Source: Zoogloea sp. (lineage in GTDB: Bacteria > Pseudomonadota > Gammaproteobacteria > Burkholderiales > Rhodocyclaceae). Taken from it: 64,000 nucleotides of DNA. The position numbers were made by a program, and so were the translations under genes. The notes under the pieces were generated by a model, which was not told where the DNA came from, ran no database searches, and saw only the letters and a list, made by a program, of their open reading frames with translations. Position 1 is the stretch's first letter. Each line of letters begins with the position of its first letter. The DNA lies in contig NZ_JAOAUU010000022.1 of NCBI RefSeq assembly GCF_030157465.1, positions 1 through 64,000 on the forward strand, given 5' to 3'. Positions 1 through 64,000 of this stretch are shown here, one piece after another.

Positions 1-2
1 GG

Positions 3-68
3 CAGCCTCAAACCGCACGGATTCTCCGGGGGCTGCAACGCCGCCAGCCGGGAGTCTGGCTGCCGTGA
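3..68 (+). CDS. possible C-terminal tail of a gene cut by the window edge
   Basis: One plus-strand frame is open from the left edge to a TGA at 66-68, and a strong terminator begins at once. It encodes about 21 residues ending in Val-Trp-Leu-Pro. The placement just before a terminator is the only support; no family can be named from so short a tail. Confidence 0.25.
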   Translation, partial: QPQTARILRGLQRRQPGVWLP

Positions 69-92
69 AAAAGGCCCCGCGGGGCCTTTTTT
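68..92. terminator. bidirectional rho-independent terminator
   Basis: A perfect palindrome: A-run, 6-bp GC-rich arms (GGCCCC / GGGGCC) around a 2-base centre, then a T-run. It can end transcription from both sides, including the hda/HAD operon that stops at position 100. Confidence 0.85.
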
Positions 93-99
93 CGAACTT

Positions 100-762
100 T
101 CAGCGCAATGAAATTACCGGCCAGCCGTGAGCGCTGGCGTGGGCGCGAAGGGTGTCGTCGGGGTCGACGGCAACCGGGTTTGCCACCTTGTTCATCAGCG
201 GAAGATCGTTGTGGGAGTCGCTGTAAAAGCTGCTCTTCCCGAAGCTCTCCCAGCACAGGCCGAGGCTTTCTAGCCAGGCCTCGACGCGTTCGATCTTGCC
301 GGCCTTGAAGGCCGGGGTGCCGCGGGGCTTGCCGGTGAAAGCGCCGTTTTCCTGGGCCGGAATGGTGGCGACCAGATGCGGAATGCCGAAGGCACGGGCA
401 ATCGGGCCGGTGACGAAGCTGTTGGTGGCGGTGACCACGGCGACCACTGCGCCGGATTCCAGCTGCGCCCTGACCAGAGCCTGCGACTTTGCGGTCATCA
501 TCGGGTGGATGCGGGTTTCCATGAACTCCCGGTGCCAGGCGTCGAGTTGGGCGCGACTATGGCGGGCCAGCGGCTTGAGCTGAAAATCGAGGAACTCGAA
601 GATGTCGAGGGTGCCGGCCTTGTACTGATCGTAAAAGATCTGGTTGCGGGCTTCATGGACTTCCTTGTCGAGCACGCCCTTGGAAATCAGGAATTGGGCC
701 CACTCGAAGTCCGAGTCGCCGGCGAGCAAGGTGTTGTCCAGGTCGAAGAGTACGAGATCCAT
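100..762 (-). CDS. HAD-superfamily phosphatase, subfamily IB (SerB-like)
   Basis: A 220-residue haloacid dehalogenase-type phosphomonoesterase, probably cytoplasmic. All four HAD motifs are visible: motif I is Asp7-Leu-Asp9-Asn-Thr11 with the nucleophile Asp7; motif II is the VVTATNS stretch; motif III supplies the Lys in GKPRGTPAFKAGK; motif IV is SDSHNDLP. The helical cap between motifs I and II and the overall pattern fit the phosphoserine-phosphatase-like IB subfamily, whose members in this position have no settled substrate. The start was set at the Met seven residues before motif I; an upstream in-frame Met would add 32 unrelated residues that overlap hda. It lies 16 bp after hda and is probably cotranscribed with it, ending at the terminator at 68-92. 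Confidence 0.88.
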   Translation of the reverse strand: MDLVLFDLDNTLLAGDSDFEWAQFLISKGVLDKEVHEARNQIFYDQYKAGTLDIFEFLDFQLKPLARHSRAQLDAWHREFMETRIHPMMTAKSQALVRAQLESGAVVAVVTATNSFVTGPIARAFGIPHLVATIPAQENGAFTGKPRGTPAFKAGKIERVEAWLESLGLCWESFGKSSFYSDSHNDLPLMNKVANPVAVDPDDTLRAHASAHGWPVISLR

Positions 763-778
763 CGTTCGTGTTTGCGGC

Positions 779-1459
779 TTATAGGGTGGGGTCGCGCTGC
801 AGGACTTCCCGCAGCAGGGGCAGGGTGATCGGACGCTTGCGCTCGAGGGAAGCCGCATCCAGGGCGTCGAGCGTGCGCAGCAGGCTGGCGAGGTCGCGGC
901 GGCCGTGGCGCAGCAGGTACTGGATGATTTCCGGTTCGAGGCGCAGGCCGCGGGTGCCCGCCTGGGCCTGCAGGATCGCCTCGCAGTCGTCGTCGGTGAG
1001 CGATTTGACCTCGAAGATCAGGCTTTGCCCGATGCGCGTGCGCAAATCCTCGCGCAGGGCCAGATGCAGCGGGGCTGCGCCGCCGCTGGTAATCAGCGTC
1101 ATGCGCTGGCTGCGGGCCGCGTTGAAGGCACGAAAGAGCGCGATCTGGGCGTCGGGGCCGAGGGCTTCCACGTCATCGACTGCAAGCAGCAGGCCGGGCG
1201 CTTCGGGGAGGCGGTCGCCCACGTCGGCGGCCTGCAGGTAGCAGGCAGGCCGGCCGGCCTGGGCGGCGGCGGTGACGACGCTTCTCAGCAGGTGGCTGCG
1301 GCCGCTGCCCGCGTCACCCCACAGAAAAAGATGCTGCGGCACATCCGCCAGCGGCACCGCCTCGTAGAGGGCTGCGAGGAGGTCGGCGTTGGCGGCTGCG
1401 ACGAAATTTTCCAGCTTTGGCGGCGCGTCAGCGCGCAGATCGAGGGTGAGTTGCTTCAC
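779..1459 (-). CDS. hda: DnaA regulatory inactivator Hda
   Basis: AAA+ protein of 226 residues that, with the DNA-loaded beta clamp, stimulates ATP hydrolysis on DnaA after initiation. A Walker A motif (GDAGSGRS, about residues 48-55) and a Walker B motif (LLAVDD, about 91-96) are present, and the sequence is short for the DnaA family, with no DNA-binding domain IV. I chose the GTG at 1459 because it puts the clamp-binding hexapeptide QLTLDL at residues 3-8, where Hda proteins carry it; the longer reading frame adds 34 unrelated residues. It is divergent from purM and followed closely by the HAD gene. The 194-bp intergenic region 1460-1653 must hold promoters for both directions, but I could not fix them. 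Confidence 0.93.
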   Translation of the reverse strand: MKQLTLDLRADAPPKLENFVAAANADLLAALYEAVPLADVPQHLFLWGDAGSGRSHLLRSVVTAAAQAGRPACYLQAADVGDRLPEAPGLLLAVDDVEALGPDAQIALFRAFNAARSQRMTLITSGGAAPLHLALREDLRTRIGQSLIFEVKSLTDDDCEAILQAQAGTRGLRLEPEIIQYLLRHGRRDLASLLRTLDALDAASLERKRPITLPLLREVLQRDPTL

Positions 1460-1653
1460 GCGGTGGTCTGGATGGCACACCCGGCAGGGCGGGCCGTCGA
1501 CATTTCGGCTAAAATTCGGGTTTGTTTGCACGCAGCTGGCTATAAGCCCCTGCTGCTGCAAGGCCCGTTAATGTAGCCGGTCCCGGCGGGGCGCTCAACC
1601 CGATGAGTGCATTCCGGTGGCGGTCGGACGCTTCAAAAGAGATCACAGAACCC

Positions 1654-2688
<1,035 letters not shown>

Positions 2689-2736
2689 TGGCCGCCGGGC
2701 TCTGCGGCCCCGGCCGTTGATGCAGGTTTGATCAAG

Positions 2737-2766
2737 GCGGGCCCGTGTGGCCCGCTTTGAATTTTT
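2737..2766 (+). terminator. purM terminator
   Basis: Seven-bp GC stem (2737-2743 with 2749-2755), 5-base loop, followed by a T-rich tail TTTGAATTTTT. Confidence 0.8.
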
Positions 2767-2778
2767 GCGTCATGAATG

Positions 2779-2823
2779 AAAAACCCCAGCCAACAGCGAG
2801 AACGCCGCTGGCTGGGGTTTTTT
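2779..2823 (-). terminator. sodB terminator (bidirectional shape)
   Basis: A long inverted repeat with A-run, CCCCAGCC arm, GGCTGGGG arm and T-run. It sits 18 bp after the sodB stop on the minus strand and faces the purM terminator, so it may also catch residual purM transcripts. Confidence 0.85.
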
Positions 2824-2840
2824 AATGCAGGCTCAGGCGA

Positions 2841-3428
2841 TCAGGCGAAATTCGCGGAAGCGAAATCCCAGTTGGCCAGGCTGCTCAGGAAGGTCTCGAC
2901 GAACTTCGGACGGGCATTGCGGTAGTCGATGTAGTAGGCATGTTCCCACACGTCGATGGTCAGCAGGGGCTTGCCTTCGCCGCTCTTCAGCGGGTTGCCG
3001 GCAGCGCCGGTGTTGGCGATGTCGACGGAACCATCGGCCTTCTTCACCAGCCAGGTCCAGCCGGAACCGAAGTTGCCGACAGCGGAGGCCTGGAAGGCCT
3101 TCTTGAACTCTTCGAAGGAACCCCACTTGGCGTTGATGGCGTCAGCCAGGGCGCCAGTCGGAGCGCCGCCGCCGTTCGGCTTGAGGCAGCTCCAGAAGAA
3201 GGTGTGGTTCCAGACTTGGGCGGCATTGTTGTATACGCCGCCGGCCGGGGCCTTCAGGAAGGTTTCTTCCACGGACAGGTTTTCGTACTCGGTGCCCGGG
3301 ATGAGGTTGTTCAGGTTGGTGACGTAGGCCTGGTGGTGCTTGCCGTAGTGGTATTCGAAGGTTTCTTCGGAAATGTGCGGAACGAGTGCGTTCTTGGCGT
3401 AGGGCAGTTCGGGCAGGGTGTGAGCCAT
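2841..3428 (-). CDS. sodB: superoxide dismutase [Fe]
   Basis: 195 residues, cytoplasmic (no signal peptide), converting superoxide to oxygen and hydrogen peroxide. Metal ligands are visible as His27 (EYHYGKHH), His75 (WNHTFFW), Asp159 and His163 (DVWEHAYY). The glutamine at position 71 just before the second His ligand, in AAQVWNHTF, is the placement typical of iron rather than manganese enzymes. The start ATG has a good GGAGAG ribosome site. The gene is monocistronic, with a terminator after it and a recognisable promoter carrying an unusual palindrome (see 3463-3499). Confidence 0.96.
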   Translation of the reverse strand: MAHTLPELPYAKNALVPHISEETFEYHYGKHHQAYVTNLNNLIPGTEYENLSVEETFLKAPAGGVYNNAAQVWNHTFFWSCLKPNGGGAPTGALADAINAKWGSFEEFKKAFQASAVGNFGSGWTWLVKKADGSVDIANTGAAGNPLKSGEGKPLLTIDVWEHAYYIDYRNARPKFVETFLSSLANWDFASANFA

Positions 3429-3462
3429 ATGTTCTCTCCGTGGGGTTAGGGATTGAAAATTG

Positions 3463-3499
3463 CCCGACGATTCTAGTCGGGAATAGGTTTTCTATACAA
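3463..3499 (-). promoter_or_regulatory. sodB promoter with a palindrome over the -10 box
   Basis: Reading on the minus strand: -35 TTGTAT (3499-3494), 18-bp spacer, -10 TAGAAT (3475-3470), predicted start near 3463, giving a leader of about 35 nt. The -10 hexamer lies inside the 7-base centre of the inverted repeat CCCGAC-N7-GTCGGG (3463-3481), a natural place for a repressor operator. Confidence 0.5.
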
Positions 3500-3539
3500 C
3501 CGGGCGCAGCGCTTTATCCCGCTGCTGCGGCACAGTTTT

Positions 3540-4919
3540 CTATTCTGCACCGCGTTTAGCCGTTTTGCTCGGCTTGTCTACGGTGGCCTCGATGTGGCCG
3601 TTCTGGAATTCGACCTGGATGCGCGCGCCGGCGTCGAGGCTTGCCGCGTCGCGCACGATGCTGCCGCCGGCATTGCGGGTGATGCTGTAGCCGCGCGCCA
3701 GCACGCCGCGGGGGTCGAGGTGCGCAAGGTGTTGCCCGATGGCGTCGAGCCGGCTTTGCTGGCGCTGGACAATGCCGTGGGCGGCACGTTCGAGGCGTCC
3801 GGCGAGGGTTTCGAGCTGGCCGCGGCGGGCGGAGATGTCCGGACGCCGGGCGGCCAGCCGCAGGCCGAGGGTGAGGGTGCGCGCCTGGCCGGCGGCGAGC
3901 TGCTGGTGCGCCCGCGACTGGAGGCGCTGGGCAAGGTTGGTCAGTCGCAGGTAGGCCTGCTCGATGCGTTGCCTGGGGTGGATCAGTCGGGTGGCTGAGC
4001 GGTCGAGGCGCTGGGCGGCTGTTTCGAGGCGCCGGTGCATGCCCCGGGCGAGGCGGGCCGAAAGCGCTTGAAGCCGGTCATGCAGGTCGGCGAAGCCGGC
4101 GCTGGCGAGTTCGGCCGCTGCGGTGGGTGTGGCGGCCCGCAGGTCGGCGGCGAAATCGGCAATGCTCACGTCGGTTTCGTGGCCGACGCCGACCACCACC
4201 GGCAGCAGGCAGGCACGGATGGCGCGGGCGACGGCTTCGTCGTTGAAGGCTGCGAGGTCTTCCAGGCTGCCTCCACCCCGAATCAGGAGCAGCACGTCGT
4301 TGCCGTCGGCGAGGGCACGCCGGCTCGCGGTGGCGATGGCGGCCGCGATGCGGGCTGGTGCGCCGTCACCTTGTACCGGGGTTGGATAGAGCGTGATCGG
4401 GAGGTGCGGCGCACGTCGGGCGAAGGCTGCGGTGACATCGCGCCAAGCTGCCGCTTGCGGGGACGTGACGACGGCGACGCCGCGCGGGAAGCGGGGCAGG
4501 GGGCGTTTGACGGCCGGGTCGAACAGGCCTTCGGCTTCGAGCCGTGACTTGAGGCGTAGGAAGGCTTCGTAGAGGTTGCCGATGCCGGCCTGGCGCACGG
4601 CCTCGACACTGAGCTGGTAGTCGCCACGGGGCTCGAAAAGGGTGACGAGGGCACGTACCTCCACCCGCATGCCATGCTCGAGCCGAAAGGGCAGCAGTTG
4701 GGCGCGATTACGCCACATGGTGCACCGCACCTGGGCGTCTTCATCCTTGAGCGTGAAGTAAACATGGCCCGAGGCGGCGCGGGTGAGGGTCGAGACCTCG
4801 CCGCCGATCCACATGAGCGGAAAGCTGCCCTCCAGCGCCTCGCGGGCTGCGCGGTTGAGCCAGGACACGGAAACGACTTCGCCGGGCTTGACTTCGGCGT
4901 TAAAACGGGGGGCATTCAT
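3540..4919 (-). CDS. xseA: exodeoxyribonuclease VII large subunit
   Basis: 459 residues. The large, catalytic subunit of ExoVII, which degrades single-stranded DNA from both ends together with XseB (not in this window). Order: N-terminal OB fold (about residues 15-110, with VSVSWLN and [13 protein letters not shown]), catalytic core with [13 protein letters not shown] (the conserved Asp is kept; the usual Gly-Ala-Ala is Ala-Ala-Ala), the RGGGSLEDL and [13 protein letters not shown] motifs, then a long Arg/Gln-rich coiled-coil region. The start is the Met of MNAPRFNAE; an in-frame Met nine codons earlier is less likely. It is transcribed towards sodB with a 111-bp gap that contains the sodB promoter. 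Confidence 0.95.
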
Positions 4920-5004
4920 GGGGCTGGATTGTACCGGAATCCACATCCGGGCCTGATCCGCCTCAAAAAATCCCGCGACCGGGCTTGACTTGGGTGAAAA
5001 GTTG

Positions 5005-5017
5005 TAAGTAATTGATT
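5005..5017 (-). promoter_or_regulatory. candidate IHF binding site
   Basis: On the minus strand the 13 bases read AATCAATTACTTA, an exact match to the IHF consensus WATCAANNNNTTR. It lies in an AT-rich tract (about 4995-5050) of the xseA-exbB divergent intergenic region. A 13-mer consensus does occur by chance, so the match alone is weak; its value is the neighbouring DnaA-type boxes. Confidence 0.4.
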
Positions 5018-5061
5018 TTAAATGAAAGTAACCTTAGCTTAATTTTTGACCCGAGTAGAAA

Positions 5062-5103
5062 AAAGCCTTACAGGCTCTGGGTTTAGCGCCCCTGTTTGGC
5101 TTT
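5062..5103. other. imperfect stem-loop in the xseA-exbB intergenic region
   Basis: Arms 5062-5074 and 5091-5103 pair over 11 of 13 positions with one central 2x2 T-T mismatch, loop of 16 bases. It is about 115 bp before the exbB start and not next to a gene end, so I do not call it a terminator. Confidence 0.35.
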
Positions 5104-5137
5104 AATCCACAAAGTTATCCACAGATTTTGTGGATTG
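5103..5137. promoter_or_regulatory. cluster of three DnaA-box-like 9-mers
   Basis: TAATCCACA (5103-5111, plus, one mismatch), TTATCCACA (5115-5123, plus, perfect consensus) and CAATCCACA (5129-5137, minus strand, two mismatches) lie within 35 bp. The last two form an inverted repeat ATCCACA-N5-TGTGGAT. The cluster sits about 80 bp before exbB and about 90 bp from the IHF-like site. Confidence 0.5.
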
Positions 5138-5217
5138 TCTGGGCTCGCACTTGTGTTGCTCTGAGCCCTGCTCCGGGTTACATTCTTGGGCTTCGTTCGA
5201 TTCGCAGGAGTTCTCGC

Positions 5218-5823
5218 GTGTTCGCCATTCTTCAGGCTGCCGGCTGGCCAATCTGGCCTTTGTTGTTTGCTTCAATCGTTGCAGTGGCGCTGATCATCGA
5301 GCGACTCATTACACTGCGCCGCAGCAAGATCCTGCCCGAGGGTCTTCTCGAAAAAGTCGTCGGCGAACTTCGCCAGACCGGCGCCACTCCGGAGATGATC
5401 AACCGGGTCGCCCTCAGCTCGCCGCTGGGCCGGATCTTCGCTGCCGGCCTGCGCAATGTGCGCAGCCCCCGCGAGGTGATGAAGGAGTCCATCGAGGAAA
5501 CCGGCCGTGCGGTCAGCCACGACCTGGAGCGTTTTCTGACCACGCTCGGCACCATCGCCTCGATCAGCCCCCTGATGGGCCTGTTCGGCACCGTGGTCGG
5601 CATGATCGAAATCTTCGGTTCCCAGACGCCCGGTGGCTCCAACCCGCAGCAGCTCGCTCACGGTATTTCCATTGCGCTCTACAACACCGGTTTTGGTCTT
5701 GTGATCGCCATTCCGAGCATGATCTTCTGGCGCCACTTCCGCTCGACCGTGGATGGCCTGATCGTCGAGATGGAGCAGCAGGCGATCCGTCTGGTCGAAG
5801 TGGTCCACGGCGACCGTCGCTGA
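5218..5823 (+). CDS. exbB: ExbB/TolQ/MotA-family proton channel subunit
   Basis: 201 residues with three membrane segments: one near the N-terminus (about residues 9-28, after a short periplasmic start), and two in the second half around the family signature of small residues (ISPLMGLFGTVVGMI and the NTGFGLVIAIPSMIF stretch). Such proteins form a pentameric inner-membrane proton channel with ExbD that energises TonB- or Tol-type machines. I chose the GTG at 5218 because AGGAG lies 8 bp upstream; a longer reading frame from 5128 would cross the DnaA-box cluster. The next gene is exbD, 9 bp away. No tonB is nearby, so the partner is not shown by context; this exbBD pair is commonly linked to lpxK-kdsB in betaproteobacteria. 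Confidence 0.9.
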   Translation: MFAILQAAGWPIWPLLFASIVAVALIIERLITLRRSKILPEGLLEKVVGELRQTGATPEMINRVALSSPLGRIFAAGLRNVRSPREVMKESIEETGRAVSHDLERFLTTLGTIASISPLMGLFGTVVGMIEIFGSQTPGGSNPQQLAHGISIALYNTGFGLVIAIPSMIFWRHFRSTVDGLIVEMEQQAIRLVEVVHGDRR

Positions 5824-5832
5824 GGCACAACC

Positions 5833-6255
5833 ATGAATTTCGGCCGTGGCCGCTCCCGCGAGGAGCCGGAGATCAACCTGATCCCGATGATCGACGTGTT
5901 GCTGGTGATCATCATCTTCCTGATGCTCACCACGACGTATTCCCGCTTTGCCGGGCTTGAAATCAATCTGCCGACGGCGGATGCCACGGCGAGCAACGAC
6001 AAGCTTGTCGAAGTGAATGTGGCGGTTACGGCAACCGGTGAAGTCGTGATCAACAAGCGCCCGGTTAACGGGGCCGGCATTCCGGCCATTGCCGCAGCCA
6101 TGCAGGCGGTGGTTCCGGCGGGCGCCAAGGATCCCGTGGTGATCATCAACGCCGACGCCAAGGCCGCCCATCAGCGCGTCATCGACGTGATGCAGGCGGC
6201 CCAGCAGGCCGGGCTGGTGCACATTTCCTTCGCCACCCAGGCGGCCCAGCGCTAG
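5833..6255 (+). CDS. exbD: ExbD/TolR-family proton channel subunit
   Basis: 140 residues: short cytoplasmic N-terminus, one membrane helix (about residues 20-38) carrying the proton-binding Asp21 in the PMIDVLL motif, and a periplasmic domain of about 100 residues. It partners ExbB, 9 bp upstream, to couple proton flow to work on a periplasm-spanning protein. The run NLIPMIDVLLVIIIF is diagnostic for the family. The gene leads into lpxK after 22 bp and is probably in the same operon. Confidence 0.93.
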   Translation: MNFGRGRSREEPEINLIPMIDVLLVIIIFLMLTTTYSRFAGLEINLPTADATASNDKLVEVNVAVTATGEVVINKRPVNGAGIPAIAAAMQAVVPAGAKDPVVIINADAKAAHQRVIDVMQAAQQAGLVHISFATQAAQR

Positions 6256-6277
6256 TCCTTCTCCCTTTCGAGACGCC

Positions 6278-7288
6278 ATGCCACGTAGCGCCCCCGGGTT
6301 CTGGCAGCACCGCGGGGTGGTGGCCTGGAGCCTTTTCCCGCTTTCTCTTGTTTTTGCGTTTCTTGCCGGCCTGCGTCGCCGGCTTTTTGCGCTTGGCTGG
6401 CTGAAGTCCGAGCGCCTGCCCGTGCCGGTCATCGTGGTGGGCAACATTGCCGTGGGCGGCAGCGGAAAGACGCCGGTCGCGCTGTGGCTGGCGGCCGAAC
6501 TGCGCACCTCCGGTCGTCGGCCGGGCATCGTAAGCCGGGGTTACGGCGGATCGATCGAAGGCGTGGCGGGTGTGCCGGCCGGCGGCGATCCGGCCCGCTT
6601 TGGTGACGAGCCGGTGTTGATGGCGTCGGTTTCGGGCTGCCCGGTGTTTGTCGGGCGGGATCGTCCTGCGGCCGGTCGGGCCTTGCTGGCCGCCCATCCC
6701 GACGTGGACGTTCTGATCGCCGACGACGGCCTGCAGCATTACCGTCTGGCGCGTGACGTGGAACTGGTGGTGGTGGACGAAGCCACGCTGGGCAACCGCC
6801 TGCGTCTGCCCGCCGGGCCGCTCAGGGAGGGCGTCGGGCGGCTCGCCGATGCGACGCTGATTTTCGCTCACGGTGAATTTTCCCCGGCGCTGCTGGGTGC
6901 GGTCCGGCCGGTGCCGGTGTTCAGTTTCAAGCTTGCAGGCGCTGCCTTCGAGCGCGTCGCAAACCGCTCCGAGCGCTGTGTTGCCGCCGATCTGCGCGGG
7001 CGACGCATCCACGCGATGGCCGGTATCGGGCGTCCGGAGCGATTTTTTGCCCAGCTCGAAAGCATGGGGCTTGTCATCGAGCGCCGGCCTTTTGCCGATC
7101 ATCACGCCTTTACGCCGGCCGATGTGGCGGTGCCGGATGGCGATGTACTTCTGATGACCGAGAAGGATGCGGTAAAATGCGCGCCTTTCGCCCCGGCCGA
7201 CAGCTGGGTGTGGCCGGTTCGGGCGCAGCTTGCGCCGGGGGCGGCAGAACTGATTGTGGAGAAGATCGATGGACCCCCGACTGCTTGA
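6278..7288 (+). CDS. lpxK: tetraacyldisaccharide 4'-kinase
   Basis: 336 residues, a membrane-associated kinase that phosphorylates the 4' position of the lipid A disaccharide using ATP. A hydrophobic N-terminal anchor (about residues 14-32) is followed by the P-loop [12 protein letters not shown] (55-66) and the [16 protein letters not shown] motif with the conserved catalytic Asp-Asp-Gly-Leu-Gln-His. Family length is normal. Its 3' end overlaps the Trm112-like gene by 20 bp, and kdsB follows, grouping two steps of lipopolysaccharide synthesis. Confidence 0.95.
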
Positions 7289-7457
7289 AATCCTGGTGTG
7301 CCCGATTACCAAGGGGCCGCTCGACTTCCACAAAGACAAGCAGGAGCTGTGGAGCGTGAGCGCCCGCCTGGCGTATCCCATTCGTGACGGCATTCCCGTC
7401 ATGCTCGAAGACGAAGCCCGCGCGCTGACCGACGAAGAAGTCGCCCAGGCGCGCTGA
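7269..7457 (+). CDS. Trm112/YcaR family small protein
   Basis: 62 residues, UPF0434/Trm112-like. It begins [18 protein letters not shown], keeping one Cys (Cys11) of the zinc-ribbon-like N-terminus, and has the family's [13 protein letters not shown] core. It overlaps the end of lpxK by 20 bp with GGAGAAG as ribosome site inside lpxK and is followed 2 bp later by kdsB, the usual order. In eukaryotes Trm112 activates methyltransferases; the role of the bacterial protein between lpxK and kdsB is not settled. Confidence 0.9.
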
Positions 7458-7459
7458 AC

Positions 7460-8933
<1,474 letters not shown>

Positions 8934-8953
8934 GCGCAGTACGCAAGGCACCG

Positions 8954-8986
8954 AGGGCCGGCCGTCAAAGCCGGCCCTAATTTTTT
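8954..8986 (+). terminator. adk terminator
   Basis: GGGCCGG (8955-8961) pairs with CCGGCCC (8971-8977), loop of 9, then TAATTTTTT. Confidence 0.85.
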
Positions 8987-9014
8987 GTCGAAGCGTTTTG
9001 GATGGGAGCCCGCG

Positions 9015-10265
9015 ATGACAGGAAATCTTCTTTACGCCCAGTCGGGTGGTGTCACGGCCGTCATCAACGCTTCGGCGGCCGGTGTGATCAGCGAGGCGCG
9101 GCTGCAGCCCGAGCGCATCGAGCGCGTGCTCGCGGCACGCAACGGCATTCTCGGCGTACTGCGCGAAACCCTCGTCGATACGGCCGCCTTGTCTGGCGCC
9201 GATCTTGCACGCCTGCGCACGACCCCGGGCGGTGCCTTCGGTTCATGTCGATTCGATCTCGATCCGGCCGAGAATAATCCGCTCCAGTACGACCGACTCT
9301 TCGACGTGCTGGCCGCCCACGATATCCGCTTCTTTCTCTACAACGGCGGCAACGGCTCGATGGAAACCTGCCGCCAGATCCAGAGCGCAGCCGATGCGCG
9401 TGGCTATCCGCTTACCGTTGTCGGCGTACCCAAAACTGTGGACAACGACATCGTCGGCACCGATTGTTGTCCGGGTTTTGGCTCTGCGGCCAAGTACCTG
9501 GCCACGTCGGTCCGCGAAGTGGGGCTGGACCTTGCCGCCATGACCACCAATGCGGGGCGTGCCTTCGTGCTTGAGGTGATGGGGCGCAACGCCGGCTGGC
9601 TGGCGGCGGCCTGCGCGCTGGCCGCCGAGGACGCCGATGCGGCGCCGCACATCATCCTGATGCCCGAAGTGGTTTTCGATGAAACGCGCTTTCTGGCCCG
9701 TGTGCAGGCGGTGGTGGAGCGTGTGGGCGCCTGCGCCGTGGTCGTGGCCGAAGGCATTCGCGGGCCGGACGGGCATATCCTCGCCATGCAGGATCGTAAC
9801 CAGAAAGGTTACGTCCAGCTGGGCGGCGCGGGCGAGGTGGTGGCCGAGCGGATTCACGCCTGCCTTGGCTACAAGGTTCATTACGCGCTGGCGGATTATC
9901 TCCAGCGCTCGGCCCGCCACATTGCCTCCAGAACCGACACGGCCCAGGCCTTCGCGGTCGGCAAGGCTGCCGTGCGCCGGGCTGTTGCCGGCCAGCGTGG
10001 CGTTGTGGGCATCGAGCGTCTGACAGACGAAGCTTACGTCTGGCGCACCAATCTTTTGCCCTTCGAGCAGGTTGCCAACCTGGAGCGCAGGTTGCCGGCG
10101 GAGTTCATCGCCGCCGATGGCTTTGGGGTGACGGAGGCTTTCCGGTGCTGGTGCCGGCCGCTGATTGCCGGCGAAGACTGGCCGCTCTTCAAGGATGGCC
10201 TGCCTGATTATCTGCGCCTGCAACTCCCGCTGCTGCCGCCCCGACTGCCGAGCCATTTCCCCTGA
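9015..10265 (+). CDS. 6-phosphofructokinase, long PfkA-like form (PPi- or ATP-dependent)
   Basis: 416 residues of the PfkA superfamily, phosphorylating fructose 6-phosphate. Seen: N-terminal LYAQSGGVTAVINAS (phosphate-donor loop), NGGNGS (residues 110-115), the catalytic PKTVDND with the base Asp143, and MGRNAGW at 189-195. The sequence resembles the roughly 420-residue enzymes usually annotated as PPi-dependent in beta- and gammaproteobacteria. Two donor-selecting positions disagree: Gly114 matches the ATP-type Gly104 of E. coli PfkA, while Lys140 is the PPi-type residue. The cosubstrate is therefore open. The start has GGGAG 8 bp upstream; an earlier in-frame start at 8985 overlaps the adk terminator. 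The gene stands alone between terminators. Confidence 0.85.
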   Translation: MTGNLLYAQSGGVTAVINASAAGVISEARLQPERIERVLAARNGILGVLRETLVDTAALSGADLARLRTTPGGAFGSCRFDLDPAENNPLQYDRLFDVLAAHDIRFFLYNGGNGSMETCRQIQSAADARGYPLTVVGVPKTVDNDIVGTDCCPGFGSAAKYLATSVREVGLDLAAMTTNAGRAFVLEVMGRNAGWLAAACALAAEDADAAPHIILMPEVVFDETRFLARVQAVVERVGACAVVVAEGIRGPDGHILAMQDRNQKGYVQLGGAGEVVAERIHACLGYKVHYALADYLQRSARHIASRTDTAQAFAVGKAAVRRAVAGQRGVVGIERLTDEAYVWRTNLLPFEQVANLERRLPAEFIAADGFGVTEAFRCWCRPLIAGEDWPLFKDGLPDYLRLQLPLLPPRLPSHFP

Positions 10266-10315
10266 GTGGTTTTGCCTTCGCCGTTGCGTATCCCGCAAGG
10301 GGCGGTGGCGCAAAC

Positions 10316-10346
10316 AAAAAACCGGGCACTTTACGTTCCCGGTTTT
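10316..10346. terminator. bidirectional terminator between convergent genes
   Basis: AAAACCGGG (10318-10326) pairs with CCCGGTTTT (10338-10346), 11-base loop. It serves the phosphofructokinase gene and, from the other side, the YbhB-family gene ending at 10363. Confidence 0.85.
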
Positions 10347-10362
10347 CGGTGGGCTTGCGTGC

Positions 10363-10992
10363 TCAGGCCGGGACGGAAGGATTCAGGCTGTAGGTGCCGG
10401 TGATGCTGGCCTGGGCCAGGATGTGTCCGGCAATGGCTTCGCGGACCTGCTGGCCCGTGAAGTGGCCTTCCACGGCAACGCTCGGCACATCCAGCGCAAA
10501 AACGGTGAACACGTAGCGGTGGCGGATCGAGTCGTTCCACGGGGGGCAGGGGCCGTCATAGCCGAAGTAGTCGCCCTTCATCTGCCCGTCGCCTGCGAAC
10601 CAGCCGGTGTAGTCGTTGATGCCGTGGCGGCTGCCGTCTGCGCGCGCCGGGCCGGGTTTGCCGTTGGCGGTGACGGTTTCGGAGTGCGAGCCGGCGGCAA
10701 TGTTGTTCGCGTCGGCCGGCAGGTCGACCAGAACCCAGTGGAAGAAGTCCACCCGTGGCAGATCGGCCGGCACGCTGCGGCCTTCCTGGTTGACGTCGTC
10801 GCCGCGACTGGGCACGTCAGGGTCATGGCAGATCAGGGCGAAGGACTGCGTGCCGGCGGGCGCGCCGGTCCAGGCGAGCTGGGGATTGCGATTGCTGCCG
10901 AGCGCCACGTGGCCCTCGGCCGCCGGGATGCAGAAGGCGAACTCGCCCGGAATCGGGCTGCCGTCGGAAAAGCTCTGGCTGGTCAGTTGCAT
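10363..10992 (-). CDS. YbhB/YbcL family PEBP-like protein
   Basis: 209 residues of the phosphatidylethanolamine-binding protein (Raf kinase inhibitor-like) fold, no signal peptide. Ligand-pocket motifs are clear: HDPDVPS, FHWVLVDLP, and GYDGPCPP followed by RHRYVFTVFALD. Bacterial members have no established reaction; they are cytoplasmic or periplasmic small proteins of unknown ligand. It is somewhat longer than E. coli YbhB (about 158), with the added length around residues 62-75 and 100-135. It lies 51 bp after murJ on the same strand and could be read from that transcript. Confidence 0.9.
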   Translation of the reverse strand: MQLTSQSFSDGSPIPGEFAFCIPAAEGHVALGSNRNPQLAWTGAPAGTQSFALICHDPDVPSRGDDVNQEGRSVPADLPRVDFFHWVLVDLPADANNIAAGSHSETVTANGKPGPARADGSRHGINDYTGWFAGDGQMKGDYFGYDGPCPPWNDSIRHRYVFTVFALDVPSVAVEGHFTGQQVREAIAGHILAQASITGTYSLNPSVPA

Positions 10993-11043
10993 GCTGGTGT
11001 CTCCGCTGGGATGTCCGGAGATTCTAGCTAAATTCGGGCGGGC

Positions 11044-12582
11044 TCAGCTGGCGCCGCGGCGGCGGAAGTCGGTGACCCGGAAACCGAGAACAAACAGCGT
11101 TGCGAAATAGATGGCCATGCCACCGACCACCAGCAGGCACAGGCGGATAACCCGTTCGGCGCCGGACGCGTGAAGCCACAGGCTGTCGGCGCCCGCCGAG
11201 AACCAGACGGCCACGCCAAGCACCGCCATCGCGACCAGCAGCTTGCCGGTGAACAGCGCCCAGCCCGGCTGGGGCTGGTAGATGCCGCGCTTGCGCAGGC
11301 CGAAGTAGAGCATGCCCGCATTGACGCAGGAGGCAAGGCCGATGGAAAGGGCCAGGCCGGCGTGCTGCAGCGGGCCGATGAAGACGAGGTTCATCAGCTG
11401 GGTGACCGTCAGGGTGATCAGCGCAAATTTGACCGGCGTGCGAATGTCCTGACGGGCGTAGAACGCCGGGGCCAGCACCTTGACCAGAATCAGCCCGGCA
11501 AGGCCGATGCTGTAGGCAATCAGCGCGGTGCGGGTCTGGTAAACATCGCTGACGCCGAAGGCGCCGTGGTGGAAGAGGGTGGTGACCAGCGGAACCGCCA
11601 GCAGGGCCAGGCCGAGGGCGGCCGGCAGGGTCAGCATCAGCGTGAGGCGCAGGCCCCAGTCGAGCAGGCTGGAGAATTCGACCGGGTTTTTGTCGGCGTG
11701 CATCTTGGAGAGGCTCGGCAGCAGGATCGTGCCAAGAGCTACGCCGAGCATGCCGGCCGGAAACTCCATGAGACGGTCGGCGTAGTACAGCCACGACACG
11801 CTGCCGCTGGGCAAAAACGATGCGAAGACAGTGTTGATCAGGAGCGAAATCTGGCCCACCGATACGCCCAGGATGGCCGGCGCCATGAGCTTGAGGATGC
11901 GCCGTACGCCGGGATCGGAAAAATCGAGGGAGAAGCGCGGCAGCATGCCGATATTCGCAAGCGGGCGCAGCTGCAACGCGAGCTGGGCCAGCCCGCCGAT
12001 GAACACCGCCCAGCCGAGGGCCAGCACTGGCGGATCGAAATACGGGGCGGCCAGTAGCGCCATGCCGATGAACGAGAGGTTCAGCAGCACGGGCGTGAAG
12101 GCCGGAATCGCAAAGCGGCTCCAGGTATTGAGCACGCCGCCGGCCAGGGCTACCAGCGACATGAAGAAAATGTAGGGGAAGGTGATGCGGGTGAGCTGGA
12201 CGGTAAGCTCGAACTTGCTGGCGTCGGCGGAAAAGCCCGGTGCGGTGGCGTAGATGATCAGCGGGGAGGCGATGGTGCCGAGAATGGAAACCAGCAGCAC
12301 GGCCAGACCGAGGGCACTGGCCACGTGGTTGACCAGGCGGTGGGTTTCTTCCTCACCGCGTTTGTTCTTGTACTCGGCCAGAATGGGCACGAACGCCTGC
12401 GAAAATGCGCCTTCGGCAAACATCCGGCGCAGCAGGTTGGGCAGGCGGAAGGCGACGAAGAACGCGTCGGTTTCCACGCCGGCTCCGAAGGCGCGGGCAA
12501 CCACGAAGTCGCGCACGAAACCGAGTATTCGCGACAGCAGGGTCATGCCGCTGACGGTGGCGAGGGCGCGCAGAAGATTCAT
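11044..12582 (-). CDS. murJ: lipid II flippase MurJ
   Basis: 512 residues with about 14 membrane helices; flips undecaprenyl-pyrophosphoryl-MurNAc-pentapeptide-GlcNAc to the periplasmic face for peptidoglycan synthesis. The N-terminal [20 protein letters not shown] and the [14 protein letters not shown] motif are diagnostic of the MviN/MurJ group. I used the ATG at 12582 ([12 protein letters not shown]), which matches family starts; a Met three codons earlier is possible and neither has an obvious ribosome site. It is divergent from accA across 172 bp. Confidence 0.95.
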
Positions 12583-12754
12583 CGAAGCCATAGGGAAGCC
12601 GGTAGGAAGAACGCAAAAAGGGTCCACTTTAGCGGCTTGTTGCGCGATGCAGCAATGCGATTTGCCTGCCGGATGTGCGCCATTGCCTGCCCGTCGGGCG
12701 AGTTTTGAAGCGATGGGGTAAAATGGCGCAAATTTTTTTGAGTCTTGACCCCCA

Positions 12755-13709
<955 letters not shown>

Positions 13710-13723
<14 letters not shown>

Positions 13724-15035
13724 CCTGCTTTTGCACGTAGCGCGGAGCTGGCGGCAACTGCCGTCGCCCGCCCGGCGTGTGCGGGCCGGCCTTTCCGGCG
13801 GGCTCGATTCCACGGTTCTACTCCATGTGCTGGCCTGTTTGCGACCCCTGTTGGGGTTTGAACTGGCGGCATGTCATGTGCGCCACGGCCTCGTTTCCGG
13901 TTCGGAAGCCTGGGCCGACGTCTGCCGCGCGCTGTGCGATCAACTCGAAGTGCCACTTGCCGTCTGCGATGTGCAGGTCGACCGCCGCCATTCCGGTGGC
14001 CTGGAGGCCGCAGCGCGGGAAGCGCGACGTGCGGCGCTGCTGGGTTTTGGCGACGACTGGCTAGCGCTGGCCCATCATCGGGACGACCAGGCCGAAACCG
14101 TGTTGTTCCGGGCGATTCGCGGCACCGGCGTGCGCGGTGCCGGCGGCATGCGCGCGGCAGTGCCGGGACGGGGTGCCGCCGGCGTGTGGCGCCCCTTGCT
14201 GGACGTGTCGCGGCACGAACTCCTGGCCTATGCGAAGGCCCGCGGGCTGGCGTGGATAGAAGATCCGAGCAACGCTGACAGTCGTTTTTCCCGCAATTTC
14301 CTGCGTAAGGACATCATGCCTGCCATCGAGGAGCGCTTTCCCGGTGCCTCCGCGGGGCTGGCGCGGCTTGGTCGCTTGTGCGATGAGGCCTCCGTGCTGC
14401 TCGACGATCTGGCAGCCGGCGATCTGGCCGCGCTGGCCCTGCCCGGATCGGCCCGCTTCCGGCGGACTGCCGCCCTGCAGCTTTCGTCTCCCCGCCTGCG
14501 CAATGCGATGCGCCACCTGCTGGCCGGCTCCGGCGAGCCGATGCCCGATGAGGACCGCCTGCGCGAGACCGAACGACAGTTTCGCCTTGATGACGCGGGC
14601 GCCGGTTTGCGCCTGCCATTTGGCAGGGTGGCCCTGTGCGTTTATCGGGATGCCTGGTGGCTGGAGCCGCTGAGCGCCGAGGGCGCACCGGATTGTGTCG
14701 CGTGGAGCGGCGAGTCGTCGGTAGGCTGGGCCGGCGGGACGGTCGCGTTCGGGGAGGCGACGGGAGAAGGGCTTGCGGCAAGGCTGATCGCCGGCCAGCC
14801 TTGCGAACTGCGCTGCCGCAGAGGGGGCGAGCGCCTGCGTCTCCATGCGCGCGGCACCTCACGGACGCTCAAGAACCTTCTTCAGGAAGCCGGCGTGCCG
14901 CCCTGGTTGCGCAGCCACCTGCCGCTGCTGTGGATTGGCGGGCGGCTGGCGTGGGTTGGCGGTGTGGGGGTGGCAGACGAGTTCCGTTGCCCGCCGGGCG
15001 AGGCGGGCGTGATGCCGGTCTGGTCCTGTTTTTAG
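13710..15035 (+). CDS. tilS: tRNA(Ile)-lysidine synthase
   Basis: 441 residues by the TTG start at 13710. Modifies C34 of tRNA-Ile(CAU) to lysidine, so that it reads AUA and is charged with Ile. The PP-loop SGGLDS is at residues 29-34, [13 protein letters not shown] follows, and the C-terminal TilS substrate-binding domain ends with the [18 protein letters not shown] signature. The start is uncertain: TTG at 13710 inside the accA end has AAGGA only a few bases upstream, and no ATG precedes the PP-loop. Gene order accA-tilS is common in beta- and gammaproteobacteria. It ends 5 bp from the convergent dctR. Confidence 0.92.
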
Positions 15036-15040
15036 GCGCG

Positions 15041-15658
15041 TCAGTCGCGACCCGGCGCGAGTAGCTGCGCCAGTTCGACCGCCGAGCGCACGCCCATTTT
15101 CTCGAACACCCGCGAACGGTGCACTTCCACGGTGCGCATCGAGATGTTCAGTTCGTCGGCGATGACCTTGTTGAACTTGCCGACCAGCACCAGTTGCATC
15201 ACTTCCTGCTCGCGGGGGGTGAGCTGGGCGAGGAGGCCGGCGACGTTGGCCTGGGTTTCCTGGTTGGCCTGGCGGCGTGCGTTGGATTCCAGCGCCCGGA
15301 TCACCACATCGACCAGCGCGTTGTCGTCGAAGGGTTTTTCGAGGAAGTCGAACGCACCTTTCTTGAGCGCACCGACGGCCATCGGCACGTCACCGTGGCC
15401 GGTCAGGAAGATGACCGGCAGGGTGTTGCCCCGTTCGAGCAGGGCGTCGAAGCATTCAAGGCCGCTCATCTCGCGCATGCGGATGTCCAGCACGATGCAG
15501 CCGCGCCAGTCGGGCTGCCATGCAGCGAGAAAATCCTCGGCCGACGGCCAGGCCCGGGATTCGACCTTGCGGGTGCGGAACAGCCAGCTGAGGGCGTCGC
15601 GGATGGCTTCGTCGTCATCGACAATGTGGGCAAATGGCGTGGCGAGGGACGGGCTCAT
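15041..15658 (-). CDS. dctR: FixJ/LuxR-family response regulator of dicarboxylate transport
   Basis: 205 residues. Receiver domain (about 1-125) with the acidic pocket Asp14-Asp16, phosphoacceptor Asp58, Thr86 and Lys108, then a LuxR-type helix-turn-helix (about 144-200: LTPREQEVMQLVLVGKFNKVIADEL). The start ATG overlaps the dctS stop as ATGA, so the two are translationally coupled. Placed next to a C4-dicarboxylate TRAP transporter and coupled to a DctS-like kinase, it most likely activates dctPQM, as in Rhodobacter DctR. The reading frame stays open well upstream, but that part is the complementary frame of dctS. Confidence 0.92.
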   Translation of the reverse strand: MSPSLATPFAHIVDDDEAIRDALSWLFRTRKVESRAWPSAEDFLAAWQPDWRGCIVLDIRMREMSGLECFDALLERGNTLPVIFLTGHGDVPMAVGALKKGAFDFLEKPFDDNALVDVVIRALESNARRQANQETQANVAGLLAQLTPREQEVMQLVLVGKFNKVIADELNISMRTVEVHRSRVFEKMGVRSAVELAQLLAPGRD

Positions 15659-17685
15659 GATTGGGTGACGGGCAGCGAGAAGTTGAAAATCGTACCACCG
15701 CCCGGCCGGGCTTCGAAGGCGAGGCGGCCGCGGTGGAGTTCGGCGATGGAGCGGCAGATGTTGAGGCCCATGCCCATGCCTTCTTCCTTGGTGGTGAAGA
15801 AGGGCGCAAAGAGCTTTTCGGCCACTTCGGGCGGGATGCCCTGGCCTCGGTCGGCAACCGTGAAGATCAGCATGCCTTCGTGCTCGCGGGTGGTCAGCTG
15901 CAGCCGGCGCTCGCTGCGGGGCGTGCTGGACATGGCGTCCATGCCGTTCCTGATCAGGTTGACGGCCACCTGCTCGATCATCACCGGATCGGCGAGGATG
16001 GGCGGCAGGGCTTCGGCGAGATCGAGATCGATGGCCACGCCGCGGCGCTCGGCGTCGGGCTCCACCAGCCCGACCGATTCGCGGATGATGGCGTCGAGAT
16101 CCACCGTTTCGAACTTGGGTTCGCTGCGCCGCACAAAGGCGTGCACCCGGCGGATGATCTGGCCGGTGCGCTGGGCCTGCTTGCCGATCTTGTGGAGCAC
16201 GCCGGTGAGCTCGGTTTGCGACAGGTCGCCGTGCTCGATCATGTTGAGGCAGCCGGTGTTGTAGCTGGAAATTGCGGCCAGCGGCTGGTTGAGTTCGTGG
16301 GCGAGGGTCGAGGCCATTTCGCCCATCGTGACCAGGCGCGCGGTGGCCTGCAGGCGCTCTTGCTGCTGGCGGGCGAGTTCCTGGGTGCGCTTCTGTTCGG
16401 AGACATCCACCATCGAGCCCATCCATCCGATCTGGCGGCCGTTGGCGTCGATCAGCGGCGCCTCGATCAGCAGCGCGTCGAAGCGCTCGCCGTCACGGCG
16501 CATCAGGCGGATTTCCACGCCCTGCGACGGGGCGTTGCCGCCGAGGATCATCGAGTGCACTTCGTAGGTACGGTCGAGCGCTTCGGGCGCCCAGTAGGGC
16601 ATGGGCGGCATCAGGCCGACGAGTTCCTCGGCGCTCCAGCCGACCATGCGGCAGAAGGCCGGGTTGACGTAGGTGATGCGGCCCTGCATGTCGCGGGCGC
16701 GCATGCCGGTGTTGAGCGAATCCTCCATCGCCTTTCGAAAGGCGTGTTCGCTGCCCAGCGCCTGTTCGGCAGCCTGCCGGCGCTGCATGTGCCGGCGCAG
16801 TTGCCACAGGCTCCAGACAATCGCAGCGGCAAGCACGCCGAGGGAGCTCATCAGCAGCAGCGAAATCCAGCGCACTTCGCTTTTGTAGGCGGTGATGACC
16901 AGGTTGAGCCCGTGGCCGGGCGGCTCGAAGGGGATTTCGTAAGCCAGCGTCGATACCGGCGAAACCTTCGACCTGGCGGCGATCTCGGTGCCCAGGTTGT
17001 TGGTGACCGATACCCGGTAGCGCTCCGAAAACCACCACGGAACCTGCCTCGCCAGCATCTCGTTGACGGAATACACGCCGACTACCGAGCCCACGTAACG
17101 CCCGCCTTCGAAGATCGGCACGTGCACCTCGAACTGGGTCTGGTTGTCGATGACCGCGTAGGCATCGCTATAAACCGGCCGGCCAAGAGACCGGGACAGG
17201 CGGTAGGCGGCGCTGGACGGAAAGACGCCGGTGGCTTCGCCGACCAGGTGGCTGTCGGTGTAGGGCGGTTCGGCCCCCTTGACCTTGCCGCCCGCGTCGA
17301 GCCACAGGATGCGGATCAGCCCGCTTTCCGGGTCGAGGGCGCGCTTGAGGCGGGCCTGGGTGGTGCCCTCGTTGGGGGCGTGGGCGCCGTTGCCAGCCAG
17401 CAGGTTCGGGCCCAGCTGGCTGAGCTGCGCGTCGTTGCGCTCGAACTGGAAGGAGAGGTTCTGCTCCATCCACAGCACGTCGTTGATCAGCGTGGCGCGC
17501 TGCTCTTCGGCGTCTTGGCGGTGGGTGAGCCACAGCAGGGCCGCCATCGTGGCGATGAACAGCGTCACGGCAGCGTAGGGCAGGCTCCAGTACCAGCGTG
17601 GTGGTGCTGCGGTCGGGGTAGGCAAAGGGTTGAGGATCACGGGTTGGGGGACTTCCTTATCGCTGCTCTGGAGCGGTGCGACCAT
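15655..17685 (-). CDS. dctS: C4-dicarboxylate sensor histidine kinase (DctS-like)
   Basis: 676 residues. Two membrane helices (about 34-52 and near 300) enclose a periplasmic sensing domain; a PAS domain follows (HAFRKAMEDSLNTGMRARDMQG through SAEEL), then a HisKA domain with the phosphorylated His near 463 in the AHELNQPLAAIS motif, and an HATPase domain with DRGQGIP and GMGMGLNI. This order matches DctS/DctB kinases. I chose the ATG at 17685, which has GGAAAGAG upstream; the open frame continues to 18162 but would overlap the divergent dctP. It is coupled to dctR by a 4-bp overlap and divergent from dctP by 126 bp, where the shared control region must lie. Confidence 0.93.
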   Translation of the reverse strand: MVAPLQSSDKEVPQPVILNPLPTPTAAPPRWYWSLPYAAVTLFIATMAALLWLTHRQDAEEQRATLINDVLWMEQNLSFQFERNDAQLSQLGPNLLAGNGAHAPNEGTTQARLKRALDPESGLIRILWLDAGGKVKGAEPPYTDSHLVGEATGVFPSSAAYRLSRSLGRPVYSDAYAVIDNQTQFEVHVPIFEGGRYVGSVVGVYSVNEMLARQVPWWFSERYRVSVTNNLGTEIAARSKVSPVSTLAYEIPFEPPGHGLNLVITAYKSEVRWISLLLMSSLGVLAAAIVWSLWQLRRHMQRRQAAEQALGSEHAFRKAMEDSLNTGMRARDMQGRITYVNPAFCRMVGWSAEELVGLMPPMPYWAPEALDRTYEVHSMILGGNAPSQGVEIRLMRRDGERFDALLIEAPLIDANGRQIGWMGSMVDVSEQKRTQELARQQQERLQATARLVTMGEMASTLAHELNQPLAAISSYNTGCLNMIEHGDLSQTELTGVLHKIGKQAQRTGQIIRRVHAFVRRSEPKFETVDLDAIIRESVGLVEPDAERRGVAIDLDLAEALPPILADPVMIEQVAVNLIRNGMDAMSSTPRSERRLQLTTREHEGMLIFTVADRGQGIPPEVAEKLFAPFFTTKEEGMGMGLNICRSIAELHRGRLAFEARPGGGTIFNFSLPVTQS

Positions 17686-17811
17686 CCGCTCTTTCCACAC
17701 TGCGGATAACCACAATTGAAGACCATCTTGCGACTTTCGATACTGCAAGCGCAATCTGTTAAGTGATCGCCCGATAAAAAAATTCAATGAGTTCCTGTTG
17801 AGGAGACAAAA

Positions 17812-18816
17812 ATGAAAATTCGCACCGCATTGTTCAGCCTTGCCGCCCTGGGTTTGTGCAGCACCGCATTGGCCCAGGCGCCGATCGTCATCAAGTTCAG
17901 CCACGTGGTGGCGGCCGACACGCCCAAGGGCAAGGCCTCGGAGTTTTTCAAGAAACGCGCCGAAGAGCTGACCAAGGGGAAGGTCAAGGTCGAGGTCTAC
18001 GCCAACAGCGCACTCTACAAGGACAAGGAAGAACTGGAGGCCCTGCAGTTGGGCGCCGTGCAGATGCTGGCCCCGTCGCTGGCCAAGTTCGGCCCGCTGG
18101 GGGTGAAGGAGTTCGAGGTTTTCGATCTGCCCTACATTTTTGACGATTACACCGAACTGCACCGCATCACCCAGGGGCCGGTCGGCGCCAGCATTCTGAA
18201 GAAGCTGGAGCCCAAGGGCATTGTCGGGCTTTCGTACTGGGACAACGGCTTCAAGTCATTCTCGGCCAACACCCCGATCCGCACCCCTGCCGATCTGAAA
18301 GCCAAGAAGCTGCGCATCCAGTCCTCCAAGGTACTGGAAGAGGAAATCCGTGGCCTCGGCGGCATGCCGCAGGTGATGGCCTTCTCGGAGGTTTACCAGG
18401 CGCTGCAGACGGGCGTTGTGGATGGCACCGAAAACCCGCACTCCAACATGTACACCCAGAAAATGCATGAGGTGCAGAAGCATCTGACGGTGACCGATCA
18501 CGGCTACCTGGGTTACGCGGTCATCGCCAACAAGAAGTTCTGGGACGGCCTGCCCGGCGAGGTGCGCGGTCAGCTCGAACAGGCGATGAAGGAGTCCACG
18601 GTTTTCGCCAACAAGATTGCCCAGGAAGAAAACGACAAGTCCCTCGAGGCCATCAAGAAGAGTGGCAAGACCCAGGTCTATGTGCCGACAAAGGATGAAA
18701 AGCTGGCCTTCAAGAAGGCGATGCTGCCGGTTCATCAGAAGATGGAAGGCCGTATCGGCAAGGATCTGATCCAGTCCATCTACAAGGAAACCGGCTTCGA
18801 TCCCGCGAAGCTGTAA
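17812..18816 (+). CDS. dctP: TRAP transporter periplasmic C4-dicarboxylate-binding protein
   Basis: 334 residues with a signal peptide cleaved after about residue 21 (ALA-Q). It binds succinate, malate or fumarate in the periplasm for DctQM. Features of the DctP family: IKFSHVVAADTPKGKA at the mature start, the KKLRIQSSKVLEEEI stretch with the ligand-binding Arg, and VVDGTENPHSNMY. A strong GAGGAG ribosome site precedes the ATG. Divergent dctSR supports dicarboxylates as substrate. Confidence 0.95.
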   Translation: MKIRTALFSLAALGLCSTALAQAPIVIKFSHVVAADTPKGKASEFFKKRAEELTKGKVKVEVYANSALYKDKEELEALQLGAVQMLAPSLAKFGPLGVKEFEVFDLPYIFDDYTELHRITQGPVGASILKKLEPKGIVGLSYWDNGFKSFSANTPIRTPADLKAKKLRIQSSKVLEEEIRGLGGMPQVMAFSEVYQALQTGVVDGTENPHSNMYTQKMHEVQKHLTVTDHGYLGYAVIANKKFWDGLPGEVRGQLEQAMKESTVFANKIAQEENDKSLEAIKKSGKTQVYVPTKDEKLAFKKAMLPVHQKMEGRIGKDLIQSIYKETGFDPAKL

Positions 18817-18870
18817 ATCCCGCCCGGTTTTCTCTGCCCATCGTGTCCGCCGTTGCGCCATGCGCTGCGG

Positions 18871-18884
18871 TGCGACCGGTCGCA
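18871..18884. repeat. 14-bp perfect palindrome between dctP and dctQ
   Basis: TGCGACCGGTCGCA lies in the 88-bp dctP-dctQ gap. It could be an mRNA processing or stabilising element that sets DctP above DctQM, or chance in GC-rich DNA. Confidence 0.35.
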
Positions 18885-18904
18885 ACCTTTTGCGAGGCTG
18901 AATC

Positions 18905-19591
18905 ATGAAAATACTCGATCACCTGGAGGAGTGGATCATCACCCTCCTGATGGGCGGCGCCACGGCCATCATCTTTTTGTCCGTGATGCACCGCTACCTG
19001 GCCGGCGTCAGCATTCCCGGCCTTCAGGACTGGCTGCTGTCCCTCAATTTCAGCTGGGCCCAGGAGCTCTGCATCATCATGTTCGTATGGATGGCCAAGT
19101 TCGGCGCTGCCTATGGCGTGCGTACCGGTATCCACGTGGGCGTCGATGTGCTCATCAACCGCCTCTCCGACCGTAGCCGGGCGAAGTTCATCATTTTCGG
19201 CCTGCTGGCCGGCGCGTTGTTTACTGGCGTTGTCGCCACCCTTGGCGCCCATTTTGTCTGGGAGAACGGTGCCCACTACGCCTTTCTGCAGATGACCGGT
19301 GCCGAGATCGGAGAGGTGCCCGAAGGCCCGACCACGCCGGACCTCGAATGGCCGACCTGGATGGTTTACAGCGCCATTCCGCTGGGCTCCAGCCTGATGT
19401 GCTTCCGCTTCCTGCAGGTGGCGCTGAATTTCGTCCGCACCGGCGAACTTCCGCACCATGATCACGGACACGTGGATGGCCTTGACGAAGTGCTGCCGGT
19501 GGATGCGGACGTTTACGGCATGGACGACAACCTGCACATGCACGACCTCAAGCACACCCCGCTGGGTGGCAAGAAGGGAGGCCGCAAATGA
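18905..19591 (+). CDS. dctQ: TRAP transporter small permease DctQ
   Basis: 228 residues with four membrane helices: near 10-28, 55-75, 92-112 and 150-170. The small membrane subunit of the tripartite C4-dicarboxylate carrier. The stretch FSWAQELCIIMFVWMAKFGAAYGVR is typical of DctQ. It is longer than many members because of a cytoplasmic tail of about 50 residues rich in His, Asp and Met (HHDHGHVDG, NLHMHDLKH). Its stop overlaps the dctM start by 4 bp. Confidence 0.93.
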   Translation: MKILDHLEEWIITLLMGGATAIIFLSVMHRYLAGVSIPGLQDWLLSLNFSWAQELCIIMFVWMAKFGAAYGVRTGIHVGVDVLINRLSDRSRAKFIIFGLLAGALFTGVVATLGAHFVWENGAHYAFLQMTGAEIGEVPEGPTTPDLEWPTWMVYSAIPLGSSLMCFRFLQVALNFVRTGELPHHDHGHVDGLDEVLPVDADVYGMDDNLHMHDLKHTPLGGKKGGRK

Positions 19592-20871
19592 ACGCCGCAA
19601 TCATCTTCGGCATCCTCCTGTTGCTGATGCTGACAGGCATGCCGATATCCATCTCGCTCGGCCTCACCGTGCTGAGCTTCCTGTTCACCATGACCGAGGT
19701 GCCCCTCGAATCGGTAGCGCTCAAGCTGTTCACCGGCATCGAGAAGTTCGAAATCATGGCGATTCCGTTCTTCATCCTGGCCGGCAATTTCCTCACCCAC
19801 GGCGGGGTGGCCAAGCGGATGATCAACTTTGCCACCAGCATGGTCGGACACTGGTACGGCGGCCTGGGCCTTGCGGGTGTGATGGCCTGTGCGCTGTTCG
19901 CCGCGGTGTCCGGCTCGTCGCCGGCAACGGTGGTGGCGATCGGTTCGATCCTGCTGCCGGCGATGGTGCGGGCGGGTTTTCCGAACAAATTCGGCGCCGG
20001 CATCATCACCACGGCAGGTGCGCTGGGCATCCTGATCCCGCCCTCCATCGTCATGGTGATGTATTCGGTGGCCACCAATACATCGGTGGGCGCGCTGTTC
20101 ATGGCCGGCGTGGTGCCCGGTCTGGCGCTGGCGGCAACGCTGGGTGGCGTGACCTGGTATCGCGCCCGCAAGTTCGACTACCCGCGCCAGCCGAAGGCAA
20201 GCACCGCCGAGCGGCTCAAGGCCTTCCGGGAGTCGGTGTGGGGTTTGCTGCTGATCGTCGTGGTGATGGGCGGGATTTACACCGGCATGTTCACCCCGAC
20301 CGAAGCGGCCGCGATGAGTGCGATGTATGCCTTCTTCGTCGCGGTGTTCGTGTATCGCGACATGCCACTGCGTGACGTGCCGAAGGTGCTGCTCAACTCC
20401 GCCAACATGTCGGCGATGTTGCTCTACATCATCACCAATGCGGTGCTGTTCTCTTTCATCATGACCAACGAGAACATCCCGCAGGCGCTGGCCGAATGGA
20501 TGCTGGGCAACGGCCTGGGGGTGATCGCCTTCCTGCTGGCGGTGAACGTGCTGCTGCTTCTGGCGGGCAACTTCATGGAGCCGTCCAGCATCGTGCTGAT
20601 CTTCGCGCCGATCCTGTTCCCGGTGGCGATGAAGCTGGGCATCGACCCGGTGCACTTCGGCATCATCATGGTGGTGAATATGGAGGTCGGCATGTGCCAT
20701 CCGCCGGTGGGCCTCAACCTTTACGTGGCCTCGGGCATCACCAAGATGGGCATTACCGAGCTTACCGTGGCGGTGTGGCCGTGGCTGCTGTCGATGCTGG
20801 TTTTCCTGGGCCTTGTCACCTATTGGCCGGGTCTGTCCTTGTGGTTCCCGCGCATGCTCGGGATGTTGTAA
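19588..20871 (+). CDS. dctM: TRAP transporter large permease DctM
   Basis: 427 residues, about 12 membrane helices, the ion-coupled translocation subunit of the TRAP carrier. Family motifs include IPFFILAGNFLTHGGVAKRM, SGSSPATVVAIGSILLPAM, ILIPPSIVMVMYSV, FTPTEAAAMSAMYAFF and the late HPPVGLNLYVASG. It starts inside the dctQ stop codon region and ends in a terminator 27 bp downstream. Confidence 0.96.
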   Translation: MNAAIIFGILLLLMLTGMPISISLGLTVLSFLFTMTEVPLESVALKLFTGIEKFEIMAIPFFILAGNFLTHGGVAKRMINFATSMVGHWYGGLGLAGVMACALFAAVSGSSPATVVAIGSILLPAMVRAGFPNKFGAGIITTAGALGILIPPSIVMVMYSVATNTSVGALFMAGVVPGLALAATLGGVTWYRARKFDYPRQPKASTAERLKAFRESVWGLLLIVVVMGGIYTGMFTPTEAAAMSAMYAFFVAVFVYRDMPLRDVPKVLLNSANMSAMLLYIITNAVLFSFIMTNENIPQALAEWMLGNGLGVIAFLLAVNVLLLLAGNFMEPSSIVLIFAPILFPVAMKLGIDPVHFGIIMVVNMEVGMCHPPVGLNLYVASGITKMGITELTVAVWPWLLSMLVFLGLVTYWPGLSLWFPRMLGML

Positions 20872-20897
20872 GGGTCTTTCAAGGTCCGATCCAGAAG

Positions 20898-20923
20898 CGC
20901 GCCCTGCGGGGCGCGTTTTTTTT
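20898..20923 (+). terminator. dctPQM terminator
   Basis: CGCGCCC (20898-20904) pairs with GGGCGCG (20909-20915), 4-base loop, 8 T residues. Confidence 0.9.
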
Positions 20924-20938
20924 CGGGGCTACGCCGGT

Positions 20939-20966
20939 TTGGACGGCCTGCGCAGTTGTGATAAAA
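20939..20966 (+). promoter_or_regulatory. possible ccoI promoter
   Basis: TTGGAC (20939-20944) and ATAAAA (20961-20966) at 16 bp spacing, after the dctM terminator and about 55 bp before the ccoI start. The -10 is weak, so the call is tentative. Confidence 0.35.
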
Positions 20967-21020
20967 GGGCGTGTTTCCCGCGGCCATCCCCGACCGCGCG
21001 CATTGTCTGCGAGGCTCTCG

Positions 21021-23492
21021 TTGTCCCAGTCGTTGCCCCAAAATTCCCCCGCACCCGAACACGATTGCTACCACTGCGGCTTGCCGATTCCCGCCGGCGT
21101 TGATCTTCCCGTCGACGTCGACGGCGCCCGGCATCAGATGTGCTGCACCGGCTGCCAGGCGGTGGCCGAGTCCATCGTCAGCAGCGGGCTCATCGATTAT
21201 TACCGCCGCCGCGACGCCATGCCCGAGCAGGCCCGCGAAGCCATGCCCGACGAGCTGAAGGATCTCGGCCTTTTTGATCACCCGGATTTTCAGCAGGGCT
21301 TCGTCAAACCGGTGGGGGAGCACGAGCGCGAAGCGGCGCTGATCCTCGAAGGCATCACCTGCGCCGCCTGCATCTGGCTCAACGAGCAGCACGTCGCGCA
21401 TCAGCCCGGCGTCACGGCCATTGACATCAACTACGCCACCCGTCGCGCCCGGGTGCGCTGGGACGAGCGGCGCATCAAGCTGTCCGACATCCTGGCCGCG
21501 ATCCAGGCCATCGGCTACCGGGCCTATCCCTACGACGCGGCCCGTTCCGAACAGATTTCCCAGCGTGAGCGCCGGTCTGCCCTGTGGCGCCTGTTCGTGG
21601 CCGGCTTCGGCATGATGCAGGTGATGATGTATGCCTTCCCGGCCTACATCGCCGAGGACGGCGACATCACTGCCGACATCGAGAGCCTGATGCGCTGGGC
21701 CAGTCTGATTCTCACCGCACCGGTGGTGCTGTATTCGGCCGCGCCTTTCTTCAGCCACGCCTGGCGTGATGTACGCCTGCGCCGGCTGGGCATGGACGTG
21801 CCGGTGGCGCTCGGCATCGGCGCGGCATTTGTCGCCAGTTGCTGGGCAACCTTCATCGGCCACGGCGAGGTGTATTTCGACTCGGTGACGATGTTCGTGT
21901 TCTTTCTGTTGTGCGGCCGCTACGTCGAGATGCTGGCCCGCCAGAAGGCCGTGCGCGGCGTTGAGGAGCTGGGCAAGGCCCTGCCGGCCTTCGCCGAGCG
22001 CCTGGCCGCCTGGCCCGGGCCGGATGGCGAGAAAGTCCCGGTTTCCCAGCTTCTGGCCGGCGACGTGATCCGCGTCAAGCCCGGTGAAGCGCTGCCCGCT
22101 GACGGTGTCGTCGTCGACGGCGAGAGCGATGCCAACGAGGCCCTTCTGACGGGCGAAAGTCGCCCGGTGCCCAAGCGGCCGGGCTCGGCAGTCACTGGCG
22201 GCAGCGTGAATATCGGCAGCCCGCTGTGCGTCCGCGTGACGCGCACCGGCGAGCACACGCGCCTCGCGGCAATTCGTCAGCTGATGGAACGGGCCTCGGC
22301 CGAAAAGCCCCGCGTCGTCCAGCAGGCCGACAGGTTCGCTGCTTACTTCATCGTTGCGCTGCTGGTGCTGGCCGCGGTAACCGCCGCCTGGTGGTACTGG
22401 CACGACCCCGACCGGGCCCTGTGGGTCTTTGTCTCGGTGCTGGTCGTGAGCTGCCCCTGTGCGCTGTCGCTGGCAACGCCGGTGGCGCTGACGGTGGCCA
22501 CCGATGCGCTGGCGCGTATGGGGGTGCTTGTCACCCGCGGCCACGCCATCGAGGCCCTGGCGCGGGCCGACCACTTCGTTTTCGACAAGACCGGCACGCT
22601 GACCTACGGCGAGATGCGGGTCGAGCAGGTGCGCCTGCTGGGTGCCATTGATGACGCCCGGGTGCGGCAGCTCGCGGCCGGCCTCGAACAGGGCTCGGAG
22701 CACGCCATTGCGGCTGCGCTGCGTCTCGGTGGCGGCGACGCTCCGCTGCCGGCCTTTGCCGGGTTGGCGGCAACGACGGGGCAGGGCGTGGCCGGCGTTC
22801 TTGACGGCACACCTTACCGGATCGGTCGCCCGGCCTTCGTCGCCGAACTCGTCGGCACCCCCGTGCCAGACGTGCTGCTGGACGATGAACGCTCTGGCCG
22901 CACGGTGATCGCGCTCGCATCCAGCGCTGGCTGGCTGGCCGGCTTTGCGCTCTCCGACGGTTTGCGCGAAGACTGCCCGGCGGCGTTCGAATCGCTGCGC
23001 GGCAAAGGCATCGAACTGTCGATCTTCAGCGGTGACACACCCTCCACCGTCGAGGCGCTCGCCGGCCGGCTGGGTGTGCAGCACGCCCTCGGTGGAATGA
23101 CCCCCGAGGGCAAGCATGCGGCCCTCATTGCGCTGCAAAAGGGCGATGCAGTCATTGCGATGGTCGGCGACGGCGTCAATGACGCGCCGGTGCTGGCCCA
23201 GGCCCAGGTTTCGGTTGCCATGGGCGGCGGTACCGACCTGGCCCGCAACCAGGCCGACATCGTGCTTCTGTCCGGACGCCTCGGCTCGCTGGCGGAGGGC
23301 GTCACCCTGTCGCGGCGTGCGCTGGCCATCATCCGCCAGAACCTGTGGTGGTCCTTTGCCTACAATTTCACCGCTGTGCCGCTCGCCATGTCCGGGCTCG
23401 TCACGCCCTGGATGGCCGGTATCGGCATGTCGGCGAGCTCACTTCTCGTTGTTCTCAACGCCTTGCGCCTGCAGCGCAAGCGCCCTCGCTGA
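21021..23492 (+). CDS. ccoI: copper-translocating P1B-type ATPase for cbb3 oxidase assembly
   Basis: 823 residues from the TTG at 21021, which has GAGG six bases upstream. It moves copper across the inner membrane for the cbb3 oxidase. Seen in order: a Cys-rich N-terminal domain (C16-x2-C19 and C41-C42-x2-C45), a heavy-metal domain with CAAC at 114-117, eight predicted membrane helices including CPC (SCPCALSLATP), the phosphorylation site DKTGTLT and the hinge GDGVNDAP. The combined Cys-rich leader and CcoS next door separate it from CopA. The reading frame is open far upstream, but that part overlaps dctM. The cbb3 structural genes ccoNOP are not in the window. Confidence 0.92.
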   Translation: MSQSLPQNSPAPEHDCYHCGLPIPAGVDLPVDVDGARHQMCCTGCQAVAESIVSSGLIDYYRRRDAMPEQAREAMPDELKDLGLFDHPDFQQGFVKPVGEHEREAALILEGITCAACIWLNEQHVAHQPGVTAIDINYATRRARVRWDERRIKLSDILAAIQAIGYRAYPYDAARSEQISQRERRSALWRLFVAGFGMMQVMMYAFPAYIAEDGDITADIESLMRWASLILTAPVVLYSAAPFFSHAWRDVRLRRLGMDVPVALGIGAAFVASCWATFIGHGEVYFDSVTMFVFFLLCGRYVEMLARQKAVRGVEELGKALPAFAERLAAWPGPDGEKVPVSQLLAGDVIRVKPGEALPADGVVVDGESDANEALLTGESRPVPKRPGSAVTGGSVNIGSPLCVRVTRTGEHTRLAAIRQLMERASAEKPRVVQQADRFAAYFIVALLVLAAVTAAWWYWHDPDRALWVFVSVLVVSCPCALSLATPVALTVATDALARMGVLVTRGHAIEALARADHFVFDKTGTLTYGEMRVEQVRLLGAIDDARVRQLAAGLEQGSEHAIAAALRLGGGDAPLPAFAGLAATTGQGVAGVLDGTPYRIGRPAFVAELVGTPVPDVLLDDERSGRTVIALASSAGWLAGFALSDGLREDCPAAFESLRGKGIELSIFSGDTPSTVEALAGRLGVQHALGGMTPEGKHAALIALQKGDAVIAMVGDGVNDAPVLAQAQVSVAMGGGTDLARNQADIVLLSGRLGSLAEGVTLSRRALAIIRQNLWWSFAYNFTAVPLAMSGLVTPWMAGIGMSASSLLVVLNALRLQRKRPR

Positions 23493-23501
23493 GTCGCCAT
23501 C

Positions 23502-23690
23502 ATGGAAAGTCTTTACCTTCTCATCCCGCTTTCGATTGTCCTGGTTTTCGTGATCGGGCTGATTTTCTGGTGGTCTGTACGCAGTGGCCAGTTCGACGAT
23601 CTGGAGGGGCCGGGCTACCGAGTGGTGAGCGACGACGACGATCCGCCCACCGAGGGTGGCCCGGCACGGCGCCCGAAAGCCAAGCCCTGA
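23502..23690 (+). CDS. ccoS: cbb3-type cytochrome oxidase assembly protein CcoS
   Basis: 62 residues: one N-terminal membrane helix (about 5-25) with the family's IPLSIVLVFVIGLIFWWSVRSGQFDDLEGP pattern broken here only for naming, then a polar acidic tail. CcoS is needed for cofactor insertion into cbb3 oxidase. It follows ccoI by 9 bp, its constant partner. Confidence 0.92.
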   Translation: MESLYLLIPLSIVLVFVIGLIFWWSVRSGQFDDLEGPGYRVVSDDDDPPTEGGPARRPKAKP

Positions 23691-23730
23691 CACCGCAGTT
23701 CAGATCATTTCCCCTTCACTTGAAAGGGTT

Positions 23731-23772
23731 TTGATTAAGATCAAGTCGGCCCCCTGAACACTTCTGCATACT
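23731..23772 (+). promoter_or_regulatory. FNR/ANR box and class II anaerobic promoter
   Basis: TTGATTAAGATCAA (23731-23744) is a perfect FNR-family site (TTGAT-N4-ATCAA). CATACT (23767-23772) sits where the -10 must lie if the site is centred at -41.5, placing the start near 23779. No coding start follows; the transcript would end at the terminator at 23865-23891. Confidence 0.75.
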
Positions 23773-23778
23773 TCGCGC

Positions 23779-23891
23779 CAGGTTGAAGACGCAAACACGA
23801 GCAACAAAAAAGCCGTCTTCCTGGCACGCGGTGCCAAAAGCTGAAGTCTCTCTGTTGGGGTTGGGGGTGCGCGATGCGCACCCTTTTTTTT
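23779..23891 (+). ncRNA. candidate FNR-controlled small RNA
   Basis: About 113 nt from the predicted start to the end of the U-tract, lying in a 409-bp stretch without a gene between ccoS and ndk. Predicted folds: hairpin 1, 23778-23791 with 23814-23824 (11 bp with a 3-base bulge) and a 22-base A/C-rich loop; hairpin 2, TGGCAC-GCG-GTGCCA at 23822-23836, partly competing with the foot of hairpin 1; then an unpaired stretch with CUCUCUGUUGGGG; then the terminator hairpin with eight U. A perfect FNR box at -41.5 precedes it. An A-rich loop and a U-rich end are suited to Hfq, whose gene is also in this window. Small reading frames crossing it have no ribosome site. Function resembling FnrS/AniS is inference from regulation, not from sequence similarity. 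Confidence 0.65.
23865..23891 (+). terminator. terminator of the candidate small RNA
   Basis: GGGTGCGC (23865-23872), loop GAT, GCGCACCC (23876-23883), then eight T. A perfect 8-bp stem with full T-tract. Confidence 0.92.
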
Positions 23892-24040
23892 GCTTGTCGC
23901 CCACAGATATCCGCCCGTTTCTTCCGGTTTGTTCCCCGCATCCCTCTCGTGCTCGGCCCTGTCGGCCAGGGCGCGCAGCATCCTGTTTACGCGTCACCGT
24001 TTACCATCGAGCCGAAAAACGCCGATGCGACGCATCAACC

Positions 24041-24049
24041 TGTTAAAAT
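24041..24049 (+). promoter_or_regulatory. possible extended -10 promoter of ndk
   Basis: TGTTAAAAT gives a TAAAAT -10 (24044-24049) with an upstream TG; no convincing -35 is seen. The leader to ndk would be about 45 nt. The rest of 23892-24040 shows nothing else I can name. Confidence 0.4.
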
Positions 24050-24099
24050 TCCAAGCTTTCGGTTTTTCGACCATCCTTTGAATCACGGAGTCCAGTCTC

Positions 24100-24525
24100 A
24101 TGGCTATTGAACGCACCCTTTCCATCATCAAGCCCGATGCCGTCGCCAAGAACGTAATCGGTCAGATCTACGCCCGTTTCGAAGGCGCCGGCCTCAAGGT
24201 CATCGCTTCCAAGATGGCTTACCTGTCCGAGCGTGAAGCCGGCGAGTTCTACGGCGTGCACAAAGAGCGTCCCTTCTTCAAGGATCTGGTCTCCTTCATG
24301 ACTTCCGGCCCGGTGATGATCCAGTGTCTGGAAGGCGAAGGCGCGATCGCCAAGAACCGTGACCTGATGGGCGCCACCGACCCGAAGAAGGCCGCTCCCG
24401 GCACCATTCGCGCCGATTTCGCCGAATCCATCGACGCCAATGCCGTTCATGGCTCCGATGCTCCGGAAACCGCAGCCGTGGAAATCGCTTTCTTCTTCCC
24501 CGGCATGAACGTTTACAGCCGTTAA
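24100..24525 (+). CDS. ndk: nucleoside-diphosphate kinase
   Basis: 141 residues, standard length. Transfers the gamma phosphate between nucleoside triphosphates and diphosphates via a phosphohistidine. Seen: N-terminal [12 protein letters not shown], and the active-site His in [12 protein letters not shown]. Ndk is upstream of rlmN-pilW-rodZ in this lineage. A CGGAG ribosome site precedes the ATG. Confidence 0.98.
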
Positions 24526-24533
24526 TGATCTCT

Positions 24534-24566
24534 ACCGGCGGGATGAAATTTCTTCTTCCCGCCGGT
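24534..24566 (+). other. 10-bp perfect hairpin just before the rlmN start
   Basis: ACCGGCGGGA (24534-24543) pairs perfectly with TCCCGCCGGT (24557-24566), 13-base loop. The right arm ends 4 bases before the rlmN ATG and no T-tract follows, so it would cover the ribosome-binding region rather than end transcription. Confidence 0.55.
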
Positions 24567-24570
24567 CTGG

Positions 24571-25665
24571 ATGGATACATACGTGGTCAATCTCCTCGAT
24601 TTCGACGCAGCAGCCCTCACCGACTGGTTTCTCCAGCAGGGTGAGAAACCCTTTCGTGCCAAGCAGGTGCTCCGCTGGGTGCATCGTTTCGGCGCGACCG
24701 ATTTCGAACAGATGACCGACGTCGCCAAGTCGCTGCGGGCAAAGCTCGCGACGACGGCCAGCATCACGCCTCCCGTGCCGGTGCGTGACAGCATCTCCAC
24801 GGATGGAACCCGCAAGTGGCTTCTCGACGTGGGCAACGCCAACGCGGTCGAAACGGTGTTCATTCCCGAAACCAACCGCGGCACCCTGTGCATTTCGTCG
24901 CAGGCCGGCTGCGCCCTCGACTGCGCCTTCTGCTCGACGGGCAAGCAGGGCTTCAACCGCAATCTCACCGCGGCCGAAATCATCGGCCAGCTGTGGCTGG
25001 CAAACCGCATGCTTGGCGCCAACGGCGACGGCGAGCGTGTCATCAGCAACGTGGTGATGATGGGCATGGGCGAACCCCTGGCCAACTTCGAGAATGTCGT
25101 CTCGGCGCTCAACCTGATGCTCGACGACAACGCCTACGGCCTGTCCCGGCGCCGCGTCACGGTGTCCACCTCCGGTATCGTCCCGGCCATGGACCGCTTG
25201 CGTGATGCGTGCCCGACAGCACTGGCCGTTTCGTTGCACGCCTCCAACGATGCGCTGCGCGACAAGCTGGTGCCGATCAACCAGAAGTATCCCCTGCGCG
25301 AACTGATGGCCGCCTGCCTGCGCTATCTTCAACGTGCCCCGCGGGATTTCATCACTTTCGAATACGTCATGCTCGACGGAATCAACGATTCCGACGCCCA
25401 TGCCCGCGAACTCGTCGCACTCGTGCGCGACGTGCCGTGCAAGTTCAACCTGATTCCGTTCAATCCTTTCCCGAACTCCGGTTTCGATCGTTCGCCGGCA
25501 CCGCGCATCAAGCGCTTCGCCGAAATCCTGATCGATGCCGGCATCGTCACCACCACCCGCAAGACCCGTGGCGACGACGTGGACGCCGCCTGTGGCCAGC
25601 TGGCCGGGCAGGTCACGGACAAAACCCGCCGCACCACCCGCATCATTCCGGTCGGCGGAGCGTGA
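24571..25665 (+). CDS. rlmN: dual-specificity 23S rRNA/tRNA adenine C2-methyltransferase RlmN
   Basis: 364 residues, radical SAM enzyme that methylates A2503 of 23S rRNA and A37 of several tRNAs. The iron-sulfur motif CALDCAFC gives Cys114, Cys118 and Cys121; the catalytic Cys near 341 is in [27 protein letters not shown] and STSGIVP are family motifs. Start taken as ATG 24571; a GTG four codons later is possible, and neither has a clear ribosome site. The gene is tightly linked to pilW downstream. Confidence 0.96.
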
Positions 25666-25667
25666 GC

Positions 25668-26459
25668 ATGAAACGCGCCCTGTCTGCCGTCGCGTTGCTG
25701 CTCGCCCTTGGCGGCTGTGCAGCTCCCCAGTTCGGCGGGCCGATGGCCAGCGTCGAGCGGCCCGTGTCCGAGCAGCCGGTGACCACTGAAGCGCGCCGCA
25801 AGGCCAAGGTGCACGTGGAACTCGGGCAGGCTTATTTTCAGGTTGGCCGTTTTGGTGTCGCCCTTGACGAAGCCAAGGCCGCTGCCACCTACGATCCCGG
25901 CTACGCGCCGGCTTTCCAGCTGATGGGGCTGGTGCACATGTTCCTCGAAGAAAATGCGGTGGCTGTCGCCAACTTCGAACATGCCCTGAAACTCGCCCCC
26001 GGCGACCCCGAAATCCAGAACAGCTACGGCTGGTTCCTGTGCTCCACAGGCAAGGAAACCGCAGGGCTCGAGCAGCTCTCGGCGGCGGCCCGTAACCCGT
26101 ATTACCAGAGTTCGACGCGGGCCTTTGCCAACGCCGGGCTGTGCCAGCTGCGGCTCAAGAACGATACCGCGGCAGAAGTGCTTTTCCAGCGCGCAATCGA
26201 CGCCGACAACGGTAACCTGCAGGCGCTATACCACCTGGCTGCAATCAAGTACCGGCGCGGCGCCTATGATCTGGCGAAGCGTTATCTTGCTGCGTTGCAT
26301 CAGGGCGGCGATCCAACGGCCGAAAGCCTGTGGCTCGCCATCCGCGTCGAGCGCAAGCTCGGCGACCGCAGCGCCGAGGCTGCTTTCGTTCAGCAACTGC
26401 GACGCCGCTTCGCCGGCTCCCCCGAATACCAGGCTTTCTTGCAAGGGCAGTATCAGTGA
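25668..26459 (+). CDS. pilW: type IV pilus biogenesis/stability lipoprotein PilW (PilF)
   Basis: 263 residues. Signal peptide with lipobox LGGC (Cys19 or near), then about six TPR repeats (for example VHVELGQAYFQVGRFGVALDEAKAA split over residues 45-70). PilF/PilW helps assemble the PilQ secretin in the outer membrane. Start ATG is 2 bp after the rlmN stop, with GGAG inside the rlmN end. Its stop overlaps the next start (GTGA). No other pilus gene is in the window, but rlmN-pilF-rodZ-ispG is the standard gammaproteobacterial and betaproteobacterial order. Confidence 0.9.
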   Translation: MKRALSAVALLLALGGCAAPQFGGPMASVERPVSEQPVTTEARRKAKVHVELGQAYFQVGRFGVALDEAKAAATYDPGYAPAFQLMGLVHMFLEENAVAVANFEHALKLAPGDPEIQNSYGWFLCSTGKETAGLEQLSAAARNPYYQSSTRAFANAGLCQLRLKNDTAAEVLFQRAIDADNGNLQALYHLAAIKYRRGAYDLAKRYLAALHQGGDPTAESLWLAIRVERKLGDRSAEAAFVQQLRRRFAGSPEYQAFLQGQYQ

Positions 26460-27340
26460 CAGATCCTCAAGCTTTGCCGCTTCCCCAGCAAACTTCATCC
26501 CAGGAGTTTTCCACCGGCGACACCTTGCGGCGCGCCCGTGAGGCCCAGGGGCTCAGCGTCGCCGAAGTGGCGAATTCCCTGAAGCTCAATCCGCGCCAGA
26601 TCGAGGCGCTCGAATCCGGGCGTTTCGATCAGTTGCCGGGCTACGCCTTCACGCGGGGTTTCCTGCGCAACTATGCCCGTCTGCTCAAGGTCGACGCCGC
26701 TCCGCTGCTGGCCGGACTGCAGGCTCCGGGCAGCAACGATGCGATGGAGCTCTCGCCGGCCTCGAACGCCCAGGGGGACATGCCGCAGGTTGGAAGAGGG
26801 CGTTTCCGGCGCTCCGTGATTCCTGGCGTGCTTGCAGCGCTCGCGCTGTTCGGCATCGTCGTCGCCGGCTGGTACTACGACGCCCAGCGCAAAAAGCCTG
26901 CCGATGAATTGATCGCCAGCCTTCCGGCGCCGGCCGAGCTTCAGACTCCGCAGGCCGAGCCGGTGGCTGTGCAGCCGGCCGTTTCGGCCGAAGCCCCGGC
27001 TCAGCCCGCCGATTCGCAGCCGGTTGCGGTGCTGCCGTCGCCTGTCGTGGTGGCCCCTGAGGCTGCGCCGGCAAGGGTCGAGGCGCCCAAGCCCGAAGCC
27101 GGCAGCGATCGCCTGGTTTTCCAGTTCGAGCAGGACGCCTGGGTCGAAGTGAAGGACAAGAGCGGCAAGATCATCTTTTCCCAGCTGGGCAAGGCCGGCT
27201 CCCGCCAGGAAGTCCAGGCGGCCGCTCCCATGTCCCTCGTGGTCGGCAATGCCCGTTACGTGAAGCTCGAGCGCAACGGCAGTCCTGTCGATCTCGGAGC
27301 CTCCACCAAGGTGCCGGTTGCCCGCATCAAGCTTGATTGA
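26456..27340 (+). CDS. rodZ: RodZ-like helix-turn-helix membrane protein
   Basis: 294 residues from the GTG at 26456. N-terminal Cro/CI-type HTH (about 20-85: [22 protein letters not shown]), one membrane helix (about 118-136), a Pro/Ala-rich linker and a C-terminal periplasmic DUF4115 domain. RodZ links MreB to the cell wall elongation machine and sets rod shape. It overlaps pilW by 4 bp and precedes ispG, the conserved order. The linker is long and of low complexity. Confidence 0.88.
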
Positions 27341-27351
27341 ATAGACGTACT

Positions 27352-28602
<1,251 letters not shown>

Positions 28603-28635
28603 GTGCCCGCGCCAACCAGAAAAACAAAGGGAATC

Positions 28636-29931
28636 ATGAGCAAGACCCTCCAGGCCGTGCGCGGGATGAATGACATCCTGCCCGACGACGCTGAAGTCTG
28701 GGAGCAATTCGAGGACATCGTCCGCGACTGGCTGCACAGCTACGGCTACCGCCCGATCCGCATGCCGATCGTCGAACCGACGCCGCTTTTCAAGCGTGCC
28801 ATCGGCGAGGTGACCGATATTGTCGAGAAGGAAATGTATTCTTTCGAGGACGCCCTCAACGGCGAACACCTCACGCTGCGTCCGGAAGGCACGGCTTCCT
28901 GCGTGCGGGCGGTCATCCAGCACAACCTGTTGTTCGGCAATCCCCGCCGGCTGTACTACCACGGCCCGATGTTCCGTCATGAGCGTCCCCAGAAGGGCCG
29001 CTACCGCCAGTTTCACCAGGTTGGTGTCGAGGCACTGGGTTTCGACGGACCGGATATCGATGCCGAGCACATCCTGATGTGCGCCCGCCTGTGGGATGAC
29101 CTCGGTCTCGAAGACGTCAAGCTGGAGATCAATTCCCTCGGCAGCAGCGAGGAGCGGGCCGCCCACCGGGCCGCCCTGATCACTTACCTCGAAGCCCACC
29201 AGGACAGTCTCGACGAGGATGGAAAGCGGCGCTTGTACACCAACCCGCTGCGCATTCTCGACACCAAGAACCCGGACTTGCAGGCCATCGTCGAAGCCGC
29301 ACCGAAGCTGGCAGATTTTCTTGGCGAGGAGTCGCTGAAGCACTTCGAAGGCGTGCAGACCATCCTCAAGGATGCCGGCCTGCCTTACCGCATCAACCAT
29401 CGGCTGGTGCGCGGTCTCGACTACTACAACCGCACTGTCTTCGAGTGGGTTACCACCCGTCTTGGCGCCCAGGGCACCATCTGCGCCGGTGGACGCTTCG
29501 ACGGACTTGTCGCCCAGCTCGGCGGCAAGCCGGCTCCGGCCTGTGGGTTTGCAATGGGCATCGAACGCCTGTTGTCCCTCTGGCAGGAGTGCGGCGGGCA
29601 GGCGGAACGCGTCGTACCCGATGTCTATGTCGTTCACTCCGGCGAAGCCGCGCTGCGGGCCGCTTTTCGTGTCTCCGAGGCGCTGCGAGGAACCGGTTTC
29701 GCGGTTACCCAGCATTGCGGCGGTGGCGGCTTCAAGTCGCAGATGAAACGTGCCGACGCTTCCGGCGCTCCCTTCGCCGTGGTTATCGGCGAGGACGAGG
29801 CTGCGGCTGGCGAAGTGAGCCTCAAACCCCTGCGCGACGGCGGCGAACAGATTCGCGTGCCGATGGATGCGCTCCCCGAAACCCTGGCAGATCGCCTACT
29901 TGAATCGGAAGAAGACGATGGCAGCATTTGA
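28636..29931 (+). CDS. hisS: histidyl-tRNA synthetase
   Basis: 431 residues, class II synthetase. Motif 1 region ([15 protein letters not shown]), motif 2 ([21 protein letters not shown]), the His-specific [13 protein letters not shown] and motif 3 (GMGIER-like FAMGIERL) are present, followed by an anticodon-binding domain. AAAGGGA precedes the ATG. Its last 14 bp overlap the yfgM start. Confidence 0.98.
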
Positions 29932-30571
29932 CCTCGAAGAGCAGGAACAGATTTCCCAGATCAAGGGCTGGTGGGAGCAATACGGCAAGCTCGTGACCTC
30001 GGTCGCGGTGGCCGCTGCGCTGGCGTCCGTCGGCTGGCAGGGCTGGAACTGGTACAAAGGCAAGCAGACGCTGGAAGCGTCCGCCCTCTACGACCAGCTC
30101 CAGAAAGCTGCCGGCGAGCGCAATGCGCCGAAGGCCCGCGAGGCTGCCGGCGTCCTGATCGACAAATACAGCGGGACCGCCTACGCCGGTCTGGCTGCAT
30201 TGTTGTCGGCCAAGGTTCAGCTCGAGGCTGGCGATGCCAAGAATGCCCGCGTGCCTCTCGCCTGGGCTGCCGAGAAGGCCGGTGATGCGGCTTTGCGCGA
30301 TCTGGCCAGGCTGCGTCTGGCTACCGTGATGTTCGACGACAAGGCTTACGACGAGGCGCTCGCCCAACTCCAGGCGCCGTCGGATGAGGGTTTCGTTGCC
30401 CGTTTCGCCGATCTTAAAGGCGACGTTCTCCTGGCCCAGGGCAAGAAGGAAGAAGCCCGCACGGCCTACAAGGCCGCGGTGACCTCTCTTGAAAAGGCAA
30501 CCAAGGCCGAAGCGGTGACGCTGCGTGAAATTGCCCAGGCCAAGCTGGATGCCGTCGGAGGTGCTCAATGA
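29918..30571 (+). CDS. yfgM: YfgM-like TPR membrane protein
   Basis: 217 residues: short cytoplasmic start ([18 protein letters not shown]), one membrane helix (about 25-42), then a periplasmic domain of TPR-like helices. E. coli YfgM is an inner-membrane partner of SecYEG and of the periplasmic chaperone PpiD. The order hisS-yfgM-bamB-der is conserved. Start ATG overlaps hisS by 14 bp; stop overlaps bamB by 4 bp. Confidence 0.88.
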
Positions 30572-31704
30572 AGGCCCGACAGCTGGCTCTTGTCATGGCC
30601 GCTGCGCTGAGTCTCGGCGCGTGCAGTTCGCTCAACCCCTTTGCGTCCGGCGATTCAAAGAGCAAGGCGCTCAAGCCGCTGACCAATCCCGTCGCCATCA
30701 CCGAAACCTGGAATGTGCGCCTGGGGAACGCAGGTGTTTTTGTCCTGCAGCCGGCACAGGTTAATGGCGCGGTTTTTGCCGCTGACAGCGAGGGCGACGT
30801 GGTGCGCGTCGAAAGTGGCCGCACGGTCTGGAAAACGCGTCTCAAGACGACGGTTTCGGGCGGTGTCGGTGCAAGCGCTGACCTGGTTGTGGTCGGTACG
30901 CCCAAGGGCGAGGTGATTGCCCTCGATGCTGCGTCGGGCGAGATCAAATGGCGGGTTGCGATCAGTGCCGAGGTGCTGGCGCCGCCGGCCGTGTCCGACG
31001 GCATCATCGTGGTGCGCGGTGCCGACAGCCGCCTGTTCGGGCTTGATCCGGCCGACGGCAAGCGCCGCTGGATGTATCAGCGGGCTACGCCATCTCTTTC
31101 GCTGCGCAGCGCTGCGGGCGTGGTGCTTGACCGCAATGCCATCCTCGCAGGCTTTCCGGGGGGCAAGCTGGCTGCGATCAGTCCGGCCAATGGCAGCCTG
31201 ATGTGGGAAGGCACGGTTGCGGTTCCGCGCGGGGCGACCGAGCTTGAGCGCATGGCCGACATCACCAGCCTGCCGGTGGTCGGTTCCCGTGCAACCTGCG
31301 CCGTTGCCTATCAGGGCCGGGTTGCCTGCTTCGACATGTCGAATGGTTCAACCCTCTGGACGCGGGATTTGTCCAGCTCGAGGGGGCTTGATCTCGATGA
31401 AAAACATGTTTTCGTCACCGACGACAAGGGCGCCGTGCACGCACTCGACATTTCCAGTGGTGCAAGCGCCTGGAAACAGGACCTGCTTGCAGGCCGTGGC
31501 ACCGGGCGTCCGCTGGCGTCGGGTGAGCACGTGGTGGTTGGCGATAGCGAAGGCTATGTCCACCTTCTCCGGAAGGACGATGGATCCCTCGTCGGGCGCC
31601 AGCGCGCTGCTTCCAGTCCGATTCTTGCCGACCTGCAGCGTGCAGCCGGCGACATCATCGTCCAGACGCGCGACGGCAATATCGCCGCCGTCAACGTCAA
31701 ATAA
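30568..31704 (+). CDS. bamB: outer-membrane assembly lipoprotein BamB
   Basis: 378 residues. Signal peptide with lipobox near LGACSS (Cys19), then an eight-bladed PQQ-like beta-propeller with recurring Ala/Ser-Gly-x-x-x-Trp blades (SGEIKWRV, DGKRRWMY, NGSLMWEG, NGSTLWTR, SGASAWKQ). BamB is a lipoprotein of the BAM complex that inserts outer-membrane barrels. It is coupled to yfgM and 15 bp before der. Confidence 0.96.
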   Translation: MKARQLALVMAAALSLGACSSLNPFASGDSKSKALKPLTNPVAITETWNVRLGNAGVFVLQPAQVNGAVFAADSEGDVVRVESGRTVWKTRLKTTVSGGVGASADLVVVGTPKGEVIALDAASGEIKWRVAISAEVLAPPAVSDGIIVVRGADSRLFGLDPADGKRRWMYQRATPSLSLRSAAGVVLDRNAILAGFPGGKLAAISPANGSLMWEGTVAVPRGATELERMADITSLPVVGSRATCAVAYQGRVACFDMSNGSTLWTRDLSSSRGLDLDEKHVFVTDDKGAVHALDISSGASAWKQDLLAGRGTGRPLASGEHVVVGDSEGYVHLLRKDDGSLVGRQRAASSPILADLQRAAGDIIVQTRDGNIAAVNVK

Positions 31705-31719
31705 CGGAGTCGCCACCGC

Positions 31720-33048
31720 GTGAAACCCACCCTCGTCCTGGTTGGACGCCCCAATGTGGGCAAATCTACCTTGTTCAACCGTCTCACCAAGACCCGTGAT
31801 GCCCTTGTGGCCGATTTTCCGGGCCTGACCCGTGACCGCCGCTATGGCCTCGGGCGTGTCGCCGAGCGCGAGTTCCTGGTGGTCGATACCGCCGGTTTCG
31901 ACCCGGTTGCCAAGGAAGGCATCGTTCATGAAATGGCCAAGCAGGCGGAGCAGGCGATTGCCGAAGCTGACGCGCTGCTGTTCATGGTCGATGCACGTAG
32001 CGGCCTGACACCCCACGACGAGCAGATCGCCACCCGGCTGCGTCGCGCCGGCCGTCCGACCTTCCTGGTCGTGAACAAGGCCGAAGGCATGAACCGCTCG
32101 ATGATCGCCGCCGAGTTCCATGAACTTGGCCTCGGTGATCCCCTGTGCATCTCGTCGGCCCACGGTGACAACGTCACCGCGCTGATGGAGCTGGTGCTTG
32201 AAACCTTCCCGGTCGATCCCGAAGACGAAGAGCCCGAAGGGCGCGGTCCGCGGGTCGCGATTGTCGGACGCCCCAACGTGGGTAAGTCGACACTCGTGAA
32301 TACCCTGATCGGCGAAGAGCGCGTCATTGCCTTCGACATGCCGGGCACCACGCGGGATGCCATCGAGGTGCCCTTCGAGCGTAACGGCCAGCACTACACG
32401 CTGATCGACACCGCCGGCCTGCGCAAGCGTGGCAAGGTCTTCGAGGCCGTCGAGAAGTTTTCTGTCATCAAGACCCTGCAATCGGTCGAGCAGTCCAACG
32501 TGGTCGTGCTCGTGCTGGATGCCAGCCAGGAAATTTCCGACCAGGACGCCCACATCGCCGGCTTTGTCGTCGAGGCCGGCCGGGCGCTGGTTGTGGCGGT
32601 GAACAAATGGGATAGCGTCGATGATTACCGTCGTCAGCGCATCAAGGAAGACATCGAGCGCAAGCTGCCCTTCCTGGCATTTGCACGCTTCCTCTATGTT
32701 TCGGCGCTGAAGGGGCAGGGCATCGTGCCGATGCTCAAGGCCGTGGATGGCGCTTACGCTGCCGCCATGACCAAGCTGTCGACGCCAAAGCTGACCCGTC
32801 TGCTCCTCGATGCCGTTGCACGTCAGCAACCGCCGCGTCACAGCGGTTTCCGCCCCAAGATGCGTTATGCCCACCAGGGCGGCATGAACCCGCCGGTGAT
32901 CGTCGTGCACGGCAGCGCCCTTGATCACGTTTCCGCGTCTTACACCCGCTACCTGGAACGAACCTTCCAGGAGGCGTTCAAATTGCAGGGCACGCCGCTG
33001 CGCATACAATTCAAATCCGGCCACAACCCCTTTGCCACCAAGGATTGA
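31720..33048 (+). CDS. der: ribosome-associated double-GTPase Der (EngA)
   Basis: 442 residues from a GTG start with GGAG upstream. Two tandem GTPase domains are visible: P-loops GRPNVGKST near residue 9 and again near 183, DTAGF and DTAGL switch II motifs, NKAE and NKWD specificity motifs, then a KH-like C-terminal domain. Der is needed for 50S subunit maturation. Confidence 0.98.
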
Positions 33049-33111
33049 AGAATCGCTGTCCACACCAGCGATCGGCTTGCTGCGTCGATGTGGCAACGCA
33101 GCAAACCACAC

Positions 33112-33117
33112 TATAAT
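33112..33117 (+). promoter_or_regulatory. likely -10 element of the hfq promoter
   Basis: TATAAT consensus, 32 bp before the hfq start codon, in the only sizeable gap (100 bp) after der. The -35 at 33089-33094 (TGTGGC) is poor. Confidence 0.5.
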
Positions 33118-33148
33118 TATTTCAAACTAAAACCAAAGAGGTTCTACC

Positions 33149-33391
33149 ATGAGCAACAAGGGGCAACTCCTTCAAGATCCCTTTCTTAACGCCCTGCGGC
33201 GCGAGCACGTGCCGGTTTCGATTTATCTTGTGAACGGGATCAAGCTGCAGGGCCAGGTCGAGTCTTTCGACCAGTACGTCGTCCTGCTGAAGAACACGGT
33301 AACCCAGATGGTCTATAAGCACGCCATCTCTACCGTCGTTCCGGCTCGCCCCGTGAATATCCAGCAGGAACAGAACGAGGCAGCAAGCTGA
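33149..33391 (+). CDS. hfq: RNA chaperone Hfq
   Basis: 80 residues, Sm-like hexamer that pairs small RNAs with mRNAs. Sm1 motif [20 protein letters not shown] region (naming only part) and Sm2 motif [10 protein letters not shown] are intact, with [10 protein letters not shown] at the proximal face. Preceded by AAAGAGG and its own -10 box, followed by hflX. Confidence 0.98.
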
Positions 33392-33436
33392 CCTCCCTGA
33401 TCAACTGGCCCGTCTGCGGCCATTGCAAATCCGGGG

Positions 33437-34576
33437 GTGGAGGTGTTTGACAGGCCGGCCTCTGGAACGCGTGCGGTGTTGGTCCAGGTCGATTTTGGCC
33501 AGGGCGGCATCGAGGAGCGCCTCGCCGAGGTTGCGCTATTGGCCGAAAGTGCCGGTGCGACGATCGTCGATGTTGTTCAGGGCCGGCGACAGGCACCCGA
33601 CCCCGCGCATTTTGTCGGCAAGGGCAAGGCCGAGGAAATCGGGACGGTCGCCCAGGCCAACGAAGCCGATATCGTCATATTCAATCACGACATCACGGCT
33701 GCGCAGCAGCGCAACCTCGAGCGCAAGCTCAATTGCCGGGTTGTTGATCGCTCGGCTCTCATCCTCGATATTTTCGCGCTGCGGGCCAAGAGTCACGAAG
33801 GCAAGCTGCAGGTCGAACTCGCCCAGTTGCAGCATATGTCCACCCGCCTTGTGCGGGGCTGGACGCACCTGGAACGCCAGAAGGGCGGTATCGGCTTGCG
33901 CGGTCCGGGTGAAAAGCAGCTCGAGACCGACCGCCGCTTGCTGGGCGAGCGTGTCAAGCTGTTGAAGGATCGTCTCGCCAAACTCGAGCGCCAGCGTGCC
34001 GTGCGTCGCCGTGCCCGCGAGCGCAGTGACGTGCTGACGATCTCGCTGGTCGGCTACACCAATGCCGGCAAGTCGACGCTATTCAATGCGCTGACCAAAG
34101 CCGGCGCCTACGCGGCTGACCAGTTGTTCGCAACGCTGGACACCACGTCTCGACGGCTTTTTCTTGGAGATGCGGGGAACATCGTCATCTCCGACACTGT
34201 CGGATTCATTCGTGATCTGCCTCACTCGCTGGTGGCCGCCTTTCACGCCACGCTGGAGGAAACCGTTTCGGCCGATCTCCTGCTGCACGTGGTCGATTCC
34301 GCCAGCGAAGACAGGGAAGGGCAGATCGCAGCAGTCAACGGTGTTCTCGAGGAGATCGGAGCCGGTCATCTTCGACAAATCCAGATATGGAACAAGATTG
34401 ACGCTACCCTGGCGAGTCCGGAGGTTCAGAGGGATGCGTATGGTAATATCTCGCGCGTTTTGCTCAGCGCCCTTACGGGCGAAGGGCTTGATCTGCTCAG
34501 GCAGATCCTCACCGACGTGGCTCTGACACACAAGGCGGCATTGGCCGCCGCTTCGCAAACACCGGATTCGGATTGA
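33437..34576 (+). CDS. hflX: ribosome-dissociating GTPase HflX
   Basis: 379 residues from GTG 33437 (GTG 33443 is an alternative, since families often start MFDRP). N-terminal HflX domain with GKGKAEEI and a central helical linker (RGPGEKQLETDRR), then a G domain with GYTNAGKST, DTVGFIRDLPHSL and NKID. HflX splits stalled or stressed 70S ribosomes. Order hfq-hflX-hflK-hflC is classical. Confidence 0.95.
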   Translation: MEVFDRPASGTRAVLVQVDFGQGGIEERLAEVALLAESAGATIVDVVQGRRQAPDPAHFVGKGKAEEIGTVAQANEADIVIFNHDITAAQQRNLERKLNCRVVDRSALILDIFALRAKSHEGKLQVELAQLQHMSTRLVRGWTHLERQKGGIGLRGPGEKQLETDRRLLGERVKLLKDRLAKLERQRAVRRRARERSDVLTISLVGYTNAGKSTLFNALTKAGAYAADQLFATLDTTSRRLFLGDAGNIVISDTVGFIRDLPHSLVAAFHATLEETVSADLLLHVVDSASEDREGQIAAVNGVLEEIGAGHLRQIQIWNKIDATLASPEVQRDAYGNISRVLLSALTGEGLDLLRQILTDVALTHKAALAAASQTPDSD

Positions 34577-34634
34577 CGAAGCACCGGTAGCATTTACCAC
34601 GGAGCAAACTTTCACTGTGATCTCAGGCATCCTT

Positions 34635-35894
34635 ATGTCTCTAAACGATCCCAAATGGGGTAATCGCGGCGGTGGCGACAACCGTGGTGGCGATGGCAAT
34701 CAAGGGCCTCCCGACCTCGAGGAGTTGTGGCGTGATTTCAATCGTCGCCTCTCCGGCATGTTCGGTCGGGGTGGTGGCTCGGGTGGTGGTGACGGCGGGA
34801 ATAAAATGCCTGACCTGAACTTCCGCCAGTTCGGCGGTGGTATCGGACTCATCGCCGCTTTTGCTGCCGTAATCTGGCTGGCGAGTGGCTTCTATATTGT
34901 TGACGCCAGCCAGCGGGGCATCGTCCTGCAGTTTGGCCGCTTCGTCGAATCGACCGAGCCGGGGCTGCGCTGGCGCCTGCCTTATCCGGTCCAGACGCAT
35001 GAACTGGTGAACCTGACCGGCGTGCGTACCGTCGAGATCGGCTACCGTGGTTCCGAGCGCAACAAGGTGCTTAAAGAAGCCCTGATGCTGACGGACGACG
35101 AGAACATCGTGAACATCCAGTTCGCGGTCCAGTACGTTCTCAAGGATCCGCAGCAGTATCTCTTCAACAACCGCAACGCTGACGATTCCGTGATCCAGGC
35201 CGCTGAAACCGCGGTGCGCGAAATTGTTGGCAAGAGCAAGATGGACTTCGTTCTCTACGAAGGCCGTGAGCAGGTGGCGGCAAACGCCCAGAAGCTGACC
35301 CAGGAAATTCTCGATCGTTATTCGACGGGTATCCAGGTCAGCAAGGTGACGATGCAGAACGCCCAGCCGCCTGAGCAGGTTCAGTCGGCCTTTGATGATG
35401 CAGTGAAAGCAGGTCAGGACAGGGAGCGTCAGAAGAACGAAGGTCAGGCCTACGCCAATGACGTGATTCCGCGTGCCCGTGGTGCAGCATCACGTCTGTT
35501 CGAGGAGGCCGAAGCCTACAAGGGGCGTGTGGTGGCTCAGGCAGAAGGCGATGCGTCGCGCTTCAAGCAGGTCTACACCGAGTACGCCAAGGCTCCTGAA
35601 GTGACCCGTCAGCGACTCTACCTCGATACGATGCAGCAGGTTTTCTCGAACACTTCAAAGGTAATGGTCGATTCGCGCAGCAACAGCAACTTGCTTTACC
35701 TGCCTCTGGACAAGCTGATTCAGGCTACCGCTGCACCGGCGACGGCTCCGGTGGTCGAACAGGCTCAGGGTAGTCGTCCCGCATCCGTGCCGGGGGTTGC
35801 CGAAAGCAATATCTCACCGCCGAGAGTCGATGCGCTCTCAGGGGAAGCGCGAACCCGTGAATCGACGCGCAGCCGTGAGCGGGGAGAGCGCTGA
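34635..35894 (+). CDS. hflK: FtsH modulator HflK
   Basis: 419 residues: Gly/Asn-rich N-terminal tail (GGGDNRGGDGN, GGGSGGGDGG), one membrane helix (about 70-90), SPFH/prohibitin domain, coiled coil with Ala/Glu repeats, and a Ser/Arg-rich C-terminus. With HflC it cages the membrane protease FtsH. I used ATG 34635 (MSLNDPKWG), the family start. Stop and next ATG overlap by one base. Confidence 0.95.
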   Translation: MSLNDPKWGNRGGGDNRGGDGNQGPPDLEELWRDFNRRLSGMFGRGGGSGGGDGGNKMPDLNFRQFGGGIGLIAAFAAVIWLASGFYIVDASQRGIVLQFGRFVESTEPGLRWRLPYPVQTHELVNLTGVRTVEIGYRGSERNKVLKEALMLTDDENIVNIQFAVQYVLKDPQQYLFNNRNADDSVIQAAETAVREIVGKSKMDFVLYEGREQVAANAQKLTQEILDRYSTGIQVSKVTMQNAQPPEQVQSAFDDAVKAGQDRERQKNEGQAYANDVIPRARGAASRLFEEAEAYKGRVVAQAEGDASRFKQVYTEYAKAPEVTRQRLYLDTMQQVFSNTSKVMVDSRSNSNLLYLPLDKLIQATAAPATAPVVEQAQGSRPASVPGVAESNISPPRVDALSGEARTRESTRSRERGER

Positions 35895-36811
35895 TGCGTG
35901 AACGTTTGCCGTTATTTGCAGGGATTTGCCTCTTTGTTTTTGCGATCCTGTCGATGAGCCTATTTACCGTGGATCAGCGTCAGCACGCGCTGGTTTTCCA
36001 GCTCGGCGAGGTCAAGGGGCAGATCAGTGAGCCCGGTCTGTATGGCAAGATTCCGCTCATCCAGAACGTCCGCTATTTTGACAAACGCATCCTGACCCTC
36101 GACACGACGGAGCCGGAACGTTTCATCACTTCGGAAAAGAAAAACGTCCTCGTTGATCTTTTCGTCAAGTGGCGCATCGTCGATCCCAAGCTTTATTACA
36201 TTTCCGTTGGTGGTGACGAAGCACGCGCAAAGACCCGCCTTGAGCAGACCGTGAACGCGGGCTTGCGTGAGGAGTTCGGCAAGCGCACCGTGCACGAAGT
36301 CGTCTCCGGCGAGCGTGACAAGATCATGGACGATATGCGGGACAAGGCCGACCAGGATGCCCGCAAGATCGGTGTTCAGATTGTCGATGTTCGACTGAAA
36401 CGGGTCGATCTTCCTGCCGAAGTGTCCGAGTCGGTCTATCGACGCATGGAGGCCGAGCGCAAGCGCGTGGCCAACGAGCTGCGCTCTCAGGGCGGCGCCG
36501 AAGCCGAAAAGATCAAGGCCGATGCCGACAAGCAGCGTGAAGTGATCGTTGCCGAAGCGTACCGGGATGCCCAGAAGGTCAAGGGCGACGGGGATGCCAA
36601 GGCTTCCGCGATCTATGCCCAGGCTTTCGGCCAGAGCCCGGAGTTCTATGCTTTTTATCGTAGTCTCGAAGCCTACCGGAGCAGTTTCAAGAGCAAGTCC
36701 GACGTTCTGGTAGTCGAGCCGAATTCCGAATTCTTCAAGTATCTGAAAGGGCCCGGTGGGCGCTCGGCGCCTGCGCCGGAATCCGCCAAGAGCAGCAAGA
36801 ACGGGAAATAA
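35894..36811 (+). CDS. hflC: FtsH modulator HflC
   Basis: 305 residues: N-terminal membrane anchor (about 5-25), SPFH domain starting VDQRQHALVFQLGEV, and a C-terminal helical region rich in Ala, Glu and Lys. Forms the alternating HflK/HflC ring around FtsH. It overlaps both neighbours by one base (TGATG and TAATG), indicating coupled translation. Confidence 0.96.
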   Translation: MRERLPLFAGICLFVFAILSMSLFTVDQRQHALVFQLGEVKGQISEPGLYGKIPLIQNVRYFDKRILTLDTTEPERFITSEKKNVLVDLFVKWRIVDPKLYYISVGGDEARAKTRLEQTVNAGLREEFGKRTVHEVVSGERDKIMDDMRDKADQDARKIGVQIVDVRLKRVDLPAEVSESVYRRMEAERKRVANELRSQGGAEAEKIKADADKQREVIVAEAYRDAQKVKGDGDAKASAIYAQAFGQSPEFYAFYRSLEAYRSSFKSKSDVLVVEPNSEFFKYLKGPGGRSAPAPESAKSSKNGK

Positions 36812-36996
36812 TGGGGCGTACCCTGATCCTGGCGTTCGCACTGATGCTGGTGCTCGAAGGGCTTATACCCTTTGTTGCACCGGCCACGTGGCGCGAGACC
36901 TTTGCCCGTCTGATCCGCATGGCGGATGGGCAAATCCGCTTCGTGGGGCTCGGATCGATGGTTCTCGGCCTCGTCATTCTGATTGTTTTTTCCTGA
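36811..36996 (+). CDS. DUF2065 small membrane protein
   Basis: 61 residues with two membrane helices (about 4-22 and 43-60) joined by a polar loop (PATWRETFARLIRMADGQ). Its place between hflC and hisZ is conserved in betaproteobacteria; no function is known. The start overlaps the hflC stop by one base. Confidence 0.85.
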   Translation: MGRTLILAFALMLVLEGLIPFVAPATWRETFARLIRMADGQIRFVGLGSMVLGLVILIVFS

Positions 36997-37008
36997 GGCG
37001 CTTTACCC

Positions 37009-39481
<2,473 letters not shown>

Positions 39482-39501
39482 CCAGATAGACGGAAGACAG
39501 C

Positions 39502-39543
39502 CTGTCCGGTTTGCGAGGGTTAAGCCCGTCGCAAACCGGACAG
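39502..39543. repeat. 15-bp perfect inverted repeat after purA
   Basis: Arms 39502-39516 and 39529-39543 are exact complements around a 12-base centre that can itself pair GGG with CCC. No T-tract follows on either strand, so it is not a standard terminator. Confidence 0.7.
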
Positions 39544-39593
39544 CAAGCAGGGTGGGAGCTATATGTGCTGTATTTATTCAGGAAGTACAAATA

Positions 39594-39623
39594 GAAAAAG
39601 CCGGTCATGAAATGACCGGCTTT
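39594..39623 (-). terminator. terminator of the first tRNA-Leu gene
   Basis: Minus-strand hairpin with 12-bp perfect stem (39597-39608 with 39612-39623), loop of 3, then five U. It starts 12 bases beyond the tRNA 3' end. Confidence 0.88.
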
Positions 39624-39634
39624 CCCGAAATGCT

Positions 39635-39719
39635 TGGTGCCCAGAAGAGGACTCGAACCTCCACGCCTCGCGGCACTAGTACCTGAAACTAGCGCGTCTA
39701 CCAATTTCGCCATCTGGGC
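39635..39719 (-). tRNA. tRNA-Leu (anticodon CAG), copy 1
   Basis: 85 nt with encoded CCA. Acceptor arms GCCCAGA/TCTGGGC, anticodon stem CTAGT/ACTAG with loop TTCAGGT giving anticodon CAG (reads CUG), a variable arm with GTGCCGCGAGGCGT of class II type, and T-loop GGTTCGAGTCC. Identical to the copy 267 bases away. Confidence 0.97.
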
Positions 39720-39731
39720 AACGAAGGCGCT

Positions 39732-39759
39732 ATTATAGATCAATCAAACGAAGATGCAA
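39732..39759 (-). promoter_or_regulatory. promoter of tRNA-Leu copy 1
   Basis: Minus strand: -35 TTGCAT (39759-39754), 16-bp spacer, perfect -10 TATAAT (39737-39732), about 12 bases before the mature 5' end. Confidence 0.75.
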
Positions 39760-39864
39760 ATTTTTTGTGAGCGACTTGTTGTGAAGAATCTTGTCGAAAC
39801 ATGCACCAAAATTCTGGTCAAGAAAGCGTGAACGTTTTAGCCGGAAATGCATTTTCGACAGACG

Positions 39865-39893
39865 AAAAAAAACCGGTAAAAACCGGTTTTTTA
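39865..39893 (-). terminator. terminator of the second tRNA-Leu gene
   Basis: AAAAAACCGGT (39867-39877) pairs with ACCGGTTTTTT (39882-39892), loop of four A; on the minus strand a U-run follows. Confidence 0.85.
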
Positions 39894-39901
39894 AAAATGC
39901 T

Positions 39902-39986
39902 TGGTGCCCAGAAGAGGACTCGAACCTCCACGCCTCGCGGCACTAGTACCTGAAACTAGCGCGTCTACCAATTTCGCCATCTGGGC
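39902..39986 (-). tRNA. tRNA-Leu (anticodon CAG), copy 2
   Basis: Base-for-base identical to copy 1 over all 85 nt including CCA, and the identity extends about 8 bases past the 3' end (AGCATTT), so it arose by recent duplication or is kept equal by conversion. It has its own promoter and terminator. Confidence 0.97.
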
Positions 39987-39997
39987 AGCGAGGCGCC

Positions 39998-40025
39998 ATT
40001 CTAGACTAGAAAGAACACGTGTCAA
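39998..40025 (-). promoter_or_regulatory. promoter of tRNA-Leu copy 2, overlapping the rnr start
   Basis: Minus strand: perfect -35 TTGACA (40025-40020), 16-bp spacer, -10 TAGAAT (40003-39998). The -35 lies over the rnr start codon (40019-40021). Confidence 0.8.
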
Positions 40026-42535
40026 CACCTAAATCAAAAAACACCAAAAAACTAAGCAAGCTGCGTCGTAGCGACCCGTTTTTCGAGCGCGAAAGCCAAA
40101 AGTACGATTTTCCGTTGCCGAGCCGTGAGTTCGTCATCCAGACCCTCGGTGAGCATGGGGTGCCACTGGCGTTTTCCGATCTGGCCAGCGCGCTGGATAT
40201 CCTGCCCGAAGAGCTCCAGTTTTTCGAGCGTCGCCTGTTTGCGATGCAGCGGGATGGGCAGGTCATGCGGAATCGTCGCGATGCCTACTTGTTGCCGGCC
40301 AAGGCGGACTTGATCCGTGGAACGGTGCAAGGGCATCCGGACGGCTATGGCTTCGTCACGACTGATGAAGAAGGGCCGGATATCTTCCTGGGTCCGAACG
40401 AAATGCGGGAGGTTCTGCACGGAGACCGGGTGATGGTCCGCGTCGCAGGCATGGACAGGCGGGGGCGGCCGGAAGGCAAGCTCGTCGAAGTGCTGGAGCG
40501 AGCCAATACGCGCATCGTCGGCCGGGTCCTGGTCGAGAACGGAGTGACGCTGGTGGTGCCGGAGAATCGGCGGATCTGTCAGGAAATCATGCTGGCGCCG
40601 GGCGGCAAGGCCAAAGTCAAGCCGGTCGCGGGCCAGGTGGTGGTGGTCGAGATCATCGAGCAGCCAACCCGCTACGCGCAACCAATCGGGCGCATCGTCG
40701 AGCTTCTTGGTAATTATGCCGATCCGGGAATGGAGATCGAGATTGCGCTGCGCAAGCATGAACTTCCCTTCGAGTTTTCGGCAGAGGCAAAGGAACAGGC
40801 GAGGCGTCTCCCCGACAAGGTTCGCAAGATGGACTGGAAGGGCAGGGAAGACATCACTGCGCTGCCCCTCGTTACGATCGACGGCGAGACTGCACGGGAC
40901 TTTGACGATGCGGTTTTCTGCGAGCGGCAGGGGCGTGGTTTCCGCCTCGTGGTGGCGATTGCGGATGTCTCCCACTATGTGACCGTTGGGTCGGCACTGG
41001 ATGGGGAGGGCTACGAGCGGGGCAATTCGGTTTATTTCCCGCGCCGGGTTATTCCAATGCTGCCGGAAAAGATCTCGAACGGATTGTGCTCCCTCAATCC
41101 CCAGGTCGAGCGCCTGTGCATGGTTTGCGACATGGCGATTTCCCAGACGGGTGTGATCAAGCAGTTCCGTTTTTATCCGGCGGTGATGTTCTCGAAGGCG
41201 CGCCTCACCTACAACCAGGTGGCAGCGGCCCTTTACGACAAGGATGCCGCGGCGCTCGAAGTCGTTGGCGAACTGCTCCCTCATCTGCAGAACCTCGACA
41301 AGCTTTTCCGCGTACTGCTCAAGGCACGAGCCAAGCGGGGAGCGATCGATTTCGAGACGCAGGAAACGCGCATGATCTTCGACGATAACGGCAAGATCGA
41401 GAAGATCATTCCTGAGAGTCGCAACGATGCCCACCGTGTTATCGAGGAGTGCATGCTGGCGGCCAACGTCTGTGCCTCCGAGTTTCTGCAGGCCAACGAG
41501 CATCCGGCGCTGTATCGGGTGCATGAGGGACCCACACCGGACAAGCTGGCAAAGCTGCGCGATTTCTTTGCCGAGTTTGGATTGCAACTTGGCGGCGGTG
41601 ATGAACCGAGGGCGTCAGATTACGGCCGTCTGCTCGAGCAGATCCAGGGCCGGCCGGATCTCCAGCTGCTTCAGACGGTGATGCTGAGATCGCTCCGCCA
41701 GGCAGTGTATAGCCCGGAAAACGTCGGTCACTTTGGTCTGGCCTACGATGCCTACACCCATTTCACGTCGCCGATCCGGCGTTATCCCGATCTGCTCGTG
41801 CATCGGGCGATCAAGGCCGTGCTGAGCGGTCAGCGTTACCAGCCCGTGCAGGACAACGGAGACTGGGAAGCGATTGGCATGCATTGCTCGATGACCGAAA
41901 GGCGCGCCGACGAAGCCGACCGCGACGTGGAGAACTGGCTCAAGTGTTACTACATGCGCGACCGTATAGGCGAGGAATTCGACGGCAGTGTTTCGTCAGT
42001 GGTACCTTTCGGCCTTTTTGTCGCTCTGGACGACGTGTTCGTCGAAGGGCTGGTGCATATTTCCGATCTCGGCAACGATTATTTCCACTACGACGACGCG
42101 CACCACACGCTGGTCGGCGAGCGCGGCGGCGAACGTTACCGGCTGTCAGATCGCATTCGCGTGCAGCTTGTCCGCGTGAATATGGAAGCGAGCAAGATAG
42201 ATTTTCGCCTTGTTGCCGGGCCGTCCCGGGTCACCGAGAGGGTTGGCAAGACGTCACGTGACAAGGCTGTCGAGCGGCCGGTAGTGAATGACGACAAGCC
42301 GGCCTCCAAGTCTTCGCGTCGCCGTGTTGCAAGCAACGTAGTCGAGGCTGAACGCCCGTTGCCGGATGAAACGCCAAAGACCCGGGCCATCAAATCCGCA
42401 AAACCGAAAGCTGTGGCGCCGAAAGCCAAAGTTGCCAAGGCCGCCCCGGCAAAAACCGCCAAGCCTGCCAAGGCCGCCAAGCCCCGCAAGAGTGCGGTCG
42501 GCGGTGTGAAGAAGAAAGCGAAAACCAGTGACTGA
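40019..42535 (+). CDS. rnr: ribonuclease R
   Basis: 838 residues from GTG 40019, a processive 3'-5' exoribonuclease able to unwind structured RNA. N-terminal winged-helix and cold-shock domains, then the RNB catalytic domain with DGETARDFDDAVF (catalytic Asp residues) and SNGLCSLNPQVERLCMV, then an S1 domain (GEEFDGSVSSVVPFGLFVAL), and a Lys/Ala/Pro-rich basic tail of about 80 residues. A GAAAG element lies upstream of the GTG; no ATG is near. Its stop overlaps rlmB, its usual partner. Confidence 0.96.
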   Translation: MSTPKSKNTKKLSKLRRSDPFFERESQKYDFPLPSREFVIQTLGEHGVPLAFSDLASALDILPEELQFFERRLFAMQRDGQVMRNRRDAYLLPAKADLIRGTVQGHPDGYGFVTTDEEGPDIFLGPNEMREVLHGDRVMVRVAGMDRRGRPEGKLVEVLERANTRIVGRVLVENGVTLVVPENRRICQEIMLAPGGKAKVKPVAGQVVVVEIIEQPTRYAQPIGRIVELLGNYADPGMEIEIALRKHELPFEFSAEAKEQARRLPDKVRKMDWKGREDITALPLVTIDGETARDFDDAVFCERQGRGFRLVVAIADVSHYVTVGSALDGEGYERGNSVYFPRRVIPMLPEKISNGLCSLNPQVERLCMVCDMAISQTGVIKQFRFYPAVMFSKARLTYNQVAAALYDKDAAALEVVGELLPHLQNLDKLFRVLLKARAKRGAIDFETQETRMIFDDNGKIEKIIPESRNDAHRVIEECMLAANVCASEFLQANEHPALYRVHEGPTPDKLAKLRDFFAEFGLQLGGGDEPRASDYGRLLEQIQGRPDLQLLQTVMLRSLRQAVYSPENVGHFGLAYDAYTHFTSPIRRYPDLLVHRAIKAVLSGQRYQPVQDNGDWEAIGMHCSMTERRADEADRDVENWLKCYYMRDRIGEEFDGSVSSVVPFGLFVALDDVFVEGLVHISDLGNDYFHYDDAHHTLVGERGGERYRLSDRIRVQLVRVNMEASKIDFRLVAGPSRVTERVGKTSRDKAVERPVVNDDKPASKSSRRRVASNVVEAERPLPDETPKTRAIKSAKPKAVAPKAKVAKAAPAKTAKPAKAAKPRKSAVGGVKKKAKTSD

Positions 42536-43274
42536 AACAAGCAACTCCCGGCTCATCTACGGCTTTCACGCCGTTCTCGCCAAGCTCCGCCACGATCCCG
42601 AGGGGATCTTCGAGATTTATACCGATTCAAAGCGCAACGATCCACGCGCCCGCGACCTCGTGCGCCATGCCGAGCAGCTGGGAACCCGTCTCATTCCCAC
42701 CGATGGGGACAGGCTGGACCGCATGGTCGGCACGCGTCGTCATCAGGGGGTGGTGGCGAAAATCGATGGTCGCCGCAAGGAACTCAAGCTGGCCGACGTG
42801 CTCGACGGTTTGACCGAGCCCGCTTTGTTCCTCGTTCTTGATGGAATCCAGGATCCTCACAACCTGGGCGCCTGCTTGCGGGTAGCCGATGCAGCCGGTG
42901 CTCACGCGGTTATCGCTCCAAAGGACAAGGCTGTTGGCCTGAACGCCACCGCGGTCAAGGTTGCCAGTGGGGCAGCCGACACGGTGCCTTATGTAACTGT
43001 GACCAACCTGGCCCGCGCCCTGCGGGAAATGCAGGACGCTGGCGTGTGGATTCTTGGTGCCGCGGGCGAGGCGGAGAAGTCCCTCTACACCGTAGACCAG
43101 AAGGGATCGATTGCCTGGGTGCTCGGGGCGGAAGGCGACGGTTTGCGCCGTTTGACTCGTGAAACCTGCGATGAGCTGGTCCGCATTCCGATGTATGGCT
43201 CGGTGGAAAGCCTTAACGTGTCGGTTGCCAGCGGCCTGTGCCTTTTCGAGGCCCGGCGCCAGCGCAGTGTGTAA
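42528..43274 (+). CDS. rlmB: 23S rRNA 2'-O-methyltransferase RlmB (G2251)
   Basis: 248 residues from GTG 42528, SpoU/TrmH class. N-terminal substrate domain (YGFHAVLAKL) and C-terminal trefoil-knot with motif 1 LDGIQDPHNLGACLRVADAAG, motif 2 VLGAEGDGLRRL and motif 3 IPMYGSVESLNVSVASG. Overlaps rnr by 8 bp. Confidence 0.97.
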   Translation: MTETSNSRLIYGFHAVLAKLRHDPEGIFEIYTDSKRNDPRARDLVRHAEQLGTRLIPTDGDRLDRMVGTRRHQGVVAKIDGRRKELKLADVLDGLTEPALFLVLDGIQDPHNLGACLRVADAAGAHAVIAPKDKAVGLNATAVKVASGAADTVPYVTVTNLARALREMQDAGVWILGAAGEAEKSLYTVDQKGSIAWVLGAEGDGLRRLTRETCDELVRIPMYGSVESLNVSVASGLCLFEARRQRSV

Positions 43275-43280
43275 CAAGGC

Positions 43281-43961
43281 ATGAGAGTCGATTACGCCGA
43301 GGCGCGATCCCTGCTGCGACAGGGATGCCGCGGCGCGCTTGGCTCTCATTCGGTCAGTGCGCCAGGTTACCCGTTTGTCACTGCGCTGCCGTATGTGCCT
43401 GACGGGGAGAGTCGTCCGCTCTTTCTTTTAAGCGGGTTGGCCGAGCACACCCGGAATCTGATCGCTGATCCGCGCGCCAGCCTGCTGGTGACGGGAGGCG
43501 GGGGTGGTCTCCTCGACGAAGCCAGGCTCACGCTGCTCGGTATGGTTCGTCCGGTGGTGATGGATGAAGCGTCCCTCGCCCGGTTTCTGCGTTACAGCCC
43601 CGAATCCGCGGAATACCTGTCATTGGGGGATTTCCGTTTTTTCCGCATGGAGCCTGCCAGGGTACGTTTCATTGGCGGATTCGGGCGTATGGGCTGGGCT
43701 GAGGCGGTGTGCCCAAGCCTTGTCCTGGACCCGGCGGAGGAGGAGGCCCTGGTGGATCGCCTCGCTCATAGGGTGCCTGTCGGTACACGCTTGCTGGGTG
43801 TGGATTTCGAGGGAATCGATATGCGCATCAGCGGAGTCTTTCGCCGCTTCGCGCTGCGCCCGAAAGAATGCAGCGTCGATGCCATTCATGAAGCCGCGGC
43901 AGAAACGCTGTCCGGGACAGGGAATGATCTGCCCCGGAGCGACGGCTCAGCCTGGGCCTGA
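43281..43961 (+). CDS. HugZ-like FMN/heme-binding split-barrel protein
   Basis: 226 residues: N-terminal pyridoxamine-phosphate-oxidase-like split barrel (GCRGALGSHSVSAPGYPFVT, LFLLSGLAEHTRNLIADPRASLLV), the RFIGGFGRMGW turn, and a C-terminal DUF2470-type domain (VGTRLLGVDFEGIDMRISGVFRRFAL). Members such as HugZ/HutZ bind or degrade heme; others bind FMN. The heme-ligand His cannot be settled by eye, so heme use is not claimed. It is 6 bp after rlmB and stops 2 bp from the convergent LolA-like gene, leaving no room for a terminator. Confidence 0.8.
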   Translation: MRVDYAEARSLLRQGCRGALGSHSVSAPGYPFVTALPYVPDGESRPLFLLSGLAEHTRNLIADPRASLLVTGGGGGLLDEARLTLLGMVRPVVMDEASLARFLRYSPESAEYLSLGDFRFFRMEPARVRFIGGFGRMGWAEAVCPSLVLDPAEEEALVDRLAHRVPVGTRLLGVDFEGIDMRISGVFRRFALRPKECSVDAIHEAAAETLSGTGNDLPRSDGSAWA

Positions 43962-43963
43962 AC

Positions 43964-44749
43964 TCAATCGACCCGGTTGAGCTTGTCCATGTATTGCTTG
44001 GTGAATACCCGGTCGGGGAGATCCTTGGGAGTCATCTGCGAGTAGCGCAGGGTTGAAACTTCGCCTTTCTTCAGCGCATCTTCCATGACGAGTTGAGTCG
44101 GGCGGATCCGACCGCCAATGTTCTGGTACTTCTCGTAGCGGCAAACCTTCAGAAGACGGTCCGACAGGGAGTAGAACTCGGCCTTGTGGGGCCAGTTGTT
44201 GGACTGGCGCACCCAGTAAAGCACCTTCGCGTACGTGACGCCCCGGTCGACGGCCGTAAGTTCCAGAACATACATTTTTTCGCCATCGATCGTGTCGGTG
44301 CGCAGGATCTTCGGCTCGTAGTCGCCGGCGAAGTTGGCGCGCGCAAGGTCGCCGTTTGCCACCTGCCCCGTCAGGCGCTGGGCCAGGGAAAGTCGAACAG
44401 GCTGCGAGATGTTCGGCATGAAGATCCACAGATCCCGGCCTCTCATCAGCATCGCCTGACCCCGGTCGGACGCCGGCTCAAGGGTCTGGACAATTGTGTT
44501 TTCATTGCCCTTGGAAAGAATCCGGAACTTTCGATCGTCGGCTGCTTCACCGGGCGTTGCAGAGCTGATGTCAATGATGACCTGGAAGCCATCGCGGGGG
44601 AAACGGACTTCGTCAGCCTTGGCGACGACGCTGCGTGCAAGCTCGGGATCCTCGGCGCGGACCAGGTTTCCTGAAACCAGGGCGAGAGCCGCCAAGGCAA
44701 GCCCGAAGCAGCGCGTACGATAGCCCGAGGGGGAAAAATTTAGGCTCAT
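43964..44749 (-). CDS. outer-membrane lipoprotein-sorting (LolA-like) periplasmic protein
   Basis: 261 residues with a signal peptide (about 1-32, VRA-ED). The mature part has the LolA/LppX-like half-barrel pattern (DRGQAMLMRGRDLWIFMPNISQP broken here; YVLELTAVDRGVTYAKVLYWVR), matching the group annotated as outer membrane lipoprotein-sorting protein. The group is tied to ABC or RND exporters that carry lipids or lipoproteins. ATG 44749 has AGGA 8 bases upstream. It is divergent from the LolD-like ATPase. Confidence 0.82.
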   Translation of the reverse strand: MSLNFSPSGYRTRCFGLALAALALVSGNLVRAEDPELARSVVAKADEVRFPRDGFQVIIDISSATPGEAADDRKFRILSKGNENTIVQTLEPASDRGQAMLMRGRDLWIFMPNISQPVRLSLAQRLTGQVANGDLARANFAGDYEPKILRTDTIDGEKMYVLELTAVDRGVTYAKVLYWVRQSNNWPHKAEFYSLSDRLLKVCRYEKYQNIGGRIRPTQLVMEDALKKGEVSTLRYSQMTPKDLPDRVFTKQYMDKLNRVD

Positions 44750-44791
44750 AGTGTTATCCTTTAAAAGCAAACAACATAGATCGGTGTGCCC

Positions 44792-45592
44792 ATGCCAACT
44801 CCCCGCGATGACAACGCAGCAGAGCCAATTTCAGGCGAGCCGTTGAAAACGATCATCAAGATCGATAACGTCAGCAAGGTGTACCGCTTGGGCGAGCAGG
44901 ACGTCACGGCACTGAAAAACGTCATTCTTGAAGTGAAAGAAGGCAATTTCATGGCGATCGCAGGATCGTCCGGGAGCGGGAAGTCCACGCTGCTCAATAT
45001 CATGGGGTGCATCGACACACCAAGCAAGGGGCGCGTCATCATCGACGGAAAGGATGTTTCCGGTCAGACTCCCGACGAACTTGCCAATATCCGTGCAAGA
45101 ACTGTCGGCTTCATTTTCCAGACATTCAACCTGCTGCCGGTCCTGTCGGCAGAGGAAAACGTCGAGTACCCGCTGTTGCAGATGCCCGAACTCGGCCGGG
45201 ACGAGCGGCGAGACCGCGTCAACCACTATATGAAAATGGTGGGGCTGGGCAAATATGCCCGCCACCGTCCGAATCAGCTCTCCGGCGGACAGCGTCAGCG
45301 GGTGGCTATCGCCCGGGCCCTGGTGACCCATTCCCGCGTGGTGCTTGCCGACGAGCCGACGGCCAACCTGGATCGCCGCACCGGCGAGAGCATTCTCGAG
45401 TTGATGCAGCTGATCCACCAGGAGAACAGAACAACTTTCGTTTTTTCCACGCACGACAAGCGCGTCATGAGTCGCGCCAATCAGCTCGTGCGCATGGAGG
45501 ACGGGCAGATCACCAAGCTGGGGCTCAAGCAGAACGGTGCCTGGATATTCGTCCAGGATCGTAGCGAGGGTGAAGATGGACCTGAAATCTGA
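44792..45592 (+). CDS. MacB/LolD-type ABC transporter ATPase
   Basis: 266 residues. Walker [10 protein letters not shown] (58-66), Q-loop [18 protein letters not shown], signature [15 protein letters not shown], Walker [13 protein letters not shown] and the His switch STHDKRVM. This sequence style belongs to the LolD/MacB/FtsE group that works with FtsX-type permeases. No permease gene is next to it. Start taken at ATG 44792; a GTG at 44786 is possible. It is followed 42 bp later by the outer-membrane barrel. Confidence 0.9.
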
Positions 45593-45634
45593 GCGCCCCG
45601 ATGGCGCACCAGTTACAAGAAGGGAAAGTTTGTA

Positions 45635-46939
45635 ATGCACTGTGTAAATCAGGGGCTTCGCCATTTCGCCGTCGCGTTCTCGGTAATGGCCTGCTGTGGC
45701 GCCGCTGCCGCTGCCGACGATGAGCTGGATCTCGATCTGGGAGAGGGCTCGAGTTTCAGTCGGGGGGGATTCCTCCAGTTTGACATGGCCCGAACCTACG
45801 CCGGCAAGGATCACTGGTCGATGGCGCGGGCACGGGCCGAGTTGTCAGCAAAGGGTGGGAACGACAGCCTGAAGTGGAAGATCTCCGGCCGGGCAGATGC
45901 GGACGCCGTATTCGGCATCGACTCCGGCTTCTATCCCGATGCCGTGCGTCGCGATCAGCAATACCAGTTCGACTTCCGCGAAACCTACATCGACTTCTCG
46001 GCGGGCGACGTGGATTTCCGGATCGGTCGTCAGCACATCGTGTGGGGTGAGATGGTCGGACTGTTCTTCGCGGACGTGGTTTCGGCCCGCGACCTGCGCA
46101 GCTTCTACCTGCCGGACTTCGAGCAGCTCCGTATTCCTCAATGGGCGGCCCGGGCCGAATACTATTTCGGCGAAACCCACGCCGAGCTGGTGTGGATTCC
46201 GGTGCCGAGCTACGACCGGATCGGCAAGCCGGGTGCGGAGTTCTACCCACTTCCCAGAAATGCCAAGGTTCTCGGCGAGGTCAAGCCGGACAACTCTCCA
46301 GAAAACAGCAACTGGGGTGGTCGCGTGTCCCGGCTGGTGGGAGGGTGGGATCTGTCGGCCTTCTATTATCGAAGCCTCGATGTCGCCCAGACTTTCTACC
46401 TGACCGGGGGAACGCCCCTGCAGCCGGAGTTCCAGCCCCGTCATGAACGGATCACTCAGGTGGGCGGCACGCTCGCCAAGGATTTTGGTGATTTTGTTCT
46501 GAAGGGCGAAGCGGTGCATTCTCGCGGGAGAAAGTTCAGTGCCGCAAATCCTGTTGCACCGCCCGGTCTGGTTGATCAGGACACCATCGATTATGTGGCT
46601 GGCGTGGATATTCCGGCTTTCAACGATGGTCGGGTGAATCTGCAGTATTTCGCCCGGAGGATGCTTGATTACAACCCGGCAACAGGTTTCGAGCGGACCG
46701 AGGGCGGGGCGAGTGTTCTGGTTGGAACCCGGCTTGCCAAGGCCTGGGAAGCCGAGGCGCTTTACGTCTCGATGCTTAACCGCAACGACTACATGTTCCG
46801 TCCCAAACTGATCTGGGCTGCGAACAAAAGCACGAGGGTCGTTTTCGGCGTCGATGCCTTTGGTGGCAGTTCAACGGGCCTGTTTGGCCGCTATGCCGAT
46901 CGGGATCGTGTCTATACCGAAGCCCGCTGGAGCTTCTAG
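45635..46939 (+). CDS. outer-membrane beta-barrel protein, DUF1302-like
   Basis: 434 residues: signal peptide (about 1-27, AAA-AD), then repeated amphipathic strands (FLQFDMARTY, DFRETYIDFSAGDVDFRIGRQHIVWG, WAARAEYYFGETHAELVWIP) and a C-terminal Trp-Ser-Phe, the aromatic end recognised by BAM. It resembles DUF1302/alginate-export type barrels; substrate unknown. The gene order LolA-like, ATPase, barrel suggests transport between the membranes. A GGGAAAG site precedes the ATG. Confidence 0.8.
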   Translation: MHCVNQGLRHFAVAFSVMACCGAAAAADDELDLDLGEGSSFSRGGFLQFDMARTYAGKDHWSMARARAELSAKGGNDSLKWKISGRADADAVFGIDSGFYPDAVRRDQQYQFDFRETYIDFSAGDVDFRIGRQHIVWGEMVGLFFADVVSARDLRSFYLPDFEQLRIPQWAARAEYYFGETHAELVWIPVPSYDRIGKPGAEFYPLPRNAKVLGEVKPDNSPENSNWGGRVSRLVGGWDLSAFYYRSLDVAQTFYLTGGTPLQPEFQPRHERITQVGGTLAKDFGDFVLKGEAVHSRGRKFSAANPVAPPGLVDQDTIDYVAGVDIPAFNDGRVNLQYFARRMLDYNPATGFERTEGGASVLVGTRLAKAWEAEALYVSMLNRNDYMFRPKLIWAANKSTRVVFGVDAFGGSSTGLFGRYADRDRVYTEARWSF

Positions 46940-47133
46940 GCGTGGCGTCCGGATTCGGCGTTATGTCGTCCGGGTTGAATTGAGCAAGAATATCCTGTTG
47001 TCCTGATGGCGGAGTCATGTACCCTTTTTGGGGCGTCGTGACGTTTTTCTCCGGGCGTGTGCACAGGCTGCCGTAATATCCGCCCACTATCATTCAAAGG
47101 CTGAATTTCGGCCGTATCCAGGGGAAGTACCTT

Positions 47134-47739
47134 ATGAAACGTTTTTTGACAGAGGGTCTGCTGGTTTGCGCCGCTATCGGCCTGGCGGGTTGTGCCACGA
47201 CCTATCCGCCCGCTCCGGTGAATGCCGATAGCCCGGATTACAACTACCTGATCGGGCCGGGCGACAGCTTGAATATCGTTGTGTGGCGCAACCCCGAGTT
47301 GTCCACGTCGGTAACGGTCAGGCCCGATGGCAAGGTCACCACGTCGCTTGTCGAGGATATCCCCGTAACGGGTCGGGATAGCACCACGCTGGCGCGCGAA
47401 CTCGAGCAGGCGCTTGGCAAGTACATCCGGGATCCGGTTGTCACGGTCATCGTTTCCGGTTTTGTGGGCCCTTACTCGCAGCAGATTCGTGTGTTGGGCG
47501 AGGCTGCCCGGCCCCAGAGTCTCTCGTATCGCCAGAAGATGTCTGTACTGGACGTCATGATCGCAGTCGGGGGTATCACCGATTTTGCAGATGGAAACCG
47601 CGCAACCCTGCTGCGGACTTCCGAAGGCAACAAGCAGTACACGGTTCGTTTGAAGGATCTGGTGAAGCGCGGTGACGTTTCGGCCAACGTCGAAATGAAA
47701 CCGGGTGATGTTCTCATCATTCCCCAGAGCTGGTTCTGA
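47134..47739 (+). CDS. epsD: exopolysaccharide export lipoprotein of the XrtA locus (Wza-like)
   Basis: 201 residues. Signal peptide with lipobox LAGC (Cys20), then polysaccharide export domain (DYNYLIGPGDSLNIVVWRN) and SLBB-like domain (QIRVLGEAARPQSLSYRQ...VGGITDFA). Forms the outer-membrane export channel or its periplasmic part. The short length and ending in IIPQSWF fit the exosortase-linked export protein family. Upstream 46940-47133 shows no clear sigma-54 site and only weak sigma-70 matches. Confidence 0.88.
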   Translation: MKRFLTEGLLVCAAIGLAGCATTYPPAPVNADSPDYNYLIGPGDSLNIVVWRNPELSTSVTVRPDGKVTTSLVEDIPVTGRDSTTLARELEQALGKYIRDPVVTVIVSGFVGPYSQQIRVLGEAARPQSLSYRQKMSVLDVMIAVGGITDFADGNRATLLRTSEGNKQYTVRLKDLVKRGDVSANVEMKPGDVLIIPQSWF

Positions 47740-47756
47740 CCAATCCTTGATCTTGC

Positions 47757-47780
47757 CCCCCGGCGCAGCCCGGGGGTTTT
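47757..47780 (+). terminator. hairpin with short T-tract inside the exopolysaccharide operon
   Basis: CCCCCGG (47757-47763) pairs with CCGGGGG (47770-47776), 6-base loop, four T. It lies 12 bp before the chain-length gene, in the one gap of this operon with secondary structure, and could be a partial terminator. Confidence 0.5.
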
Positions 47781-47792
47781 CGGAATCTCCCA

Positions 47793-49373
47793 ATGGAAGA
47801 AATACTAAGACAGCTGTCGGTCATCCTCCGAGGCATGTGGCTTTATCGCTGGTGGGGCTTGGCGGCTGCATGGATCGTGGGGCCGATCTTCTCTGCGGTC
47901 GTCTACCTGCAGCCTGATCGCTACGAGTCGTCGGCACGTGTCTATGTGGATACCCAGTCGATCCTCAAGCCGCTGATGTCGGGCCTGGCAGTTCAGCCCA
48001 ACGTGGATCAGCAGATCAATATTCTCAGCCGTACGTTGATCAGCCGCCCTAACGTGGAAAAGCTGATCCGGATGGCCGATCTGGATATCTCGGCCAAGAC
48101 CAAGGAGGAGCGGGAGGTTCTGATATCGAGCGTTACCAAGTCTTTGCAAATTCGCGAAGCTGGACGCGATAACCTCTACACGCTGGCTTACACCGATACC
48201 GACCCCGAGCGCGCCAAGCGCGTCGTGCAGTCGATGGTTTCGATCTTCGTCGAATCAGGCCTGGGCGACAAGCGCAAGGATTCCGATTCCGCACGGCGGT
48301 TTATCGAGGAGCAGATCAAGGCTTACGAACAAAAGCTCGTCGATGCCGAAAACCGCCTGAAGGAATACAAGCTGCGCAACATGAACACGATTGGCGCAGG
48401 CGGTCAGGATTATTTCCGGAAGATGGCCGAAGTCAACGAGCAACTCAATCAGGCAAGGCTTGCCTTGCGTGAGGCTGAAAATTCGCGGGATGTCCTGAAA
48501 AGGCAGCTCTCCGGTGAAGACTCGATAGTCTTGCCAGAGAAAATGTCCGGTGCTTCGCTGGCGGCTGTACCCCTGCCTGAACTCGACGGCCGTATCGAAT
48601 CGGTGAAGAAGTCCCTTGATGGATTGCTCCAGAAATATACCGACCGGCACCCGGACGTCGTTGGCGCACGCAAACTCATCGAAGAGCTGGAAGCCCAGAA
48701 ATCCCAGGAGTTGCAGGCCCGCCGCAAGGCCTCGGCTGCAGCGGGTGCTGCCGGTGGCGTAAGCACGAGTGGAGGCTCCAGCGTCAACCCGGTTTTCCAG
48801 CAGATGCGGCTGTCACTCTCCGAGGCCGAAGCCAACGTGGCTTCGCTGCGTGTGCGGGTTGCGGAATATGAAGGCCGGCTCCAGCAGCTCAACGCAGCGT
48901 CCAGAACACTGCCGCAGCTTGAAACCGAGTTCACCCAGCTCAACCGTGACTACGACGTAAACAAGAAGAACTACGATGCGCTTGTCTCCCGGCGCGAGTC
49001 CGCCACCATGGCGGTCGAGATGGGGGCAACGTCGGGTGTTGCCGATTTCCGCCTCATCGACCCGCCGACCGTGCCGAACAAGCCTTCCGCACCGAATCGC
49101 CTCCTGCTGATGCCTGCAGCGGGTCTCGGGGCCTTGCTCGCCGGTTTTGTCGTTTCGTTCCTGATCAGCCAGATCCGGCCTGTCTTCACGGATATCCAGG
49201 TGCTTCGCGAAGTGACAGGGCTGGCGGTTCTCGGCTCGGTCAGCATGATTGCCGACCCGGATCGGATGCGCAGTCAGCGTCGAGGAAAGATTGTTTTCCT
49301 GGGGGGCGTGGGCGCATTGGTGGGGTTGTTTGGCGCAATGACGGTCTGGCTGCTGCTGGCCAGAATGGGGTAA
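47793..49373 (+). CDS. XrtA-system polysaccharide chain-length determinant (Wzz/GNVR type)
   Basis: 526 residues. N-terminal cytoplasmic start and membrane helix (about 20-42), a long periplasmic region with coiled coils (about 160-230 and 340-410), a proline-containing second membrane helix (LLLMPAAGLGALLAGFVVSFLI) and a third hydrophobic segment at the very C-terminus (GGVGALVGLFGAMTVWLLLA). Sets polymer length with the downstream kinase. The RLIDPPTVPNKPSAPNR stretch before the last helices is typical. Confidence 0.9.
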   Translation: MEEILRQLSVILRGMWLYRWWGLAAAWIVGPIFSAVVYLQPDRYESSARVYVDTQSILKPLMSGLAVQPNVDQQINILSRTLISRPNVEKLIRMADLDISAKTKEEREVLISSVTKSLQIREAGRDNLYTLAYTDTDPERAKRVVQSMVSIFVESGLGDKRKDSDSARRFIEEQIKAYEQKLVDAENRLKEYKLRNMNTIGAGGQDYFRKMAEVNEQLNQARLALREAENSRDVLKRQLSGEDSIVLPEKMSGASLAAVPLPELDGRIESVKKSLDGLLQKYTDRHPDVVGARKLIEELEAQKSQELQARRKASAAAGAAGGVSTSGGSSVNPVFQQMRLSLSEAEANVASLRVRVAEYEGRLQQLNAASRTLPQLETEFTQLNRDYDVNKKNYDALVSRRESATMAVEMGATSGVADFRLIDPPTVPNKPSAPNRLLLMPAAGLGALLAGFVVSFLISQIRPVFTDIQVLREVTGLAVLGSVSMIADPDRMRSQRRGKIVFLGGVGALVGLFGAMTVWLLLARMG

Positions 49374-49382
49374 GGGGCGAAC

Positions 49383-50390
49383 ATGAGCATTATTGAAAAA
49401 GCTGTCGAACGGCTCGAGCAACTTCAGAAAGCCAGTGCTGCGCCGCAGGTTCAAAGCGACACCGTGGCAGATCAAACCGCGGGCTCGCCCGCGCCTGCAG
49501 CGGCCGTGACGCCTCCTGCCTCTGCCTTTGCTGCCAAGTCTGTTGTTGCAGAGCCTGAAGCCGTGGCTCCTTCCAGGCCGGCTGCAGCCATTACCCCCAG
49601 GCCGGACGGGGCCCCGGTTCCCGTTGCCCGGCACGTGGAAATCGATCTCGAGCGTCTTCAGTCAATCGGCATCGTGACGCCCAACGCGCCACGCTCGCTG
49701 ATTGGCGATGAGTTCCGGATCATCAAGCGCCCGCTGCTTCGCAACATCCAGGGGAAGGGCGCCTCTGCGATCAACAATGCCAACCTGATCATGATCACGA
49801 GCTCCTTGCCCGGTGAGGGCAAGAGCTTCAGTTCGATCAATCTGGCGATCAGCATGGCGATGGAGCTCGATCACACCGTATTGCTGATCGATGCTGACGT
49901 ATCTCGCCCGTCCGTGCTGAACCTTCTCGGCTTGCCGCCCAAGAAGGGTCTGATGGATGTGCTGACCACGCCCGGCACCCAGATCGGCGATGTGCTGCTG
50001 AAGACCAACATCGAAAAGCTGAGCCTTCTTCCGGCAGGTACGCCACATCCGCGGGCCACCGAGCTCCTCGCCAGCGATGCGATGAACAACCTTCTCGAAG
50101 AGCTCGCCGAGCGCTATTCGGACCGGATCATCGTGTTCGATTCCCCGCCGCTGCTGGTCACAACCGAATCCCGCGTACTGGCAACGCACATGGGCCAGAT
50201 CGTGATGGTCGTCGAGTCGAACAAGACGGCCCAGGCCGCCTTGAAGCAGGCGATAGCAACAATCGAAAGCTGCCCTGTCAAGCTCATGCTGCTGAACAAG
50301 GCCCACCATTCCGGAGCCGGGTCTTATGGCTACGGTTATGGCTACGGATACGGCTATGGATACGGACATGCCCCGAAGGAGAATGCGTGA
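49383..50390 (+). CDS. XrtA-associated bacterial tyrosine autokinase
   Basis: 335 residues, cytoplasmic BY-kinase (CapB/Wzc C-terminal type). After a Pro/Ala-rich N-terminus (about 20-85), Walker A SLPGEGKS (141-148), Walker A' LLIDAD (167-172) and Walker B FDSPPL (252-257) are visible. It ends in seven tyrosines alternating with glycine (Tyr315 to Tyr327), a likely autophosphorylation cluster. With the chain-length protein upstream it controls export or polymerisation. Its stop overlaps the next GTG start. Confidence 0.93.
   Translation: MSIIEKAVERLEQLQKASAAPQVQSDTVADQTAGSPAPAAAVTPPASAFAAKSVVAEPEAVAPSRPAAAITPRPDGAPVPVARHVEIDLERLQSIGIVTPNAPRSLIGDEFRIIKRPLLRNIQGKGASAINNANLIMITSSLPGEGKSFSSINLAISMAMELDHTVLLIDADVSRPSVLNLLGLPPKKGLMDVLTTPGTQIGDVLLKTNIEKLSLLPAGTPHPRATELLASDAMNNLLEELAERYSDRIIVFDSPPLLVTTESRVLATHMGQIVMVVESNKTAQAALKQAIATIESCPVKLMLLNKAHHSGAGSYGYGYGYGYGYGYGHAPKENA
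50325..50366 (+). repeat. Tyr-Gly coding repeat
   Basis: Seven tandem 6-base units encoding Tyr-Gly, with synonymous variation between units (TAT/TAC and GGC/GGT/GGA). Such a tract may change copy number. Confidence 0.8.
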
Positions 50391-51925
50391 AGATTCGTGC
50401 GTCGTGCGTTTCCCGGCGGTTTCGCCCGCGCCATCTGGCCGTCCTGTGCGCCTCTCTCGGTCTGGTTGCCGGCCCGGCCTTTGCCCAACAACAGACGGTC
50501 AAGCTGGAATCCTCGCTGAGAGTCAGCGAAACGGTTACAGATAACGCTGGTCTGGGGCAAAGCGGGACGGGAAAAACGGACTGGATCACGCAGATCAGCC
50601 CCTCCGTCCGGCTGATTGCCAACGGTAGCCGGGTGAACGGGAATCTCAGTGTTGGCGTTAATTCGGCTTTCTATGCCAATGATTCTGCTCCGCAATCCAA
50701 TCATTTGATGCTTGGCGGATCGGGAAAAGTGAATCTTGTCGATAATTACGCCTACGTGGACGTGTTCGGCTCGATTTCCCGCCAGTCAGCATCCGCATTT
50801 GGCCCGCGTGGCGCGGATACGGTTACCGGTACGAGCAATCAGGCCGAAGTTCGGACTTTCAGCGTCAGTCCTTACCTGCGTGGCCGCCTCGGATCGACCG
50901 GATCGGTTGAACTTCGTTACGCGTTGATGCAGACGGAGTCCGACAGTTCGGTGCTTTCAAAGACACAATCAGACACCTGGACACTGAACGCCTCGGATTC
51001 TCGTGCTTCAGCGCTTCTGGGATGGGGCTTGAATATCCGGGATAGTCGCTCTGACGTTACGGATCGGGGAACCGTTAGTCAGCGGTCGGGCCGCCTGACC
51101 GGATTTGTGAATCTTGATCCCCAATTCACCCTGAGATTGATCGGCGGGGCTGAGTCGAACAATTTTGGCGGTTCGAACAAGCGCAGCACAACGATTTACG
51201 GTGTCGGTGCCGACTGGCGGCCGACGCCCAGAACCACCGTGTCCGGAACGGTCGAGGACCGTTTTTTTGGTACGGGCTACATGCTGAATGCCACGCACCA
51301 GACCGGCCGTGCGGCTTTTACCGGCAGTTTTACGAAGAACGTCAGTTCCACAAGCCAGACGATGCTGGGCGCCGTGAGCCTTTACGATCTGCTGATGTTG
51401 CAGTATTCCGTAAAATACCCCGATATCAATGAGCGTTCTGCCGTTGTCCGGCAACTGATAGATACCAATGCTGCGGGCCAGGGTGGTGTCATTGTCGGAG
51501 CCCAGTCCGTTCTGGCGAACGGATTTTTTCTCGATCGTCGTTTCCAGCTGGGGGTGACGTTCAGCGGGGTTCGCAATACGGTTTCATTGATCGCTTTCAC
51601 TTCCGAGCACGAGACGCTGACCGAAAGGCTTGCTGTGACCGGTAATGCGGCTGCCGGCCAGAATGCAACCACGACTGGCGGTACCTTGATGGTCAGCCAT
51701 GCCTTGTCGCCGCTGACATCTGCCAATGCTGCGTATTCAAGCATCCTGAGCCAGTCCACCGACCGTTCGCTTGCAGCAAGCCGGTCCAATATCATCACCG
51801 CGGGTCTTTCGACGCGCTTTTCATCAAAGATGAGCGGCTCGCTCAATATTCGCAGCAACAAGGGCTCGGGCTCCTCCAGCTACTCCGAGAACGCCTTGAT
51901 TGGCGCTGTCGCAATCCAATTCTGA
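50387..51925 (+). CDS. XrtA/PEP-CTERM-associated outer-membrane barrel protein
   Basis: 512 residues from GTG 50387, overlapping the kinase stop. Signal peptide (about 1-33, AFA-QQ), then a long run of alternating strands with Ser/Thr/Asn-rich turns and a C-terminal AIQF aromatic end. It belongs to the roughly 500-residue barrel family always found with exosortase-type loci (TIGR03016 type). Proposed to help export; biochemical role unknown. Base composition is a little more AT-rich than the neighbours. Confidence 0.82.
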   Translation: MKIRASCVSRRFRPRHLAVLCASLGLVAGPAFAQQQTVKLESSLRVSETVTDNAGLGQSGTGKTDWITQISPSVRLIANGSRVNGNLSVGVNSAFYANDSAPQSNHLMLGGSGKVNLVDNYAYVDVFGSISRQSASAFGPRGADTVTGTSNQAEVRTFSVSPYLRGRLGSTGSVELRYALMQTESDSSVLSKTQSDTWTLNASDSRASALLGWGLNIRDSRSDVTDRGTVSQRSGRLTGFVNLDPQFTLRLIGGAESNNFGGSNKRSTTIYGVGADWRPTPRTTVSGTVEDRFFGTGYMLNATHQTGRAAFTGSFTKNVSSTSQTMLGAVSLYDLLMLQYSVKYPDINERSAVVRQLIDTNAAGQGGVIVGAQSVLANGFFLDRRFQLGVTFSGVRNTVSLIAFTSEHETLTERLAVTGNAAAGQNATTTGGTLMVSHALSPLTSANAAYSSILSQSTDRSLAASRSNIITAGLSTRFSSKMSGSLNIRSNKGSGSSSYSENALIGAVAIQF

Positions 51926-51932
51926 GCACTTA

Positions 51933-53012
51933 ATGTACGAAGCCTATTTCGGTCTCCGGGGCAAGCCTTTTCAGCTGAATCCGGACCCCTCTTTTTTCTA
52001 CGGTAGTCGCGGGCATCGCCGCGCGATGGCTTATCTCGAATACGGTCTGCATCAGAACGAGGGCTTTATTGTCATTACCGGCGAGATAGGCGCAGGCAAG
52101 ACATTGCTCGTGCGCAGTCTGCTTGAAAAGCTGGACTCGCAGAAGATCGTTGCAGCCAATCTTGTCAGCACCCAGATCGACGCCGATGACATTCTTCGTC
52201 TGGTGGCTGCCGCCTTCGGTATTCCAAGCAAGCACCTCGCCAAGAGTGATCTTTTGCTGGCCATCGAGGCTTTTCTGGTTGCCACGACGGCGGCCGGAAA
52301 GCGTGCGTTGCTGATCGTCGACGAGGCGCAGAACCTCACGCAGAAGGCGGTTGAAGAGCTTCGCATGCTCTCCAATTTCCAGCTGGAAGACCACGCCCTG
52401 CTGCAAAGTTTCCTGGTCGGCCAGCCTGAATTCCGGTCGATCATGCAGAGTCCGGAAATGGTGCAGTTGCGCCAGCGTGTCATTGCGTCCTATCACCTCG
52501 GTCCGCTGGATGCACAGGAAACGCATGCCTATATCGAGCATCGTCTGGCCTGTGTGGGCTGGAAAGGCAACCCGAGCTTCGATCCGGAGGCCATGCGCGA
52601 AATTTTTACCGTCAGCCAGGGCATCCCGCGGCGAATCAATGCTGTGTGCGACCGGATCATGCTCGCCGCCTTTCTGGGTGAGCTGCGTCGCGTCAATGCG
52701 GATCTCGTTGGTCAGATCGTTTCCGAAATGCGCGAGGAGCAGGTTACGCCGACACCGGTTGCCGCACAGGCCGTGAGTGCAGGCGCAGGTGTGGCATCAC
52801 CGGTTGTTGATCTGCAGCGCCTGCTGGGTGATACAGAGGCGGTGCGGGCGCTGGCTGCCGCGGGGCCGGCCTTCGATATGGCGCGTTTCGATGAGCGCCT
52901 GGCGCTTGTCGAGCGAACCCTTTCCTCGACGCTCAATGCCCTCGGCCAGTTGCTCAATGCGGCGCAGGCAGAGCGTGACGCGCCGAAAGAGGGTGGAGCA
53001 CCCACAAAATGA
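51933..53012 (+). CDS. ExeA-like ATPase of the XrtA locus
   Basis: 359 residues. AAA domain with Walker A GEIGAGKT (50-57), Walker B ALLIVDEAQNL and GIPRRINAVCDR sensor region; resembles the ATPase of general secretion ExeA, and is the TIGR03015-type member of exosortase loci. The last 100 residues are an Ala-rich, mostly helical extension. I chose ATG 51933 (MYEAYFGL), since ExeA-type proteins begin this way. Ends in ATGA overlapping the deacetylase. Confidence 0.9.
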   Translation: MYEAYFGLRGKPFQLNPDPSFFYGSRGHRRAMAYLEYGLHQNEGFIVITGEIGAGKTLLVRSLLEKLDSQKIVAANLVSTQIDADDILRLVAAAFGIPSKHLAKSDLLLAIEAFLVATTAAGKRALLIVDEAQNLTQKAVEELRMLSNFQLEDHALLQSFLVGQPEFRSIMQSPEMVQLRQRVIASYHLGPLDAQETHAYIEHRLACVGWKGNPSFDPEAMREIFTVSQGIPRRINAVCDRIMLAAFLGELRRVNADLVGQIVSEMREEQVTPTPVAAQAVSAGAGVASPVVDLQRLLGDTEAVRALAAAGPAFDMARFDERLALVERTLSSTLNALGQLLNAAQAERDAPKEGGAPTK

Positions 53013-53878
53013 CGTCCAATAAAGGTAAATCCGGCATTATCGTCAATGCGTTGACCATCGACGTTGAAGACTATTTTCAGGTGTCGGCACTGGCGCCGCA
53101 TTTTCCCAAAGAGTGCTGGAACGACACGCCGTGCCGGGTCGAGCGCAACGTCAATCGCATTCTCGAATTGATGCACCTTCACGGAGCCAAGGGTACGTTT
53201 TTTACGCTGGGCTGGATTGCAGAGCGCTTTCCCAAGCTGATTCGCCTGATTGCAGTGGAAGGTCACGAAATTGCCAGCCACGGATACGGGCATCAGCGGG
53301 CGAGCGACCAGAGTCCGGAGGCGTTTCTCGCCGACATCCAGTTGGCAAAGGCGGTTCTCGAAGATATTACCGACTGCGAAGTAAGGGGCTACAGGGCGCC
53401 GAGTTTTTCGGTCGGCCTCTCCAATCCGTGGGCTCACGGCTGCATTGAAGCTGCCGGCTACGCCTACAGTTCGAGTGTCTACCCGGTCAAGCACGACCAC
53501 TATGGGGTGCCCGATGCTCCACGCTTTCCGTACCCGGTCGGCAAGGGGTTGGTGGAGATTCCGATCACCACCGTGCGCCGCTTCGGCAGGAATTGGCCGG
53601 TCGGTGGCGGCGGCTATTTCCGGCTTCTTCCCTACCCGGTATCGGCGTGGGGAATTCGCAAGGTTAATGAAGAAGATCGGCGTCCGGCCATTTTCTATTT
53701 TCATCCCTGGGAAATTGACCCCGATCAGCCGGTGGTGAAAGAAGCGAGTGCCAAGACCCGTTTCCGTCATTACGTCAATTTGAAGCGCACCGAGGCCCGG
53801 ATCGGTCGCCTTTTGCAGGATTTTTCCTGGGGGCGAATGGACGAAGTCTATCTCCCCGCACTAAACACGTCAGTCTAG
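53009..53878 (+). CDS. XrtA-locus polysaccharide deacetylase
   Basis: 289 residues, NodB-type deacetylase without signal peptide. Catalytic motif 1 is TIDVEDYF (Asp18-Val-Glu-Asp21), motif 2 is SHGYGH with metal ligands His91 and His95, and RGYRAPSFS is motif 3. Likely removes N-acetyl groups from the polymer or its precursor. Coupled to the ATPase by a 4-bp overlap. Confidence 0.92.
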   Translation: MTSNKGKSGIIVNALTIDVEDYFQVSALAPHFPKECWNDTPCRVERNVNRILELMHLHGAKGTFFTLGWIAERFPKLIRLIAVEGHEIASHGYGHQRASDQSPEAFLADIQLAKAVLEDITDCEVRGYRAPSFSVGLSNPWAHGCIEAAGYAYSSSVYPVKHDHYGVPDAPRFPYPVGKGLVEIPITTVRRFGRNWPVGGGGYFRLLPYPVSAWGIRKVNEEDRRPAIFYFHPWEIDPDQPVVKEASAKTRFRHYVNLKRTEARIGRLLQDFSWGRMDEVYLPALNTSV

Positions 53879-53888
53879 GGATTCCAGA

Positions 53889-54926
53889 ATGGTGTCTGTT
53901 GTGAATGTACGTCCGTGCGTGGCGGGGGATTCTGCGCGCTGGAACGAATTTGTCTTTGCCTGTCCAGACGCAACTTTCTTTCACAGAATTGAATGGAAGG
54001 ACATCATGGAGTCGGTGTTTCGTCACCGTACTCATTACCTGCTCGCCGAGCGGGACGGGCAGATCGTTGCCGTGCTGCCTTTGGCCGAGGTCAAGAGCCG
54101 CCTGTTCGGGCATGCGATGACTTCGCTGCCCTTTGCCGTGTATGGCGGCGTGGCCGGTTGCGACAGCGAGGCGGTTGCCGCGCTCGAGGCGGCTGCAGAG
54201 GCTGTGGCCCGCAAGGCCGGCGTTCAGCATCTTGAATACCGTAACCTCAAGCAGCGGCATGCCGACTGGCCGAGCCAGGAGCTCTACGTCACCTTCCGCA
54301 AGGAAATCCTCCCGGACGAAGACGCCAACATGGCGGCGATTCCCCGCAAGCAGCGGGCGATGGTGCGCAAGGGAATCAAGAATGGACTCGTCAGCCAGGT
54401 CGACCCGAATGTCGATCGTTTCTTTGCGCTGTACTCCGATAACGTCCTGCGCCATGGCACGCCGGCGCTGCCGAAACGTTTCTTTGAAACCTTGAAGGCG
54501 GTTTTCGGGCAGGATTGCGAGGTGATGACCGTTTCGACGCCCGAGGGCAAGCCCCTTTCCACCGTGCTGACCTTTTATTTCCGGGATGAGGTGCTGCCTT
54601 ATTACGCCGGTGATGATCTGGCCGCGAGGGATCTGGCGGCCAACGATTTCAAATACTGGGAATTGATGCGCCAGGCCTGTGCCCGTGGCTACAAGATTTT
54701 TGATTATGGCCGCAGCAAGATTGGCACCGGGCCCTACAACTTCAAGAAAAACTGGGGTTTCGAGCCGGTTCCGCTTTCGTATGAATACCGGCTCTACAAG
54801 CGTGACGCCGTGCCCCAGAACAATCCGATGAACCCGAAGTATCGTGCCTTCATTGCCATGTGGCGGCGTTTGCCCCTCGCTGTTGCCAACACGATCGGGC
54901 CGCATATCGTGCGCAACCTCGGGTAA
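53889..54926 (+). CDS. FemAB-family protein of the XrtA locus
   Basis: 345 residues with two GNAT-like halves, as in FemA/FemB and MprF-type aminoacyl or acyl transferases. Seen: PFAVYGGVAG, RNLKQRHADWP, and KYWELMRQACARGYKIFDYGRSKIGTG (partial) of the TIGR03019-type family. Probably transfers an amino acid or acyl group onto the polysaccharide precursor; the donor is unknown. Confidence 0.9.
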   Translation: MVSVVNVRPCVAGDSARWNEFVFACPDATFFHRIEWKDIMESVFRHRTHYLLAERDGQIVAVLPLAEVKSRLFGHAMTSLPFAVYGGVAGCDSEAVAALEAAAEAVARKAGVQHLEYRNLKQRHADWPSQELYVTFRKEILPDEDANMAAIPRKQRAMVRKGIKNGLVSQVDPNVDRFFALYSDNVLRHGTPALPKRFFETLKAVFGQDCEVMTVSTPEGKPLSTVLTFYFRDEVLPYYAGDDLAARDLAANDFKYWELMRQACARGYKIFDYGRSKIGTGPYNFKKNWGFEPVPLSYEYRLYKRDAVPQNNPMNPKYRAFIAMWRRLPLAVANTIGPHIVRNLG

Positions 54927-56168
54927 GTGCCGGTGGCTGACGATCGCACTCCGCTCCTTTACCTGGTTCATCGCATTCCCTATCCGCCAAACAAGGGCGA
55001 CAAGGTGCGCTCCTTCAATATCCTGCGCCAGTTGGCCCGGCGGCACCGGATTTTCCTCGGCACCTTCGTCGACCATCCGGACGACGTCCAGTACATCGAC
55101 ACACTGGCCGAGTGGTGCGAAGAAACCAAGGTGATCCGGCTCGATCCGCGTACTTCGCGCATCGCCAGCCTGCGCGGGCTGCTTACCGGCGAGGCGTTGA
55201 GCGTGCCGTATTATCGGAGCGCCGCGCTGGCCGAATGGGTCGGGCAGGTGGTGGCGCGCGAGGGCATCACCCAGGCCGTCGCCTTTTCTGGCCCGATGGC
55301 CCAGTACGTGGACGCGCCTGGCCTCAGGCGGCGCATCGTTGATTTCTGCGATCTTGATTCTGCCAAATGGACTCAATACGCCGGGGATCACCGCTGGCCG
55401 ATGTCCTGGCTTTATCGCCGTGAAGGTCGCACCTTGCTGGCTTTCGAACGGGCCGCGGCCGCCAGAAGCGATGCCAGCCTGTTCGTCACCGATGCCGAGG
55501 CGGGGCTCTTCAAGGCCGCTGCGCCAGAAGTGATGGCGCGGGTCGGCACCATGCAGAACGGCGTGGATTCCGATTTTTTTTCCCCCGAGCACGATTTCGC
55601 CAATCCCTACCCGGACGGCGGCCCGGTGCTGCTGTTTACCGGGGCGATGGACTACTGGCCGAACATCGATGCGGTGGTCTGGTTTGCCAGCGAATTGTTG
55701 CCCAAGGTCCGGGCAAAATATCCTGACGCGCGCTTCTGGATTGTAGGCATGAATCCGGCGCCGGCCGTCCAGGCGCTGGCAGGGGAGGGTGTCACGGTGA
55801 CCGGTACGGTGCCGGATGTGCGCCCCTATCTGGCCCACGCCGACGTGATTGTTGCGCCGCTCCGCATCGCCCGCGGCATCCAGAATAAGGTGCTGGAAGC
55901 GATGGCGATGGCACGTCCGGTCGTGATTTCTTCGGCGCCGGCCACCGGATTGGAGGCGGTCTCAGGGCGTGACTGTGAGATCGCCCACAGTGGGGATGAA
56001 TTCGTTTCGCGTATCTTCGGGTTGTTGGCCAATGTATCATTGCGCCCCACAATGGGCCAGGCGGCGCGCCAGTGCGTGCTGAATCGCTACAGTTGGGCCG
56101 CGCACCTGGCTACCCTCGAAAACCTGCTTGATGCGCCGCACCATCCAAATGTTTCAAACGATACGTAG
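54927..56168 (+). CDS. GT4-type glycosyltransferase, exosortase-system type 1
   Basis: 413 residues from GTG 54927 (GTG 54933 possible). N-terminal acceptor domain (YLVHRIPYPPNKGDKVRSFNIL) and C-terminal GT4 domain (LLFTGAMDYWPNIDAV, ADVIVAPLRIARGIQNKVLEAMAM). The PYPPNKGDKVR start is typical of the TIGR03087-type enzyme in exosortase A loci. Starts one base after the FemAB stop; 17 bp before the next transferase, where an exosortase gene usually stands. Confidence 0.88.
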   Translation: MPVADDRTPLLYLVHRIPYPPNKGDKVRSFNILRQLARRHRIFLGTFVDHPDDVQYIDTLAEWCEETKVIRLDPRTSRIASLRGLLTGEALSVPYYRSAALAEWVGQVVAREGITQAVAFSGPMAQYVDAPGLRRRIVDFCDLDSAKWTQYAGDHRWPMSWLYRREGRTLLAFERAAAARSDASLFVTDAEAGLFKAAAPEVMARVGTMQNGVDSDFFSPEHDFANPYPDGGPVLLFTGAMDYWPNIDAVVWFASELLPKVRAKYPDARFWIVGMNPAPAVQALAGEGVTVTGTVPDVRPYLAHADVIVAPLRIARGIQNKVLEAMAMARPVVISSAPATGLEAVSGRDCEIAHSGDEFVSRIFGLLANVSLRPTMGQAARQCVLNRYSWAAHLATLENLLDAPHHPNVSNDT

Positions 56169-56185
56169 CTGGTAATTCAAGAGTA

Positions 56186-57376
56186 ATGAACGATCCCCGT
56201 CCCCTGGTGATTCATGTTGTGTACAGCTTCGATGTCGGTGGGCTGGAGAACGGGATCGTCAACCTGATCAACCGGATGCCGGCCGACCGCTTCCGTCACA
56301 TGATCGTTGCCCTTACTCAGTGCGTGCCGGCTTTTTCCGAACGCATCCAGCGGCACGACGTGGAATTCATCTCGTTGCACAAGGGTGCCGGCCACGTTCT
56401 CAAGCTCTATCCGGCGCTGTTCCGCCTGTTTCGCGAGAAGCAGCCGGCCATCGTTCACACGCGCAATCTTGCAGCGCTGGAGATGGTCGTTCCGGCCTGG
56501 CTTGCGGGCGTGCCCGTCCGTATCCATGGCGAACATGGCTGGGACAGCTTTGACCACGAAGGCACGAGCCGCAAGTACCGCCTCGTGCGCAAGCTCTATT
56601 CACCTTTCGTCAGCCGCTACGTGGCGCTGTCGCGCAAGATCGAATCCTATCTGCACGACAAGGTCGGTATTGCTGCCGGCCGTGTTCGACGTATCTGTAA
56701 CGGCGTGGATGCCAGCCGTTTCGTGCCGGCGCCGGTGCGTCAGGAAATTCCCGGTTCGCCCTTCAACGATCCGGCACTGACGGTGTTTGGTGCGGTGGGG
56801 CGGCTGCAGGCCGTCAAGGACCATGCCTCGTTGATCCGCGCTTTCGGTGTTTTCGTTCGTGGTAACGCGGAAGCCGCGCGGCGGGCGCGCCTGATGATCG
56901 TGGGTGGCGGCCCCCTGCAGGGCATGCTGCAGGATCTGATCCGTGCCGAGCAGCTCGACGGCCACGTCTGGCTGGCTGGCGAGCGTGCCGATGTGCCGTC
57001 GATGATGCGCGGCATGAATGTTTTCCTTCTGCCGTCCCTGTCGGAAGGCATCTCGAATACCCTGCTGGAGGCCATGGCCACCCGCCTGCCCATCATCGCC
57101 ACGGATGTCGGCGGTTCTGCCGAACTGGTGGTGGATGGGCAAACCGGCCGGCTCGTGCCGCCGGCCGACGTGGTCAGGTTGGCTGAGGCCATCGCCGAGC
57201 TTTTCGCCGACCCCGAAAAGGCGGCCGGGATGGGAGAGGCAGGCTGTGAGCGGGTACAGGCCCAGTTCAGCCTCGATGCCATGGTCCGGGCCTATCTGTC
57301 GTTGTACGAGGAGCAGGTCAAGGCTGGCCGCAACGGCGTGCAATCCGCGGCGCAATCCAGAAACGCCCTTCGCTGA
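56186..57376 (+). CDS. GT4-type glycosyltransferase, exosortase-system type 2
   Basis: 396 residues. IHVVYSFDVGGLENGIVNLINRMP start, RIHGEHGWDSFDHEGT, and GT4 donor motif PSLSEGISNTLLEAMA with E-x7-E pattern. Matches the TIGR03088-type enzyme. Follows the type 1 transferase directly; an exosortase A gene often separates or flanks these two. Confidence 0.9.
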   Translation: MNDPRPLVIHVVYSFDVGGLENGIVNLINRMPADRFRHMIVALTQCVPAFSERIQRHDVEFISLHKGAGHVLKLYPALFRLFREKQPAIVHTRNLAALEMVVPAWLAGVPVRIHGEHGWDSFDHEGTSRKYRLVRKLYSPFVSRYVALSRKIESYLHDKVGIAAGRVRRICNGVDASRFVPAPVRQEIPGSPFNDPALTVFGAVGRLQAVKDHASLIRAFGVFVRGNAEAARRARLMIVGGGPLQGMLQDLIRAEQLDGHVWLAGERADVPSMMRGMNVFLLPSLSEGISNTLLEAMATRLPIIATDVGGSAELVVDGQTGRLVPPADVVRLAEAIAELFADPEKAAGMGEAGCERVQAQFSLDAMVRAYLSLYEEQVKAGRNGVQSAAQSRNALR

Positions 57377-57388
57377 GAGACACCATTC

Positions 57389-59320
57389 ATGTGCGGCATT
57401 GCCGGTCTTTTTGACACCCGCGGCAGGCGTGATTTCGATCGTGACCTGATGAAGCGGATGAACGACATCCAGTTCCACCGTGGCCCGGACGAGGGTGATC
57501 TTTATTTCGAGCCCGGCGTTGCCCTGGGTCACCGCCGGCTGTCGGTCATCGACCTGTCCACCGGGCAGCAACCGCTGTTCAATGAGGACGGCTCGGTGGC
57601 CGTGGTGTTCAACGGCGAAATCTACAATTACCAGGAACTGGTGCCTGAGCTTGAAGGCCTGGGTCACCGTTTCCACACCCGCAGCGACACCGAAGTCATT
57701 GTTCACGCCTGGGAAGAATGGGGCGAGGACTGCGTGCTGCGTTTTCGCGGCATGTTTGCCTTCGGCCTGTGGGACCGCAATCGCCAGACCTTCTTCATTG
57801 CGCGCGACCGCCTCGGTGTAAAGCCCCTGCATTACGCGTTGCTCGACGACGGCACGCTGGTCTTCGGCTCAGAGCTCAAGGTGTTGATGCAGCATCCGGG
57901 CCTTGACCGGCGCATCGATCCGCTGGCCGTGGAGGAGTACTTCTCCCTCGGCTATGTGGCCGAGCCGCGCACGATCTTCAAGGGTGCCCGCAAGCTGCAG
58001 CCGGCCGAAAGCCTTTGCATCCGGCGTGGCGAGCCGATTCCCGCGCCCAAGACATACTGGGATGTACGTTTCTCCCTCGACAATCCGCTGTCGCTGGGCG
58101 AAGCCTGCGCCGAACTCACCGAACGTCTGAACGAGTCGGTGCGCCTGCGCATGATTGCCGATGTGCCGCTGGGTGCCTTCCTCTCGGGCGGGGTGGATTC
58201 CAGTGCCGTGGTGGCCTGCATGGCCGGCCAGAGCAGCGAGCCGGTCAATACCTGCTCGATGGCCTTTGACGATCCGGCCTTCAATGAATCCGAATTTGCG
58301 CAGATGGTGGCAGATCGCTACCAGACGCGGCATTTCGTCGAAACGGTCAAGTCTGACGACTTCGATCTCATCGACACGCTCGCCGCGCTCTACGACGAGC
58401 CCTATGCCGACAGCTCGGCCATCCCGACCTACCGGGTCTGCCAGCTGGCCCGCAAGCACGTCACGGTGGCGCTTTCGGGTGACGGCGGGGACGAGAGCTT
58501 CGGGGGTTACCGGCGCTATCGCCAGCATCTGGCCGAAGAGAAGATGCGCGGTGCGGTGCCCCACGGTGTGCGCAGCCCGGTGTTCGGCCTGCTCGGGCGG
58601 CTCTACCCGAAAGCCGACTGGGCGCCGCGCGTGTTGCGTGCCAAATCCACTTTCCAGTCGCTGGCCCGTGACGGCGTCCAGGCTTATTTTCACGAAGTGT
58701 CCATCCTTCGCGACGACATGCGGCGCAGGCTGTTTTCTTCCGGCTTCCGGCGCGAGCTTGCAGGCTACAACGCGATCGAGGTTTTCCGCCGGCACGCCGC
58801 CAACGCGCAAACCGACGATCCGCTGGCGCTCATTCAGTATCTCGATACCAAGACTTACCTGGTCGGCGACATCAACACCAAGGTGGACCGGGCCAGCATG
58901 GCCCATTCGCTGGAAGTGCGCGAACCGCTGATGGACCACACGCTCGTCGAATGGCTGGCCACCTTGCCGTCCGATCTCAAGATCAAGGGCCAGGAGGGCA
59001 AGTTCCTGTTCAAGAAGGCGCTCGAGCCGCTGCTTCCGAACGACGTGCTCTATCGCCCCAAAATGGGTTTTGCCGTGCCCCTGGCCCGCTGGTTCCGTGG
59101 CCCGCTCAAACAGCGCGTGCGTGATGCCCTGCTCGGCAAGGTGCTGGCCGAAACCGGCATCTTCAACCGCGATTACCTGGAGCATCTGCTTGACGCCCAC
59201 CAGTCCGGAGCGCGCGACTACAGCGCACCCCTGTGGTCGCTGCTGATGTTCGAGGCCTTCCTGCGTAACACTCATCGATCGGCTGCCACGCCCCCCATGT
59301 CAGTCGCAACGGCCCCGTAA
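57389..59320 (+). CDS. asparagine-synthase-like amidotransferase of the XrtA locus
   Basis: 643 residues. N-terminal class II glutamine amidotransferase with nucleophile Cys2 (MCGIAG), HRGPDEG and FNGEIYNYQEL; C-terminal AsnB domain with SGGVDSS at about 266-272 and SGDGGDESFGGYRRY. In exosortase loci this protein (TIGR03108-type) is thought to amidate a sugar acid in the polymer rather than make asparagine. Ends one base before the next gene. Confidence 0.93.
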   Translation: MCGIAGLFDTRGRRDFDRDLMKRMNDIQFHRGPDEGDLYFEPGVALGHRRLSVIDLSTGQQPLFNEDGSVAVVFNGEIYNYQELVPELEGLGHRFHTRSDTEVIVHAWEEWGEDCVLRFRGMFAFGLWDRNRQTFFIARDRLGVKPLHYALLDDGTLVFGSELKVLMQHPGLDRRIDPLAVEEYFSLGYVAEPRTIFKGARKLQPAESLCIRRGEPIPAPKTYWDVRFSLDNPLSLGEACAELTERLNESVRLRMIADVPLGAFLSGGVDSSAVVACMAGQSSEPVNTCSMAFDDPAFNESEFAQMVADRYQTRHFVETVKSDDFDLIDTLAALYDEPYADSSAIPTYRVCQLARKHVTVALSGDGGDESFGGYRRYRQHLAEEKMRGAVPHGVRSPVFGLLGRLYPKADWAPRVLRAKSTFQSLARDGVQAYFHEVSILRDDMRRRLFSSGFRRELAGYNAIEVFRRHAANAQTDDPLALIQYLDTKTYLVGDINTKVDRASMAHSLEVREPLMDHTLVEWLATLPSDLKIKGQEGKFLFKKALEPLLPNDVLYRPKMGFAVPLARWFRGPLKQRVRDALLGKVLAETGIFNRDYLEHLLDAHQSGARDYSAPLWSLLMFEAFLRNTHRSAATPPMSVATAP

Positions 59321-60526
59321 ATGCGCATCCTTCATATTCTCGATCACTCCATTCCGCTGCACAGCGGCTACACCTTTCGCACCGCAGCCATCCTGCGTGA
59401 GCAGCGTGCGCTCGGCTGGGAAACCTTTCATCTCACCTCACCCAAGCAAGGCAGCACGGCCAATGCCGTCGAGGACGTGGATGGCCTGCGTTTCTACCGG
59501 TGCCCCGTGCCGCCGGCCGGCCCGGCGGGCATCAACGAGTTGCGCCTGATGCGCGCCACCGAGGCACGCCTCGAAGCGCTCGTCCGCGAACTCAAGCCTG
59601 ACGTGCTGCACGCCCATTCCCCGGTGCTCAACGCCATTCCGGCGATTCGCGTCGGCAAGCGGCTGGGCATACCGGTGGTGTACGAAATTCGCGCCTTCTG
59701 GGAAGACGCGGCCGTTGACCACGGCACCACGGCCGAAGGCAGCCTGCGCTACCGGGCCACCCGAGCCATGGAAACCTGGGCCATCAAGCGTGCCGGGCAT
59801 GTGTTCACCATCTGCGAGGGCCTGCGCCGGGACATCATTGGCCGGGGGCTTCCCGAGAGCAAGGTGACGGTCATCCCCAACGCGGTGGACGTGGAAGGCT
59901 TCCAGCTTTCCGGCGAGCCGGACGCCGCGCTCAAGCAAAAACTCGGCCTCGACGGCAAGACGGTGCTCGGTTTCGTCGGCTCGTTCTACGCCTACGAAGG
60001 CCTGGACCTGCTGCTCGACGCGTTTCCCACGCTGCTCGAGCGGCACGCCGAGCTGCGCATCCTGCTCGTGGGGGGCGGCCCCCAGGACGCCAACCTGAAA
60101 GCCCGGGCCGAACGCCTCGGCATTGCCGACAAAGTGGTGTTCACCGGCCGCGTTCCCCATTCCGAGGTCAGCCGCTACTACGACCTCATCGATTTGCTGG
60201 TCTATCCGCGTCACTCGATGCGCCTGACCGAACTCGTTACGCCACTCAAGCCGCTTGAAGCCATGGCCCAGGGCCGGATTTTCGCCGCTTCGGATGTAGG
60301 CGGGCACCGCGAACTGATTCGCGACGGGGAAACCGGCCGTCTTTTCGGCGCCGGAGACGCGACCGCGCTGGCCGATACCGTGAGCGCCATGCTCAACGGC
60401 CGCGAGAACTGGCCGGCGATGCGTCAGGCCGGACGGCGTTTTGTCGAGGAAGTGCGCAACTGGAAGAACAGCGTGCGCAACTACACGGCCGTCTATCGAG
60501 CCCTCATCGGGCGGCAGGCCGGATGA
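59321..60526 (+). CDS. GT4-type glycosyltransferase, exosortase-system (TIGR04063-like)
   Basis: 401 residues. Begins LHILDHSIPLHSGYTFRT, typical of the XrtA-linked third glycosyltransferase; contains VYEIRAFWEDAAVDHGT and the GT4 donor pattern (VYPRHSMRLTELVTPLKPLEAMAQG). Overlaps the next gene by 4 bp. Confidence 0.9.
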   Translation: MRILHILDHSIPLHSGYTFRTAAILREQRALGWETFHLTSPKQGSTANAVEDVDGLRFYRCPVPPAGPAGINELRLMRATEARLEALVRELKPDVLHAHSPVLNAIPAIRVGKRLGIPVVYEIRAFWEDAAVDHGTTAEGSLRYRATRAMETWAIKRAGHVFTICEGLRRDIIGRGLPESKVTVIPNAVDVEGFQLSGEPDAALKQKLGLDGKTVLGFVGSFYAYEGLDLLLDAFPTLLERHAELRILLVGGGPQDANLKARAERLGIADKVVFTGRVPHSEVSRYYDLIDLLVYPRHSMRLTELVTPLKPLEAMAQGRIFAASDVGGHRELIRDGETGRLFGAGDATALADTVSAMLNGRENWPAMRQAGRRFVEEVRNWKNSVRNYTAVYRALIGRQAG

Positions 60527-61623
60527 GTGTTTCCGGGTTGCGCATCCTGTTGGTCGGACCACTGCCGCCGCCGGCTGGCGGCATGGCCAGCCTGACCCGA
60601 CAACTGGCCGATCTGCTGGACGCGGAGGGCGCCCGGGTCGAACTCGTCCAGAACAATGCCCCGTATCGGCCCGCATGGGCCGGGCGCCTGCCGGGCCTGC
60701 GGGCGTTGTTCCGCCTGGTGCCCTATCTGGTGGCCCTGTGGCGTGCTTGCGGGCGCGCCCAGCTGATGCACCTGATGGCCAACTCCGGCTGGTCCTGGCA
60801 CCTGTTTGCCGCACCGGCGATCTGGATCGCCCGGCTGCGCGGTACGCCGGTCATCGTGAATTACCACGGCGGCGAAGCGGCAGCCTTTCTCGCGGGGGCT
60901 GCCCGCTGGGTGCTTCCGTCGCTGCGCCAGGCGCAGGCCATAGTGGTGCCTTCGGGCTTTCTCGTCGAGGTGTTCGCCCGTTACGGCGTTGCCGCGCGCA
61001 TCGTTCCGAACGTGGTCGATCTGCAGCTCTTTACGCCGCGATCTGCGGTGCAGCAGGGCGCTGATGCGCCGCACATCCTGGTTGCCCGTAATCTCGAGGC
61101 GATCTATGGCGTCGATGTCGCCCTCAAGGCCTTCGCCAGGTTTGTCGCTGTTTTTCCTGGTGCGAGGATGTCCGTTACCGGTTCGGGCCCGGCCCGGGCC
61201 AGTCTGGCAGCCCAGGCCGAGGCGCTCGGAATCGCTGGCAAGGTGTGCTTTACCGGGCGGCTGGAGCGTGCCCGCATGGCTGAATTGTTTCGTTCGGCCG
61301 ACATACTGCTGAACCCGAGCCGTGCCGACAATCTCCCCGGTGCGCTGCTCGAAGCCCTGGCCAGCGCGGTGCCGGTGGTGGCCACCCGGGTCGGCGGGGT
61401 GCCCCATGTCGTCGAGCACGGCCACACGGCGCTGCTGGTGCCGGTCGATGACGATCTCGCCATGGCCGATGCCATGCTCACGCTTCTTCGTGACAAGGCG
61501 CTGGCGGCCCGCCTTGTCGAGGCGGGCCTTGCGCAGGTCGCCCGCTACGAATGGAAATCCGTTCGCCCGCAACTTCTTGCCGAATACCGCGCAGTACTGC
61601 AACCCGGCGACGCTATCGTCTAG
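60523..61623 (+). CDS. GT4-family glycosyltransferase
   Basis: 366 residues. Gly/Pro-rich start LLVGPLPPPAGGMASLTRQL, then VIVNYHGGEAAAFL, and the GT4 donor motif NPSRADNLPGALLEALASAVPVV in part. Donor and acceptor sugars cannot be told. ATG overlaps the previous stop (ATGA). Confidence 0.88.
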   Translation: MSVSGLRILLVGPLPPPAGGMASLTRQLADLLDAEGARVELVQNNAPYRPAWAGRLPGLRALFRLVPYLVALWRACGRAQLMHLMANSGWSWHLFAAPAIWIARLRGTPVIVNYHGGEAAAFLAGAARWVLPSLRQAQAIVVPSGFLVEVFARYGVAARIVPNVVDLQLFTPRSAVQQGADAPHILVARNLEAIYGVDVALKAFARFVAVFPGARMSVTGSGPARASLAAQAEALGIAGKVCFTGRLERARMAELFRSADILLNPSRADNLPGALLEALASAVPVVATRVGGVPHVVEHGHTALLVPVDDDLAMADAMLTLLRDKALAARLVEAGLAQVARYEWKSVRPQLLAEYRAVLQPGDAIV

Positions 61624-61645
61624 GCCTGCAGAACAGGAAAAAGCC

Positions 61646-62998
61646 ATGTCTGATCTCTACACCCGATTCATCGCCAACCTTGTCTTTCCGCTCCAGGAGC
61701 GCGTCAAGAAGCACGACACCGTGCGCGTGCGGCGGCAGATGGAAGAATCCCAGTGGTGGTCGGCAGAGCGTATCGCCGCCCTGCAGCTCGAGCGACTCAA
61801 GGCTTTCCTGACCGATATCGGTGCGAATGTGCCGTATTACCGCGAGCTGTTCGCCAGCACGGGCTTCGATCCCCGTGCCGTAAAGAGCACGGCGGATCTC
61901 CAGGCCCTGCCGTTCCTGACCAAGGCCGTCATCAAGGACAATACGGACGCGCTGCGCGCCGACGACGCAAAGGGCCTGGCGCGCTTCAATACCGGCGGGT
62001 CCAGCGGCGTGCCGCTGATCTTTTTCATCGGCACCGAACGCGTTACCCACGACGTGGCGGCCAAGTGGCGCGCCACGCGCTGGTGGGATGTGGACATCGG
62101 CGATCCGGAGGTGGTTGTGTGGGGCTCGCCGATCGAACTCGGCACTCAGGACCGCATGCGCCTGATCCGCGACAAACTGATGCGTACCGAGCTGCTGCCG
62201 GCCTTCGAGATGTCCGACGAGCGTGTCGAGGCCTTCATCGCCCGCATCCGCGACATGCGTCCCAAAATGGTGTTCGGCTATCCGTCAGCCATCAGCCATA
62301 TCGCCGGCTACGCCGAAAAAAAGGGCCTCCGGCTCGATGATCTGGGCGTCAAGGTGGTTTTTGTGACCTCGGAGCGCCTTTACGATCACCAGCGCGAAGT
62401 CATCAGCCGGGTCTTCGCGTGCCCGGTTGCCAATGGCTACGGCGGGCGCGATGCGGGCTTCATCGCCCACGCCTGCCCGTCGGGCTCGATGCACATCACC
62501 GCCGAGGATATCGTCGTCGAAATCATCGACGGGGCAGGCAATGTGCTGCCCCACGGGCAGAGCGGCGAAATCGTCGTGACCCACCTTGCAACCAGAGATT
62601 ATCCGTTCGTGCGCTACCGCACGGGCGATGTCGGTGTCCTGAGCGATCATGCGTGTCCCTGCGGGCGGGGCCTGCCGGTACTCAGCGAGATCCAGGGGCG
62701 CAGCACCGATTTCGTGATCGCGGCAGATGGAACCGTGATGCATGGCCTTGCCCTCATTTATGTTCTTCGGGATATTCCGGGCGTCGCTTCGTTCAAGATC
62801 GTCCAGGAGACGACCCTGCTCACCACGGTGTTCGTGGAGCCCGGCAAGCTTTTCAAGGCAGAAGACGTGACGCGCATCGAGGATGGCCTGAAACGCCGGC
62901 TCGGCGATGCCGTCACCATTGATGTCAAGCTGGTGGATGTCGTGCCGGCGGAGGCGTCCGGCAAGTTCCGCTACGTGATCAGTCGCGTGGCGGCCTGA
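61646..62998 (+). CDS. CapK/PaaK-family adenylate-forming enzyme
   Basis: 450 residues of the phenylacetate-CoA ligase/CapK group. P-loop-like NTGGSSGVPL, YGGRDAGFIAHAC, FVRYRTGDVG and the Cys-rich CPCGRGLP motif are present; a GGAAAA site precedes ATG 61646. In polysaccharide loci such enzymes activate a carboxylic acid as an adenylate or CoA ester for attachment to the polymer. Phenylacetate is unlikely here because no paa gene is nearby. Confidence 0.85.
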   Translation: MSDLYTRFIANLVFPLQERVKKHDTVRVRRQMEESQWWSAERIAALQLERLKAFLTDIGANVPYYRELFASTGFDPRAVKSTADLQALPFLTKAVIKDNTDALRADDAKGLARFNTGGSSGVPLIFFIGTERVTHDVAAKWRATRWWDVDIGDPEVVVWGSPIELGTQDRMRLIRDKLMRTELLPAFEMSDERVEAFIARIRDMRPKMVFGYPSAISHIAGYAEKKGLRLDDLGVKVVFVTSERLYDHQREVISRVFACPVANGYGGRDAGFIAHACPSGSMHITAEDIVVEIIDGAGNVLPHGQSGEIVVTHLATRDYPFVRYRTGDVGVLSDHACPCGRGLPVLSEIQGRSTDFVIAADGTVMHGLALIYVLRDIPGVASFKIVQETTLLTTVFVEPGKLFKAEDVTRIEDGLKRRLGDAVTIDVKLVDVVPAEASGKFRYVISRVAA

Positions 62999-63055
62999 TT
63001 TTTCTCGGAGGGTTCATCCTGGTGGTGTATCTGTGGTCTGACTGGGGCAAGGCTC

Positions 63056-64000
63056 GTGCGTGATCTTCTGGTAACAGCGCTGTTTTGTTACGGCGCAATG
63101 AAGGCGTTCAAGCACCCCTATTTTGCAGCGCTGCTGTGGGTCTGGATCGGCCTGATGAACCCCCACCGTCTGGGCTGGGGTTTTGCCTATTCGATGCCGT
63201 TCGCCATGATGGCTGTCGGCGTCCTGGTGATCTCGATGTTCGCGAACCCCAAGGATGTGCGCTGGCCATCCAGCGGCCCGGTCAGGGTGTTCATCCTGTT
63301 TGCCGTCTGGATGGGGCTGACGACCGCATTTGCGATCCATCGCGAGGAAAGTACCTACATGTTCCTCAACGTCATCAAGGTCATGGTGGTGACGCTGGGG
63401 GTTGCTGCGGTGGTGCGGACACGGGAGGAGATCCTCGGCCTTGTCAGCGCGATTGCCCTGTCCCTCGCCTTTTACGGCGCCAAGGGCGGCTGGTTCACCC
63501 TGGTAACCGGAGGTGCGTTCCGGGTGTGGGGCCCCCCGTCCACCGTCATCGAGGGCAACAATGAACTCGCGGTGGGGCTGATCATCACGATTCCGCTGCT
63601 GTATTACATGGTGCTGCAGGCCGACAAATTGTTGGTCTTCCCCTGGCTCGAAAAGCTTGGCGTCAAGTGGTTGAAGCGCTCGATTTTCGTTCTGATGCTG
63701 CTGTGCGCGATTTCCGCCATAGGCAGTCACTCGCGCGGTGCGCTGTTGGCAATGGTTGCGATGGCGACCATGTTGTGGTGGCGGAGCAAATCCAAGCTTG
63801 CCGTCGGCCTGGTGGTGTTGCTGCTTTCGCCGGCCCTGATCTTCTTCATGCCCGACGAGTGGAGTTCGCGCATGGGAACCATTCAGACCTACGAGGCAGA
63901 CCAGTCTGCCATGGGTCGCATCAATGCCTGGACCATGGCAATCAACATTGCCAACAACCGGATTTTCGGCGCCGGCTTCACGACTGATTCGGCGCTGATC
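63056..64000 (+). CDS. O-antigen-ligase-like membrane protein (partial), exosortase-type
   Basis: First 315 residues of a multi-spanning membrane protein cut by the window end. Start taken at GTG 63056 (VRDLLVTALFCYGAMKAF). At least eight hydrophobic segments and the WVWIGLMNPHRLGWGFAYSMPFA signature near residues 30-50 fit the putative O-glycosylation ligase found in exosortase A loci (TIGR03097 type). Such proteins belong to the Wzy/WaaL fold and join or polymerise glycans. Confidence 0.85.
   Translation, partial: MRDLLVTALFCYGAMKAFKHPYFAALLWVWIGLMNPHRLGWGFAYSMPFAMMAVGVLVISMFANPKDVRWPSSGPVRVFILFAVWMGLTTAFAIHREESTYMFLNVIKVMVVTLGVAAVVRTREEILGLVSAIALSLAFYGAKGGWFTLVTGGAFRVWGPPSTVIEGNNELAVGLIITIPLLYYMVLQADKLLVFPWLEKLGVKWLKRSIFVLMLLCAISAIGSHSRGALLAMVAMATMLWWRSKSKLAVGLVVLLLSPALIFFMPDEWSSRMGTIQTYEADQSAMGRINAWTMAINIANNRIFGAGFTTDSALI

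Follow-up and report, generated by a model that had tools for sequence, protein, structure and literature searches.

A conserved, probably FNR-activated small RNA gene next to the cbb3 oxidase genes of Zoogloea and other Rhodocyclales

The window analyzed here, a stretch of 64,000 nucleotides from Zoogloea sp., very probably carries a real and conserved sRNA gene that is activated by FNR, as judged from sequence comparison. No description of this RNA was found in the literature searched, which had most subscription journals outside it, and the sequence-only reading of the locus had likewise known of none. It is likely that the gene encodes a trans-acting sRNA of the Rhodocyclales that blocks ribosome-binding sites. 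When oxygen falls, FNR or a close Crp/Fnr-type relative would turn on this stand-alone gene by activating a sigma-70 promoter from position -41.5, and the transcript, mostly 65-115 nt long, would end at an intrinsic terminator. The predicted partners of its segment GUCUCUCUGUUGGGGUU(GGGG), which directly precedes the terminator, are (CCCC)AACCCCAACAGAGAG-type sites located at a ribosome-binding site or shortly ahead of it; pairing there would keep ribosomes from starting. From the sequence we infer such transcription, the response to oxygen, repression and the participation of a chaperone.

All elements that the sequence-only reading had named at this place are present in the window, i.e., the box, the CATACT -10 hexamer, the 41.5-base spacing, the length of about 113 nt and the terminator with eight T (Table 1). 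The predicted start at 23779 lies 41.5 bases after the box centre. The box is the single match to TTGA-N6-TCAA in the 64-kb window, and since chance would give 0.52 matches and at least one occurs in 41 of 100 shuffles, the box by itself is not beyond chance. No sigma-70-type site with a -35 turned up here in a simple scan for promoters, as would be expected of an activator-dependent promoter. Among five terminators found in 3 kb, where shuffles let one expect 2.7, the stem at 23863-23885 has the most pairs. It is the comparison with other genomes that raises the site above chance, as the core, the box and its distance to the -10 are found together again and again.

Table 1. Elements of the candidate sRNA gene and its neighbours in the window.
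Feature	Position	Strand	Basis
ccoS (FixS-type cbb3 maturation protein), upstream neighbour	23502..23690	+	Pfam FixS 4.5e-21
FNR-type box TTGATTAAGATCAA	23731..23744	+	read from sequence; centre 23737.5
-10 hexamer CATACT	23767..23772	+	36 nt from box start
Predicted sRNA, about 113 nt	23779..23891	+	class II spacing and terminator
Variable 5' part, two predicted hairpins and A/C-rich loop	23779..23844	+	
Highly conserved segment GUCUCUCUGUUGGGGUU, proposed target-pairing seed	23846..23862	+	alignment of best 30 of 151 loci; complementary sites before start codons
Intrinsic terminator, GC stem (23863-23885) and eight T	23863..23891	+	
ndk, downstream neighbour in own genus	24100..24525	+	Pfam NDK 2.5e-55

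With a 201-base query, the sRNA has matches at the DNA level in 151 of 199 genomes of the family and none in the other 48, absence being defined as no match at E <= 0.01 in this search. Within the genus of the window most of the sRNA unit aligns, with 75-87% identity; in other genera the matches listed are mostly limited to the last 45-50 bases, with 80-98%, and weaker matches in the family reach down to 80% identity. This 3' core, consisting of GUCUCUCUGUUGGGGUU and the terminator, recurs across the Rhodocyclales. In an alignment of the best-scoring 30 of the 151 loci, 37 of 47 core positions are invariant. The cores from named genomes were chosen by the exact letters of the segment (18 exact core bases), and the invariance of the segment is thus partly due to the selection of best-scoring loci and exact-letter picks. 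The scan of named genomes returned at least 119 stretches, and the matches listed among them comprise 80 loci from Azoarcus, Aromatoleum, Thauera, Zoogloea, Dechloromonas, Azonexus, Accumulibacter, Uliginosibacterium, Denitromonas, Tepidiphilus and others. The sequence-only reading had named the lack of box, -10 and terminator in close relatives as a refutation; they are present there (box and -10 at the expected distance in 29 of the best 30 of 151 loci), which leaves its claim unrefuted. What the comparison of sequences shows is the gene unit with its box, -10, terminator and conserved segment, and its place in the cbb3 cluster.

A covariance model of the core, R1, gives E <= 0.01 in 129 of 399 genomes of the order, and 15 matches reach at least 48 bits, 13 of them from the own family, one from family f3 and one from family f32; the f3 hit (G369) comes from an assembly with 6% contamination. 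Twenty-five R1 loci (L036-L060) were inspected. Ten of the 15 matches of at least 48 bits (L036-L045) are among them, all with ccoS nearby, and in the remaining 15 (L046-L060) both ccoS and the segment are missing from the stretch examined, which for L053 did not include the R1 match. A wide spread through the order was therefore rejected, and the RNA is read as confined to the Rhodocyclales and near kin, where core copies with a diverged terminator would escape R1. A search of plasmids for the sRNA gave no match.

The promoter was surveyed in 120 cores (L001-L030, L036-L045 and L061-L140, leaving out L031-L035 and L046-L060), of which 111 are distinct. Among the matches listed, 105 of these 111 have an FNR-type TTGA-N6-TCAA box within 320 nt upstream, and in 101 of the 105 the best -10, searched at offsets 28-45 with ties broken towards 36, lies at offset 35 or 36, i.e., at the class II distance; in the best 30 of 151 loci the box stands 35-36 nt ahead of the -10 in 29. 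The six cores without a near box comprise three chance hits (L072, L074, L127), one sequence in which just 48 bases precede the core (L131) and two loci with an ompW gene (L019, L112), which are discussed below. The form TTGAT-N4-ATCAA occurs in just 14 of the 105 boxes among the matches listed, next to 37 TTGAC-N4-GTCAA and 54 mixed ones, and Crp/Fnr-type regulators accept the latter two forms as well. This would suit another protein of that type in place of FNR, e.g., a DNR-type sensor of nitric oxide; however, the window's own box has the complete TTGAT-N4-ATCAA form, and cbb3 genes are a classical setting for FNR, ANR and FixK, so that we regard a different regulator as unlikely.

As a rule the gene is set in the order ccoS–sRNA–ccoN, between the cbb3 assembly genes and ccoN, and the own genus has ndk in the latter place. 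Every one of the best 30 of 151 loci has ccoS upstream, L019 at a distance of 1.3 kb. For the named genomes, subtracting the three chance hits from the 80 loci leaves 77, and among these matches listed ccoS lies directly upstream in 70 and ccoN (for which the query is COX1 by Pfam) directly downstream in 68. Five of the nine named loci without ccoN have <300 bases left in the available sequence. Among the seven without ccoS, two (L065, L131) offer <200 bases of room, L112 is an ompW locus, and for L066, L079, L089 and L139 ccoS was undetected though box and core are present. The location between ccoS and ndk, as originally described, thus holds for the own genus and gives way elsewhere to ccoN as the downstream gene. 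All six loci with ndk downstream among the best 30 of 151 belong to the own genus, to which this arrangement is restricted among the loci seen; a further Zoogloea sp. (L128) has the order ccoI-ccoS-sRNA-ndk-rlmN as in the window, with a closely similar RNA.

As the RNA is directed towards the next gene of the cluster, it could also be the 5' leader or attenuator of that gene, ndk here and ccoN elsewhere, which FNR would drive, with the terminator as a read-through control. We consider this improbable, since the core remains unchanged though the next gene differs (ndk in 6 of the best 30 of 151 loci, ccoN in 68 of the 77 named ones among the matches listed), and for the same reason a leader of ndk was rejected. 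Moreover, a second FNR-type box follows 45-300 nt past the core start in 68 of the 77 named loci (L061-L140; among the matches listed); ccoN therefore seems to own a separate box, and this second box probably serves ccoN. A leader would also explain neither why the linker is conserved nor why other genes carry the sites.

In L019 (1-3049) and L112 (1-8000) a gene of the ompW family (Pfam OmpW, 3e-45 and 1.2e-41) separates the core from an FNR-type box and ends with a stop codon 11 nt ahead of the core. In this arrangement the core would form the 3' UTR of an mRNA that is probably driven by FNR; a switch between a stand-alone and an mRNA-derived sRNA is possible. These two loci would fit the idea that the core is generally an sRNA processed from the 3' UTR of an FNR-driven mRNA, with the short independent transcripts being secondary. 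Against it stands the near box of 105 of the 111 cores, 101 of them with the class II -10 (among the matches listed) and the window likewise, which makes an origin from an mRNA hardly probable and favors the stand-alone gene.

The stand-alone transcripts predicted for the 105 boxed loci among the matches listed are 64-207 nt long with a median of 94 nt. At the upper end, in L009 and L138, the transcript would have about 207 nt, double the usual length, with box, -10 and core unchanged. The 5' part varies in length and sequence from genus to genus. Here the hairpins and the A/C-rich loop of the sequence-only reading are found: they are predicted in the window, yet they belong to the variable part, whereas the conserved part is the 3' linker. 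The single sequence folds no better than its shuffles do (z = -0.09; 84 of 200 shuffles equally good). Evidence from covariation for the 5' hairpins is mixed: in seven own-genus sequences five pairs have compensatory changes, yet other pairs are broken, with an unfavorable covariation term (+0.18). In the predicted ensemble the conserved segment is only partly free, with a mean unpaired probability of 0.8 for UGUU, 0.2-0.5 for UCUC and 0.1-0.4 for GGGG. A credible reading frame had been denied from the start, and indeed no ATG frame of at least eight codons lies wholly within the window's own predicted transcript. A coding RNA was rejected, as such a frame occurs in just 7 of the 105 predicted transcripts among the matches listed.

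Pairing of the segment with ribosome-binding sites is supported in relatives by the sequences in front of start codons. CUCUCU had been suggested as a seed for target prediction, and the statistics support an enrichment of complementary sites before start codons, clearest before one type of dsrC. In 121 genomes the pattern CCAACAGAGAG-N1-15-ATG has 35 matches versus 4 for the reversed pattern, 10 of the 35 (one in G094) being the antisense of the sRNA gene itself. In 23 own-genus genomes CAACAGAGAG-N0-20-ATG has 48 matches versus 4 for its reversal, of which 17 are RNase P RNA sequence (two called by Rfam, the rest because their letters are the same or differ at one base) and 3 lie antisense to the sRNA gene, so that 28 remain; for CCAACAGAGA-N0-20-ATG in the same 23 genomes the numbers are 22 versus 5, with 3 of the 22 antisense. 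Antisense matches were recognized by eye via the flanking terminator. The RNase P RNA (L183 1383-1775, L205 1386-1771) carries CAACAGAGAG, which is the exact 10-nt complement of the sRNA segment; this likeness is probably a coincidence that confounds target scans.

Because a reversed pattern loses its likeness to a Shine-Dalgarno sequence, a control with this part fixed was used. With AGAGAG-N8-ATG fixed and any A/C five-mer in front, 52 matches were obtained (121 genomes, same draw). CCAAC is the commonest of the 32 prefixes with 8 matches in 7 genera, one antisense match excluded, versus <=3 for any other. The nine other prefixes of the same composition average 1.7, which corresponds to a Poisson probability of 3e-4 with shared ancestry ignored, and the eight CCAAC hits are not all independent since three dsrC and two cytochrome c leaders are among them. 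One of the eight (G068, L244) comes from a genome without an sRNA match in the family search. The genes behind the sites encode DsrC (three genomes), SdhC, a thiol-peroxidase-type redoxin, a sulfite/nitrite reductase, an FMN reductase, cytochrome c (two genomes, one Pfam-checked) and a DsrE-like protein (below the Pfam cut-off), and in the own genus a flavohaemoglobin, malic enzyme, MlaC and a MOSC protein.

The search of the window's own genome yielded no convincing target. Here the laxer pattern AACAGAGA-N1-15-ATG shows no excess (3 matches versus 2 for the control), and the leaders of the hmp-like gene, maeB, mlaC and sdhC contain no strong site, the maeB leader having only gagaggg and the mlaC leader aaaagag. 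Four candidate targets, sdhC among them, did not hold up: CAACAGAGAG is found in 2 of 20 scored maeB leaders, with 10 more loci unscored, in 3 of 10 scored mlaC leaders, where the start pattern missed 13 of 23, and in 3 of 7 close hmp-like homologs, with ACAGAGAG in 1 of the 7. Three of four distant hmp-like homologs, the own genome's included, have no site, and the start of the fourth falls outside the reading. For sdhC, the strict site occurs in none of 20 leaders of the genus, the window genome's included, and the Shine-Dalgarno-like AGAGGG in these leaders gives up to -20 kcal/mol. The proposal that the sRNA trims aerobic functions is only partly borne out and not established: flavohaemoglobin, SdhC, the thiol peroxidase-like protein and malic enzyme fit it singly, but the best-supported target is of the DsrC type, sdhC of the own genus lacks a strict site and the own genome lacks an excess of sites.

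DsrC is a sulfur-relay or redox protein, and as far as leader sequences can tell a DsrC-type gene is the best-supported target. DsrC (PF04358) was found at 74 places in 19 of 69 genomes and is absent from the window's own genome by Pfam. In the 31 of 74 leaders examined, we divided the genes into two kinds by N-terminus and score, a division of our own. Twelve leaders of the first kind, with an N-terminus that is mostly MI-V/I-NG--I-TDAEG, have pairing energies with the segment of -21 to -42 kcal/mol (median -34), and the other 19 of -12.5 to -29 kcal/mol (median -20). The difference has a Mann-Whitney p of 3e-5 with ancestry ignored, which changes to 6e-5 without L294 (the same as L241 of the pattern scan), to 2e-4 with L283 regrouped and to 4e-4 with both. 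In all 12 genomes with both leaders examined, the MI-V/I-NG--I-TDAEG kind pairs better than the other, and the two weakest of its 12 leaders belong to G017 and G065, which have no sRNA match in the family search. The better-pairing leaders vary in sequence (CCCCAACCCCAACAG, CCCCTAACCCTGACAGAGAG, CCAACCCTAACAGAGAG, CCCCAAACCCCACAGGAG) with the pairing kept. In L292 the site is upstream of the Shine-Dalgarno sequence and not over it.

Enterobacteria, Neisseria and Pseudomonas are known to have oxygen-responsive sRNAs, and FnrS is a non-coding repressor of mRNAs. The window RNA is best read as working like FnrS and AniS while being a member of neither by Rfam, which gives nothing at gathering level for it. 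Rfam includes an FnrS family, and no FnrS match is listed for the window. FnrS of enterobacteria is reported to have an FNR class II site at -41.5 before a short RNA (PMC3032703), which the window RNA shares; setting and segment are different, and the overlap in targets (malic enzyme, sdhC) is sporadic here. The same source describes the betaproteobacterial AniS of Neisseria, located by bfrA/bfrB, with a predicted class II FNR site, a 5' stem-loop, an unstructured region and a terminator (PMC3032703). The window RNA is similar in class, site, stem-loop, unstructured region and terminator, but lies by cco genes. For AniS (RF02274), L097 scores 17.9 bits versus a cut-off of 50 and the window is not listed, and strong hits of model R1 are limited to the own family plus two others of the order. 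SicX of Pseudomonas aeruginosa is likewise a low-oxygen sRNA, controlled by ANR; unlike the repressor proposed here it activates translation, namely of ubiUVT, and its authors found no homolog beyond the species (PMC10247376).

The sRNA S17 of Bordetella is reported to have a segment that is conserved across betaproteobacteria and pairs at ribosome-binding sites, and is in this respect similar to the window RNA, whereas its locus adjoins coq7 and it is raised in Bvg+ mode (PMC11722255). Rfam gives no match to the S17/bdhR1 "toxic" sRNA family (RF02278). S17S 2-28 was compared via the published primer 171R alone, which reads back TGGTGGATTTAGCCC... and, to judge by its number, would probably reach into the end of S17's conserved block. 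That the window RNA belongs to a described betaproteobacterial family, S17/bdhR1 or AniS, is very improbable: the 27 fully conserved nt of S17 are reported to occur also in Aromatoleum and "Candidatus Desulfobacillus denitrificans" (PMC11722255), and our core is found in the same "Candidatus Desulfobacillus denitrificans" record (L106, AP021857) and in an Aromatoleum (L119), but the primer sequence is absent from the core and neither RF02278 nor, at 17.9 versus 50 bits on L097, RF02274 is matched.

Rhodobacter SorX and SorY (RF02784, RF02651) reach 22.8-31.8 bits, below the gathering cut-offs of 46.6 and 111, and membership was rejected. The scores arise because CUCCCUGUUGG precedes the terminators of these alphaproteobacterial RNAs; it stands right before a GC-rich terminator just as CUCUCUGUUGG does in the window RNA. 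SorX and SorY are reported to act under stress, with effects on TCA flux or polyamine transport (PMC7074977). The weak likeness, CUCYCUGUUGG before the terminator, is repeated in the window (23811-23891), L097 (4169-4235), L106 (3230-3292) and L119 (2399-2494) and may be chance, convergence or old kinship.

Only tentatively, and with rather low confidence, one could go further and see in the RNA an ancient oxygen-responsive riboregulator of the Rhodocyclales cbb3 cluster, which has one type of DsrC as its best-conserved target, shares CUCYCUGUUGG with SorX/SorY and drifts between a stand-alone gene and an ompW 3' UTR. If true, the targeting of DsrC would tie oxygen limitation to sulfur or thiol signaling. 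Azoarcus, Thauera, Zoogloea, Dechloromonas and Accumulibacter belong to a group that matters for denitrification, the degradation of aromatics and wastewater treatment, and this would be an oxygen-responsive sRNA for that group. That so conserved a segment keeps its place next to the cbb3 genes suggests that low-oxygen control has a further, unstudied layer, for which the dsrC leader is a directly testable target, and the collected loci suffice to build an RNA family. Elsewhere in the window, two tRNA-Leu(CAG) genes of equal length and Rfam score lie on the minus strand at 39635-39719 and 39902-39986, with starts 267 bases apart.
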